DNA from: Bacteroidota bacterium
Lineage (GTDB): Bacteria > Bacteroidota > Ignavibacteria > Ignavibacteriales > Melioribacteraceae
Assembly: GCA_021812705.1 (NCBI GenBank)
Contig: JAKAMT010000003.1
Span: forward strand, 1-50,281
Direction of reading: 5' to 3'
Length of the DNA stretch: 50,281 nt
Numbering within the stretch: position 1 is the first letter of the stretch; the number at the start of each line of letters is the position of its first letter. The position numbers and the translations under genes are program-made. This document shows positions 1 through 50,281 of this stretch, piece after piece. The notes beneath the pieces are model-generated. The model was not told the origin of the DNA. It was given only the letters and a program-made list of their open reading frames with translations, and made no database searches.

Positions 1-4
1 GATT

Positions 5-19
5 CCCGCCTGCGGCGGG
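5..19. repeat. GC-rich perfect hairpin at left edge
   Basis: CCCGCC and GGCGGG arms around a TGC loop, in otherwise AT-rich non-coding DNA. There is no T-run after it, so it is a poor intrinsic terminator. It could be an interspersed palindromic repeat or the tail of a feature that lies outside the window. The sequence 1-60 is open in one frame, but that frame has no recognisable protein content. Confidence 0.4.
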
Positions 20-46
20 CAAGCTGGAAAATGTTTATGAAGCGAT

Positions 47-81
47 TTTATAATTTCTAATTTATCATTTATAATTTATTT
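47..81. repeat. Heptameric tandem repeat array A (TTTATAA-type)
   Basis: Five contiguous seven-base units can be read directly: TTTATAA, TTTCTAA, TTTATCA, TTTATAA, TTTATTT. The array is non-coding, downstream of the convergent end of the T9SS protein gene. It has the same period as four other arrays in the window but a different unit sequence. Confidence 0.7.
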
Positions 82-160
82 TCCCACCATTTTTAATAAG
101 CTTTGCAAACCAGCGGACAGCCGCGATAAATTTTCTCCGCACGACTGCCCGCGCATGTAA

Positions 161-209
161 ACTATTTACTATTCACCATTCGCAATTCACTATTTACCAT
201 TCACTCTAA
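161..209. repeat. Heptameric tandem repeat array B (ACTATTC-type)
   Basis: Seven contiguous seven-base units of the form AC(T/C)ATT(T/C): ACTATTT, ACTATTC, ACCATTC, GCAATTC, ACTATTT, ACCATTC, ACTCTAA. It lies about 20 bases beyond the stop codon of the leftmost gene, which reads leftwards. Period seven is kept although units vary at two or three positions. Confidence 0.75.
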
Positions 210-228
210 ATTCTTTCTTCCACACGAG

Positions 229-1569
229 CTACTTCATCACAACCATCTTTTTCACTTCGGAATATTTTTCAGTCTGAAGTTTGTAAAAATAAACTCCCGA
301 GCTCAACTGATAATTCTGAATTGATAATTTCGCATTGTGCGTTCCAGCTGATTGGAATTCATCTACAATTAGAGCCACTTCCCTTCCCAGCAGATCAGTA
401 ACACTCAAACGCACCTTTCCGCCCGCCGGAAGCTGATAGCTTATCACCGTTTCCGGATTGAAGGGGTTGGGATAATTCTGATCTAATTTATATGCGGAAG
501 GAATCTCCTCTTTATCTTCAACAGCCGTTGGATTGAAGTCAACTTTCGTTAATCCCCATGAGCTGCCGATCCAGAGATTATTATTTTTATCGACCACAAG
601 ATCATTTACACAAGTGCCCGGAAATGTATTATTATCATTGACGTAGCTGGTCCAGGTGGTTCCGTCAAATTTGTAGAGCCCCTTATTATCGCTCACTTGT
701 CCGCAGAATCCCGTTCCCACCCAAACATCATTATTCCTGAAAGCGATTGCGCTGATGTAGCCGGTTTTTAAATTGCTGTTTGACGGCGTATAACTTGTCC
801 AGGTAGAGCCGTTAAATTTGGATAGTCCGCCTCCGATAAAATAACCAGTAACGGGATCTTTATCTTCGCATCCGAACCATACATTGCCAGAAGCATCAAC
901 AGCAATTGATCTCACATAATTTCCGCATAAGCCGCCGCTTGTATTCTCCTTCGTATACGTAGTCCAGCTTGAGCCGTTATATTTATATAATCCGATGCGG
1001 GTGCCGCACCAGATATTTCCTGCATTATCTTTTGCTACAGCTTCAACACCGTAGTAATTATAATTATCCGTGAAAGATGACTGAGTCCATGTTGAACTGC
1101 CGTTAAATTTAACAACTCCGGAGTAAGAAGAGTTTGCGGTGTTAATTCCGACCCAGACATTATTGCCCGCATCAGTTGTAATGCAATAAGTATAATTACT
1201 TAAAATTCCGCTGTTAGCAGCAGTATAATTCGTCCAGTTTGATCCGTCAAATTTATAAATGCCGTTGGCATAAGTGGCAATCCACAAAGTGCTTCCGTTC
1301 ATCTTCAACCCATTGATAGTATTGTCTTTCAGAGAAGAGTTGTTGGAATTGTAATTTGTCCAGTTGGTCCCGTCGAATTTAACAAGTCCCCAGAAGTATG
1401 TCCCGATCCAGATATTGCCGCTGGCATCTGTTGCCAGTTCATCGACATTATTATCGGGCAATTTTGAAGATGTGTTTTGATTATTGTAGGTAGTCCATTT
1501 AGGAACCTGCGCATAGAAGTTTACGCAGAACATTGAAAGGACAAGCAATACGGTAATGACTTTTTTCAT
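229..1569 (-). CDS. Secreted propeller protein with T9SS C-terminal sorting domain
   Basis: Predicted exported protein of about 446 residues. The ATG at 1569 is chosen because AAGGAG lies just upstream and it places a hydrophobic signal peptide (MKKVITVLLVLSMF) at the N-terminus. The middle is a series of repeats of about 45 residues of the form NIWIGT...GLVKFDGTNWT, typical of two-component-regulator propeller (beta-propeller) blades, here with no kinase domain attached. The C-terminus has the linker YKLDQNYPNPFNPET and ends in YSEVKKMVVMK, the hallmark of type A cargo of the type IX (Por) secretion system in Ignavibacteria and relatives. Expected location is the cell surface or medium. The ligand or partner cannot be told from sequence. 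Confidence 0.85.
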   Translation of the reverse strand: MKKVITVLLVLSMFCVNFYAQVPKWTTYNNQNTSSKLPDNNVDELATDASGNIWIGTYFWGLVKFDGTNWTNYNSNNSSLKDNTINGLKMNGSTLWIATYANGIYKFDGSNWTNYTAANSGILSNYTYCITTDAGNNVWVGINTANSSYSGVVKFNGSSTWTQSSFTDNYNYYGVEAVAKDNAGNIWCGTRIGLYKYNGSSWTTYTKENTSGGLCGNYVRSIAVDASGNVWFGCEDKDPVTGYFIGGGLSKFNGSTWTSYTPSNSNLKTGYISAIAFRNNDVWVGTGFCGQVSDNKGLYKFDGTTWTSYVNDNNTFPGTCVNDLVVDKNNNLWIGSSWGLTKVDFNPTAVEDKEEIPSAYKLDQNYPNPFNPETVISYQLPAGGKVRLSVTDLLGREVALIVDEFQSAGTHNAKLSIQNYQLSSGVYFYKLQTEKYSEVKKMVVMK

Positions 1570-1763
1570 GATCACTCCTTTTAAGAATAATGACAATTCT
1601 TTCGCGTCAGCGCGTAAGAATAGACCCTCTAGTTAGATTTATATATAAAAGCTTATTTCTAAAAGCGGAATATTAATAATCATGAAATTCTATTTTTAAT
1701 TTAGAGAGAAATGAAATTAAATTCTATCTTAATAACGTTATCCATTTAAATCGGTGAAGCAGA

Positions 1764-2333
1764 TCACAGATGCTTCAGTTCATTAAATCTGAAACACCCG
1801 GTTGTATGGTCGTTCACCAATCCTACCGCCTGCATGAAAGCGTAGCAAATCGTTGAACCTACGAATTTGAATCCCCGTTTTTTAAGGTCTTTGCTGAGCG
1901 CGTCCGATATTTCCGTTTTAGGCGGAATCTCTTTTAATGATTTCCGTTTATTAATAAGCGGCTTCCCATCAACAAATCCCCACAGATATTTATCGAATGA
2001 GCCGAACTCCTTCTGGATTTCTAAAAATAATTTTGCGTTAGTGACCGCCGAGTCTATTTTAAGACGGTTTCTGATAATCCCTTCATTATTAAGAAGCGAT
2101 TCGATTTTTTTTGAATCGTATTTTGCGATCAGCTTTGGATTGAAATCGGAAAACGCCTTTCTGTAGTTCTCTCTTTTTCGGAGAATGGTGATCCAGCTTA
2201 ATCCCGCCTGCGCTCCTTCGAGTATAAGGAACTCAAACAGTTTCTGATCATTATGAACGGGAACTCCCCATTCCTCGTCGTGATATTTCTGATAGAGCGG
2301 ATCGTTACCCGCCCATTGGCAGCGTGTTTTCAT
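1764..2333 (-). CDS. tag: DNA-3-methyladenine glycosylase I
   Basis: Base-excision repair enzyme that removes N3-methyladenine from alkylated DNA. The 189-residue protein aligns by eye with E. coli Tag at a constant offset of one: zinc ligands Cys5, His18, His176 and Cys180 (Tag 4, 17, 175, 179) and catalytic Glu39 in LILEGAQAGLSW. The ATG at 2333 is preferred; an in-frame TTG at 2354 would extend the protein into a repeat array. No clear Shine-Dalgarno precedes 2333, because the upstream DNA is the array that begins only 8 bases away. Full-length, with no missing key residues. A second alkylation-repair gene, ada, lies about 12 kb downstream but is not in the same operon. Confidence 0.93.
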   Translation of the reverse strand: MKTRCQWAGNDPLYQKYHDEEWGVPVHNDQKLFEFLILEGAQAGLSWITILRKRENYRKAFSDFNPKLIAKYDSKKIESLLNNEGIIRNRLKIDSAVTNAKLFLEIQKEFGSFDKYLWGFVDGKPLINKRKSLKEIPPKTEISDALSKDLKKRGFKFVGSTICYAFMQAVGLVNDHTTGCFRFNELKHL

Positions 2334-2341
2334 GTTTTTTC

Positions 2342-2454
2342 GTTCAATGTTCAACGTACAAGGTTCGATGTGCTTGGTTCTTGGTGCTTGGTCCTTGGTT
2401 CTTGGTTCTTGGTTCTTGGTTCTTGGTCCTTGGTTCTTGGTGCTGGGGTCGTGG
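2342..2454. repeat. Heptameric tandem repeat array C (GTTCTTG-type), 16 units
   Basis: Sixteen in-phase seven-base units. The first are GTTCAAT, GTTCAAC, GTACAAG, GTTCGAT; then the array homogenises to GTTCTTG/GGTTCTT, with four consecutive identical TTCTTGG units at 2399-2426. It decays at the right end (TGCTGGG, GTCGTGG). It abuts the tag start codon and occupies what should be its promoter region. Open frames across it encode only LVLGSWF-type repeats and are not genes. Confidence 0.9.
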
Positions 2455-2506
2455 CTATGGGTTATCGGAGCGGCTTGTAATTTAGTTCTCGTTCAATGTT
2501 TTACAG

Positions 2507-2555
2507 CCTCTTGCCTCTAACCTCTAGCTTCTCTCCTTTTACCTCTCGCTTTTAA
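2507..2555. repeat. Heptameric tandem repeat array D (CCTCTAA-type)
   Basis: Seven units can be read: CCTCTTG, CCTCTAA, CCTCTAG, CTTCTCT, CCTTTTA, CCTCTCG, CTTTTAA. The last unit overlaps the stop codon of the aldehyde dehydrogenase (2552-2554). Only about 50 bases separate it from array C, yet the unit sequence is unrelated. Confidence 0.75.
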
Positions 2556-3916
2556 GCAATCCACACCGTTTTTATATTTACGAATTCTTTTATTCCGTAA
2601 TGCGAAAGTTCCCTTCCGTAGCCGGAATTTTTTATTCCGCCGAACGGAAGCCGCGGATCGGATTTAACCATTCCGTTAATGAACACCGAACCGCTTTCAA
2701 TTTTTGATGCAAACACTTTTGCTTTCGCTAAATCATTTGTCCATAAAGAAGCGCCGAGTCCGAATGCCGAATCATTTGCTATGCGGATCGCATCTTTTTC
2801 ATCCTTCGCTTTTATGAGCGATGCAACCGGACCGAATATTTCTTCGCTGTATGCAAGAGTTCCGGGAAGAACATTTGCAAGAATTGTCGGCTCGTAAAAA
2901 TATCCTTTGCCTTCAATCTTTTTTCCTCCGCATAAAATTTTTGCGCCGCTTGCAGCAGATTGTTTTACCTGCCCGTCCAATTCATTAAGAAGATCTTCGC
3001 GCGCAATTGGACCGAGATCAGTATCAAGATTCATAGGGTCGCCGATTTTAATTTTCTTCATCTCTTCCAGAAATAATTTCTCAAATTCATCATATATTTT
3101 TTCCACCGCGATAAATCTTTTTGCAGCTATGCAGCTTTGTCCGTTATTTATAATTCTTGCGGTTACTGCGGTCTTTGCAGCTTTTTCCAGATCGGCATCT
3201 TCAAGAATAATAAAAGGATCGCTTCCGCCGAGTTCCATTACACTCTTTTTTAATTTAGCGCCGCATCTTTGGGCGACCTGAATTCCAGCAGGTTCGCTTC
3301 CGGTGAGCGTTACCGCTTTAACTTTGGGATGGTCTATAATATCTCCTACAAATTTTGATCCCATCAGCATAGTCTTAAATATGTATTCCGGAAATCCGGC
3401 TTTCAGAAAAATCTCTTCAATCGCCAGCGCACTCATAGGCACATTCGACGCATGTTTTAGAATGCCAGCATTGCCCGCCATCAATGCGGGAGCCGCAAAT
3501 CGGAATACCTGCCAGAAGGGAAAATTCCACGGCATTACGGCAAGCACTACTCCCAGAGGATCAAAGCGGACATAACTATGGGATGCGTCCGTTTCAACAA
3601 TTTCCTCTTTCAAAATTTTCTGCGCATTCTCGGCATAGTATCCGCATACCCAGGCGCATTTTTCGACCTCGGCAATGGCCTGTTTGAGGGGCTTTCCCAT
3701 CTCCAGCGTAAGAATTTTTCCGTAATGCTCTTTTTCTTCTTTAAGAATTCTTGCCGCTCCATTCATCAGTTTGGACCGGAACTGAAAATCTGTTTCTCTC
3801 CATTTTAGAAATGCCGCGTCTGATTTTTCAACGCATTCAAATATTTCAGGCAGACTCAATTCCGAAAAAGTTTTTTCAATTTTTCCCGTTGCCGGATTAA
3901 TTGTTTGTATTGCCAT
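2552..3916 (-). CDS. NAD(P)-dependent aldehyde dehydrogenase, succinate-semialdehyde dehydrogenase type
   Basis: Aldehyde dehydrogenase superfamily enzyme oxidising an aldehyde to the acid; the short N-terminus (INPATGKIEKTF) and 454-residue length fit the succinate-semialdehyde dehydrogenase (GabD/Sad-like) group. Visible residues: Asn131 in PWNFPFWQVFR, Lys154 for cofactor binding, general base Glu228 in MELGGSDPF, and the nucleophile Cys262 in GQSCIAAKRF. Two in-frame ATGs exist; the second (3916) is chosen because GGAG is seven bases upstream, whereas it is only two bases from the first. It is transcribed alone, divergently from the PhoH-like gene. Substrate specificity cannot be decided from motifs; the succinate-semialdehyde assignment is tentative. 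Confidence 0.88.
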   Translation of the reverse strand: MAIQTINPATGKIEKTFSELSLPEIFECVEKSDAAFLKWRETDFQFRSKLMNGAARILKEEKEHYGKILTLEMGKPLKQAIAEVEKCAWVCGYYAENAQKILKEEIVETDASHSYVRFDPLGVVLAVMPWNFPFWQVFRFAAPALMAGNAGILKHASNVPMSALAIEEIFLKAGFPEYIFKTMLMGSKFVGDIIDHPKVKAVTLTGSEPAGIQVAQRCGAKLKKSVMELGGSDPFIILEDADLEKAAKTAVTARIINNGQSCIAAKRFIAVEKIYDEFEKLFLEEMKKIKIGDPMNLDTDLGPIAREDLLNELDGQVKQSAASGAKILCGGKKIEGKGYFYEPTILANVLPGTLAYSEEIFGPVASLIKAKDEKDAIRIANDSAFGLGASLWTNDLAKAKVFASKIESGSVFINGMVKSDPRLPFGGIKNSGYGRELSHYGIKEFVNIKTVWIA

Positions 3917-3942
3917 TCTCATTCTCCAGGTTCTGGATCAGC

Positions 3943-3950
3943 CAAATCTA
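3943..3950 (-). promoter_or_regulatory. Possible Bacteroidota -7 element for the aldehyde dehydrogenase
   Basis: On the minus strand this reads TAGATTTG, matching the Bacteroidota -7 consensus TAnnTTTG, 27 bases upstream of the chosen ATG. A TTTG box at the usual 19-22 base spacing is not evident, so the call rests on one element. Confidence 0.35.
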
Positions 3951-4073
3951 TTTTTAAAAGAGAGGAATTATTATTGTTTCGACAAAGCAAAAAATTTTTA
4001 TTATGTTCCAATTGAAATTACACAGAAAAACATTCACAATAAAACACTGTTCTTTTCAAAAGGTGCGGATCAT

Positions 4074-5414
4074 ATGGCAAAAACTAATCCAAAAACTTTT
4101 GTTCTAGACACAAACGTAATTCTTCACGACCCCACTTGCATCAATCACTTTCAGGAAAACAATATAATTATACCGCTCGCAGTGATAGAAGAACTCGATC
4201 ATTTCAAGCGGGGCAATCAGGTAATAAATTTAAATGCGCGGGAATTTGCACGCACATTGGATTCGATTGCAGGGAATGAAGTCTTCAACGGCGGCGTTTC
4301 GCTTGGTAGAGGCAAAGGAAAGGTAAGAATAGTTATTACAAAAGGGCTCTCCCCCGAGATTCACGACGTGTTCAGGGAGGATAATGTAGACCACAGAGTT
4401 TTAAGCGCGGCGGTGGAAGCATCCAGGGAGAATAAAGGAAAGAGCAAGACAATTCTTGTGAGCAAAGATGTTAACCTGCGGATGAAATCGAAAGCAATCG
4501 GAATTCCGGCGGAAGACTACACGACAGACAGAGTCGTGAATGTGGAAGAACTTTACAGCGGCAAATCGGTTGTGGAAGATTTCGACGATGATATCCTTCA
4601 GCGTTTATATCAGCCCCCTTATGAGGTATTATCAAAGCAGATTTTGAAAAAATTGAAGAGCGAAGCTGTTCCGAATAAATATTTCATCATGCGCAACTCC
4701 AACCGTTCTGTTCTTGCCGCACTAAATAACGAGATGGATAAATTCAAACGGATCGACAAGCAGGCAGTTTACGGCATAAAGCCGCGCAACGCGGAACAGA
4801 CTTTTGCTGTAGACGCCCTCTGCAATCCGGATATACCTTTGGTATCGATGACGGGAAAAGCGGGCACCGGAAAAACACTTCTCGCGCTCGCAGGCGCACT
4901 GCAGGTGAGAAAAAATTACCGCCAGATTTATATCGCACGCCCTGTTGTTCCGTTAAGCAATAAAGATCTTGGATTTCTGCCCGGAGATGTTGAGAGCAAA
5001 TTGGCTCCTTACATGCAGCCTTTGTGGGACAATCTAAAAGTAATTCAGGATCAGTTTCCGGAGACGGACAAAAGCCATCAGATGATAAACACAATGCTCA
5101 AAGAAGAAAAGCTAGTTATAGAACCTTTGAGCTACATCAGGGGAAGAAGCCTTCAGCGGATCTATTTTATAGTTGATGAAGCGCAGAATTTAACGCCGCA
5201 TGAAATTAAAACGATCATCACGCGCGCGGGTGAAGGAGCGAAAATAGTTTTAACCGGCGATGTTTATCAGATCGATCACCCCTATCTCGATTCGCAGTCG
5301 AACGGGTTATCTTATCTGATAGAGCATTTCAAGGGACAAAAACTTTATGCGCATGTAAATCTTGAAAAGGGGGAACGCTCGGAATTGGCCGAATTGGCCA
5401 GTAATCTGTTATAA
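4074..5414 (+). CDS. PIN-PhoH family protein (PhoH2/YlaK-like ATPase)
   Basis: A 446-residue protein with two parts. Residues 1 to about 150 form a PIN-like ribonuclease domain with the acidic N-terminal motif FVLDTNVILHDP and further acidic residues (EELDHF). Residues about 235-446 form a PhoH ATPase with Walker A GKAGTGKT at 261-268 and Walker B YFIVDEAQN. Family knowledge: PIN-PhoH proteins couple an RNA helicase-like ATPase to a nuclease and act on RNA in the cytoplasm; the in vivo target is generally unclear. The start has AGGTG upstream. It stands alone, with the methionine leader directly downstream and no obvious functional tie to it. Confidence 0.9.
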   Translation: MAKTNPKTFVLDTNVILHDPTCINHFQENNIIIPLAVIEELDHFKRGNQVINLNAREFARTLDSIAGNEVFNGGVSLGRGKGKVRIVITKGLSPEIHDVFREDNVDHRVLSAAVEASRENKGKSKTILVSKDVNLRMKSKAIGIPAEDYTTDRVVNVEELYSGKSVVEDFDDDILQRLYQPPYEVLSKQILKKLKSEAVPNKYFIMRNSNRSVLAALNNEMDKFKRIDKQAVYGIKPRNAEQTFAVDALCNPDIPLVSMTGKAGTGKTLLALAGALQVRKNYRQIYIARPVVPLSNKDLGFLPGDVESKLAPYMQPLWDNLKVIQDQFPETDKSHQMINTMLKEEKLVIEPLSYIRGRSLQRIYFIVDEAQNLTPHEIKTIITRAGEGAKIVLTGDVYQIDHPYLDSQSNGLSYLIEHFKGQKLYAHVNLEKGERSELAELASNLL

Positions 5415-5434
5415 TATATTTTTTTCGAATCGTG

Positions 5435-5466
5435 CTTGACATGGGAGAATTTTTATTTTAGCTTTG
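5435..5466 (+). promoter_or_regulatory. Bacteroidota-type promoter of the methionine operon
   Basis: CTTG (5435-5438), exactly 20 bases, then TAGCTTTG (5459-5466), a full match to TAnnTTTG with the expected 19-22 base gap. The same stretch also reads as TTGACA, 17 bases, TAGCTT. Transcription would begin near 5473, about 18 bases before the first leader ORF, giving an untranslated leader of roughly 370 bases before metY. Confidence 0.7.
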
Positions 5467-5490
5467 CCGGCAAGTAAAAAGAAAAAAGAA

Positions 5491-5577
5491 ATGAATCTCT
5501 TCAAAATAAATAACGCAGCCCTTGCAACTATGCACACAATGCAGATGGGTATGATGCGGTTTATTCCGAAGGGATAG
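5491..5577 (+). CDS. Methionine-rich leader peptide 1 (attenuator)
   Basis: A 28-codon ORF (ATG 5491, TAG 5575) with five internal Met codons packed into nine codons (residues 14, 17, 19, 21 and 22; segment T-M-H-T-M-Q-M-G-M-M). It ends with R-F-I-P-K-G, and those last codons contain CCGAAGGG (5566-5573). That octamer is the exact complement of CCCTTCGG (5602-5609) in the following terminator. The arrangement is that of a ribosome-mediated attenuator: a ribosome stalled at Met codons leaves CCGAAGGG free to pair with the terminator arm, whereas a ribosome at the stop codon covers it. The start is preceded by a purine run with only a weak Shine-Dalgarno. Its position in the leader of a methionine operon makes Met sensing the natural reading. 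Inferred, not demonstrated. Confidence 0.8.
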   Translation: MNLFKINNAALATMHTMQMGMMRFIPKG

Positions 5578-5597
5578 ATTATATAAATTTTTTAATC

Positions 5598-5630
5598 AAA
5601 GCCCTTCGGAAAATTTCGAAGGGCTTTTTT
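5598..5630 (+). terminator. Attenuator terminator 1
   Basis: An 11-bp stem, AAAGCCCTTCG (5598-5608) with CGAAGGGCTTT (5617-5627), an 8-base loop and a T-run to 5630. It lies 20 bases after the stop of leader peptide 1. The 5' arm can alternatively pair with 5566-5573 inside that ORF, which would prevent termination. Confidence 0.88.
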
Positions 5631-5651
5631 GTTTTAAACTATAGGACAGCA

Positions 5652-5759
5652 ATGAAAAATAATTTTATAAATAGCCGGCAGAATAGTAATAAATCTCTTC
5701 AAACCATGATGATGATGACAATGTGCATGACATACCTCAAGCGGGAAGGGATTTCTTAG
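5652..5759 (+). CDS. Methionine-rich leader peptide 2 (attenuator)
   Basis: A 35-codon ORF (ATG 5652, TAG 5757) with AGGA five bases before the start. Six internal Met codons fall within eight codons (residues 19-22, 24 and 26; segment T-M-M-M-M-T-M-C-M-T). The 3' part of the ORF carries GAAGGG (5745-5750), complementary to CCCTTC (5786-5791) in terminator 2. A small hairpin (5752-5758 with 5764-5770) sits between the two arms, as GATTA/TAATC does in leader 1. It therefore repeats the architecture of leader 1 with a different peptide sequence, implying two attenuators in series. The peptide probably has no function beyond being translated. Confidence 0.8.
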   Translation: MKNNFINSRQNSNKSLQTMMMMTMCMTYLKREGIS

Positions 5760-5783
5760 CGGATAAGAAAAATTCAATCAGAG

Positions 5784-5814
5784 AGCCCTTCACAAAATGA
5801 AGGGCTTTTTTTTT
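5784..5814 (+). terminator. Attenuator terminator 2
   Basis: A 9-bp stem AGCCCTTCA (5784-5792) with TGAAGGGCT (5798-5806), loop CAAAA, followed by a run of nine T (5806-5814). It ends about 20 bases before the metY ribosome binding site (AGGAGA, 5835-5840). RNA polymerase must read through both terminators to reach metY. Confidence 0.88.
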
Positions 5815-5830
5815 ACAATTTTTTTAATAA

Positions 5831-7171
<1,341 letters not shown>

Positions 7172-7181
7172 GGAGGATGAA

Positions 7182-8591
7182 ATGAAAGTTATAAAATTCG
7201 GCGGTTCGTCAATCGGTTCACCTGAAAGGTTTTTGAATGTTTCAAAAATTATTATTTCAAAAATTAAAACCGATTACTCAATTGTTGTTTTGTCGGCCAT
7301 AGGCGGCATTACAGACAAACTTTTGGATGCGATTGAATTGGCAAGCGGCGGCGATCCAAAATATGTCGATGCGTTCGAAGAAATCAAAACCGTTCACAAT
7401 AATTTTGTTTCGGAAATAATTCCCCCGCAATTTCAGCAGGAAGCCAAAAACAAAATAGAATCTCTGTTAAAAAGATTGCACGAAAAACTGAACGGCGTGT
7501 ATCTGCTTAATGAATGTTCAAGCCGCATAAGCGATTCAATCGTCACTTACGGCGAATATCTTTCAAATAATCTAATGGTTTATCTATTGAGATCGGAAGG
7601 AGTGAATTGCGACTTCAGCGATGCGCGCAATCTAATAAGAACAGATTCAGACTACGGAGATGCGCATGTTAAATTCACGGTCACAAACGAGCTTCTTCAG
7701 AAATGGTACCATTCATTGGACAAAAATACAATTCCCATTGTAAACGGATTTATCGGATCAGATGCTCACGGCCACATTACAACTTTGGGCAGAAGCGGTT
7801 CGGATTTTACGGCTACAATAATCGGCGGTGCGCTCGAAGCTGATCTGGTTGAGATATGGACCGATGTGGACGGAGTGATGACAGTTGACCCGAGAATTGT
7901 GCCGGCGGCAGTAACACTTAACGAACTTAATTATAACGAGGCGTCGAGTCTTGCGGTGCTTGGCGGAAAAGTGATTCACCCGAAAACGATTTCTCCGGTT
8001 GAAAGACACAATGTTCCGGTGAACATTCGGAATACATTCCGTCCCGAAATCGACGGCACATTCATAGGTTCAACAAAGATTGAATCGGAAGCGGGAATAA
8101 AAACTATAACATACCTTAACGGTCTTTCGTCGATTACAATTTATGAATCGGAATCCAGATACGGACACAAAATTCTTGCGCGGTTGTTCGGTTTACTTTC
8201 GCGGCTCGATATTCCGATTATTACAATCAGCAAATCCGCATACAACCAGACAATCTGCCTGATCGTTAAAAATAAATATGAAGAGCTCGTTCTTGAAAAT
8301 ATAAAACTGGAACTCGTGCTCGAAATCGAGAAAGGTATTATAGGCGAGATTGTTTCTAAAAAAAATCTCTCCATCGTTTCCGCTATCGGCGTTAATGAAA
8401 ATAATATTTCTCATGTATCGAGAAAAATTTACGATGTGCTTGAGAACAGCGGAATAAAAGAGATTAATTTTTTGAATGATCCCGCTTCACTGAACATTTC
8501 GTTTGTGGTCGAAGAGAATGAAGTGAATAAAACAATCGCAGACCTGCACGAAGAATTTTTCACCAAATCCGAATCTGTTAATGTAGCATAA
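7182..8591 (+). CDS. lysC: Aspartate kinase (monofunctional)
   Basis: Phosphorylates aspartate, the first step toward methionine, threonine and lysine. The N-terminal amino-acid kinase motif [13 protein letters not shown] is at residues 4-16, and the substrate segment [16 protein letters not shown] lies near residue 205. The C-terminal third (about 310-465) has the composition of two ACT domains, which usually confer feedback inhibition. At 469 residues it has no room for a fused homoserine dehydrogenase. It starts 10 bases after metY with GAGGAGG upstream and is probably co-transcribed. Being within a methionine-controlled operon suggests an isozyme serving methionine supply; the effector (Met, Lys, Thr) cannot be read from sequence. 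Confidence 0.93.
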
Positions 8592-8611
8592 TTCCCAAGG
8601 AGAGGATTAAA

Positions 8612-9730
8612 ATGAATGAACTGGATGAATCCGACACAACAAACACAATAGAGTTCAAGGAGAGATTTTTTCTTGAGTCGGGAAAATCTCTCCCCTCGGT
8701 TACGGTTGCGTATGAAACTTACGGCCGGCTCAATACCGAAGGAACAAATGCAATTTTGATTTGCCACGCACTCACCGGTGATTCTCATGCATCATCGCTA
8801 AACAATCCGGTGAACGGCAGACCGGCTCAAAAAGGATGGTGGGAAGGGCTTATTGGAAAAAATAAAGCATTCGATCCGGAAGAATATTTTATAGTGTGCT
8901 CTAATGTTCTAGGCGGATGCTACGGAACAAGCGGACCTACCTCAATAGATCCTTCAACAGAAAAAAAATACGGAATAAACTTTCCCGAAATCACCGTCCG
9001 GGACATGGTAAACCTTCAATACAAACTTTTGCAAAAACTTGGTGTTACAAAGTTAGCCGCTGTTTCCGGCGGCTCACTCGGAGGGATGCAGGCGCTTGAG
9101 TGGGCGGTTATTTATCCCGAATTTGTCGAAAAAATAATTCCCATCGCAACGGCCGCGCGGCATTCTGCATGGTGCATCGGACTCAACAGTGCCGCACGCA
9201 AAGCCATAACGGACGATAAAGACTGGAACAACGGGTGCTATGTTGAACAGCCGCGCAACGGTTTGGCTACTGCAAGAATGATAGCAATGATTTCATACAG
9301 AAGTCCAGAAAGTTTCTCAAAAAGATTCGGACGCGAAATTTCAAATCCATCGGAAAATTCTTCCGGCCGGTTTCAGGTTGAGAGCTATCTCCGCTATCAG
9401 GGAGAAAAATTGGTGAAGCGCTTCGATGCAAACACCTATTTATACATGACGAACGCAAGCGACACACATGACCTTGGCAGAGAGAGAGGGAATCTTCATG
9501 ATGTCTTGAGCAATATAAGAGCAAAAACTTTGTGCATCGGCATCAGTTCTGATATTCTTTATCCGGCGTCGGAGCAGAAAGAGATTGCCGCATCAATACC
9601 CGGCTCGTCCTATTTCGAAATAGATTCCATACACGGCCATGATGCATTTTTGATAGAGTTCGATCAGATGAATCCGGTTATTAAAAATTTCTTAAATGTA
9701 AAAGAAGGAGTAGAATATGAAAAAGTATAA
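8612..9730 (+). CDS. metX: Homoserine O-acetyltransferase
   Basis: Alpha/beta hydrolase-fold enzyme that acetylates homoserine with acetyl-CoA to give the MetY substrate. The nucleophile elbow is [13 protein letters not shown] with Ser155; the acid is probably the Asp in [13 protein letters not shown] and the base the His in [21 protein letters not shown] (51-60) and the [11 protein letters not shown] segment are also characteristic. At 372 residues it is standard length. AAGGAGAGG precedes the ATG. The 3' end overlaps asd by 14 bases, indicating translational coupling. A homoserine succinyl- rather than acetyl-transferase of this fold is possible in principle, but the pairing with MetY favours acetylation. 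Confidence 0.94.
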
Positions 9731-10709
9731 TGTGCTTATAGCAGGCGCAACCGGTTTGGTAGGGAAAACCATTTTAAAAGTTCTTGAAGAAAGAAAATTT
9801 CCAGTTAATAAAATCCTGCTCTGCGCTTCAAACCGTATAGACGAAAGGTACCTTCGTTTTAAAGAAGAGAACATTCAAGTTCAGGCTTTAGACGAAATTG
9901 ATTTCAACGAAATAGATTTTTCTTTTTTCGCCACAGAAAAAGAGATTTCGCTTAGATATGTCCCCAAAGCGCTGGCAGCCGGAAATTATGTGATAGACAA
10001 CAGCAGCGCATACAGAATGGATCCCGCTGTACCGCTTGTAATTCCTGAGGCAAACGGAGATCTGATTCAGAAAAATAATTTTATCTATGCAAACCCGAAC
10101 TGTTCAACAGCGCAGCTTGCAGCGGCAGTAAATCCGCTCCATTTGAAATTCGGACTGGAAAGAATAACTGTAACCACTTTGCAGGCGGTTTCGGGAAGCG
10201 GATTGAGAGGATTGGCGCAGCTAAAATCAGAAAGAGAATTTCACCAGCCGGTCGATCCGGTATATCCTCACCGGATTTACAACAACTGTATTCCTCAGAT
10301 AGGCGTCTTTGACGGAAATGGAAATTGCGAAGAAGAATTGAAAATAATTTCAGAAATAAAAAAAATTCTTAGGCTGGAGAATCTGATCGTTGCCGTTACA
10401 ACTGTGAGAGTTCCGGTTGAAAATGGCCATAGCGAATCAGTACTTGTGGAATTCAAAAATCCGGTTGATGAAAATTCCGCACGGCAAATTCTTGCCGCGA
10501 GCGATAACATCATTCTGCAAGATTTTCCGAATGAATCCATCTACCCCATTGCGCTGAATTCATCCGGACACGATGAAGTTTATGTAGGCAGAATAAGAAA
10601 GGTGAACGGCCTTCCAAACGCTCTTCAATTCTGGGTTGTGGCAGATAATCTGCGCAAAGGCGCCGCCTCGAACGCAATACAAATTGCCGAGCAGATAATA
10701 AAATTGTAA
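9717..10709 (+). CDS. asd: Aspartate-semialdehyde dehydrogenase
   Basis: Reduces aspartyl phosphate to aspartate semialdehyde with NADPH. The N-terminal Rossmann motif is [17 protein letters not shown]; catalytic Cys129 lies in NPNCSTAQL; substrate-binding segments [14 protein letters not shown] and the histidine of [13 protein letters not shown] follow. The 330-residue length is typical. The ATG overlaps the end of metX, with AAGGAG upstream inside metX. Last gene of the methionine operon: with lysC it provides the two steps from aspartate to the semialdehyde, while the homoserine dehydrogenase step is missing here and must be encoded elsewhere. Confidence 0.94.
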
Positions 10710-10714
10710 GTGAT

Positions 10715-10793
10715 GCCGGTTCATAATTAGGTTGCTTATTATAACCGGCTCGCCTAATTTTTCGGTGTGATTAAATAATCATAAACCGAAAAA
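10715..10793 (+). terminator. Nested hairpins between asd and gatE (probable terminator region)
   Basis: Three inverted repeats overlap or follow each other. First, GCCGGTT plus ATAAT (10715-10727, one bulged C) pairs with 10738-10749. Second, AATTAGG (10725-10731) pairs with CCTAATT (10753-10759), followed by a T-run. Third, TTTTTCGGT (10758-10766) pairs with ACCGAAAAA (10785-10793) around an inner TGATT/AATCA stem. The first two exclude each other. Probably the end of the met operon; whether it also controls gatE is open. Confidence 0.55.
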
Positions 10794-10850
10794 GACTATG
10801 CCCTACTTTTCGAATTTCATTTCACACTTATCCCCGCTCCGGAATATTTT

Positions 10851-12761
10851 ATGAAAGAATTCTCTTTTAAGCCGTTCGAAGAAATGACGGAAAAAGATTA
10901 CGAGACTGTCGGATTCAAATCGGGTCTGGAAATTCATCAGCAGCTTTTAACATCAAAAAAACTTTTTTGCAGATGCCCTTCCGCAAAATACAGCGAGCAC
11001 TATGATGCCGAGATATTGCGCCACATGCGCCCCACATTATCGGAACTTGGCGAATATGACGGCACCGCGCTGATGGAATTTAAAACGAAGAAAGATATCC
11101 TTTACAGAATAAACAGAGAGAGCGTGTGCACTTATGAAATGGACGACACCCCTCCGTTTCTAATCAACAATGAGGCGCTCGATATTGCGCTGGAATGCGG
11201 GCTTCTCTTCGATTGCGCAGTTGTTGACGAGCTTCATATTGCGCGCAAACAATATCTGGACGGATCTATTCCTACCGGATTTCAGCGGACAGCAATTTTT
11301 GCACTCGACGGAAAAATTCCATACAAGAACAGAATAATAGATATTGTGCAGATGTCTATAGAAGAAGATTCATGCAGAGAAGTTTCAGACACGGGACATC
11401 TGCGCGTTTACAGAACAGACCGTTTGGGGATGCCGCTGATTGAAACCGTTACCGGTCCATGTATGCGCACTCCATTTGAAGTTGCCGAAGTCGCGGAGAT
11501 CTGCGCGAATATTGTCAGAAGCACAAATAAAGTAAGACGCGGAATCGGAACGGCTCGCGAAGATGTAAATGTAAGCGTGGAAGGGGGAACAAGAATTGAG
11601 ATCAAAGGCGTTCCGAAAATAGGAAGAATTCCTCTCCTCACTTACAACGAAGCCATGCGCCAGTGGAATCTTTTGCGCCTCCGGGAAGAACTTAACAAAA
11701 GAGGAATTACAAAAGATACATTTGACGCGAAATGGGAAAACATAACCCGCATTGTAAAAAAATCTCACTACCAGCCGATTAGAAATGCGATAGATCAGGG
11801 TCTCATTGTAAAATGTGTTCTTCTTAAAGGATACTCAGGGCTGCTCCGCTGGCAAACGCAAACGGATACCTACTTTTCAAAAGAGATTTCGGACCGCGTG
11901 CGCGTAATTGCATGCCTCACTACTATTCCGAACATTCTTCATTCCGACAGTAAAGGAGATACTCTAACATCCGCGGAATGGCTTAACATTAAAAAATTCG
12001 TTGGCGCTTCCGGTACAGATACAATGGTTTTAGTCTGGGGAAACGAACCCGATACGGAAACCGCTGTAAAAGAAATTATTATTAGAGCCAAAGAAGCAAC
12101 TATCGGCGTTCCTTCTGAGACAAGGCAGGCGCTGCGCGACGGTACAAACGGATTTGAAAGAATTCTACCCGGTGCAGACAGAATGTATCCCGACACCGAT
12201 TTGCCGCCGACAAAAATTACCCATGAGCGTCTTGATGAAATTAGACAGCACATTCCGGACAAATTCTGGGAAAGAGAAAAATGGTATGGTGAATTAAAAA
12301 TTCCGGCCGATACAATCAGAGAATTATCCATTTCAAAATTTGCTAAACTATTCAAAACGCTAGTGCTCGAATGGAATATTAATCCTACTACCGCGGCAGT
12401 ATCCCTTATTCAATTTCCTAAAAGACTGAAAAAGAAAAAATTGGATACATCTGCTCTTAATGAAGAAATCATGAAAGAAATATTCCGCGCTTTTAAGGAT
12501 AATATGATTTCACAAAGCGGAATTCTTTGGGCGATGAAAAATTTTATACTGAAAGGAAAATTATTCTTCGGAACAACTTCGCAGATATTTAGCGGAAAAG
12601 AACTCGATGAAATTGTACTGCTTGCCGGTAAGGAAATTGAGGCGACAAATATCCGCCGCCCTGAAAAGAAGGAGGAGATTCTGATTGGCGCGGTTATGAA
12701 TAAATACAGAATGAAAATCGACGGAAAACATCTTGCACAAAAATTATCGCAAGTAAAGTAA
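10851..12761 (+). CDS. gatE: Glu-tRNA(Gln) amidotransferase subunit E (archaeal type)
   Basis: GatE kinase/tRNA-binding subunit: it phosphorylates Glu on mischarged Glu-tRNA(Gln) and, with ammonia delivered by GatD, converts it to Gln-tRNA(Gln). The 636-residue length matches archaeal GatE rather than GatB (about 480). The catalytic cradle starts with GLEIHQQLLTSKKLFCRCPS (25-44), followed by RQYLDGSIPTGFQRT-like and EDSCRE segments and RGIGTAREDVNVS. An AspRS-like insertion follows (about 290-420, containing FERILPGADRMYPDTDLPP nearby), then a YqeY-like tail to the C-terminus. gatD follows 26 bases downstream, so the whole enzyme is encoded. GatDE is generally described as archaea-specific, so its presence here points to lateral acquisition. 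The start has a weak GGAA upstream. Confidence 0.92.
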   Translation: MKEFSFKPFEEMTEKDYETVGFKSGLEIHQQLLTSKKLFCRCPSAKYSEHYDAEILRHMRPTLSELGEYDGTALMEFKTKKDILYRINRESVCTYEMDDTPPFLINNEALDIALECGLLFDCAVVDELHIARKQYLDGSIPTGFQRTAIFALDGKIPYKNRIIDIVQMSIEEDSCREVSDTGHLRVYRTDRLGMPLIETVTGPCMRTPFEVAEVAEICANIVRSTNKVRRGIGTAREDVNVSVEGGTRIEIKGVPKIGRIPLLTYNEAMRQWNLLRLREELNKRGITKDTFDAKWENITRIVKKSHYQPIRNAIDQGLIVKCVLLKGYSGLLRWQTQTDTYFSKEISDRVRVIACLTTIPNILHSDSKGDTLTSAEWLNIKKFVGASGTDTMVLVWGNEPDTETAVKEIIIRAKEATIGVPSETRQALRDGTNGFERILPGADRMYPDTDLPPTKITHERLDEIRQHIPDKFWEREKWYGELKIPADTIRELSISKFAKLFKTLVLEWNINPTTAAVSLIQFPKRLKKKKLDTSALNEEIMKEIFRAFKDNMISQSGILWAMKNFILKGKLFFGTTSQIFSGKELDEIVLLAGKEIEATNIRRPEKKEEILIGAVMNKYRMKIDGKHLAQKLSQVK

Positions 12762-12787
12762 ACCTGGAAAAGTGAGAGTTAAGATTA

Positions 12788-14173
12788 ATGGCAGATGATA
12801 ATTACAAAGGATACCGGGGCGAAGCGCTTTCGGTTTTAAAAAATTTTAACGCGCTGGTATGGAGCGACGTTGAGATAACAACTACTAAAGGAAAGTATAA
12901 AGGAATAATTCTTCCGCGGTCAGAAACCGCAGATCAGTTTCATATCGTGATTAAAATGCCTATCGGCTACAACATAGGCGTGGCTGCAAATCTTGTGACC
13001 GACATCCAAATCCGCGGAAGAAAAGAAGCGCACTATAAAATTCCCGAAAAAGATTTTCCGCGCGATCCCGGCAAACCGAACGTAAAACTCCTTGGTACCG
13101 GCGGAACGATTGCAAGCCGGCTCGATTACAGAACCGGCGCGGTCATTCCAGCATTTTCGCCGGGCGAACTTTACGGCTCCGTTCCAGAATTGGCCAACTA
13201 CTGCAATCTTGATACTGAAAAACTTTACGGCGTATTCAGCGAGAATATGGGTCCGGAACAATGGATCGGAACCGCACAGGCTATCGGAAGAGAAATTCAA
13301 AAAGGCGTGGATGGAATTGTAATTGGTCACGGCACGGATACTATGCACCACACCGCCGCAATACTCTCTTTTATGGTTCAAAATTCCCCGATACCGATTG
13401 TAATGGTCGGCTCGCAGAGATCAAGCGACCGCCCTTCATCAGACGCCGCGCTTAATTTAATGCACAGCGTTAAGACTGCGGCCGAAAGCGACATAGCAGA
13501 AGTGATGGTTTGTATGTTCGGTCCCACTTCCGATTATTACGGACTTCTTCACAGAGGAACCCGCGTAAGAAAAATGCATTCCAGCTACAGATCCACATTC
13601 AGAACGATAGGAGAAATTCCGATCGCAAAAGTAAGCCGCGATGCAATCACCCCTCTTCGAAGCGATTATAAAAGAAGACGGAAAGACAGAGATGTAACAA
13701 TAAATACTGCATTCGAAGAGAAGGTAAGCATCGTTTATTATTATCCCAACATGAAGCCGGATATAATTGAATCGCTTATAGATAATGATTATAAAGGGAT
13801 TGTAATTGCGGGAACCGGATTAGGCCATGTGAACAAACCTTTATATCCCGCGCTGAAGCGCGCGCACGAAAAAGGAATTTCAATTTATATGACAGTGCAG
13901 ACTCTTTGGGGCTATGTTCAGATGTATGTTTACGATACCGGCCGTGACATGATGGAACTCGGCGTTATACCCGGAGAAAACATGCTGCCGGAAGCGGCTT
14001 ATATGAAACTGTGCTGGGCGCTGGGCCAAACAAATGATCAGAAAAAAGTAAAAGAGATTATGCTTACTCCGGTAGCCGGAGAAATTACAGAGCGTGAACC
14101 GAGCAACGGATATTTAATTTATCAGGGCGGGCTTCCCGAAGTGGAAGAATTTATTTCCAAATACATTAAATAA
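12788..14173 (+). CDS. gatD: Glu-tRNA(Gln) amidotransferase subunit D (archaeal type)
   Basis: GatD glutaminase/asparaginase-fold subunit that releases ammonia for GatE. The N-terminal ~95 residues form the GatD-specific small beta domain (VWSDVEITTTKGKYKGIILP), absent from ordinary L-asparaginases. Catalytic residues are visible: Thr107 in GTGGTIAS, Thr183 and Asp184 in HGTDTMHHTA, and Lys262 in RKMHSS, at offsets expected from archaeal GatD. At 461 residues it is full length. Genes are adjacent in the order gatE-gatD with a short gap. A heptameric repeat array begins right at its stop codon. An L-asparaginase annotation would be wrong given the extra domain and the gatE partner. Confidence 0.93.
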   Translation: MADDNYKGYRGEALSVLKNFNALVWSDVEITTTKGKYKGIILPRSETADQFHIVIKMPIGYNIGVAANLVTDIQIRGRKEAHYKIPEKDFPRDPGKPNVKLLGTGGTIASRLDYRTGAVIPAFSPGELYGSVPELANYCNLDTEKLYGVFSENMGPEQWIGTAQAIGREIQKGVDGIVIGHGTDTMHHTAAILSFMVQNSPIPIVMVGSQRSSDRPSSDAALNLMHSVKTAAESDIAEVMVCMFGPTSDYYGLLHRGTRVRKMHSSYRSTFRTIGEIPIAKVSRDAITPLRSDYKRRRKDRDVTINTAFEEKVSIVYYYPNMKPDIIESLIDNDYKGIVIAGTGLGHVNKPLYPALKRAHEKGISIYMTVQTLWGYVQMYVYDTGRDMMELGVIPGENMLPEAAYMKLCWALGQTNDQKKVKEIMLTPVAGEITEREPSNGYLIYQGGLPEVEEFISKYIK

Positions 14174-14222
14174 CAGTTGCACTATTAACTCTTTACTAAA
14201 AACTATTAACTGCCTCTTTGCT
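14174..14222. repeat. Heptameric tandem repeat array E (ACTATTA-type)
   Basis: Units CAGTTGC, ACTATTA, ACTCTTT, ACTAAAA, ACTATTA, ACTGCCT, CTTTGCT follow in phase, starting at the base after the gatD stop codon. The core is the five ACT-initial units at 14181-14215. It fills the space between gatD and ada together with the ada promoter region. Confidence 0.65.
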
Positions 14223-14293
14223 GTTCAATTTTCGGTGGAACTCTTTTTCTGTTCCTGTTATAATTGTTCGACCAAATTATGAACGGAAAAATT

Positions 14294-15367
14294 ATGAACG
14301 ACTCAAATAAAAATACCGATTTATCTGCCGAGGAGATGGAAAGAGCTTACATTGAAAGCGATTCTTCTTATGACGGAATTTTTTTTCTGGGAGTGAAGAG
14401 CACGGGCATCTTCTGCAAGCCGTCGTGCCCCGCAAGAAAACCTCTTCCTAAAAATGTTGAATATTTTTCTTCAGCCAAAGAAGCCGTGTTCGCCGGATAC
14501 AGGCCGTGCAAAAGATGCAAGCCGCTGGAAGAAAACGGAGCGGCGCCGGAGTGGGTGAGGCAATTATTGGATATAATAGAGAAAGATCCGTCTGCCCGTT
14601 ACAATGATCGGTTTCTTCGCTCAGTCAATATAGATCCGGTGCGCGCCAGAAGATATTTTCTTAAAAAATACGGAATGACTTTTCAGGCATACTGCCGCGG
14701 AAGAAGACTTGGCATTTCATTCGATCAGATAAAAAAAGGAAAGGGTATAGACGAAGTTGCGCTCGGATACGGCTATGATTCGCACAGCGGATTCAGGGAT
14801 GCATTTTTCAAAACATTCGGCACATCACCCGGAAAAAGCAAAAGCTCCGATTGCATCATGGCTGCCTGGATCGAAAGTCCGCTGGGACCATTGCTTGCAG
14901 CCGCAAACAAGGATGGAATCTGCCTGCTGGAATTTTCCGACAGAAGAATGATAGATGCGCAGTTCGCCGCACTTAGAAAATATTTTAAGTCTCCAATTGT
15001 TCCAGGAGAGAATAATCACATTGCACAATTAAAACGCGAATTAAAAAAATATTTCGATAGATCGTTAAAAGAATTTACTGTGCCTATAATTTATCCCGGC
15101 AGCGAGTTCCAGCAGAAAGTCTGGAACCAGCTTCTCAAAATTCCATACGGAAAAACTCTATCATATGAAGAGATGGCGTTAAATATTGGTTCCCCCGGGG
15201 CACAGCGTGCAGTGGGACACGCAAACGGACTCAACAGAATTGCAATAATAATTCCATGCCACCGCGTAATAAACAAAGGGGGCGGACTGGGAGGTTATGG
15301 CGGCGGACTCTGGAGAAAATTGAGACTGCTAGAAATAGAGAAAGAAGCGAACAATCTGTTCGATTAA
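14294..15367 (+). CDS. ada: Bifunctional Ada: methylphosphotriester / O6-methylguanine methyltransferase and AraC-type regulator
   Basis: Adaptive-response protein that transfers methyl groups from alkylated DNA to its own cysteines and then activates repair genes. Three domains: zinc-binding N-Ada with Cys41, Cys45, Cys72 and Cys75; an AraC-type helix-turn-helix (about 95-190, GYGYDSHSGFRDAFFKTFGTSP); and an MGMT domain with acceptor Cys322 in IPCHRV. The start at 14294 gives offsets of +3 to E. coli Ada for the N-terminal cysteines and +1 for the acceptor; alternatives at 14279 (ATG) and 14264 (TTG) would add 5 or 10 residues. TATAAT at 14259-14264 may be part of its promoter. Full-length and intact, transcribed toward the convergent envelope operon. 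Confidence 0.94.
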   Translation: MNDSNKNTDLSAEEMERAYIESDSSYDGIFFLGVKSTGIFCKPSCPARKPLPKNVEYFSSAKEAVFAGYRPCKRCKPLEENGAAPEWVRQLLDIIEKDPSARYNDRFLRSVNIDPVRARRYFLKKYGMTFQAYCRGRRLGISFDQIKKGKGIDEVALGYGYDSHSGFRDAFFKTFGTSPGKSKSSDCIMAAWIESPLGPLLAAANKDGICLLEFSDRRMIDAQFAALRKYFKSPIVPGENNHIAQLKRELKKYFDRSLKEFTVPIIYPGSEFQQKVWNQLLKIPYGKTLSYEEMALNIGSPGAQRAVGHANGLNRIAIIIPCHRVINKGGGLGGYGGGLWRKLRLLEIEKEANNLFD

Positions 15368-15405
15368 TATTTTATTAGTCCGCTCCCCTCTCAAAATATT
15401 CTTAA

Positions 15406-16572
15406 TCAAAATTTGTATTGAAATCCAAGCGAGTAAACTTCATCTTTTTTAATATCGAGAGGAAGTTTTCCGGTTGAATAACTGAAGAACACTCCGTCGC
15501 TGCGAGTTAAGGCGGCAGTAAAATAAAACGCCTCATCCAAGCCTGCATTTTTAATTACGGCGGACGGATTAAATTCTCTGAAGTAACGGACGTCTGCGCT
15601 GAAAAAAAGATCCTGCTCTCCTATCCTTCCCACAAATGTTTTAAAGGAACTTTCAAGACCGAACCGGAAATACTGATCCGTCTGTTTTAATATTTTCCTG
15701 TCGTAATCGTTTTGGGGATCTATAAGATCAACATTAAGAAGCAGAACCGGTATTGCCGATCCTCTTGGAGAGATATTTTCATCCGTAGCGGCCAGCCACC
15801 TAATAAACGCGAATGGCCAGTCGAAAAAATTAATCTGGGACAGCGTTGAATTTCTGTTCCATGCTTTCAGATCCAGCCCCAGCTGAGCTCCAAACGCATA
15901 CTGCTTGCTGGAATAATCCTGATTTGATTCCAATGCTCCCTTTACCGAAAAATCAAAATAAAATTGAGTTGTTAAATATCCGGAAACAAATGCGAGATAA
16001 TCTTTCCAGAGACGGCTGCCGTTAATCTCCTCGCGGCTCAGAAGACTAAGCTTTTTTTCTATTTCGGTCATCTTCAGACTTATCTCATCGGTAATTTCAA
16101 CAACACCGCCGGAGGAATTGAAATAGCGGAACGAAACGGCGCTCTTTAAAAAATTATCGGGGTTGTATGATTTTTCGAGCGAGACGTTGCCCTCGGCAGA
16201 GAGGGAAAAATTCAAGCCTTGTTTTGTAGCGGCGTCGGAGCTGAAATAGAATGATTTCAAATTTTTGCTGTAGCTGTATGCAACGCCCAGAAAAGTATTT
16301 CTCTCCACTTCAAAAGTCTTGAATTTAAAATCGAATCCGTTCAGAAGATTATTCGCTTTGCTGATTTTGAAAGTTTCTTTCACAACGAAATTAAGGACCG
16401 CAGGATCCTTCAGAACTTTTTCATATATGGATTTAAGCTCGTTATCATTTGCAGAGCTGCTTATCTGCGGGTTTATCGTTTTAGCAAAATCGCTTATGGA
16501 GCCTTGCGCGCTGCAAATTCCGCTCAGTAAAAATGTCAGCGCTGCGATTACGAATTTATAATAACGCTTCAT
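15406..16572 (-). CDS. Predicted outer-membrane beta-barrel protein, unknown function
   Basis: About 388 residues from the ATG at 16572, chosen for GGGAGA upstream and because it opens a clean signal peptide (MKRYYKFVIAALTFLLSG, cleavage near SAQG). The mature part has alternating polar and aromatic stretches (FYFSSDAATKQ, FYFDFSVKGAL, QYFRFGLESSF) and ends in YSLGFQYKF; a terminal Phe with alternating hydrophobics is the usual beta-barrel assembly signal. I do not recognise a named family. It is the last gene of a three-gene minus-strand operon, and its start overlaps the end of the preceding gene by 17 bases. Confidence 0.75.
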   Translation of the reverse strand: MKRYYKFVIAALTFLLSGICSAQGSISDFAKTINPQISSSANDNELKSIYEKVLKDPAVLNFVVKETFKISKANNLLNGFDFKFKTFEVERNTFLGVAYSYSKNLKSFYFSSDAATKQGLNFSLSAEGNVSLEKSYNPDNFLKSAVSFRYFNSSGGVVEITDEISLKMTEIEKKLSLLSREEINGSRLWKDYLAFVSGYLTTQFYFDFSVKGALESNQDYSSKQYAFGAQLGLDLKAWNRNSTLSQINFFDWPFAFIRWLAATDENISPRGSAIPVLLLNVDLIDPQNDYDRKILKQTDQYFRFGLESSFKTFVGRIGEQDLFFSADVRYFREFNPSAVIKNAGLDEAFYFTAALTRSDGVFFSYSTGKLPLDIKKDEVYSLGFQYKF

Positions 16573-16918
16573 CTGGTTTCTCCCCTTTAAATTTGTAGTT
16601 ATCGTCAACGGCTTGCGCAAGGTCGTTTAATGTTTTTTTGCTGTTCAGAAATACTTTAAGCATTGCTTCCACTGCTTCTTTGGCCGATGAATTGTTTTCG
16701 TAATCGGCTTTGTCCCACAAGCGGAACATATTATCGAGCTGATTGCAGAGCGTCTTTGCGCTGATTTCCCGGGCTTCATTGCTCGAGGCATTATTCCAGA
16801 ATGTCAACTGATCCATTCTGATTTTTTCGGCGTCCCGGAACGCCTCGTTGTGCTGATCCAGGACACGCAGGTGAACCCACGTTTTTAGACAGGCGAGATT
16901 ATTGTTGTTCCATTTCAT
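16556..16918 (-). CDS. Small uncharacterised protein of the envelope operon
   Basis: A 120-residue, charged, probably all-helical protein (WNNASSNEAREISAKTL, AVEAMLKVFLNSKKTL) with no signal peptide or membrane segment, so likely cytoplasmic. No family recognised. It sits between a multi-spanning membrane protein (27 bases upstream) and an outer-membrane barrel protein (17-base overlap downstream), so the three are probably co-translated. The tight overlap supports it being a real gene. Confidence 0.7.
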   Translation of the reverse strand: MKWNNNNLACLKTWVHLRVLDQHNEAFRDAEKIRMDQLTFWNNASSNEAREISAKTLCNQLDNMFRLWDKADYENNSSAKEAVEAMLKVFLNSKKTLNDLAQAVDDNYKFKGEKPDEALL

Positions 16919-16945
16919 TTTTTACCCCTATGAATTTGTTTGACT

Positions 16946-18001
16946 TTATTTTGATTCCGGCTGCACTTTAAGCCAGGTGCTAATCATGTCGTTTAATTTT
17001 TGAAGAAGCGCGGGATCCAAGTTTGTTTTATTCTCCTGTATGAAATTCATTACCTTGGATGAGTAGTCGAGTCTATTTTTTATCGAAGCCAATTCCGATT
17101 TTGATTTCCACTCCGCTTCTTTGGATGCAATTATATCTTTTGTTTCCCCCTGAACCAGCGCTGTAAGCATTGCTACTAATCTCGACAGAATTTTATTCAC
17201 GGCATCCGCTGAGTAGCCTCCCAGCAGAGCAATTATGGATGGCGACAGCCGCGTTATCATATTGATGTCTGCGGATTTTTTTTGAACGGGAATGGCTGCA
17301 TCCGTTAATGTCGACGGAATATTATGATAGCTCGAATTAAAATTTCCCGCATCAATCAGATTGGCCAGAATAAATCCGGCTATTATGCCGATGATTATTC
17401 TGTTGTTGTAAAAAGTGGAGTACTTCGGATCGAACGTTCGAGTTATGAAATATTTATTTGCAGTGTAAAGAGAATAAAAATATGCGCCGAGACCCGCCGA
17501 AAAGAAGAGATGCCACGCCTGGTACATATAAATTCTGTTCTGGTCATACAAATTAAATGTTATTATGAATCCGACCAGAAAAAGGATGCTCATTATCCAG
17601 ATGTTTCTGATTAGGGGGATGGTTGTTTTTTCGCCGAAGAAAAAACGGGAGCGCGGAATTGTATACTGAATTGTCAGCGGAGTCGCCGGCGCAACTATTT
17701 CCGAAAGAGCCGCATGGATAAGCGCTAATTTTTTTGAATCTTCTCTCAAATTTTCAGGCGATTCGGCGCTTTCTTCCTCTCCCCTGAATTTCAATCCCGC
17801 CTTTGTGAAACCGGCTTTCTTAATACTGATCTCTGCCAGGTCAGAACTGATCCAGTCTTTAATTTTCATTCCGTCGCTTGCCGCATAATTAAACATCGTT
17901 TCGCATTCATTAAGAAGTTTTAAGTCAACGCCGGCATTTTCTTTTTCGCTCTCCGGGAATAATTTTTCCTTCAGATAATTTTTGATCTTTTGAAATCCCA
18001 T
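16946..18001 (-). CDS. Multi-spanning membrane protein of the envelope operon
   Basis: A 351-residue protein. The N-terminal ~125 residues are soluble and charged. Three hydrophobic segments follow: IWIMSILFLVGFIITF, a WHLFFSAGLGAYFYSLY segment, and IIIGIIAGFILANLI; a weaker one (SPSIIALLGGYSADAV) begins a more helical C-terminal part with coiled-coil character (SKSELASIKNRLDYSSKVM). No enzyme motif and no family recognised. It is the first gene of the operon (18001 to 15406), and its C-terminus and the 120-residue neighbour could interact in the cytoplasm. AGGAGG precedes the start. Confidence 0.75.
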   Translation of the reverse strand: MGFQKIKNYLKEKLFPESEKENAGVDLKLLNECETMFNYAASDGMKIKDWISSDLAEISIKKAGFTKAGLKFRGEEESAESPENLREDSKKLALIHAALSEIVAPATPLTIQYTIPRSRFFFGEKTTIPLIRNIWIMSILFLVGFIITFNLYDQNRIYMYQAWHLFFSAGLGAYFYSLYTANKYFITRTFDPKYSTFYNNRIIIGIIAGFILANLIDAGNFNSSYHNIPSTLTDAAIPVQKKSADINMITRLSPSIIALLGGYSADAVNKILSRLVAMLTALVQGETKDIIASKEAEWKSKSELASIKNRLDYSSKVMNFIQENKTNLDPALLQKLNDMISTWLKVQPESK

Positions 18002-18291
18002 CTTGCCTCCTCTCTTTTTGTTTTTAATGAGGAAATTTCAGGAACATAAAAAATCCGGAGCGCGCATTAATCTGCCCTAACATTTTTTAACATTTTATTG
18101 GTAGCGCCGCATGCGCACAATGACTATTTTAGCTGGAGTAATAGAGTAACGCGGATTGAGTACAATAATCGGAGGAGTGTATAATTTATCCCGGAGTCTG
18201 TGAAAATCTAACTAAAATGATTCTGAAGCACAATAATTATTTTAAATCATAAACTCACCATCAATCAAACCGAAGCAATAGGAGCGATCAA

Positions 18292-21200
18292 ATGAAAGTC
18301 AGAATTCCTTTATTACTTTTTTTGAGTTGCATAATTACTTTTTCCGCTGCGGCGCAAACTCTTTTAATACGCTTCCCTTCATTAAATAAGGACGGGTCTA
18401 AAATCGCGTTCTCCTATCAGGGAGATATTTGGACTGTTCCTTCATCCGGAGGAAACGCCGTGCGCTTAACCGTGAATGAATCGTATGAATCGAATCCTAA
18501 ATTCAGCCCCGACGGAAAACAGATTGCGTTCTCAGGCGCGCGTTACGGAAATAACGATATTTTTGTTATCCCTTCCGGCGGAGGCGTTCCAAAAAGATTA
18601 ACATTTCATTCTGCACCCGATAATATTTCAAGCTGGACCGACGACGGAAATATTCTGTTCACCACATCAAGGGAATTCAATCAGATAGAAAGGCCGCAGG
18701 AGATTTATTCGATCTCATCAAACGGCGGCACGGAATCCAGAATAATGGATGTGGTTGGATATGAACCCGCTGTCTCTCCTGACGGAAGATTTATTGCCTT
18801 CGTGCGCGGAGATATTAATCCCGTTTTCAGAGAAGCATACCGGGGCTCTTCCAACAGAGATATCTGGCTCTACGACACAAAGACAAAAAAATATTCGCAG
18901 CTTACAGATTTTGAAACCAATGATATTCAGCCGCAATGGGCAGACAGCCGGACCGTTTATTTCATGAGTTCCATAAGCGGAAGCTATAATATTTATAAAG
19001 TAAAAATTTCTGACAACGGCGCGGCCCTCTCTAAACCGGAACAGGTCACAAATCTGAAAGATCATTCGATCAGATATTTCAGCCTCTCCGGCGACGGCAA
19101 TTCAATTGTGTTTGAAAGGGACAAGAATATTTATACAATGAAATCTTCCGGCGGCACTCCTCAGATGGTTAATGTTCAAATTGCGGCAGACGACCGGTAC
19201 GATCCCGTGGAAAATAAAATATTAACATCAGGCGCAACCGATTATGCGGTCTCTCCGAACGGAAAATTATTGGCTTTCGTCGTCCGCGGAGAAGTGTTTG
19301 TTAAAGAGGCGGACAAAGAGAAAAGCAGAAGCGTTAACATTTCAGATTCTCCCTATAGAGATATGGATGCGGTTTGGCTAAATGACTCTTCCGTCGTTTT
19401 TTCTTCCGACCGCGCCGACGGAAATTTTGAGTTGTATCTGGCAAAATCGGCAGACAAATCGCAGCCGAATATTTTTAAATCGCTCAAACATCAGATTACC
19501 CGTTTAACTAACACAAATGAGGACGAATCTTCTCCTGTAGTCTCCGGCGATGGTAAGAAGATCGCCTTCGTCAGAGGTACAGACACAAAGAAATTCATTG
19601 TTGCAGATATTTCATCGGACGGAAAACTGAGTAACGAAAAAACCCTTCTGGACGGATGGTCTGCGCCGAGCGGAGTTGCCTGGAGTCCGGATAATAGATG
19701 GCTCGCATACTCTATGGATGACCTCTATTTCAATACGGAAGTTTTCATTCAGGCGGCAGACAATTCTGCCAAGCCTGTTAATGTGAGCATGCATCCGCGC
19801 GAGGATAGTCAGCCGTTCTGGAGCGCAGACGGTTCCAAACTCGGATTCATTTCTGCACGCAACAACCGCAATAATGATGTTTGGTTTGTCTGGCTGAGAC
19901 AGGAAGATTGGGAAAAAACGAAATCGGATTGGGATGATAAAGATTCCCCCGCGGCCGAAAAAGCGAATGATAAACCCGCTGCCGGCGGAAAAAAAGATTC
20001 GGTCAAAGTAAAACCGATTAAAATCGATTTCGAAAATATTCATAACCGCGTTGTACAGGTTACAAGTTTTCCGGGCGATGAAAGCAATGTCATAATCTCT
20101 AAAGACGGTGAAACTTTTTATTATGTCGGAAACAGCAGCACCGCTAAAGGCAGAGATCTTTACAGCATTAAGTGGGACGGAAAGGATCTCAAAGAATTAA
20201 CCAAAGGGGGATCCAATCCCGGCAATCTCTCGATGGACAAGGACGGAAAATATTTATACTACACAAAAATGGGAGGATCTTTAACACGCCACGATCTTAA
20301 AGCAGATAAACCGGAACCGCTCCCATATTCCGCAAAAATTAAAATCGATTATACAGCAGAACGCAGCCAGATATTTGAAGAAGCATGGAGAGCAATAAGA
20401 GACGGTTTCTATGATCCTCAGTTCCACGGTAAAAATTGGAACGCGCTTCATGATAAATACAAGGAACTGTGCGTTAATGCTTCAACAAACAGTGACTTCA
20501 GAGATATGTTCAACAATATGCTGGGCGAATTGAATTCGAGCCACATGGGATTCACCGCGCCGGAAAGAGCTGAAACGCAGAGAGATGCCACCGGACTACT
20601 GGGCGTTGAGCTTATGCCTGAAGGCAATGCTATGAAAGTGGCAAAAGTAATTTTAAATTCTCCGGCTGATAAAAACAGCAGCAAATTATTTGTCGAAGAT
20701 CTGATCACTTCCGTAGACGGAACTCCCGTGAAAAATGATGAGAATTTTTATTCTCTTCTTAATACAAAAGCCGATGAAAAAACATTGCTCGCAGTAAAAG
20801 GGAAAGACGGCAAAGAGAGAGAAGTTGCTATCCGCCCGACGGCAAGTTTGCGTCAGCTGCTGTATCAGGAATGGGTTGAGAACAGAAAAAAACTTGTTGA
20901 GAAATATTCTGGCGGAAGACTCGGCTACATCCACATTCAGGGAATGGATATGCCGAGCTTTGAAGTGTTCGAAAGAGAATTGCAGGCAGCGGGCTACGGA
21001 AAAGAAGGATTGCTTGTTGACGTACGCTACAACGGCGGCGGCTCGACAACGGATTACCTTATGACTGTTCTGAATTATAAACAGCACGCTTACACAATTC
21101 CCCGCGGCGCAAGCAATAATCTTGAGAAGGATAAATTAAAATTCCGCGACTATTATCCAACCGGCGAGCGTCTTGTATTTGCAGCATGGACTAAACCTTC

Positions 21201-21525
21201 CATAGCACTCTGCAACGAAGGAAGCTACTCAAACGCTGAGATCTTTTCGCATGCTTATAAAACTCTAGGCATCGGAAAATTGGTCGGCGTGCCTACAAAC
21301 GGTTCTGTTATATCAACCGGAGGCAAGGGATTGATAGACGGATCTTTTGTAAGACTTCCTTTTAGAGGCTGGTTTGTAAAAGCAACGGACAAGAATGAAG
21401 AACTTGGCGCGGCTGTACCGGATATTATTGTTAAGAATTCTCCAGACTGGATTGCGCGCGGAGTGGACGAGCAGTTAAAAGCCGCATGCGACGAACTCCT
21501 GAAAGAGATCGACACGAAAAAGTAA
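18292..21525 (+). CDS. Tricorn-like S41 peptidase with PD40 propeller and PDZ domain
   Basis: Exported protease of 1077 residues. The signal peptide (1-22) ends near SAAAQT. Then a PD40/WD40-like propeller of repeated NxDGxKIAF motifs (about 30-330 and 355-690), a PDZ segment (about 770-840) and a C-terminal S41 serine-protease core, with the SSHMGF motif near 755 and the nucleophile Ser980 in NEGSYSNAE. This order matches tricorn protease homologues, which degrade peptides through a propeller gate; with a signal peptide it should act in the periplasm or outside. AGGAG lies upstream of the ATG. Single-gene unit with its own terminator, divergent from the unknown envelope operon. Confidence 0.92.
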   Translation: MKVRIPLLLFLSCIITFSAAAQTLLIRFPSLNKDGSKIAFSYQGDIWTVPSSGGNAVRLTVNESYESNPKFSPDGKQIAFSGARYGNNDIFVIPSGGGVPKRLTFHSAPDNISSWTDDGNILFTTSREFNQIERPQEIYSISSNGGTESRIMDVVGYEPAVSPDGRFIAFVRGDINPVFREAYRGSSNRDIWLYDTKTKKYSQLTDFETNDIQPQWADSRTVYFMSSISGSYNIYKVKISDNGAALSKPEQVTNLKDHSIRYFSLSGDGNSIVFERDKNIYTMKSSGGTPQMVNVQIAADDRYDPVENKILTSGATDYAVSPNGKLLAFVVRGEVFVKEADKEKSRSVNISDSPYRDMDAVWLNDSSVVFSSDRADGNFELYLAKSADKSQPNIFKSLKHQITRLTNTNEDESSPVVSGDGKKIAFVRGTDTKKFIVADISSDGKLSNEKTLLDGWSAPSGVAWSPDNRWLAYSMDDLYFNTEVFIQAADNSAKPVNVSMHPREDSQPFWSADGSKLGFISARNNRNNDVWFVWLRQEDWEKTKSDWDDKDSPAAEKANDKPAAGGKKDSVKVKPIKIDFENIHNRVVQVTSFPGDESNVIISKDGETFYYVGNSSTAKGRDLYSIKWDGKDLKELTKGGSNPGNLSMDKDGKYLYYTKMGGSLTRHDLKADKPEPLPYSAKIKIDYTAERSQIFEEAWRAIRDGFYDPQFHGKNWNALHDKYKELCVNASTNSDFRDMFNNMLGELNSSHMGFTAPERAETQRDATGLLGVELMPEGNAMKVAKVILNSPADKNSSKLFVEDLITSVDGTPVKNDENFYSLLNTKADEKTLLAVKGKDGKEREVAIRPTASLRQLLYQEWVENRKKLVEKYSGGRLGYIHIQGMDMPSFEVFERELQAAGYGKEGLLVDVRYNGGGSTTDYLMTVLNYKQHAYTIPRGASNNLEKDKLKFRDYYPTGERLVFAAWTKPSIALCNEGSYSNAEIFSHAYKTLGIGKLVGVPTNGSVISTGGKGLIDGSFVRLPFRGWFVKATDKNEELGAAVPDIIVKNSPDWIARGVDEQLKAACDELLKEIDTKK

Positions 21526-21541
21526 TTTGTTTTCTCCCCTT

Positions 21542-21574
21542 AAAAAAACCTCTTCTTAACGGAGAGGTTTTTTT
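21542..21574. terminator. Bidirectional intrinsic terminator
   Basis: A 12-bp perfect stem, AAAAAAACCTCT (21542-21553) with AGAGGTTTTTTT (21563-21574), has a T-run on either strand. It ends the tricorn-like gene on the plus strand and the restriction endonuclease transcript on the minus strand. Confidence 0.9.
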
Positions 21575-21601
21575 AATTATCTAGAAGATTATTTATGCTT
21601 C

Positions 21602-22090
21602 TTACTTTTCTTGCCCATAAATTAATTTGCCGAATTTTTCAACAAATTTGAGAGGGATTTTCGGATTGTTTATGTCTTTATTCCCATAGTCTCTCCATTT
21701 CTTTTCCCATTTGTCATAATATGGTTTTAATTGAAATGGGGTTAATCGAAATATTTTTTTTAGCTCGATCCCCTCATAAACAGAAAAAATCCAATCAACT
21801 TTTCTATATTTCTTTATAATTGTTGGATTCATGTGGTGGTGTGTTGAAAAACTCTTGGCGAGTTTAATATTTACTGATTTCAATTCATACTCGTTTCCGT
21901 CTTCATCTATTGCATCATTTCCTTCTCTTCCTGGTATAACTTTCAATCCCGTAATTAACAGAACCTGCAACAATTTCCCTCCATTATCCTGGAATATATC
22001 GTTTACACCATGCTTATCAGCAAGTTTTTGATATTCCAGAATTTTTGGAAAAAGCTGTTTCAAAGTTTTTAAATCTTTAGATGACCCCAT
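21602..22090 (-). CDS. pvuIIR: Type II restriction endonuclease, PvuII family
   Basis: Homologue of R.PvuII, which cleaves CAG/CTG as a homodimer. From memory of the PvuII protein the match is close throughout, offset by one residue: catalytic Asp59, Glu69 and Lys71 (PvuII 58, 68, 70) within GREGND and YELKS, and the DNA-recognition histidines 84-86 in STHHHMNP. It also shares [20 protein letters not shown] and KDINNPKIP. Length 162 versus 157. The ATG follows the stop codon of the C gene with no gap, and GGAGGAG overlaps that stop, so R is translated from the C mRNA. Expected specificity is CAGCTG. No inactivating change is visible. Confidence 0.96.
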
Positions 22091-22312
22091 TTACTCCTCC
22101 AGTAATTCAGCTATATGTACATCAAAAGCTTCGGCAATTTTTTCCATTGCGTCTATTGAAATATTTCTTCCGTTTCTTTCGACAGAACTTATGTACGTTC
22201 GATGCAATCCTGAACGATATGCAAGTTCTTCCTGCGTGAAGCCCATTTTATCTCTTAACTTTTTGATGTTAATAGATAATATGATTCTTGAATTTTTCTT
22301 TGTATTTTTCAT
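22091..22312 (-). CDS. pvuIIC: Controller (C) protein of the PvuII-type system
   Basis: A 73-residue XRE-type helix-turn-helix regulator (FTQEELAYRSGLHRTYISSVERNGRN). In PvuII-like systems the C protein binds its own operator, activates C-R transcription after a delay, and so lets methylation protect the host before the nuclease appears. It starts about 24 bases from the C-box operator and is followed immediately by the endonuclease gene. The gene order (C and R together, M divergent) is the same as in the Proteus vulgaris system. Confidence 0.93.
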   Translation of the reverse strand: MKNTKKNSRIILSINIKKLRDKMGFTQEELAYRSGLHRTYISSVERNGRNISIDAMEKIAEAFDVHIAELLEE

Positions 22313-22335
22313 TGCGTAAAAGTATTTTTTCGAAC

Positions 22336-22359
22336 ACTATGAGTCTACAGACTATGAGT
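22336..22359. promoter_or_regulatory. C-box operator: two ACTATGAGT boxes
   Basis: ACTATGAGT occurs at 22336-22344 and again at 22351-22359, separated by six bases (CTACAG). Each is ACT-N3-AGT, the C-box form bound by C proteins. The pair lies between C and M and is expected to be the two-site operator that controls the C-R promoter. The ATG inside each box is in frame with the methyltransferase. Confidence 0.85.
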
Positions 22360-23391
22360 AACAATGAAAATATATTTAAATTAATTGCGAACAACGGCTA
22401 CAGCTACCGCACAAGACAGGGTGTATCAATTTGCGGCGATTCGTTAGAGGTTTTATCCCTATTTCCTAATAATAGCATCAATCTTGCGTTAACCAGTCCA
22501 CCGTTCGCACTGCAAAGGAAAAAAGAATATGGGAATAAAGACCAGGATGAATATATAGACTGGCTTTTAGCATTTGCTAAAATTGTTAGAGAAAAACTTA
22601 CTAACGATGGCAGTTTTGTTTTGGATCTGGGTGGTGCTTATAAAAAAGGAATACCTATACGAAGTTTATACAATTTTAGACTTCTAATTCAATTATGTGA
22701 TGATGTTGGATTTCATCTCGCTGAAGAATTTTTTTGGTTCAATCCATCCAAACTTCCGAGCCCAATTGAATGGGTTAATAAAAGAAAAATCAGGGCTAAA
22801 GATTCAGTAAATACTGTGTGGTGGTTGTCTAAAACAGAGAACCCGAAATCTGACATTACAAATGTTCTTGTTCCTTACAGTGAGAGAATGAAAAAATTAA
22901 TAGAAGATCCATCAAAATATTATTCACCTAAAGAAAGACCTTCCGGTCATAACATAGGATCTAATTTTGGAAATGATAATGGAGGAGCTATACCGTCTAA
23001 CCTTTTACAAATTCCAAACTCAGAATCAAATAGTAAATATCTACGATTGTGTAAAGAGATTGGGATTAAGGGGCATCCCGCTCGCTTTCCAGAAAAATTG
23101 CCGGAATTTTTTATCAAGATGTTAACTGATCCATCTGATCTTGTTGTAGATATTTTTGCCGGGTCAAATACTACAGGTCAAGTTGCCGAAAATTTAAATA
23201 GACGATGGATCAGTATTGAATCACGTTTAGACTATATCGGAGCTTCATCTTTTCGTTTTATTGAAAACGGTGTACACAGAGATGAATTGAATAAAATCTA
23301 TACTAGCATTTTAAATGGGGACTCCCTCGATTTAAACCATTATCAAAATCAAAAAACTCTTTTTGAATCAGCAGAAAACAACCTGCTATAA
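22339..23391 (+). CDS. pvuIIM: DNA cytosine-N4 methyltransferase, PvuII family
   Basis: Modification partner that would methylate CAGCTG at N4 of the inner cytosine. The catalytic motif SPPF (in LTSPPFALQRKKEYGN) and the AdoMet-binding motif DIFAGSNTTG are present; the order, catalytic motif before FxGxx, is that of beta-class N4 enzymes. Closely resembles M.PvuII as remembered. Length is 350 from the ATG at 22339 or 345 from the ATG at 22354; each ATG lies inside a C box, and neither has a Shine-Dalgarno. The segment LQTMSNNEN resembles the M.PvuII N-terminus, favouring 22339. The stop is two bases from the convergent next gene, marking the edge of the module. Sampled lines are near 32-33% GC against about 50% in the adjacent tricorn gene. 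Confidence 0.93.
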   Translation: MSLQTMSNNENIFKLIANNGYSYRTRQGVSICGDSLEVLSLFPNNSINLALTSPPFALQRKKEYGNKDQDEYIDWLLAFAKIVREKLTNDGSFVLDLGGAYKKGIPIRSLYNFRLLIQLCDDVGFHLAEEFFWFNPSKLPSPIEWVNKRKIRAKDSVNTVWWLSKTENPKSDITNVLVPYSERMKKLIEDPSKYYSPKERPSGHNIGSNFGNDNGGAIPSNLLQIPNSESNSKYLRLCKEIGIKGHPARFPEKLPEFFIKMLTDPSDLVVDIFAGSNTTGQVAENLNRRWISIESRLDYIGASSFRFIENGVHRDELNKIYTSILNGDSLDLNHYQNQKTLFESAENNLL

Positions 23392-23393
23392 AA

Positions 23394-24311
23394 TTATAAG
23401 TTTTCGTTCAGCAATATTTCCTGCGTAAGCATCGGCTGAATTTTTTCATCCAAACAAGTCTTATACAATTCATATTCGCTTCCCAGAATCCACACTTTAG
23501 AAAAGATCCTCCCCCATATAACCGCCTGTTGAACTGCCAGCAGCAGCATAATAGTGACTGCGCTTTTCATAAAGATAAGCGATTCGAACCAAAAATATAA
23601 CGCAATAATTATTGCAGGCGCCAAAAGAAGTAATATATACAAAGGGAGAGTCAAAAATATTTTTTTGACGGTGAATATCAATCCGCCGTAAAATGCCCGC
23701 AGAACTTTTTTTGAATCCTCTTTTACAATTATAATCTTTCCGTAATCTGAAGAGGCGGAGACAAAAATGAAAGCAAGCCCATGAACCGCGCCCCATAAAA
23801 TTAAGACTGCAACATATGCCGGCTCTGTTGAAGTATCCGATAGTCCCGCAAATATTGCTCCGAATAGAGCTGCAATAATTGAAAAGAACAGAAGCTGAAT
23901 CAGAAGCGTATATATTCCCAGCCGCAGGAAGCGGAAAAAATATTTCGCGCTGCCGGAGAAAAATATCTCTCCTCTGTTTCTGCCGGATGTGCTTTCAAAA
24001 TATTTTAATACTCCGCCGGCGAAGAAGATTGTGAATAAAAAATAAAAAACACCGAGCCAGAGAAAATTCGAAATTATAGAGGTTATCAGATCTCCGTAAT
24101 TTTTCATCAGATCACTGTAAACCGTAAAATCAAAATCGGAAAGGAGCTTATAAACTAAGGGACGCGAACCTACCGCGCCTTTCAGCACGGAATCAAAAGT
24201 GAACGCAGCCGTTAGTCCGATCAGCAGAGTAATTCCGTATATGATTGTTATTATGCGCGAGGCGCCTGCGCCTCTTTTAAGTCCGCTTATATATGATTTT
24301 ATTATTTTCAT
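23394..24311 (-). CDS. Six-span membrane protein, unknown function
   Basis: A 305-residue integral membrane protein with about six hydrophobic segments (IITIIYGITLLIGLTAAF near the N-terminus, FLWLGVFYFLFTIFFAGG, LLIQLLFFSIIAALFGAIF, VAVLILWGAVHGLAFIF, LPLYILLLLAPAIIIALYF, AVTIMLLLAVQQAVI). No catalytic motif seen; the pattern recalls DUF4013-like or YihY-like membrane proteins without a firm match. It follows the M1 peptidase by 15 bases, with GAGG before its start, and is probably co-transcribed with it. Confidence 0.75.
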   Translation of the reverse strand: MKIIKSYISGLKRGAGASRIITIIYGITLLIGLTAAFTFDSVLKGAVGSRPLVYKLLSDFDFTVYSDLMKNYGDLITSIISNFLWLGVFYFLFTIFFAGGVLKYFESTSGRNRGEIFFSGSAKYFFRFLRLGIYTLLIQLLFFSIIAALFGAIFAGLSDTSTEPAYVAVLILWGAVHGLAFIFVSASSDYGKIIIVKEDSKKVLRAFYGGLIFTVKKIFLTLPLYILLLLAPAIIIALYFWFESLIFMKSAVTIMLLLAVQQAVIWGRIFSKVWILGSEYELYKTCLDEKIQPMLTQEILLNENL

Positions 24312-24326
24312 TTTCGCCTCGGCAGA

Positions 24327-26342
24327 TTAAAATAACATTGAAAAGGAGAGCATTGTGTTTTCGAGCCAGAACAAAATCTTTGCCGCGTATTTTACAAACA
24401 CGCCGGACTCCGGTTCAACCGTCAGGCTGTTGTTGACCAGATTAATATCGAGAGGAATTTTATTTTGCGGATCTATCTTTGCCCAGACAACTTTGCTTTT
24501 TCCTTCATACGTAAATCCTGTTGTTCTGGACTGCCCGTTCCAGTTTTCGAGAATCTCTTTTCCGTCATCAAAATGAACGAGCACCTCAATTGGCAACTTA
24601 ACTTCCCCCATTCTGTGCACAATCACTTCCGATTTGTAATTGCCGGATGATTCATCTGAGGCTTTCACAAATTTTCTTTTTCCGTCACCATCAACTATTC
24701 CGGCAGCCGGATATATTTTTTGATTTGTTATCGAAGCAAGTTTGTAATCGCACACATCAGAGCCGTATAAAACCTGATCGAAAAACCAGTTCATATTATC
24801 GCCGAATTTTCTTCCGTGATTTTTAAGAACCATCTCATTTACAATTGCAATAAAATCTTTTACGCAGGGATGTTTGAATTTCCACCGGTCGTAGTATGTT
24901 CTCATTATCTCATCCATCACATTCTCGCCGATAAGTCCCTCAAGAGTTTTAAGCATCACCGCCGGTTTCTGATATGAATAATTCGCGTAGCCTCCGTGCC
25001 GGTATTCCCACGATTTGCGGTAGATTTCTGCCAATTTTGGATTAATCATCCCGGTATATCCGGTACGCGTCATTTCGAAATCACCAATTCTGAATTCGAA
25101 CAAATTAATTGCGGATGTTTTTGTTCCGTAATAATTATCCATTATCCTTGTTTCAAAATACTGGTTGAATCCTTCGTCCAGAAATGCCTCTTCAAATTCA
25201 TTGCTGGCCAGAATCCCCATAAAATAATTGTGACCGAACTCGTGTGCGGTTACCAATTCCGGAAATTTTATTCCTTCCGGCAGTTTCCAGAATGAATCTG
25301 TTGTTATGAATGAAGGATATTCCATTCCTCCGGAGCCCATTCCATTTAACGGAGGATCAACTATTGTTAGTGTTGTATAAGGATAGCTTCCCATATGCTT
25401 ATCAAAATATTCAAGTGCAAATTTTGCCGCCTCGATATGCCGCCAGGCAAGACCGAAATGTTCCGGCTGAATCAGCAATTTAATTTTTACATTCTTCCAC
25501 TGATCATTCACAACCCGAAAATCAGGAGAGGCTGTCCACGCAAAATCCACAACATCTTCTGCACGGTAATGATGAGTAGTGGTTCCGTTTCCGTTTTTTG
25601 TTTTAGATTGAAGCACTCCGACAGCGCCAACAGTAAAATTATCCGGCACAGTCAATTTAACATCATACAGAGAGAAGTCGGCATAGAATTCCGAATTTGC
25701 GTGAAACTGATGGCAGTTCCATCCGGGTTTCTCTGCATAGCGTATTCCCGGATATTCAAAAACGCCGATCTTAGGAAACCACTGTCCCGCCAAAAAATAA
25801 TTTTCGGTAAATCCGGTCCGCGCAAAAATTTTTGGGAGCTTTGATTTAAAAATTATTTCGAGCTGAATTTCCTCTCCCGGTCTTACCGGCTGATCAAGAA
25901 TAACGCTTGCTGCAGTCTGATCATCTTTGTTTCCGTCGTCCGGCTGAATAAAATTAATTTTGTTTGTAAGATCGGTTCCGTTAACTTTTTTCATCGAAAG
26001 GATATCCACAAATCCCCAGTGGATCTCCTCGTTTTTTTCGAGCTTCATTCCTCTGTGTTCCCCGCCCGATTCTATCATAAAAGTAGATCTGTTATTTTTA
26101 AATGCGTTAAGATAGAGGTGAAACTGGAGTTCAGACACGGGAACGTTCGAACTGTTTTTCCATTTCAATATTTCTTTGCCTTCTATGATTTTTTTAGCTG
26201 CATCCAGTTTCGCATCAATTCTATATTCGGAAATACGCCGGCTTAACGGTTGGCTGAAGATGATTTGGGAGAATGCTGAATCGGTCCGGATAAAAATAAT
26301 TATTGTTGAAAGAAAAATGATTTGCTTCAGACGCAGATTCAT
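24327..26342 (-). CDS. M1 family metallopeptidase (aminopeptidase N-like)
   Basis: Zinc aminopeptidase of 671 residues with an N-terminal signal peptide (IIFLSTIIIFIRTDSAFSQ). The exopeptidase motif GGMEYPSFI and the gluzincin motif HEFGHN, followed 18 residues later by the third ligand Glu in FLDEGFNQYFE, are intact. The C-terminus has a short hydrophobic stretch (KILFWLENTMLSFSMLF). Expected to trim peptides in the periplasm or at the surface, perhaps downstream of the tricorn-like protease. AGGTG precedes the ATG. First gene of a two-gene unit with the membrane protein. Confidence 0.92.
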   Translation of the reverse strand: MNLRLKQIIFLSTIIIFIRTDSAFSQIIFSQPLSRRISEYRIDAKLDAAKKIIEGKEILKWKNSSNVPVSELQFHLYLNAFKNNRSTFMIESGGEHRGMKLEKNEEIHWGFVDILSMKKVNGTDLTNKINFIQPDDGNKDDQTAASVILDQPVRPGEEIQLEIIFKSKLPKIFARTGFTENYFLAGQWFPKIGVFEYPGIRYAEKPGWNCHQFHANSEFYADFSLYDVKLTVPDNFTVGAVGVLQSKTKNGNGTTTHHYRAEDVVDFAWTASPDFRVVNDQWKNVKIKLLIQPEHFGLAWRHIEAAKFALEYFDKHMGSYPYTTLTIVDPPLNGMGSGGMEYPSFITTDSFWKLPEGIKFPELVTAHEFGHNYFMGILASNEFEEAFLDEGFNQYFETRIMDNYYGTKTSAINLFEFRIGDFEMTRTGYTGMINPKLAEIYRKSWEYRHGGYANYSYQKPAVMLKTLEGLIGENVMDEIMRTYYDRWKFKHPCVKDFIAIVNEMVLKNHGRKFGDNMNWFFDQVLYGSDVCDYKLASITNQKIYPAAGIVDGDGKRKFVKASDESSGNYKSEVIVHRMGEVKLPIEVLVHFDDGKEILENWNGQSRTTGFTYEGKSKVVWAKIDPQNKIPLDINLVNNSLTVEPESGVFVKYAAKILFWLENTMLSFSMLF

Positions 26343-26544
26343 AAAAGCACCTTTTTAATTGAAAGGAAGGATTTTGAACTTAAAATGTCTCAACAACGAT
26401 TCAAAGTCAACAATCTTTTCCAATAATAAATAGGGGCAAATCCGGGGTTCTGCAAAAATTGCCGGATAATAAGAGCGCGTGTCCTAATCTAAATAATCTT
26501 AAAAAAAATAAACAGACATGTACCTTCATTTAAAAACAAATGTT

Positions 26545-26552
26545 TATTTTTG
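26545..26552 (+). promoter_or_regulatory. Possible -7 element of the ferredoxin gene
   Basis: TATTTTTG fits TAnnTTTG and lies 44 bases upstream of the ferredoxin ATG. No convincing TTTG box is seen 19-22 bases upstream. Confidence 0.3.
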
Positions 26553-26595
26553 ACGGGTAATTTTAAAAAACTTATTCATCCGGAGGATTTTTTTT

Positions 26596-26895
26596 ATGTC
26601 TATTATGATCACAGACGAATGTATCTCTTGCAATGCATGCGAAGCAGAATGTCCAAACACCGCAATCTATTCACCAGGCCTGGCTTATAACGTAGGCGGA
26701 CAAGAATTTGCAGCCTTATCAGAAGAACATACATACATAGTTCCAGATAAATGCACAGAGTGCGTTGGTTTTTATGATGAACCGCAGTGTATTCCTGCAT
26801 GCCCAACAGAAGCAATTGTAAAGAATCCAGATCATGTTGAAACAAATGAACAGCTTCAGGCAAAGAAAGAACACTTAGACAAGGTTGGAAGATAA
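26596..26895 (+). CDS. 2[4Fe-4S] ferredoxin, Chlorobi/YfhL type
   Basis: A 99-residue electron carrier with two clusters. First motif C-x2-C-x2-C-x3-C at Cys9, 12, 15 and 19; second C-x2-C-x8-C-x3-C at Cys53, 56, 65 and 69. The eight-residue insertion in the second motif and the C-terminal helical extension (EQLQAKKEHLDKVGR) are typical of the low-potential ferredoxins of Chlorobi and proteobacterial YfhL/Fdx types. GGAGG precedes the ATG by nine bases. It is monocistronic with a strong terminator; the partner oxidoreductase cannot be told from context. Confidence 0.95.
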   Translation: MSIMITDECISCNACEAECPNTAIYSPGLAYNVGGQEFAALSEEHTYIVPDKCTECVGFYDEPQCIPACPTEAIVKNPDHVETNEQLQAKKEHLDKVGR

Positions 26896-26916
26896 AATTT
26901 TGTTCTTCAGAACCAG

Positions 26917-26940
26917 CCCCGGTTTCCGCCGGGGTTTTTT
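26917..26940 (+). terminator. Intrinsic terminator of the ferredoxin gene
   Basis: CCCCGG (26917-26922) pairs with CCGGGG (26929-26934), loop TTTCCG, followed by six T. Confidence 0.9.
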
Positions 26941-27048
26941 ATTTTAAATATACTCTTCTCATTCTCCCGCGCGTCAAATTCTCATTAAGATATTTATTGG
27001 AACTCTTGCCGAATACTCTTTTTATAATCTGCAAAGCCCGGCGTCAAA

Positions 27049-27480
27049 ATGAAATCATTTGCAGTCATTCTGCTCCTGCTTCTTTCGCCATTTTCTCTTT
27101 CGGCGCAAGCGGATCCGAATTTTTCTAAATATGCCGATGAGAAGAATGATTCTCTTAAAAAAAAGAATTTTGTTTGTCCCCCAATACCGCCCCGCGAACT
27201 TATAATAAAATTAAAAGACGCAGTTGAATTAAATAGATCCATATTAAAAGAATTTAAGATTGTAGATGACTCTTCGAATTTTACGGCCGAAGAGCTTGCC
27301 AGCGGATTGACAGAAGAAGAGTTGAAAGCATATAGAAAAAACAAGGATGATTTAAGAAAAATTCTTAAACCACCGGATTCGGAAGAAAAATTATATCCGG
27401 AAATTTCAACACTGAGAAAAATACTGAACATCGCCAAAACCGCCGGCGTTATAATTATCTTGCTCTTAAGTTTGTTCTAA
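27049..27480 (+). CDS. Small exported or membrane-anchored protein, unknown function
   Basis: A 143-residue protein with an N-terminal signal peptide (SFAVILLLLLSPFSLSAQA) and a C-terminal hydrophobic tail (TAGVIIILLLSLF) that ends the protein. The middle is charged and helical (TAEELASGLTEEELKAYRKN), with a short Pro-rich piece containing one cysteine (CPPIPPRE). No family recognised. It could sit in the periplasm anchored by the tail. No clear ribosome binding site; it stands alone. Confidence 0.6.
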   Translation: MKSFAVILLLLLSPFSLSAQADPNFSKYADEKNDSLKKKNFVCPPIPPRELIIKLKDAVELNRSILKEFKIVDDSSNFTAEELASGLTEEELKAYRKNKDDLRKILKPPDSEEKLYPEISTLRKILNIAKTAGVIIILLLSLF

Positions 27481-27646
27481 TTTTTTGCAGAGCCAACCTC
27501 TATTTCAGCCGCGAGTAAATAAGACCTGCCTGTGCTAAAATTCGAAAAATTTTTCGCCATGTCATTTCATAATTCAGAATTTTGATTATATTGAGTTTGG
27601 CTATACGATATGTAATAAGAAATTAAATTCCCTTTCTAAATTATTG

Positions 27647-28579
27647 ATGAAGTTTAAGCTGATCATCTTTATACTTCTGTTGAGCTTTCTATTTTGTTAT
27701 TCCGGACTGATGGCTCAGGAAGAGCCGTCGAATTTGGCAGAAGAATATTCTGCGACGGATGAATTTGTTCCTCGTGAGAATAATTTTGATCCTCCCGTTT
27801 CCTCAACGACATTCAATTGGTACGATCCTATAGTAAAATTACCGGAGGATTTCACCGTGTTCGGGACAAGGTCTTTCAATAAAAAAAATTTTACAACTCT
27901 TGCCAGTCTAACTTTCTTAACTACTCTTCTAGTTGCTACCGATCATGAATCTACATTGCCGCTTAGGCAGGAATACAGGAGACATGAAACATTTCATGAT
28001 GTGGCAAAAAAAATAACATATCTGGGGGACGGGGAATTCCATTTAGGACTGGCGGCTCTGTTTGGGGGTGCGGGAATAATATTTAAAGACAACCGCGCTA
28101 TACGCACCGCGCTTCAAATTGTTGAAGCGGAAATTACAACAGGGCTCACCGTTCAGGTTTTAAAACACATCAGCGGAAGAGAAAGCCCGCAGTCTGCGTC
28201 GGCGTACGGCGGAAAATTCCGACCGCTTCCGAATATTGCTGAATACCACAAAAACCAGACTAAATATTATTCCTTTCCATCCGGTCATGTATCTACTTCT
28301 GTCGCTGTCCTAACCGTAATAGCTGAAAATTATTCCCAGGTAAAATGGATTAAACCTGTCGGATATTCAATCGTGGGTCTGATAGGATTGGGACTGGCAG
28401 CGCGCGGCTGGCATTGGCTTGGAGATTATCCTCTCGCTATTGCAATAGGATATACTTTCGGAAAAATTATTTCAGACAGAAATCAGTCGGATCCCGAAAA
28501 TGAATTATCGGAAGGCGGATTGGCGCTCAGCCCCACTTACATCAACGGACCGGGTTTGAGCATTTCATATTCTTTTTAA
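27647..28579 (+). CDS. PAP2-superfamily phosphatase
   Basis: A 310-residue exported or membrane-associated protein with an N-terminal signal sequence. The acid-phosphatase core shows KHISGRESP (motif 1), FPSGHVS (motif 2) and ARGWHWLGDYPLA (motif 3, catalytic His and Asp), with hydrophobic segments between. Family members hydrolyse phosphatidate, undecaprenyl diphosphate and similar lipid phosphates on the periplasmic side. ATG 27647 is used; a TTG directly before it is also possible. The C-terminal LSPTYINGPGLSISYSF resembles a short beta strand, unusual for a plain PAP2 enzyme. Substrate unknown. Confidence 0.87.
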   Translation: MKFKLIIFILLLSFLFCYSGLMAQEEPSNLAEEYSATDEFVPRENNFDPPVSSTTFNWYDPIVKLPEDFTVFGTRSFNKKNFTTLASLTFLTTLLVATDHESTLPLRQEYRRHETFHDVAKKITYLGDGEFHLGLAALFGGAGIIFKDNRAIRTALQIVEAEITTGLTVQVLKHISGRESPQSASAYGGKFRPLPNIAEYHKNQTKYYSFPSGHVSTSVAVLTVIAENYSQVKWIKPVGYSIVGLIGLGLAARGWHWLGDYPLAIAIGYTFGKIISDRNQSDPENELSEGGLALSPTYINGPGLSISYSF

Positions 28580-28604
28580 ACTTTCAACAGCTTCTCAAAA
28601 AAAA

Positions 28605-28691
28605 TCACTGCGGCTTCCGCTGGAGCGGAAAAAGCTTATAACCCTTTCTGTTAATTACCGGCTCTGATTCTTTAAGAATTCGCCGCAGTGA
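28605..28691. other. Structured intergenic element bounded by a 10-bp perfect inverted repeat
   Basis: TCACTGCGGC (28605-28614) and GCCGCAGTGA (28682-28691) enclose 67 bases. Inside are a TTCCGC/GCGGAA hairpin with loop TGGA (28615-28630) and a small ATTCT/AGAAT hairpin (28667-28679). Folded, this is a multibranched structure of 87 bases. It has no protein-coding content and no tRNA features. It might be a small RNA, a composite terminator, or a palindromic repeat. Confidence 0.5.
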
Positions 28692-28850
28692 CATCATAAT
28701 TGTCGATAATATTTCCCAAAAATAAAATCCAAAAATTTTGGAATCTTTTTTCTTTCTTAGATTTGTATGAAAATCTCTTTTAGCAAAGAGTCTTTCTATA
28801 AAAGCGAGTTATTATTATTATTACTCATCAAAAAGCCCGGAGCAGATAAA

Positions 28851-29345
28851 ATGCGTCATATATCATTTGGAATTCTATTTCTTTTGACAATCGCCTCATG
28901 CACAAAAGAGGTCCCTGAAACCGAAAAGAAACTTTTAAAATCAAGCGGCGAGAAATCGGCCGAGGAGACAATCAAAAATTTTGCCGCAGCTTATAACGAT
29001 AACAATATTGAAAAAGCCGTCTCGTTTTTTGACAATAACTACAAAGGAGCCGTTGGAGATTCTGATTATATGACCGGTCTCGATTCTCTTAGAGAAGACC
29101 TTATGCAGTACCGCAAACAATACCCGGAAGGGAGGTGGGAAATAAATATAGACGAAACAATTATTGCCGGTGATTATGCATGCGTTCTTACAACCGGGTC
29201 GTTTCTTATGCCGGATCCGATAGAGAAAAAAATGAATCCCGTATATTCCGAAAGAGCGATGAGAATTTTGAAGAAACAAAAAAGCGAGGAATGGAAAATT
29301 TACAGAAGCTTGGCAACGCCGACTTTTACATACGATCAGAAATAG
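28851..29345 (+). CDS. Lipoprotein with SnoaL/DUF4440-like fold
   Basis: A 164-residue predicted lipoprotein. The ATG at 28851 is chosen because GGAG is upstream and it starts a signal sequence ending in the lipobox TIASC, with Cys the acylation site. The mature region (SAEETIKNFAAAYNDNNIEKAVSFFD, then beta-rich GDYACVLTTGSF and WKIYRSLATP) has the layout of an NTF2-like (SnoaL/DUF4440) domain, often a small-ligand or protein-interaction fold. No catalytic residues assigned. Convergent with the anti-sigma gene, with a one-base gap. Confidence 0.7.
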   Translation: MRHISFGILFLLTIASCTKEVPETEKKLLKSSGEKSAEETIKNFAAAYNDNNIEKAVSFFDNNYKGAVGDSDYMTGLDSLREDLMQYRKQYPEGRWEINIDETIIAGDYACVLTTGSFLMPDPIEKKMNPVYSERAMRILKKQKSEEWKIYRSLATPTFTYDQK

Positions 29346-29346
29346 A

Positions 29347-30561
29347 TTAGAGCTGCCATTCAATATCCTGCCACCACAAGTAGATAGATTGCGTTTCTGC
29401 TTTAACTATTCCCATTTGTGTAACGCCCGCCGGCGGCGGGAAGTAATTTGCAATCGCCTGAAACAGAGGCACCCTTTTTTGTCTTGGCGACCTGGGAATC
29501 ATTGCCAGCAAGGTAAGCATATCCTCTTTATCGGCAGATCTTATTATTGCATCTACAGCATTTTCATCCCCTCTGAAATAATTCCGCACATAATTTTTAA
29601 ATTCTTCCGGGGCTTTTTCTCTGTACGGTATTCCTATTCCGTATTCTTTATTAATTTCGCAGGAATAGCCTTCATCCAAAAAAACAATTTCATCACCGCG
29701 GTGCATTTCAACCAATCCGAAATTGACTGTTATTTTTGAATTGTCGACTGAGTCTATCGCCATTTCAAATTCACCTGCGCGGTCGAAGATTGTGCATTCT
29801 TTCAATTTGATTGTAAAATCAGGCATGTTGAATGTGTTGGAAACTTTTAAGGCTCCTTTCACAAGAGAAACTTCGTTGTTGCCGTCTTTCGCCTTATTTA
29901 AGACCAGCAGAGAGTTTTGTTTAACAAGAATGTTGCCCACTCGGGGAACACGAATTGTGGCGCTTGAATTTTCGCCCGCAAAAAGACTCTGGCCCTGTTC
30001 AATTTTGCCGGAATGGTTGAGCCGCCCGTTGACAGTGATGGTTCCTGCGTTTGTTATCACCTTCCAGGGCGAATTATACTTTTGAAGATCATAAATAAAA
30101 TAACCCACAGCCATCAGGACCAAAGGGAAAAGTATTAGAATAATTTTACCCCAATTTATTTTTGAGGAAGCGAGAATCTGTGGAATATCCGCATGCATAA
30201 TTGTGCGTGAAAGAAAACTTTCTTTTCTGGCGGCTTTCGGTTTTAACTCTTCCTTTCCTCTTTGGAATAATTTTTTTTCTTTCTTTCTCAATTCGGCAAC
30301 GGGAGATTGAACCGGTTCCGGCTTTTCATCTTTTATGCTTCTGTCCAGAAGTTCATTTGAAAAAGTCTGAATAAGATCCGCCGGCGGGTCCGCGGAAAAA
30401 TTTAAGTTTTTAACCGTTTCAAAAAATTTTTTCATCTTCCGGTAGTCGGTCAGACAATTATTGCAGCTTTTAAGATGAGAATCGATCTCCTTTTTCTGAA
30501 AATCATCTAAAGTGCCGTCTATATAATCATGAAGGCTTATTTTAACTTCTTCGCAGTTCAT
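29347..30561 (-). CDS. Anti-sigma factor: zinc-finger domain fused to FecR-like domain
   Basis: A 404-residue membrane protein. Residues 1-45 form a zf-HC2/ZAS anti-sigma zinc finger (H followed by CNNCLTDY). One transmembrane segment (IILILFPLVLMAVGYFIY) lies near residues 140-160. The outer part is FecR-like (ITVNGRLNHSGKIEQGQSL, then ATIRVPRVGNILVKQ), a beta-rich sensory domain. It should hold the upstream sigma factor at the membrane and release it on a periplasmic cue. Its start is two bases after the sigma gene stop, so the pair is translationally coupled. Fusing ZAS and FecR in one chain is unusual next to classical FecI/FecR pairs; no TonB receptor gene is nearby. Confidence 0.8.
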   Translation of the reverse strand: MNCEEVKISLHDYIDGTLDDFQKKEIDSHLKSCNNCLTDYRKMKKFFETVKNLNFSADPPADLIQTFSNELLDRSIKDEKPEPVQSPVAELRKKEKKLFQRGKEELKPKAARKESFLSRTIMHADIPQILASSKINWGKIILILFPLVLMAVGYFIYDLQKYNSPWKVITNAGTITVNGRLNHSGKIEQGQSLFAGENSSATIRVPRVGNILVKQNSLLVLNKAKDGNNEVSLVKGALKVSNTFNMPDFTIKLKECTIFDRAGEFEMAIDSVDNSKITVNFGLVEMHRGDEIVFLDEGYSCEINKEYGIGIPYREKAPEEFKNYVRNYFRGDENAVDAIIRSADKEDMLTLLAMIPRSPRQKRVPLFQAIANYFPPPAGVTQMGIVKAETQSIYLWWQDIEWQL

Positions 30562-30563
30562 AA

Positions 30564-31067
30564 TTAAATTTTGCTTAGCAGAAAATCGCGCGTATTGATT
30601 AAAATTGTTTTTATTTCATCATGCCCGAGAGATTTTAAAAACGTTTTTATCTCTTCGATTGAATATCCTTCGACATCGTGAAGCACAAAAATTATTCTCC
30701 CGTTTACGGGAAGGGATAAAATCAAATTTTGTAAAAAATCGCTTTCGGAATTGAAATCTGCTTTAGTCAAAGATTTGACCGGAACAACAATTTCATTTTC
30801 CAGCGCGGCAATAGAATTTTTAATTGCGAATTTTTTAACCCAACCGGAATAGGGAATCTCCGGGTTGTACGAATTAATTCCGTCCCATGCATCAAAAAAA
30901 GTTTTTATTGTTATTTTTTCGGCGGCTTTTGAATCGGCCAGCAGTTTATAGGCAAGACTAAAAATAGTCTTCAGATTAATTTCGCACAGATCCTGAAACG
31001 CTCTTTTCCTCCCCTCTTTAGCGCGTTCAATCAGATAGCGAACATAATTTGTATTTTCTACTTTCAT
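30564..31067 (-). CDS. ECF-like RNA polymerase sigma factor (divergent)
   Basis: A 167-residue protein with the length and region order of an ECF sigma factor: region 2 (AFQDLCEINLKTIFSLAYKLL, then AEKITIKTFFDAWDGI) and region 4 (LSLPVNGRIIFVLHDVEGYSIEEIKTFL). The usual DAEDLxQETF motif of region 2.4 is changed to KAAEKITIKTFFDAW, so it is a divergent member. It is encoded between a pilin-like protein (13-base gap) and its likely anti-sigma partner (2-base gap). The regulon cannot be inferred from the window. Confidence 0.75.
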   Translation of the reverse strand: MKVENTNYVRYLIERAKEGRKRAFQDLCEINLKTIFSLAYKLLADSKAAEKITIKTFFDAWDGINSYNPEIPYSGWVKKFAIKNSIAALENEIVVPVKSLTKADFNSESDFLQNLILSLPVNGRIIFVLHDVEGYSIEEIKTFLKSLGHDEIKTILINTRDFLLSKI

Positions 31068-31080
31068 ATCAATCGCCAGT

Positions 31081-31464
31081 TCAGTTTACCACCGTAATTC
31101 TGATCCCCTTATCGTCGACTCTGGCAGTAACTCTTATTACTGTCGATTCATTTCTTCCGATATACTTGCCATTGCAACTGAGATTAACTCCTCCCGAGTG
31201 AACAACGGCAGCAAAATTTCCGGCTTCTGTTTCTTTGAGCTGAGGCGGTATTGACCACCCGCTATAAGTGCCGCCACCTCCGCCTGCTGCGGTTTCCTTT
31301 TTATAATATTCCTGGGCAAGGATTGCCAGGTCATTTAATCCGGCAATAATCTGATCGCGGTTGGACGATTCTGAATAACTCTTCACCAGATTTATTCCTA
31401 CAACCACCATCAATCCTACTACTATAACGCCAAGAACTATCAATAATAATTGCTGTGAGCCCAT
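31081..31464 (-). CDS. Pilin-like single-span membrane protein
   Basis: A 127-residue protein with a long N-terminal hydrophobic helix (LLLIVLGVIVVGLMVVVGINLV) directly after MGSQQ, then an amphipathic helix continuing into a Gly-rich spacer (GGGGG) and a small beta-rich C-terminal domain with one cysteine (NLSCNGKYIG). The helix-then-globule layout is like type IV pseudopilins, but the usual GFTLIE cleavage motif is absent. First gene of the operon with the sigma and anti-sigma genes, so it might be a regulated surface component or the sensed partner. Exact role unknown. Confidence 0.6.
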   Translation of the reverse strand: MGSQQLLLIVLGVIVVGLMVVVGINLVKSYSESSNRDQIIAGLNDLAILAQEYYKKETAAGGGGGTYSGWSIPPQLKETEAGNFAAVVHSGGVNLSCNGKYIGRNESTVIRVTARVDDKGIRITVVN

Positions 31465-31739
31465 AAAGTGATCACTTTCTTTTTAGTCCGGCCAATTCCA
31501 TTTGAAATTGCCTAAAAAGGATTCATTCCAATAATTAATGTTATAATATAACTCTGCTTAAAGAAAAAAACATAGATTTGTTCACTGATATTGACGGAGA
31601 CAGCCATTGCCTGCCGAAAGCCTTCCATTCCGTTGCAATTATTCGTTTGATTTAGAGCCCGCAGGTTAGTACGTTGGCAATAGCGGATAATGCAGTAAGA
31701 TTTTTTTATGACGGTATTTAAAATTGTGAGGCAACCAGA

Positions 31740-32705
31740 ATGATAAAAAGGGAAAGGGATTTTAAGTATTCGGACGGACCGGAACCTCACAAAGAACGCA
31801 CCAGGGCGATACTGAAAGATCATCCGGATATAAGAGAATTGATTTCGAGGAATGAATTAAGCTTTTTCATAATCCTGTTAATCGTCGGCGCACAGATTTC
31901 CGTTTCAATTTTGCTTGCGCGGGAGCCGTGGTGGCTTGCCTTAATTATTGCTTGGATATTCGGCGCCTTTGCCAATCATACATTATTTGTTCTAATTCAT
32001 GAATGCGCGCACAATCTGATTTTCAAAAGCAGGACGGCTAACAGAATTGCCTCCATATTGTGCGATCTTCCGATGAGCATTCCCACCGCCATCTCTTTCA
32101 GAAGTTATCATTTAAAACATCATTCATTCCAGGGAAATTATTTTTTGGACGCCGATCTTTCAAGCCGCTGGGAGGCAAAACTCATCGGTTCAACTTTTAT
32201 TGGAAAAAGTTTGTGGCTCCTTTTTTTTCCGGTGTTTCAGGCGTTAAGGCCGCCCCGTTTAAAGCAAATTGAATTTATGAACGGATGGACGGTTGTAAAC
32301 TGGATAGCGGTTTTCGGCTTCGATATTCTGATGATCTACTCTTTCGGATGGATTTCTTTCCTCTACTTTGCGGCATCATTATTCTTTTCGATAGGACTTC
32401 ACCCGCTCGGCGCGCGGTGGATCCAGGAACACTTTCTCACTTATCCCCCTCAGGAAACTTACAGCTATTACGGAATATTAAATATCCCTGCTCTGAATGT
32501 GGGTTATCACAATGAACATCACGATTTTCCCTCGGTGCCGTGGAACAGACTGCCGGAGATAAAAAAAAGAGCTCCGGAGTTTTACAACAATATAATTTCT
32601 CACAGATCATGGACCAAGCTTCTTTTGAAATTTATTTTTGATCCCGATCTTTCTCTATACTCCAGAATGGTTAGAAAAAACAGGGAGGGGATCGAAGAGG
32701 CTTAG
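31740..32705 (+). CDS. Dihydroceramide (sphingolipid delta-4) desaturase-like membrane desaturase
   Basis: A 321-residue membrane di-iron desaturase with three histidine boxes: HECAH (87-91), HLKHH (124-128) and HNEHH (257-261). The sequence recalls eukaryotic DEGS1 beyond the boxes: an N-terminal DFKYSDGPEPHKERTRAIL with the DEGS spacing, ETYSYYGILN, NVGYHNEHHDFP and a DPDLSLYSRM C-terminus. DEGS introduces the 4,5-trans double bond of sphingosine. A bacterial member suggests sphingolipid or related long-chain-base metabolism. GAGG is eight bases from the ATG. Possible -7 element TAGATTTG at 31573-31580, without a clear upstream box. Ordinary acyl-lipid desaturase activity is the alternative. 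Confidence 0.85.
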   Translation: MIKRERDFKYSDGPEPHKERTRAILKDHPDIRELISRNELSFFIILLIVGAQISVSILLAREPWWLALIIAWIFGAFANHTLFVLIHECAHNLIFKSRTANRIASILCDLPMSIPTAISFRSYHLKHHSFQGNYFLDADLSSRWEAKLIGSTFIGKSLWLLFFPVFQALRPPRLKQIEFMNGWTVVNWIAVFGFDILMIYSFGWISFLYFAASLFFSIGLHPLGARWIQEHFLTYPPQETYSYYGILNIPALNVGYHNEHHDFPSVPWNRLPEIKKRAPEFYNNIISHRSWTKLLLKFIFDPDLSLYSRMVRKNREGIEEA

Positions 32706-32725
32706 TACTCTCTTCATTTTCTGCA

Positions 32726-32962
32726 TTAATAATCTTTTCTCTGTGTAAGCAAAGAAACTGCAAAATATGCGGCCAGAATAAGCGCGCACTTGAAGAACCA
32801 GTTTATAAGAGTATCGCTCACCGAATGTGAAAGCCGGTCGGTCTCATAGAAAGAGTAAACCGCATATGCAGCTAATGAGAGTGTTATTATCCAGCCGGCA
32901 AAACTTGCCGGGAAAAAGAAAAATCCCCGTTTCTTGAACCAGGGAAATTTTAAAAAATTCAT
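32726..32962 (-). CDS. Small two-span membrane protein
   Basis: About 78 residues from the ATG at 32962 (the preceding open frame lacks convincing coding signal). Two hydrophobic segments: FFFFPASFAGWIITLSLAAYAVY and WFFKCALILAAYFAVSLL, with a basic N-terminus. No family recognised. Weak ribosome binding site. Convergent with the desaturase gene. Confidence 0.5.
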   Translation of the reverse strand: MNFLKFPWFKKRGFFFFPASFAGWIITLSLAAYAVYSFYETDRLSHSVSDTLINWFFKCALILAAYFAVSLLTQRKDY

Positions 32963-33103
32963 CCGATATTTTTTCCGTCTATTTTGATTACTGAATTCTC
33001 TTTTATTACGGACTTCAGCGCTCAATGATATGAAATTAAGCTTATAAAATCCTTTTCTCTCTCGCAAAATTTGCTGATTTTGATATCAAAATTTTACTCT
33101 TTC

Positions 33104-33613
33104 ATGTCAAAGACACGTTTTTCCGCGATTATTTTTTTCGCACTGGCAATAATATCAATAGCCGTTCCGCTGTTTTATTATCCTCTGCTTCCGCAGAACA
33201 TGGCGTCTCATTTCAATTTTAAAAACGAAGCGGACGGCTGGATGTCTAAGCGGTCGTTTTTTGCTGTCCAGATCGCAGTTACATTTTTTTTGTGGGGAAT
33301 GTTTTTATTGATAGCGGGCTTACTTCATAAATTTCCGGATTCAGCAATTAATCTGCCCAATAAAAATTTCTGGCTTAGCAGATTCCACAGAGAAGAAACC
33401 ATGAGCACGCTTAAAGATTTTTTCTACTGGATAGGCAACATAACGATGGCATTTATGCTTCTTCTTTTCCTGGAAGTATATAAAATAAATATGAACGGGA
33501 GTTTAAAGATGGACTCCAAAATTTGGATGTACACAATTCTGTTTATCGCCGCATTGACATTTTTAATCACAAGAATGATCCTTCATTTTAACAAAACTGA
33601 AAAATCAATTTGA
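33104..33613 (+). CDS. DUF1648-like membrane protein
   Basis: About 169 residues from the ATG at 33104, with four hydrophobic segments. The N-terminal part PLFYYPLLPQNMASHFNFKNEADGWMSKRSF is characteristic of DUF1648 (SdpI/YwcE-like immunity and growth proteins), in which a conserved P-x-HFN...G...W loop follows the first span. Function unknown here. It lies 12 bases before the GH20 gene and may be co-transcribed with it by chance of position. Confidence 0.7.
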   Translation: MSKTRFSAIIFFALAIISIAVPLFYYPLLPQNMASHFNFKNEADGWMSKRSFFAVQIAVTFFLWGMFLLIAGLLHKFPDSAINLPNKNFWLSRFHREETMSTLKDFFYWIGNITMAFMLLLFLEVYKINMNGSLKMDSKIWMYTILFIAALTFLITRMILHFNKTEKSI

Positions 33614-33625
33614 GCGGGAACTAAA

Positions 33626-35866
33626 ATGAAAAATATCTTATCACTGCTTCTTCTATCTGCGTTATTGTTATTCACTACTGCAACCGCAAAACCAAAACAG
33701 GTTGTCTCCATCATTCCTGTCCCGGCAAAAATGGAGATAGGCAAAGGTGAATTCAAATTTAATTCATCAACTAAAATTCTTATTGATGATTCGGGCGCGG
33801 AATTTCAGAAACTCGGCGACCTTTTAATAACGGCAATATATAATGCGACCGGATTAAAACTGGCGGCCCCTTCTGCGCACGGAAACAAATCCGGCGACAA
33901 TCTGATTTCAATACAGAACGATAAGAATATTTCCGACTCCGAGGCCTATTCGCTCGAGATCAACCCTAAGAAAATTACAATCTCAGCTTCTGGCGGAGCC
34001 GGAATTTTTTATGCCATACAGTCGCTGCTTCAGTTAATGCCGGTTGAAGGCAAACAGAAAAATTTTTCTGTGCCGGCACTTTCAATTCAGGATTCTCCCC
34101 GCTTTAAGTGGCGCGGAATGCACCTTGATGTGTGCCGCCATTTCTTCCCAGTAGAGTTCATAAAAAAATATATAGACATTCTCGCATTCTATAAGATCAA
34201 CAGATTTCACTGGCATTTGACAGACGATCAGGGATGGCGAATTGAGATTAAAAAATATCCGAAGCTTACAGAGGCGGGCTCCTGGAGAAAAGAAACTGCG
34301 GGCGACGGAAAACCGTACGGCGGATTTTATACACAGGAACAGATCAAAGAAGTTATTCGGTATGCACAGGAAAGATATGTAACAGTAATGCCGGAAATAG
34401 AGATGCCGGGTCATGCGCTTGCCGCACTTACCGCATATCCCGAACTTTCATGCACGGGAGGCTCGTTTGAAACAGGAACTACGTGGGGAGTTTTTGAAGA
34501 CGTATTTTGCGCGGGAAATAATAAAACGTTTTCCTTTTTGGAAGATGTTTTAACGGAAGTTATGAATCTTTTTCCAAGCGAATATATTCACATCGGCGGC
34601 GATGAATGCCCGAAAGAACGCTGGAAAGTTTGTCCGAAATGCCAGACAAGAATAAAAGCCGAGAATTTGAAAGACGAATTTCATCTTCAAAGTTATTTTA
34701 TACAGCGCATAGAAAAATTTATTAACTCAAAAGGTAGAAAAATAATCGGCTGGGATGAAATTCTTGAAGGCGGATTAGCTCCTAATGCCGCGGTGATGAG
34801 CTGGCGCGGCATAGACGGAGGCATCGCCGCCGCAAAATCGAATCACAATGTAGCAATGAGTCCGGGTACACACTGCTATTTTGATCATTACCAGGGATTG
34901 AACGGGGAACCAAAAGCCATTGGCGGTTATACTAATCTGGAGAAAGTTTATTCGTATGAACCGGTTCCGGAAGTATTGAATGCTGATGAAGCAAAGTATA
35001 TAATGGGTGCACAGGCGAATTTATGGACAGAATACATCGAAACAACGGATCATGTTGAGTATATGCTTCTGCCCAGATTGCTTGCGCTGAGCGAAGTTGT
35101 CTGGTCGCCTAAATCATCCAGGAATTATGAAGATTTCTCTTCCAGAATTATGAAACATTATGATATTCTTCAGAAAAAAAACTACAATTTCAGAGTTCCC
35201 ACTCCTTTGGACGAAACCGGAGAATATCTTTTAATGAACCGGAAACCGATTGAATTCTTGAAACCCGTAAAAGAATCAAAAATATTTTACACTTTGGACG
35301 GGACAGAACCAACCGAAAAATCGAAACTGTATACATCCCCTCTCAAAATTTCGAAAGCTGCTCTGCTGAAAGCCAGGACATTTTTAAATAACGGAAGAAC
35401 CAGTCCAACTGTTTCCCTATTAATCAGCGTCGTGGACACAACAAAGAACGGACTGAATTATAAATACTACGAGGGCAATTGGGATAAGCTTCCCGATTTT
35501 AGTGCTCTTACTCCCGTAAAATCCGGAAAGGTCTACAAACTTTCTCTCAGAGATTTCAAGCCGAGGGAAGACGGATTTGGACTGGTTATAAGCGGCTTTA
35601 TAAAAATTGACAAGCCGGGTGAATACAATTTTTATTTGAATTCCGATGACGGAAGCAAATTTTCAATCGACGATAAATTATTAATAGATAACGACGGCCC
35701 CCACAGCAGCAGAACCGTCAGCGCGAAAACCGGTCTCGCCGCCGGAAAGCATAAAGTTGAGATATTATTCTTTGAAGGAGCGGGAAGCCAGAATTTAAGT
35801 CTTGAATTCGAAGGAGCCGGAGTAAAAAGAATGCCGGTCCCCGCAAGCGCGTTCTTCAGAAACTGA
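33626..35866 (+). CDS. Exported beta-N-acetylhexosaminidase, GH20, with PA14-like C-terminus
   Basis: A 746-residue exported glycosidase that removes terminal beta-GlcNAc/GalNAc. A signal peptide (1-21) is followed by a GH20 N-terminal domain (to about 150) and the catalytic barrel with HWHLTDDQGWRIEI (195-208) and the catalytic pair Asp326-Glu327 in IHIGGDECPK. The end of the barrel is followed by a short chitobiase-type domain (about 545-600, IFYTLDGTEPT) and a PA14-like domain (about 615-740, GEYNFYLNSDDGSKFSID). First enzyme of the plus-strand glycan cluster. GH20 has substrate-assisted catalysis, and the Asp-Glu pair is intact. Confidence 0.93.
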   Translation: MKNILSLLLLSALLLFTTATAKPKQVVSIIPVPAKMEIGKGEFKFNSSTKILIDDSGAEFQKLGDLLITAIYNATGLKLAAPSAHGNKSGDNLISIQNDKNISDSEAYSLEINPKKITISASGGAGIFYAIQSLLQLMPVEGKQKNFSVPALSIQDSPRFKWRGMHLDVCRHFFPVEFIKKYIDILAFYKINRFHWHLTDDQGWRIEIKKYPKLTEAGSWRKETAGDGKPYGGFYTQEQIKEVIRYAQERYVTVMPEIEMPGHALAALTAYPELSCTGGSFETGTTWGVFEDVFCAGNNKTFSFLEDVLTEVMNLFPSEYIHIGGDECPKERWKVCPKCQTRIKAENLKDEFHLQSYFIQRIEKFINSKGRKIIGWDEILEGGLAPNAAVMSWRGIDGGIAAAKSNHNVAMSPGTHCYFDHYQGLNGEPKAIGGYTNLEKVYSYEPVPEVLNADEAKYIMGAQANLWTEYIETTDHVEYMLLPRLLALSEVVWSPKSSRNYEDFSSRIMKHYDILQKKNYNFRVPTPLDETGEYLLMNRKPIEFLKPVKESKIFYTLDGTEPTEKSKLYTSPLKISKAALLKARTFLNNGRTSPTVSLLISVVDTTKNGLNYKYYEGNWDKLPDFSALTPVKSGKVYKLSLRDFKPREDGFGLVISGFIKIDKPGEYNFYLNSDDGSKFSIDDKLLIDNDGPHSSRTVSAKTGLAAGKHKVEILFFEGAGSQNLSLEFEGAGVKRMPVPASAFFRN

Positions 35867-35925
35867 AAATATTGCGTTATTTATTTTATTCACAATGCGT
35901 GCAGACTGAATCGAAAGGAACTACA

Positions 35926-38874
35926 ATGAAACTGAAAATATTTTTTCTTGCTTCACTTTTAATTTTTCAAAATTCGTTTTCACAAAATAAAAAAGTGACG
36001 GATTATGTTGATCCGTTTATCGGCACGGGCGGGCACGGGCATACATATCCCGGCGCAACTCTTCCATTCGGTATGATGCAGCTTTCTCCCGATACCGGCA
36101 TTGACGGGTGGGACTGGTGTTCCGGTTATCATTATTCAGACAATTCGATAATGGGATTCAGCCACACTCATTTAAGCGGAACCGGTGCAACCGACTACGC
36201 AGATATCCTGTTCATGCCTACAGTTGGTCCTTTAAAATTTTTGCCCGGAAGCAAAGATAAACCGGGTGACGGCTACCGTTCCCGTTTCAGCCATCAGAAT
36301 GAAAAAGCATCTCCCGGTTATTATTCGGTTTATCTAGACGATTATAAAGTTAGAGCCGAGCTTACAGTTTCGATGCGCGCGGGGATGCACAGATATACCT
36401 TCCCCAAAAGCAACGCTTCAAATATTATAATCGATTTAAAACACGGCCTCGACTCGGATTCCGAATCGATGCTTAAATTCGTCGGCAATAACAAAGTAGA
36501 GGGATACAGAAAATCCCACGGATGGGCGCAGGAACATACTGTTTATTTTGTCGCGGATTTTTCAAAACCTTTTACAAGCTGCGGGACGGTTATAGACGAT
36601 AATTTAATAGACGGGCAGACAGAAGCTTCGGGAAAGAATGTGAAAGGGTATGTAAGATTCTCAACTTATAACGGCGAGCCTGTGATTGTAAGAATTGGAA
36701 TTTCCGCCGTTAGCATAGAAGGCGCGCGCAAAAATCTGAATAAAGAAATTTCCCATTTTGATTTTGAATATCAGCGCCAGCTTGCTCAAAAAACATGGGA
36801 GAAGGAACTATCCCGCATCGAAGTCGAAGGCAACAATGAAGATCAGAAAACAATTTTTTATACTGCGCTGTATCACGCAATGATCACTCCCAACTTATTC
36901 ATGGATTCCGACGGAAAATATTTTGGGATGGACAGAAAAGTTCATACTGCAAAGGGGTTCAATTATTACACGGTTTTTTCGTTATGGGACACATTCCGCG
37001 CCGAGCATCCGCTTTTTACAATTCTAGATCCAAAGAGGGCGGGAGATTTTGTAAAAACTCTTTTGGCAAAATATAAAGAAATCGGTCTGCTTCCGGTTTG
37101 GGAACTCGCTTCGAACGAAACCTGGTGCATGATCGGATATCATTCTGTGCCCGTGATTTTTGATGCATACATGAAAGGAATTAGAGGATTCGATGCAAAA
37201 GCCGCTTTGGAGGCTATGAAAGCAAGTGCCGAGCGGGATCAACATGGACAAAAACTTTATAGAGAGCGCGGATTCCTTCCCGCGGATAAAGAGAACGAAT
37301 CCGTCTCTAAAACGCTAGAGTACTGCTACGATGACTGGTGCATTGCGCAGTTGGCTAAAAAGATAAAAGCCGAAGATGATTATAAAAAATATAATCAGCG
37401 GTCTCTTTTTTATAAAAATCTTTTCGACAAATCTACCGGCTTTATGCGTGGAAAAATGTCGGACGGATCCTGGATTACTCCTTTCGAACCGAAAGCGGTA
37501 ACCCAGCAGTACACAGAAGCGAACGCATATCAGTATAATTTTTTTGTTCCCCATGATATTAAAGGATTGATCGATCTTCACGGCGGGAATGAAAATTTTG
37601 TAAACCGTTTGGATGGATTATTCGCCGAATCGGATAAACTTGAGGGAAGATTCCAGCCGGATATTTCAGGATTGATAGGACAGTATGCACACGGCAACGA
37701 GCCGTCTCATAATTTTGCCTACCTGTATAATTATGCCGGTGCCGCATGGAAAACGCAGGAGCGTGTGAGGGAAATTATGAACCAGTTGTATACTTCCAAA
37801 ACAGACGGACTCTGCGGGAATGACGACTGCGGACAGATGTCGGCCTGGTATGTTTTTTCTGCAATGGGATTTTATCCTGTAACACCGGGGCAGAACAGCT
37901 ACGCCATCGGTTCTCCTATTTTTGATAAAGTAACTATCAACTTAGACGGCGGTAAAAAATTTGTTATCACCGCAAGAAATAATTCGGATCAGAATAAATA
38001 TATTCAGACTGCAAGCTTGAACGGAACACTGCACGAATACGGATTTATCTCACACGAAGAGATTACGAAAGGCGGCTCGCTTATTTTTGAAATGACGGAT
38101 CAGCCTAATAAAATATGGGGCAAAAATTCACCCGATCTATTTTCAATGAGACCGGTTGAAGAGGGAGTATTAATGCCGTATGCCTCTTCAAACGGGGAAA
38201 CATTTTACGATTCGCTGAACATAAGTCTTGTGTGCGAAACACCTGGCGCAAAAATCCGCTTTACCACAGACGGAAGCGAGCCGAACTTCAGCTCAAAACT
38301 TTACGATAAACCGGTCACTATTTTTAAAACGACAACCATTAGGGCACTAGCTTATCTGAGCAGAAGTGAAAGCAGTTTTGTAATGTCCTCCTCGTTTGTA
38401 AAATCGAAATATCCGCCGGCAGTCTATACCGTAAAATATCATGAACGCTATAACGGCGGCGGAAGCATGGCTCTTACGGATGGAAGATTCGGCACAAAAA
38501 ATTTTCAAAACGGCGAATGGCAGGGATTTGAAGGAAGCGATCTTGAAGCCGTGATAGATTTAACCAAGCCGACGTTGATAAAAAAATTATCTGCCGGATT
38601 TTTAAATGACCCCAACGTCTGGATCTTTCTGCCGAGAGAGGTAATTTTTTCTGTTTCCGACGACGGCAAAAATTTTAAGCGCGTTGCGGATATAATTAAC
38701 GATATTCCGGTTACCAATACGGAAAACTTGGTTAAACGGTTTGCTGCGGAGATAGAGATAACCTCCGCCCGCTATTTGAAAATTAACGCGAAGAATATCG
38801 GCGTCTGCCCCCCCTGGCATAAAGGAGCCGGCGGAAAAGCGTGGATGTTTGCCGACGAAGTTACTATTGAATGA
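35926..38874 (+). CDS. Exported alpha-mannosidase, GH92, with C-terminal chitobiase-like and F5/8-type domains
   Basis: About 982 residues from the ATG at 35926, chosen for AAAGGAA upstream and a clear signal peptide (MKLKIFFLASLLIFQNSFSQN). GH92 signatures: DPFIGTGGHGHTYPGATLPFGMMQLSPDT at the N-terminus of the mature protein (split motifs DPFIGTGGHGHTYPG and PFGMMQLSPDT), SLWDTFRAEHPL, and GNDDCGQMSAWYVFSAMGFYP near 640. After the catalytic part come a chitobiase-type C-terminal domain (IRFTTDGSEPN) and an F5/8-type discoidin-like end. GH92 enzymes are calcium-dependent exo-alpha-mannosidases acting on N-glycan and yeast mannan linkages. Linkage specificity cannot be assigned. Confidence 0.93.
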   Translation: MKLKIFFLASLLIFQNSFSQNKKVTDYVDPFIGTGGHGHTYPGATLPFGMMQLSPDTGIDGWDWCSGYHYSDNSIMGFSHTHLSGTGATDYADILFMPTVGPLKFLPGSKDKPGDGYRSRFSHQNEKASPGYYSVYLDDYKVRAELTVSMRAGMHRYTFPKSNASNIIIDLKHGLDSDSESMLKFVGNNKVEGYRKSHGWAQEHTVYFVADFSKPFTSCGTVIDDNLIDGQTEASGKNVKGYVRFSTYNGEPVIVRIGISAVSIEGARKNLNKEISHFDFEYQRQLAQKTWEKELSRIEVEGNNEDQKTIFYTALYHAMITPNLFMDSDGKYFGMDRKVHTAKGFNYYTVFSLWDTFRAEHPLFTILDPKRAGDFVKTLLAKYKEIGLLPVWELASNETWCMIGYHSVPVIFDAYMKGIRGFDAKAALEAMKASAERDQHGQKLYRERGFLPADKENESVSKTLEYCYDDWCIAQLAKKIKAEDDYKKYNQRSLFYKNLFDKSTGFMRGKMSDGSWITPFEPKAVTQQYTEANAYQYNFFVPHDIKGLIDLHGGNENFVNRLDGLFAESDKLEGRFQPDISGLIGQYAHGNEPSHNFAYLYNYAGAAWKTQERVREIMNQLYTSKTDGLCGNDDCGQMSAWYVFSAMGFYPVTPGQNSYAIGSPIFDKVTINLDGGKKFVITARNNSDQNKYIQTASLNGTLHEYGFISHEEITKGGSLIFEMTDQPNKIWGKNSPDLFSMRPVEEGVLMPYASSNGETFYDSLNISLVCETPGAKIRFTTDGSEPNFSSKLYDKPVTIFKTTTIRALAYLSRSESSFVMSSSFVKSKYPPAVYTVKYHERYNGGGSMALTDGRFGTKNFQNGEWQGFEGSDLEAVIDLTKPTLIKKLSAGFLNDPNVWIFLPREVIFSVSDDGKNFKRVADIINDIPVTNTENLVKRFAAEIEITSARYLKINAKNIGVCPPWHKGAGGKAWMFADEVTIE

Positions 38875-38942
38875 TTTTTTCTGAAACAATTTTAGTCAAA
38901 AATATTTATAAGTATCACAATTCTAAATTCGAGAATGCATAT

Positions 38943-41270
38943 ATGAATAAATCTGTTGTGATGAAACAAAAAACATTTTTTGCAATTCTTCTTTTAATCG
39001 GTTCTTTTTTTCCGACTCATCATTTCGCCCAATCACCTCAGGCACAATTGGAGTTTCCTAACGCAAAACACGACTTACATTTTAAGGCAATTCCTAAAGT
39101 CTGGGACGAAGGCCTTCCCCTTGGAAACGGTATGCTGGGCGCCCTTATCTGGCAGAAAAACAAATCTCTCAGAATCTCATTGGATAGAGCGGATTTGTGG
39201 GATTCAAGAACGCAGCCGGAATTTGAACGCCCGGAATTTAAATTCTCCTGGGTTAAAGAGCAGGTCGAAAACAACAACTACAAAGCCGTTCAAAATCTTT
39301 TTGATGAACCGTATGACCGGGAAGCGATTCCGACAAAACTTCCTCCTGCGGCTTTGGAGTTCAGCGTTCCTCAAATTGAAAAAGTTAAATCCGTTGAACT
39401 TAGTTTGAAAGATGCCGTTTGCAAAATAGTTTGGAAAAACAAAATTGCATTTACCTCATTTGTTGATGCCTCGGCCCAGCACGGCTGGTTCAAATTCGAA
39501 AATGTGAACGCAAAATTAATTCCGCGTCTGTTGCCGCCCCAGTATTCACAAAAAGTTTCTTCTAAAGATAATTCAATCAGCGGACCGGCAGGCAACGATC
39601 TGGCTAAACTGGGGTACAGTGCTCCCCGGATAAAACAGGAAAAGAATCAGATCACTTACCATCAGGAATGCGCCGGCGGTTTTTTTTATGATGTGAAAGT
39701 AATCTGGACTTATTCAAATAAAACATTGTACGGAATCTGGACTATAATTACGAACAGACCTTATTCCGCCTATCCAACCACTGAAGCATTTGTAGCCGCC
39801 CCCGATAATTTCAGCAAAGATTTCGATTCACATAAATTATGGTGGAACAATTTCTGGAGTAAATCGAGTGTTCAGCTTCAAGATTCGTTATTAGAGACTC
39901 AGTACTACAGGGAATTATATAAATTCGGAAGCGCGTCCAGAAAAGGAGCCCCTCCAATTTCTTTGCAGGCGGTTTGGACTGCCGATAACGGAAAACTTCC
40001 TCCGTGGAAGGGCGATTTTCACAATGATTTGAATACACAAATGAGTTACTGGGCGGGGTACAGTTCTAATCATCTTGAAGAAAGTTCGGTGTTCACAGAT
40101 TGGCTCTGGAAGTGCAAGCCGGCCGCGGAAGAATACACTAAAAAATATTTCGGTACAGAGGGATTAAATTTTCCAGGTGTGACAACTCTTGACGGAAAAC
40201 CGATGGGAGGATGGATTCAATATTCGCTCGGCCCAACTGTCTCGGCATGGCTGGCAAATCATTTTTATCTACAGTGGCGTTATTCAATGGATAAAAATTT
40301 TTTAGAGCAGCGCGCTTATCCGTGGATTAAAGAAACGGCTATTTACCTCGACCAAATTTCGGAACGGGATGAAAACAAATTGAGAAAACTTCCTCTCAGC
40401 TCTTCGCCGGAAATTCACGACAATTCAATAAATGCCTGGTTTAATAAAACCACAAACTTCGATCTCTCTCTTATAAGATGGCTTTATACGGCTGCTTCTG
40501 AAATGGCGGATTCCCTCAATTTGAAAGAAGAATCGGCTAAATGGAAAAATATTTTAAACGAATGGCCGGATCTTTCCCGTTACCACAAATATCCGAAACT
40601 ATTAGTGGCGCCGGGAGTGGAGTTGAAAGAATCTCACAGGCATTTTTCTCATTTGATTTCAATTTATCCGCTCGGACTTCTTGACTGGAACAAAGGAGGA
40701 TTTGAAAGACAGACCGTCAATGCATCGGTTGCGGATCTTTATCAGTATGGAACGGGTAATTGGTGCGGATATTCTTTTTCCTGGATAGCAAATGTTTTTA
40801 CTCGTCTTCACAACGGAAGGAGAGCCGCAGAAATGCTTAGAATTTTCGCAAAAGATTTCTGTTCACCTAACAGTTTTCACCTGAACGGCGATCAATCCAA
40901 ATCGGGCTACTCGAATTTCACATATAGACCGTTTACACTGGAGGGAAATTTTGCTTTCGCTTCTGCAATTCAGGAGATGCTTTTGCAGAGTTATAACGGC
41001 ATCATAAGAATATTTCCCGCAATGAGCATGCCCAATGCCTCTTTCAGAGACCTCCGTGCCGAAGGAGCTTTTCTTGTCTCCGCAGAAAAGAAGGGGGGCA
41101 ATATCGAGTGGGTGAAAATATATTCAGAAAAAGGGGGTAAAATAAAAATCCAAAATCCTTTCGAAGGAAAACTTAAGATTAACGGAGTGGAAAGATATCC
41201 GGCAATGAACGATCAAAAAGTTTTTGAATTGGAAACAAAACCGGGCGAGACATTAGAATTAAAAAAATAG
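38943..41270 (+). CDS. GH95-family glycosidase (alpha-L-fucosidase type), exported
   Basis: About 775 residues from the ATG at 38943 (38961 is an alternative). The signal peptide (FFAILLLIGSFFPTHHFAQ) is followed by a GH95 N-terminal beta-sandwich (VWDEGLPLGNGMLGALIWQ) and an alpha-toroid catalytic domain with PPWKGDFHNDLNTQMSYWAGY and LDWNKGG...GYSFSWIAN segments. GH95 enzymes remove alpha-1,2-linked fucose or galactose. The family spans fucosidase and galactosidase activity, so substrate remains open. Its upstream gene is GH92 and its downstream neighbours are GH29 fucosidases. A terminator follows. Confidence 0.88.
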   Translation: MNKSVVMKQKTFFAILLLIGSFFPTHHFAQSPQAQLEFPNAKHDLHFKAIPKVWDEGLPLGNGMLGALIWQKNKSLRISLDRADLWDSRTQPEFERPEFKFSWVKEQVENNNYKAVQNLFDEPYDREAIPTKLPPAALEFSVPQIEKVKSVELSLKDAVCKIVWKNKIAFTSFVDASAQHGWFKFENVNAKLIPRLLPPQYSQKVSSKDNSISGPAGNDLAKLGYSAPRIKQEKNQITYHQECAGGFFYDVKVIWTYSNKTLYGIWTIITNRPYSAYPTTEAFVAAPDNFSKDFDSHKLWWNNFWSKSSVQLQDSLLETQYYRELYKFGSASRKGAPPISLQAVWTADNGKLPPWKGDFHNDLNTQMSYWAGYSSNHLEESSVFTDWLWKCKPAAEEYTKKYFGTEGLNFPGVTTLDGKPMGGWIQYSLGPTVSAWLANHFYLQWRYSMDKNFLEQRAYPWIKETAIYLDQISERDENKLRKLPLSSSPEIHDNSINAWFNKTTNFDLSLIRWLYTAASEMADSLNLKEESAKWKNILNEWPDLSRYHKYPKLLVAPGVELKESHRHFSHLISIYPLGLLDWNKGGFERQTVNASVADLYQYGTGNWCGYSFSWIANVFTRLHNGRRAAEMLRIFAKDFCSPNSFHLNGDQSKSGYSNFTYRPFTLEGNFAFASAIQEMLLQSYNGIIRIFPAMSMPNASFRDLRAEGAFLVSAEKKGGNIEWVKIYSEKGGKIKIQNPFEGKLKINGVERYPAMNDQKVFELETKPGETLELKK

Positions 41271-41302
41271 TTTGTTAAATTTTAGCGATTGATTTTTTGA
41301 AT

Positions 41303-41333
41303 ATGCCGGCGCGACTTTAAAGCCGGCATTTTT
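41303..41333 (+). terminator. Intrinsic terminator after GH95 gene
   Basis: ATGCCGGC (41303-41310) pairs perfectly with GCCGGCAT (41322-41329), followed by TTTTT. It splits the GH cluster into at least two transcription units. Confidence 0.88.
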
Positions 41334-41488
41334 ATGCACTTTTTAAAAATCAATACCCTTCTCAAATTTTTTGAATTGTAATCCCTTTCTCTCAATTTTT
41401 TTGGTAAGTTGTAATATCTTTTGACCGATTTTAGCAAACGATAAGTTCTTACTATGAACCGCATATAAGCTGATTGTAAAACCAATTA

Positions 41489-41496
41489 TAATTTTG
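41489..41496 (+). promoter_or_regulatory. Possible -7 element of the fucosidase operon
   Basis: TAATTTTG followed by C, matching TAnnTTTG, 41 bases upstream of the first GH29 gene and just after the preceding terminator. The -33 box is not clear. Confidence 0.35.
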
Positions 41497-41536
41497 CACA
41501 AATGATCACATCAATAAAATAAGCTCAAGAGGAATT

Positions 41537-42973
41537 ATGAAAAAGTTGATATTACTATTATTCATTTTTATTGCCGCATTGCACGCCCAGGATTTCACAA
41601 AGGAGACAAAAGAACAAAGAGACGCCAGAATGAAGTGGTGGCGAGAAGCCCGTTTTGGAATGTTTATTCACTGGGGAGTTTATGCCGTGCCGGCGGGGGT
41701 TTATAAAGGCTATCCTATGAGAAGGGGCGGCGGAGAATGGATAATGAACCGTTCGAAAATTCCCGTCGCCGAATATCAGAACTACGCAAAAGAATTCAAT
41801 CCGGTTAAGTATAATCCGGATGCATGGGTTAAAATGGCAAAAGACGCGGGAATGAAATACATAGTTATAACTTCCAAACATCACGACGGATTTGCCCTGT
41901 TCAAATCGAATGCAAGCAAGTGGAACGTTGTTGACGCTACCCCTTACGGAAAAGATCTTTTAAAACCTCTCGCTGCTGCATGCAAAAAATATGGAATTAA
42001 ATTAGGGTTCTATTATTCTCAGGCGCAGGATTGGAATAATCCCGGCGGAGCGGCGGCGCGTAAATTATCAAATGAAGGATGGCCGAATCCGGACTCGGCA
42101 AAGATAGATCAGTACACAAAAGATCATAATGGTCACTGGGATCCCGATCAGACAACCGCAACAATGTCTGAGTATATAGACAAGGTCGCCGTTCCGCAAG
42201 TTAAAGAGATATTGACAAATTACGGAAAGATCTCTATTCTTTGGTGGGATACACCAACCAACATGACTGACGAGTTTGCCGAAAAACTTCAAGCGCTTAC
42301 GAAACTTCAACCCGGAATAATTACAAACAACAGATTGAAACGGCCTAATTTTCCCGGAGACACTCAAACTCCGGAACAGAAAATTCCTTCACTCGCCGAG
42401 CTTGACGGAAAAGATTGGGAAACGTGCATGACCATGAACGGAACATGGGGATACAAAAGTTACGACCATAACTGGAAATCTTCCGAGACACTTATCCGCA
42501 ACCTGATCGACATCGCGTCGAAAGGAGGAAATTATTTATTGAATATCGGACCGAAAGCAAACGGCGAATTTCCGGAAGAAAGCATTCAGAGATTGAAAGA
42601 GATGGGCGAATGGATGAAAGTGAACAACGAAGCAATCTACGCTACAAAAGCAAGTCCTCTGCCGGCATTTGATTGGGGGCGCTGCACAATGAAAGAGAAT
42701 GGAAAGAAAACCGTTCTATATCTCTCCGTGTTCAACTGGCCAGCCGACGGAAAATTAACAGTCCCCGGTTTAAAAAATAAAATTCTTTCAGTTTCGCTTC
42801 TCGCATCGGGCAAAAAATTAAACGCAGCGGCATCCCAAAACGGTTTAACAATAGAGCTTCCGGCTGCCGCTCCAGACCCCATTGCGACCGTAATTAAAAT
42901 TCAAGCGGAGGGAAAAATTGAAAACGCCAACTCTCCGAACAAAGATAAAATGAAAAGCGGAAAGATCGATTAA
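41537..42973 (+). CDS. Exported alpha-L-fucosidase, GH29 (paralogue 1)
   Basis: A 478-residue exo-fucosidase. Signal peptide 1-17. GH29 landmarks: MFIHWGVYAVPAG (42-54), SKHHDGFALF (113-122) and the nucleophile Asp238 in ISILWWDTPTN; the neighbouring GNYLLNIGPKANGEFPE segment is also typical. The mature N-terminus QDFTKETKEQRDARMKWWREARFGMF (split here as QDFTKETKEQRDARM and WWREARFGMF) is nearly identical in the next gene, so the two are recent tandem duplicates. AAGAGGAA upstream of the ATG. Acid/base residue not assigned because it varies in the family. Activity on alpha-1,3/1,4/1,6-linked fucose not decidable. Confidence 0.93.
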   Translation: MKKLILLLFIFIAALHAQDFTKETKEQRDARMKWWREARFGMFIHWGVYAVPAGVYKGYPMRRGGGEWIMNRSKIPVAEYQNYAKEFNPVKYNPDAWVKMAKDAGMKYIVITSKHHDGFALFKSNASKWNVVDATPYGKDLLKPLAAACKKYGIKLGFYYSQAQDWNNPGGAAARKLSNEGWPNPDSAKIDQYTKDHNGHWDPDQTTATMSEYIDKVAVPQVKEILTNYGKISILWWDTPTNMTDEFAEKLQALTKLQPGIITNNRLKRPNFPGDTQTPEQKIPSLAELDGKDWETCMTMNGTWGYKSYDHNWKSSETLIRNLIDIASKGGNYLLNIGPKANGEFPEESIQRLKEMGEWMKVNNEAIYATKASPLPAFDWGRCTMKENGKKTVLYLSVFNWPADGKLTVPGLKNKILSVSLLASGKKLNAAASQNGLTIELPAAAPDPIATVIKIQAEGKIENANSPNKDKMKSGKID

Positions 42974-43001
42974 TTTATTTTGATCAACAAAGGGAACGAA
43001 G

Positions 43002-45041
43002 ATGAAAAAATTTTTAGCTGTTCTTTTGATCTCTATTATTTCACTCCAGGCTCAGGATTTCACAAAAGAAACCAAAGAGCAAAAAGATGCAAGAATGAGT
43101 TGGTGGCGAGATGCCCGTTTCGGTTTGTTTATTCATTGGGGATTGTACGCGGTTCCCGCCGGAGAGTGGAAAGAAAAAACAAGCCACGGCGAATGGATTA
43201 GAACTACTGCCCAAATTCCGCTTGAAGAGTATGATAAATTTGTGGGTCAATTCAATCCCGTAAAATTTAACGCCGCCGAATGGGTTAAAATGGCTAAAGA
43301 TGCCGGAATGAAATATATAGTCATTACCTCAAAACATCACGACGGATTTCAGCTCTTCGATTCCCAACAATCCGATTTCAATATAATGCACACTCCCTTC
43401 AAAAGAGATGTGCTTAAAGAACTAGCGGACGCCTGCAGGAAAGAGGGATTAAAAATGTGCTGGTATCATTCAATAATGGACTGGCATCATCCCGATTACC
43501 TGCCGCGCAGAGAGTGGGAAAAAACACGTTCAACCGAGGGCGCTGATTTTAAACGCTACTTTGCATACATGAAAGCCCAACTGAAAGAGCTGCTTACAAA
43601 TTACGGAGACATAAGTGTTTTATGGTTCGACGGCGAATGGGAAAATACCTGGAATACGGATTACGGAAAAGAATTATATAACTATGTCCGCTCGCTTCAG
43701 CCGAATATTATTATCAACAACAGAGTGGGCGCGGGGCGCAGCGGCATGGAAGGATTCACAAAAGACGGCGAGTTCAGCGGAGATTTTGGAACGCCGGAAC
43801 AGACAATTCCTTCAACCGGACTGCCGGGCGTAGATTGGGAAACCTGCATGACGATGAATGACCATTGGGGCTACAATAAAAATGACAAGAACTGGAAATC
43901 GGTAAAGGAAATTCTGCAGATGCTTGCGGATATCGCATCCAAAGGGGGTAATTATCTTTTAAATGTAGGGCCTACCGCCGAGGGTGTCTTCCCTCCTGAA
44001 AGCGTTGAACGTTTACGCGAGATAGGCAAGTGGATGAAGCTGAATGGCGAATCAATTTACGGAACAACGGCCTCCCCATTTCCAAAACTTGAATGGGGAC
44101 GCGTTACAAAAAAATCCAACGGAAACGATACACGTCTTTATCTCCATGTTTTTAATTACCCCGCGGACGGAAAATTAATTCTGCCCGGAATACTGAATGA
44201 TGCGGAACAGTCCTATCTGCTCGCCGAACCGCAAAAAAAATTAGATGTGTCAAGAAAAGAAGATGCGCTTATAATTTCAGTTCCGGCAGCCGCGCCGGAT
44301 TCAATCAACAGCGTTATAGTCCTTGATGTAAAGGGGAAGGAAGATATAAACAATCCTCCCGAAATTGAGAACAATGTAGATCAGTTCCTAAATAAAATCG
44401 ACGTGAAAATAAAATCCTCGAGAGAGAATGTTCAGATTCATTACACACTGGACGGATCAATTCCTGATATAAACTCGCCGGTTGTAAACGGATATGTTCA
44501 GTTAACAGACTGCGCTCTAGTTTCTGCCCGCTGTTTCAGAAACGGAGTTCCTGTCAGCGGAACATCCCAGGCAACATTCACAAAAGTATTTCCGGAAGCC
44601 GCAGAGAAAATCGAAACGGCTACTCCCGGAATTAAATATTTTTATTATGAAGGCGATTGGGATAAGGTGCCCGAATTCGCAGATTTGAAATCTAAAAAAG
44701 AGGGAACGCTTTCAAAAATAGAACTCTCCCCAAGAACCGAAAACGAGCATTTCGGTTTTGAATTCACCGGTTATGTTAAAGTTCCTGCGGATGATGTTTA
44801 CACTTTTTTTACGGACTCAGATGACGGAAGCAAATTATTTATCGGCAATAAATTAGTTGTGGATAACGACGGGCTTCACGGCTTATCGCAAAAAAGCGGG
44901 CTGATTCCCCTGACGGCGGGATTTCATCCGGTAAAAATTTCTTATTTCAACAAAACCGGCGGAATGGGATTGAAAATTTATATAGAGGGGGGCGGAATAA
45001 AAAAAGAAATTATTCCCGACGGTTTATTATTTTATAAATAA
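43002..45041 (+). CDS. Exported alpha-L-fucosidase, GH29 (paralogue 2), with chitobiase-like and PA14-like C-terminal domains
   Basis: A 679-residue fucosidase. The GH29 catalytic part (about 20-450) has LFIHWGLYAVPAG (42-54), SKHHDGFQLFDS and the nucleophile Asp210 in ISVLWFDGEWE. After it comes a chitobiase-type segment (IHYTLDGSIPDINS) and a PA14-like tail (DDVYTFFTDSDDGSKLFIGN), the same two modules as in the GH20 gene. Starts 28 bases after paralogue 1 in the same transcription unit. The N-terminal 50 residues match paralogue 1 closely; the C-terminal additions are unique to this copy. Confidence 0.93.
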   Translation: MKKFLAVLLISIISLQAQDFTKETKEQKDARMSWWRDARFGLFIHWGLYAVPAGEWKEKTSHGEWIRTTAQIPLEEYDKFVGQFNPVKFNAAEWVKMAKDAGMKYIVITSKHHDGFQLFDSQQSDFNIMHTPFKRDVLKELADACRKEGLKMCWYHSIMDWHHPDYLPRREWEKTRSTEGADFKRYFAYMKAQLKELLTNYGDISVLWFDGEWENTWNTDYGKELYNYVRSLQPNIIINNRVGAGRSGMEGFTKDGEFSGDFGTPEQTIPSTGLPGVDWETCMTMNDHWGYNKNDKNWKSVKEILQMLADIASKGGNYLLNVGPTAEGVFPPESVERLREIGKWMKLNGESIYGTTASPFPKLEWGRVTKKSNGNDTRLYLHVFNYPADGKLILPGILNDAEQSYLLAEPQKKLDVSRKEDALIISVPAAAPDSINSVIVLDVKGKEDINNPPEIENNVDQFLNKIDVKIKSSRENVQIHYTLDGSIPDINSPVVNGYVQLTDCALVSARCFRNGVPVSGTSQATFTKVFPEAAEKIETATPGIKYFYYEGDWDKVPEFADLKSKKEGTLSKIELSPRTENEHFGFEFTGYVKVPADDVYTFFTDSDDGSKLFIGNKLVVDNDGLHGLSQKSGLIPLTAGFHPVKISYFNKTGGMGLKIYIEGGGIKKEIIPDGLLFYK

Positions 45042-45119
45042 GATTTAATTCGATCGGTTTAATTTTTTATACCTGAAATATTTTGAAAAATATTTTATTT
45101 AATAAAACGAGGAGCGGAA

Positions 45120-46472
45120 ATGAAAAACGAAGTTAACCGCAGAGAATTCATTAAAAGAAGTGCAATGGCCGGAGTAGGAATTGCAGTGGGAAGCGTTACA
45201 CTGGCAGAAGAACTGCAGCAGAAATTAAAAACACCCGTTAAGCCCGTTCCCGTTTCCAAACCGATGGAAAAAGTAAGAATCGGATACGTAGGCGCAGGCG
45301 GAATGGGAACCGCTCACATATCAAACCTGCTTAAGATCAAAGGGGCAGAGCTCGTTGCGGTTTGCGACATCGTGGAAGACCGCGTTAAACGCGCCCAGGA
45401 CATGGCGCTCAAAGCGGGACAGAAAAAACCGGAGGGATATTTTAAAGACGAGCATGATTTTAAAAGACTCTGCCAGCGGGAAGATATTGATTTAGTTTAC
45501 ACGGCTACTCCGTGGGAATGGCACGTTCCCGTCTGCATTGAAGCAATGAAAAACGGCAAGCACGCAGCAACAGAAGTGCCCGCCGCTTACACAATAGAAA
45601 ATTGCTGGGAGCTCATAGAAACTTCAGAAAAAACCGGTAAATACTGCATGATGATGGAAAACTGCAACTATGATAAAATCGAGATGATGATTTTAAATAT
45701 GGTAAAGAAAAATTTGTTCGGAGAACTTTTACATGCAGAGGGCGGCTACCTGCACGATTTGCGCGCGGTTAAACATGATATGAACGGAGAAGGTGTTTGG
45801 CGCAGAGCGCACGCTATGAAACGCAATGGTGATCTCTATCCCACGCACGGTCTTGGTCCCCTAATGCAATGCTTCGATATCAACCGCGGAAATTATTTTG
45901 ATTATCTGGTTTCGTTCGGAACAAAAACACGCGGACTTCATCTTTATGCTGAAAAAAAATTCGGACCAGATTCACCTCAGTCAAAGGAAAAATTCGTACT
46001 CAGCGATGTGGTCACTACAGTCTTGAAAACCTTTAACGGCGAAACTATTGTACTCACTCACGATACAAGCTCCCCCCGCCCCTATAGCAGAAATATTATG
46101 GTTCAGGGAACAAAAGGTTTGGTAAGAAAATATCCCGATCCTAAAATTTATATTGAAACCGAAGGAAAACCGGATGCCTGGGAAAAAATTGATGAATATA
46201 TGAAAGAGTATGAACACCCCGTCTGGAAAGAATTGGAAGATGCAAGCAAGGGAGCCGGACACGGCGGAATGGATTTTATCGAAGATTACCGTTTGGTTAA
46301 CGCCCTTCTTAAAGGCGTTGAACCAGACATGGATGTTTATGATGCTGCCGTTATAAGCGCAGTCTGTGAATTAAGCGAGCGGTCGATCAAACAAAAAAGT
46401 ACGCCCGTTAAATTCCCCGACTTCACGCGCGGCATGTGGAAAAAGAAAAGAGAACTCCACGTGATGGAATAA
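45120..46472 (+). CDS. Gfo/Idh/MocA-family protein with Tat signal, GH109-like
   Basis: A 450-residue Rossmann-fold protein. The N-terminal RREFIKRSAMAGVG is a twin-arginine signal. The nucleotide-binding motif GYVGAGGMGTAHISNLL (about 55-71) is followed by TPWEWHVPVCIEAMKNGKHA, ENCNYDKIEMMILNMVKKNLFGE, GGYLHDLRAVKHD and CFDINRGNYFDYL, a pattern I associate with GH109, NAD-dependent alpha-N-acetylgalactosaminidases. The place among exported fucosidases fits removal of A-antigen-type GalNAc. A plain sugar oxidoreductase of the same superfamily is the alternative. GGAG upstream of the ATG. Confidence 0.8.
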   Translation: MKNEVNRREFIKRSAMAGVGIAVGSVTLAEELQQKLKTPVKPVPVSKPMEKVRIGYVGAGGMGTAHISNLLKIKGAELVAVCDIVEDRVKRAQDMALKAGQKKPEGYFKDEHDFKRLCQREDIDLVYTATPWEWHVPVCIEAMKNGKHAATEVPAAYTIENCWELIETSEKTGKYCMMMENCNYDKIEMMILNMVKKNLFGELLHAEGGYLHDLRAVKHDMNGEGVWRRAHAMKRNGDLYPTHGLGPLMQCFDINRGNYFDYLVSFGTKTRGLHLYAEKKFGPDSPQSKEKFVLSDVVTTVLKTFNGETIVLTHDTSSPRPYSRNIMVQGTKGLVRKYPDPKIYIETEGKPDAWEKIDEYMKEYEHPVWKELEDASKGAGHGGMDFIEDYRLVNALLKGVEPDMDVYDAAVISAVCELSERSIKQKSTPVKFPDFTRGMWKKKRELHVME

Positions 46473-46510
46473 TATTTCACAAGATTATTTACAAAAGAAG
46501 GAACGGTATA

Positions 46511-48037
46511 TTGAATAAAAAAATAATTTTCCTGTTTCTCTTTTTGCTGCCGGCATTTAATTATATATGCCAGCCGGTTCAAACTGTTCCTAAAAATAAT
46601 TTTGTTGCTATTTCGGCGGATGACAAGATTGAAAATATAATTTTCAAAGCTGCCAATGTGGTTCCGACACAGCAGCAGTATAACTGGCAAAAATTAGAAT
46701 TTATTGCTTTCGCCCATTTCGGAATGAATACTTTTACAGACCGCGAATGGGGAGAAGGCACGGAAGATCCCAAACTTTTTAATCCCTCCAGGTTTAACGC
46801 GCGGCAGTGGACAAGAATCTTAAAATCCGCCGGCGTTAAAATGCTCATCCTTACAGCAAAACATCACGACGGATTCTGTCTCTGGCCCAGCAAATACACC
46901 GAACACAGCGTAAAAAATTCTCCCTGGAAAAACGGCAGCGGCGATATTGTGCGCGAGGTTTCGAATGCGTGCAGAGAAGCCGGATTAAAATTCGGCATTT
47001 ACCTCTCTCCTTGGGACAGGAACAACAAAGATTACGGCGACTCTCCAAAGTACAATGAATACTTTGTAAATCAGCTCAAGGAGCTCTTAACAAATTACGG
47101 AGAGATTACGGAAGTCTGGTTCGACGGCGCATGCGGCGAAGGACCAAACGGCAAAAAACAGATTTACGACTGGCAGGCGTATTATAAAGTTGTAAGAGAA
47201 CTCCAGCCGGAAGCCGTAATATTCGGAATGGCTCCCGATATCCGCTGGGTCGGGACAGAATCCGGCTACGGGAGAGATACAGAATGGAGCGTTATCCCTA
47301 TCGGCCTTAAAGATCTTACACCGCAAATGCTGACCGGCAAAAACCCTCTTGATGATATTTACCAACCGAAAGATGTAATGGGAGAAGACCTCGGCAGCCG
47401 CGACAAAATTAAATCTGCGAACGGATTATTCTGGTATCCGGCGGAGACGGATGTTTCAATCCGACCGGGATGGTTCTATCATTCCAACCAGGATAAAGAA
47501 GTCAAATCGCCCGGAAAATTGACAGACATCTATTTTAATTCAGCGGGAAAAAACGGCGTTCTTCTTTTAAATATTCCCCCGGATAAAAGAGGATTGATTT
47601 CAAAGTATGATGAAAAAAGTCTGTTGGGTATGAAAAAGATTCTCGATAAAACATTCAAAAATAATTTTGCCGCTTTGGCGAAAACCGATTCATCTACAAT
47701 GAATAAAACTTTTTATTCATCCGATAAATCGGAGGGACAGTACTGGCTGGCCGAAAATGATTCTGCCTCGATCGAATTTACATTGCCGGAAGAAAAAATA
47801 TTTGACGCCGCAATGCTGAAAGAAGAGATCCGGCTGGGTCAGCGCGTTGAGAAGTTTCATCTCGATTATTGGGACGGGAAAGAATGGAAAAATTTCTCGG
47901 AAGGAACCACTATCGGTTTTAAACGGCTCCTCAGGTTCAGTCCGGTTAAAGCAAAAAAAGTACGACTTGTAATTCAACAGTCCCGCTTAAATGCGGCAAT
48001 TGCGGATTTCGGTTTGTTCAAAATGTACGGTCAATAG
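46511..48037 (+). CDS. Exported alpha-L-fucosidase, GH29 (paralogue 3, subfamily B-like), TTG start
   Basis: About 508 residues starting at the TTG at 46511, which has AAGAAGGAA upstream and opens a hydrophobic signal sequence (KIIFLFLFLLPAF). Earlier ATGs would lie inside the previous gene. Catalytic landmarks: KHHDGFCLWPSK (118-129) and nucleophile Asp205 in ITEVWFDGACGEG. The C-terminal ~130 residues resemble a discoidin/F5-8 type sugar-binding domain (IEFTLPEEKIFDAAMLKE, ending FGLFKMYGQ). The sequence differs clearly from paralogues 1 and 2, resembling the subfamily B type often active on alpha-1,3/1,4 fucose. Confidence 0.88.
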   Translation: MNKKIIFLFLFLLPAFNYICQPVQTVPKNNFVAISADDKIENIIFKAANVVPTQQQYNWQKLEFIAFAHFGMNTFTDREWGEGTEDPKLFNPSRFNARQWTRILKSAGVKMLILTAKHHDGFCLWPSKYTEHSVKNSPWKNGSGDIVREVSNACREAGLKFGIYLSPWDRNNKDYGDSPKYNEYFVNQLKELLTNYGEITEVWFDGACGEGPNGKKQIYDWQAYYKVVRELQPEAVIFGMAPDIRWVGTESGYGRDTEWSVIPIGLKDLTPQMLTGKNPLDDIYQPKDVMGEDLGSRDKIKSANGLFWYPAETDVSIRPGWFYHSNQDKEVKSPGKLTDIYFNSAGKNGVLLLNIPPDKRGLISKYDEKSLLGMKKILDKTFKNNFAALAKTDSSTMNKTFYSSDKSEGQYWLAENDSASIEFTLPEEKIFDAAMLKEEIRLGQRVEKFHLDYWDGKEWKNFSEGTTIGFKRLLRFSPVKAKKVRLVIQQSRLNAAIADFGLFKMYGQ

Positions 48038-48049
48038 AAGGAATTTAAC

Positions 48050-49486
48050 TTGAAAAAATTTTTTACTCTTCTCTTAATATCATTTTCAATCTGCACGGCT
48101 CAGGAATACCTTCAAAAATATTATCCGGAAACCGATCCGCTGGTTTTAAAGCAATTGGAGAAATGGCAGAATATAAAATTCGGATTATTAATGCACTGGG
48201 GACCATATTCCCAATGGGGTGTTGTTGAATCATGGTCAATATGTTCTGAAGACGAGGGATGGGAAAGAAGAAAGAGCGGAAATTATGTTGAGTACAAAAA
48301 AGAATACGAGAATCTGAAGAAAACTTTTAATCCTGTAAAATTTGATCCTGAAAAATGGGCGCGCGCGGCCAAGGAAGCAGGAATGAGATATGTTGTGTTC
48401 ACGACAAAACATCACGACGGATTTTCGATGTTCGACACAAAACAGACGGATTACAAGATCACGGATCCGGGCTGCGCCTTCAGTACAAATCCTAAATCAA
48501 ATATCGCAAAAGAAATATTTAACGCCTTCCGGAAAGAGGGCTTTATGATAGGCGCATATTTTTCTAAACCCGATTGGCACAATGACAATTACTGGTGGCA
48601 GAATTTTGCAACACCGGACAGAAATGTGAACTATAATATCTCAGCTTATCCGGAGCGTTGGAAAAATTTTGTTGAATTCACTCACAATCAGATTATGGAA
48701 CTGATGACCGGTTACGGCAAGATGGATATTTTGTGGCTGGACGGCGGATGGGTCCGCAAGAAAACAGAAAATGAAATTAAGGAAGAACTCCTTTCGGCAA
48801 AGTATGCGGTGCATCCCCAAAACCAGGATATTGATATGCCCGGACTTGTAAAAAAAGCTAGAGAGAAGCAGCCCGGATTAATCGTCGTGGATCGCGCCGT
48901 TGAAGGACCGTATCAAAATTATTTAACGCCGGAAAATCAGATTCCAGGCAAGCTTCTCCCCTATCCGTGGGAATCTTGCATAATAATGGGAGGCGGCTGG
49001 AGCTACGCGTTCAACGCAAAATATAAAAGCGCACGCGAGCTCATCAGCATGCTCGTTGATATTGTATCTAAAGGGGGAAACCTTCTTCTCAATATCGCTC
49101 CATCTCCGGAAGGTACGTGGGACGACGAAGCTTATGCCAGACTTAAAGAGATTGGCGCGTGGATGAAAATAAATGATTCTGCTATTTATAACACGCGGCC
49201 TGTTTTTCCTTACCGCTCAGAAAAAATCTGTTTTACAAAATTAAATGATGAAACCTCTTTCGCGATTTATCTCGCTGACGAAAACGAAAATAATATTCCC
49301 GCAGAAATCTCTATCCCCACTTCTGCCGCGGGAAAGAATCCGGTCTTTTCATTCCTTGGTTCAAACACAAAATTGGATTATAAAAAAAATAATGATACGT
49401 TTTTGATACACATTCCCGATTCAGTTCGTAATAACCCGCCTTGCAAATTTGCGTGGACAATTAAAATACAAACGGAGAAAAAATAA
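48050..49486 (+). CDS. Exported alpha-L-fucosidase, GH29 (paralogue 4), TTG start
   Basis: A 478-residue protein beginning at TTG 48050 with AGAAGGAA ahead. The N-terminal signal sequence KKFFTLLLISFSICTAQ follows. Landmarks: LLMHWGPYSQWG, FTTKHHDGFSMFD (about 117-129) and nucleophile Asp231 in DILWLDGGWV; GGNLLLNIAPSPEGTW near the C-terminus of the catalytic barrel. 12 bases after paralogue 3, same transcription unit. Shares the barrel with paralogues 1 and 2 but diverges in loops, so substrate preference may differ. Confidence 0.9.
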   Translation: MKKFFTLLLISFSICTAQEYLQKYYPETDPLVLKQLEKWQNIKFGLLMHWGPYSQWGVVESWSICSEDEGWERRKSGNYVEYKKEYENLKKTFNPVKFDPEKWARAAKEAGMRYVVFTTKHHDGFSMFDTKQTDYKITDPGCAFSTNPKSNIAKEIFNAFRKEGFMIGAYFSKPDWHNDNYWWQNFATPDRNVNYNISAYPERWKNFVEFTHNQIMELMTGYGKMDILWLDGGWVRKKTENEIKEELLSAKYAVHPQNQDIDMPGLVKKAREKQPGLIVVDRAVEGPYQNYLTPENQIPGKLLPYPWESCIIMGGGWSYAFNAKYKSARELISMLVDIVSKGGNLLLNIAPSPEGTWDDEAYARLKEIGAWMKINDSAIYNTRPVFPYRSEKICFTKLNDETSFAIYLADENENNIPAEISIPTSAAGKNPVFSFLGSNTKLDYKKNNDTFLIHIPDSVRNNPPCKFAWTIKIQTEKK

Positions 49487-49495
49487 TTTCATTGA

Positions 49496-50194
49496 ATGAC
49501 AGATGAGAGAGAAAAATATCCGCAAGTTTTTTTTGCAAGCGACCGCTCGGTTCTTATAAGAACCGGCGATACTATTTCAGAAAAGAATCATGAAACCGTG
49601 CACAATTATTTTGACCTTTTCTCTCTCAATCCGGTGAAAGGAGCTCAATCAATTCACCCGGCATACAATTCTCTTCTGCTCACATTCGACCCGGCAGTAA
49701 TAAATCCGGCAGAGTTTCTATCTGAAGTGAAATTAAAATTACTGAATGCGATTCCTTTTATATATCCGGATAAATATTTAATCGAGATTCCCGTTTGTTA
49801 CGATGAAGAATTTGCGCCGGATATTTCTAATGTGGCGCAGCATAATTCAATCACAGTCGAAAAAGTTATCGAAATTCATAGCGCGCCCGAATACTTGGTC
49901 TATTTTCTCGGTTTTTCTCCCGGCTTTCCATATCTGGGAGGAATGAGTGATAAAATTTCTACTCCGCGGCTTCAAACTCCCAGAATAAAAGTGCCGGAAG
50001 GGAGCGTTGCCATAGGCGGAAATCACACGGGCATCTACCCCCTTTCTTCTCCCGGCGGATGGAATATTATCGGCAGGACTCCTTTAAAATTATTTTCGCC
50101 CGAAAAAAAAGAGCCGGTTTTGTTAAAGCTTGGTTATAAAATTAAATTTATTCCAATATCCAAAAAAGATTTTTTTGAAATGAAGAATACATGA
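49496..50194 (+). CDS. pxpB: 5-oxoprolinase subunit B (allophanate hydrolase subunit 1-like)
   Basis: A 232-residue protein of the KipI/PxpB family: an alternating strand-helix N-terminal part, then YFLGFSPGFPYLGGM and TPRIKVPEGSVAIGGNHTGIYPLSSPGGWNIIGRT (key pieces GFSPGFPYLGG and GSVAIGG). With PxpA and PxpC it forms the ATP-dependent 5-oxoprolinase that opens 5-oxoproline to glutamate. Starts 10 bases after the last fucosidase and overlaps pxpC by four bases (ATGA). Probably a separate metabolic unit placed next to the fucosidase operon. Confidence 0.92.
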   Translation: MTDEREKYPQVFFASDRSVLIRTGDTISEKNHETVHNYFDLFSLNPVKGAQSIHPAYNSLLLTFDPAVINPAEFLSEVKLKLLNAIPFIYPDKYLIEIPVCYDEEFAPDISNVAQHNSITVEKVIEIHSAPEYLVYFLGFSPGFPYLGGMSDKISTPRLQTPRIKVPEGSVAIGGNHTGIYPLSSPGGWNIIGRTPLKLFSPEKKEPVLLKLGYKIKFIPISKKDFFEMKNT

Positions 50195-50281
50195 TGCGGG
50201 CAATCAGAGTAATACAACCGGGTTTTCAATCGACCGTTCAGGATCTCGGAAGATTCGGCTATTCACATCTGGGCATTTCAG
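50191..50281 (+). CDS. pxpC: 5-oxoprolinase subunit C, N-terminal fragment (cut by window end)
   Basis: The ATG at 50191 (or the next one at 50194) opens a frame to the window edge reading RAIRVIQPGFQSTVQDLGR and then FGYSHLGIS, the start of the biotin-dependent carboxyltransferase-like PxpC/KipA family. It overlaps the pxpB stop by four bases, as usual for this pair. About 30 codons are present. Confidence 0.88.
   Translation, partial: MMRAIRVIQPGFQSTVQDLGRFGYSHLGIS

Follow-up and report, generated by a model that had tools for sequence, protein, structure and literature searches.

Amidotransferases of the GatDE family, which to our knowledge textbooks confine to archaea, are encoded in bacterial genomes of at least seven phyla, usually beside a canonical GlnRS and a bacterial-type tRNA(Gln), and this distribution contradicts archaeal exclusivity. 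One such pair is found in the window, the whole stretch of 50,281 nucleotides analyzed here. Family membership of the pair is secure, and the bacterial clade to which it belongs, like its GlnRS-bearing context, appears to be undescribed. We propose, with a probability of roughly one half, that members of the bacterial GatDE subfamily recognize tRNA in an altered way and convert mischarged Glu-tRNA(Gln) by amidation, either to correct errors or as a backup. The pair comprises the following features.

10851..12761, + strand: gatE, 636 aa, intact ORF; amidotransferase subunit with a GatB/GatE catalytic (kinase) domain
Within gatE, residues ~310-400, + strand: degenerate GAD domain; the subunit also has helical and tail (YqeY-like) domains
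12531..12758, + strand: GatE tail domain, residues 561-636; counterpart of the tRNA-binding tail of archaeal GatE; highly variable among bacteria
12788..14173, + strand: gatD, 461 aa, intact ORF; asparaginase-like subunit
14096..14170, + strand: GatD C-terminal extension, residues 437-461, EPSNGYLIYQGGLPEVEEFISKYIK; common to bacterial GatDs

An intact GatDE pair on a bacterial contig

The two genes lie on the same strand, 26 bp apart. GatE exceeds the cut-offs of two NCBIfam models (NF003107, 532.6 bits, cut-off 456; TIGR00134, 466 bits, cut-off 319.6) and reaches only 115–129 bits on the NCBIfam GatB models, whose cut-offs are 315–338; judged by this equivalog-level match, it is a genuine GatDE subunit. 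Its Pfam match is GatB_N. The GAD domain (15.4 bits, cut-off 23.4) and the YqeY-like domain (23.4 bits, cut-off 27) score below threshold, and both regions align to the archaeal structure 1zq1 and are folded in the model. GatD matches TIGR02153 (515.6 bits, cut-off 324) and NF003217 (514 bits, cut-off 310) and contains the Pfam domains GatD_N and Asparaginase N and C. The best solved-structure relatives of both subunits, aligned over their full length, are the archaeal GatDE enzymes of Pyrococcus abyssi (1zq1) and Methanothermobacter thermautotrophicus (2d6f), with identities of 35–37% for GatE and 45–46% for GatD. The chains of these enzymes are also the top structural matches of the predicted folds (1zq1_C and 2d6f_C for GatE, mean pLDDT 90; 2d6f_A and 1zq1_A for GatD, mean pLDDT 83). 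GatD residues T107, T183, D184, and K262 align with the catalytic residues Thr101, Thr177, Asp178, and Lys254 of the Methanothermobacter subunit and are invariant across 43 aligned GatDs. The initial annotation, made from the sequence, had described both subunits as full length, adjacent, and catalytically intact, and in this it was correct.

Full-length subunits, folds, and catalytic residues are thus shared with archaeal GatDE, from which the bacterial pair differs in its reversed gene order, its GatD C-terminal extension, its variable tail, and its degenerate GAD domain. The extension, of about 24 residues, is unaligned in archaeal GatDs, whose matches end near profile position 437. Bacterial GatCAB is a second relative, given that GatB has the catalytic and YqeY-like domains of GatE; in the window pair, however, an asparaginase-type GatD takes the place of the amidase GatA, GatE falls below the GatB equivalog cut-offs, and the GatB of this genome is a separate gene on another contig (C251). 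Type I L-asparaginases share the asparaginase core of GatD at about 30% identity, whereas GatD also has GatD_N and its own equivalog match, and in a survey of the class gatD adjoins gatE at every locus with enough sequence.

The contig is bacterial, in agreement with the initial annotation, which had judged the surroundings to be so. Genes for a PhoH-like protein, O-acetylhomoserine sulfhydrylase, aspartate kinase, MetX, and Asd lie upstream of gatE and ada lies downstream of gatD, and gatE and gatD do not differ from the neighboring genes in G+C content. GatE is over the cut-off in 30 of 395 genomes of the phylum, all 30 in the window's own class. Since three single-contig relatives (G132, G124, and G294) carry the same gatE–gatD pair, the window locus is not chimeric, and the archaeal or chimeric contig that the initial annotation had allowed for can be set aside. 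Contamination was likewise considered and is ruled out by the closed genomes together with the class-wide presence of the pair. A viral-contig scan gave no match. The met genes of the window are an incidental feature, since phoH immediately precedes gatE in the closest relatives; no neighbor is conserved across loci other than the gatE–gatD pair itself. Compared with the nearest relatives (loci L036, L038, L039, and L041), the window (region 4074–10709) has a metY-lysC-metX-asd block separating the PhoH2-like gene from gatE, as if inserted.

Distribution and phylogeny of bacterial GatDE

The distribution scan used one genome per species and a balanced archaeal/bacterial consensus query, and the best 80 of 568 confirmed matches were taken. 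Among these best 80, bacterial GatEs are found in the Ignavibacteria, Kapabacteria, Aminicenantes, Phycisphaerae and other Planctomycetota, Cloacimonetes (Cloacimonadota), Krumholzibacteriota, Fermentibacteria (Fermentibacterota), and Aegiribacteria, and the nearest named relatives among the matches listed are Ignavibacteriales and Melioribacteraceae MAGs. In the tree of the best 80 of 568 matches, one branch splits 46 bacterial from 34 archaeal rows, the two clades being about 1.4 changes per site apart. When the tree is rooted with GatB, bacteria and archaea form reciprocal clades (support 99% and 98%). Judging from these trees, with or without the GatB root, the bacterial GatEs from at least seven phyla are one old clade facing a single archaeal clade. 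The window GatE falls outside the archaeal clade, and its host has GlnRS; the GatD tree is ambiguous, recovering one bacterial clade with the asparaginase root placed weakly inside the archaea on long branches. Where archaeal pairs are adjacent the order is gatD–gatE, whereas the bacterial order is gatE–gatD. The deep-branching Planctomycetota genome B129_G9 (L065) has gatD and gatE in divergent orientation, unlike all other bacterial loci seen.

Lateral transfer and a different route to Gln-tRNA(Gln) had been suggested initially; read as a simple recent import from archaea, this would make GatDE the bacterium's own source of Gln-tRNA(Gln). The patchy presence of GatE in the class (29 of 109 genomes) is consistent with such a gain, as is the asparaginase-rooted GatD tree, which nests the bacteria, if weakly and on long branches, in the archaea. 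With a GluRS tree as the species proxy, GatE changes about eight times (at least 6) and GlnRS about twice. The reciprocal GatE clades, on a long branch from all sampled archaea, argue against it, however, as do the G+C content shared with neighboring genes and the gene order opposite to that of archaea, and with GlnRS present in the window genome and in most carriers a recent gain is quite improbable.

It is also possible that GatDE predates the split of bacteria and archaea and was lost in most bacteria. The reciprocal domains in the GatB-rooted tree and the proposal, reported in PMC9499178, that LUCA had GatDE would both fit. The bacterial phyla are scattered, however, the outgroup branch is long, and the GatD tree disagrees. 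In addition, the Aminicenantes GatEs are nested within the Ignavibacteria group, which indicates transfer between bacterial phyla; exchange of GatDE among these phyla is therefore likely, as far as the tree can tell, and purely ancient inheritance is very doubtful.

On the archaeal side, plasmid CP031304.1 of the haloarchaeon Natrinema thermotolerans (L035, positions ~4001-5900) carries an unannotated GatE-like stretch that matches in two frames and looks like a broken extra copy.

Coexistence with GlnRS and the fate of GatB

The window genome also encodes a full-length GlnRS, one bacterial GluRS, AsnRS, and GatB, so GatDE does not replace direct glutamine charging as its route to Gln-tRNA(Gln). 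Of the interpretation first given to this locus, a genuine GatDE in a bacterial genome is supported; a simple recent import, and GatDE as the route by which this cell makes Gln-tRNA(Gln), are not supported. Within the class, GlnRS is found in 27 of 29 GatE carriers and in 30 of 80 genomes without GatE (109 genomes), and in 14 of 16 further carriers, including three single-contig genomes, for a total of 41 of 45 carriers; among 20 named carriers, mostly from other phyla, 15 have it. The raw association of GatDE with GlnRS (p=1.5e-7; near-complete genomes, 3.9e-7) is unsupported once kinship is considered, since the proxy tree requires only about two changes of GlnRS. The safe statement is that bacterial GatDE usually coexists with GlnRS and does not replace it. 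We considered whether this GlnRS might be a disguised Glu-charging enzyme feeding GatDE; this is ruled out, the amino-acid and tRNA specificity positions checked being those of the E. coli enzyme in 21 carriers and 14 non-carriers. G287 and G314 (loci L008 and L007), which are small, near-complete genomes from the class, have GatDE and GatB and are without GlnRS, so GatDE may serve there as a main Gln-tRNA route, in keeping with the recent-gain reading.

GatB was detected in only 7 of the 20 named carriers, and about 10 of the 20 have GlnRS and GatDE with GatB undetectable, the GatB signal being an indirect one (the YqeY-domain part of a fusion model) in both counts. In the class, GatB is undetectable in 5 of 24 near-complete carriers vs 1 of 65 non-carriers (Fisher p=0.005, uncorrected for kinship). 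Bacterial GatDE may have taken over another acyl-tRNA, for example in the amidation of Asp-tRNA(Asn), freeing GatCAB for loss, and a tRNA-reading tail released from constraint (see below) would be in keeping with this. On the other hand, loss of GatB with GatDE within GlnRS-containing genomes only gives p=0.097, AsnRS and a bacterial-length AspRS are present in 12 of 12 genomes tested (carriers or controls, GatB-less carriers included), and the archaeal enzyme reportedly acts on Glu-tRNA(Gln) specifically (PMC9499178). We consider such a takeover unlikely.

Among near-complete GlnRS-containing genomes of the class, only 1 of 47 is without both GatB and GatDE, as if some amidotransferase were needed even beside GlnRS. 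This raises the question of why cells with GlnRS and AsnRS retain any amidotransferase. The near-complete genome G009, from the window's family, has GlnRS and lacks both GatB and GatE. In the closed genome G456, of which 83% was read, GatDE, GlnRS, GluRS, AspRS, and LysRS are present, and AsnRS and asparagine synthetase B were not found in that 83%.

The absence of PF02938 from the window's own genome is explained by an AspRS missing from an incomplete bin and by the degenerate GAD domain of GatE; relatives carry AspRS of bacterial length. Nearly every GluRS of the class, whether or not GlnRS accompanies it, contains the equivalent of Arg358, as does Borrelia GluRS, and this residue does not tell the GluRS type. 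Genomes of family f56 have an extra GluRS match. The copy in G436 (L164), a genome that also carries GlnRS and GatDE, is without the usual Arg358 motif in the anticodon-reading helix and might be a GluRS that charges tRNA(Gln).

Constraint, tRNA recognition, and proposed function

Constraint was compared as mean pairwise identity, bacteria vs archaea, at loci with both genes. The GatD core is 82.5% identical in bacteria vs 56% in archaea, and the GatE catalytic cradle 72% vs 60%. The GAD region is similar (52% vs 53%), the helical domain somewhat lower (36% vs 40%), and the tail reaches 22% vs 38%, a gap that misalignment of the tail may exaggerate. Both genes are under purifying selection, with dN far below dS and synonymous change near saturation; in the C-terminal part of GatE, dN is about 3 times that of residues 1-450 and still below dS. 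From the domain-wise identities and dN, the catalytic machine has been kept tightly while the counterpart of the archaeal tRNA-reading region has drifted.

This reversal of the constraint pattern, together with the new conserved GatD C-terminus, would also be expected had the complex left translation to amidate a non-tRNA or special-tRNA substrate. We find this doubtful: conservation of the GatE catalytic cradle exceeds that seen in archaea, the model still shows folded helical and tail domains, and no metabolic neighbor is conserved.

G73 is an identity element for GlnRS. The genome's own tRNA(Gln) has this base and a U1-A72 pair, and the inspection of identity elements proposed at the outset thus returned a bacterial-type tRNA. 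Archaeal GatDE, in contrast, is reported to use the D-loop and A1-U72 of tRNA(Gln) (PMC9499178).

With a canonical GlnRS in the host, a correction or backup role is the most likely one, and the reaction, its tRNA substrate, and the corrective role are inferred as follows. GatD would hydrolyze glutamine (or asparagine) and hand ammonia to GatE, which with ATP would activate the gamma-carboxyl of the Glu on mischarged Glu-tRNA(Gln) to yield Gln-tRNA(Gln). The activity would remove Glu-tRNA(Gln) made in error by GluRS, and such a correcting function would be needed if GluRS sometimes charges tRNA(Gln). The catalytic part of GatE would read a bacterial-type tRNA(Gln) with U1-A72, its tail lacking the conserved contacts of archaeal GatE. 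Redundancy where GatB is also present counts against this role, and the low conservation of the tail also fits a different tRNA or a non-tRNA substrate. In broader terms, there may be a little under an even chance that the main task is something other than bulk Gln-tRNA(Gln) synthesis, either conversion-type proofreading alongside GlnRS or action on a new acyl-tRNA, and that the complex can stand in for GatCAB.

According to a 2022 paper, GatDE is now found only in archaea, which lack GlnRS, and coevolution of GatDE with archaeal tRNA(Gln) has been invoked to explain that lack (PMC9499178). Bacterial carriers, in which the two coexist, offer natural systems for testing GatDE–GlnRS incompatibility directly. 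A literature search covering sources other than subscription journals returned no paper on bacterial GatDE; the NCBI models would name such proteins GatD and GatE automatically. In the closed-genome carrier CP054675.1 (L244-L343), the two tRNA-Gln genes (959283-959354 and 1357413-1357486) both encode U1-A72, with apparently A73 in tRNA-Gln(UUG) and G73 in tRNA-Gln(CUG).
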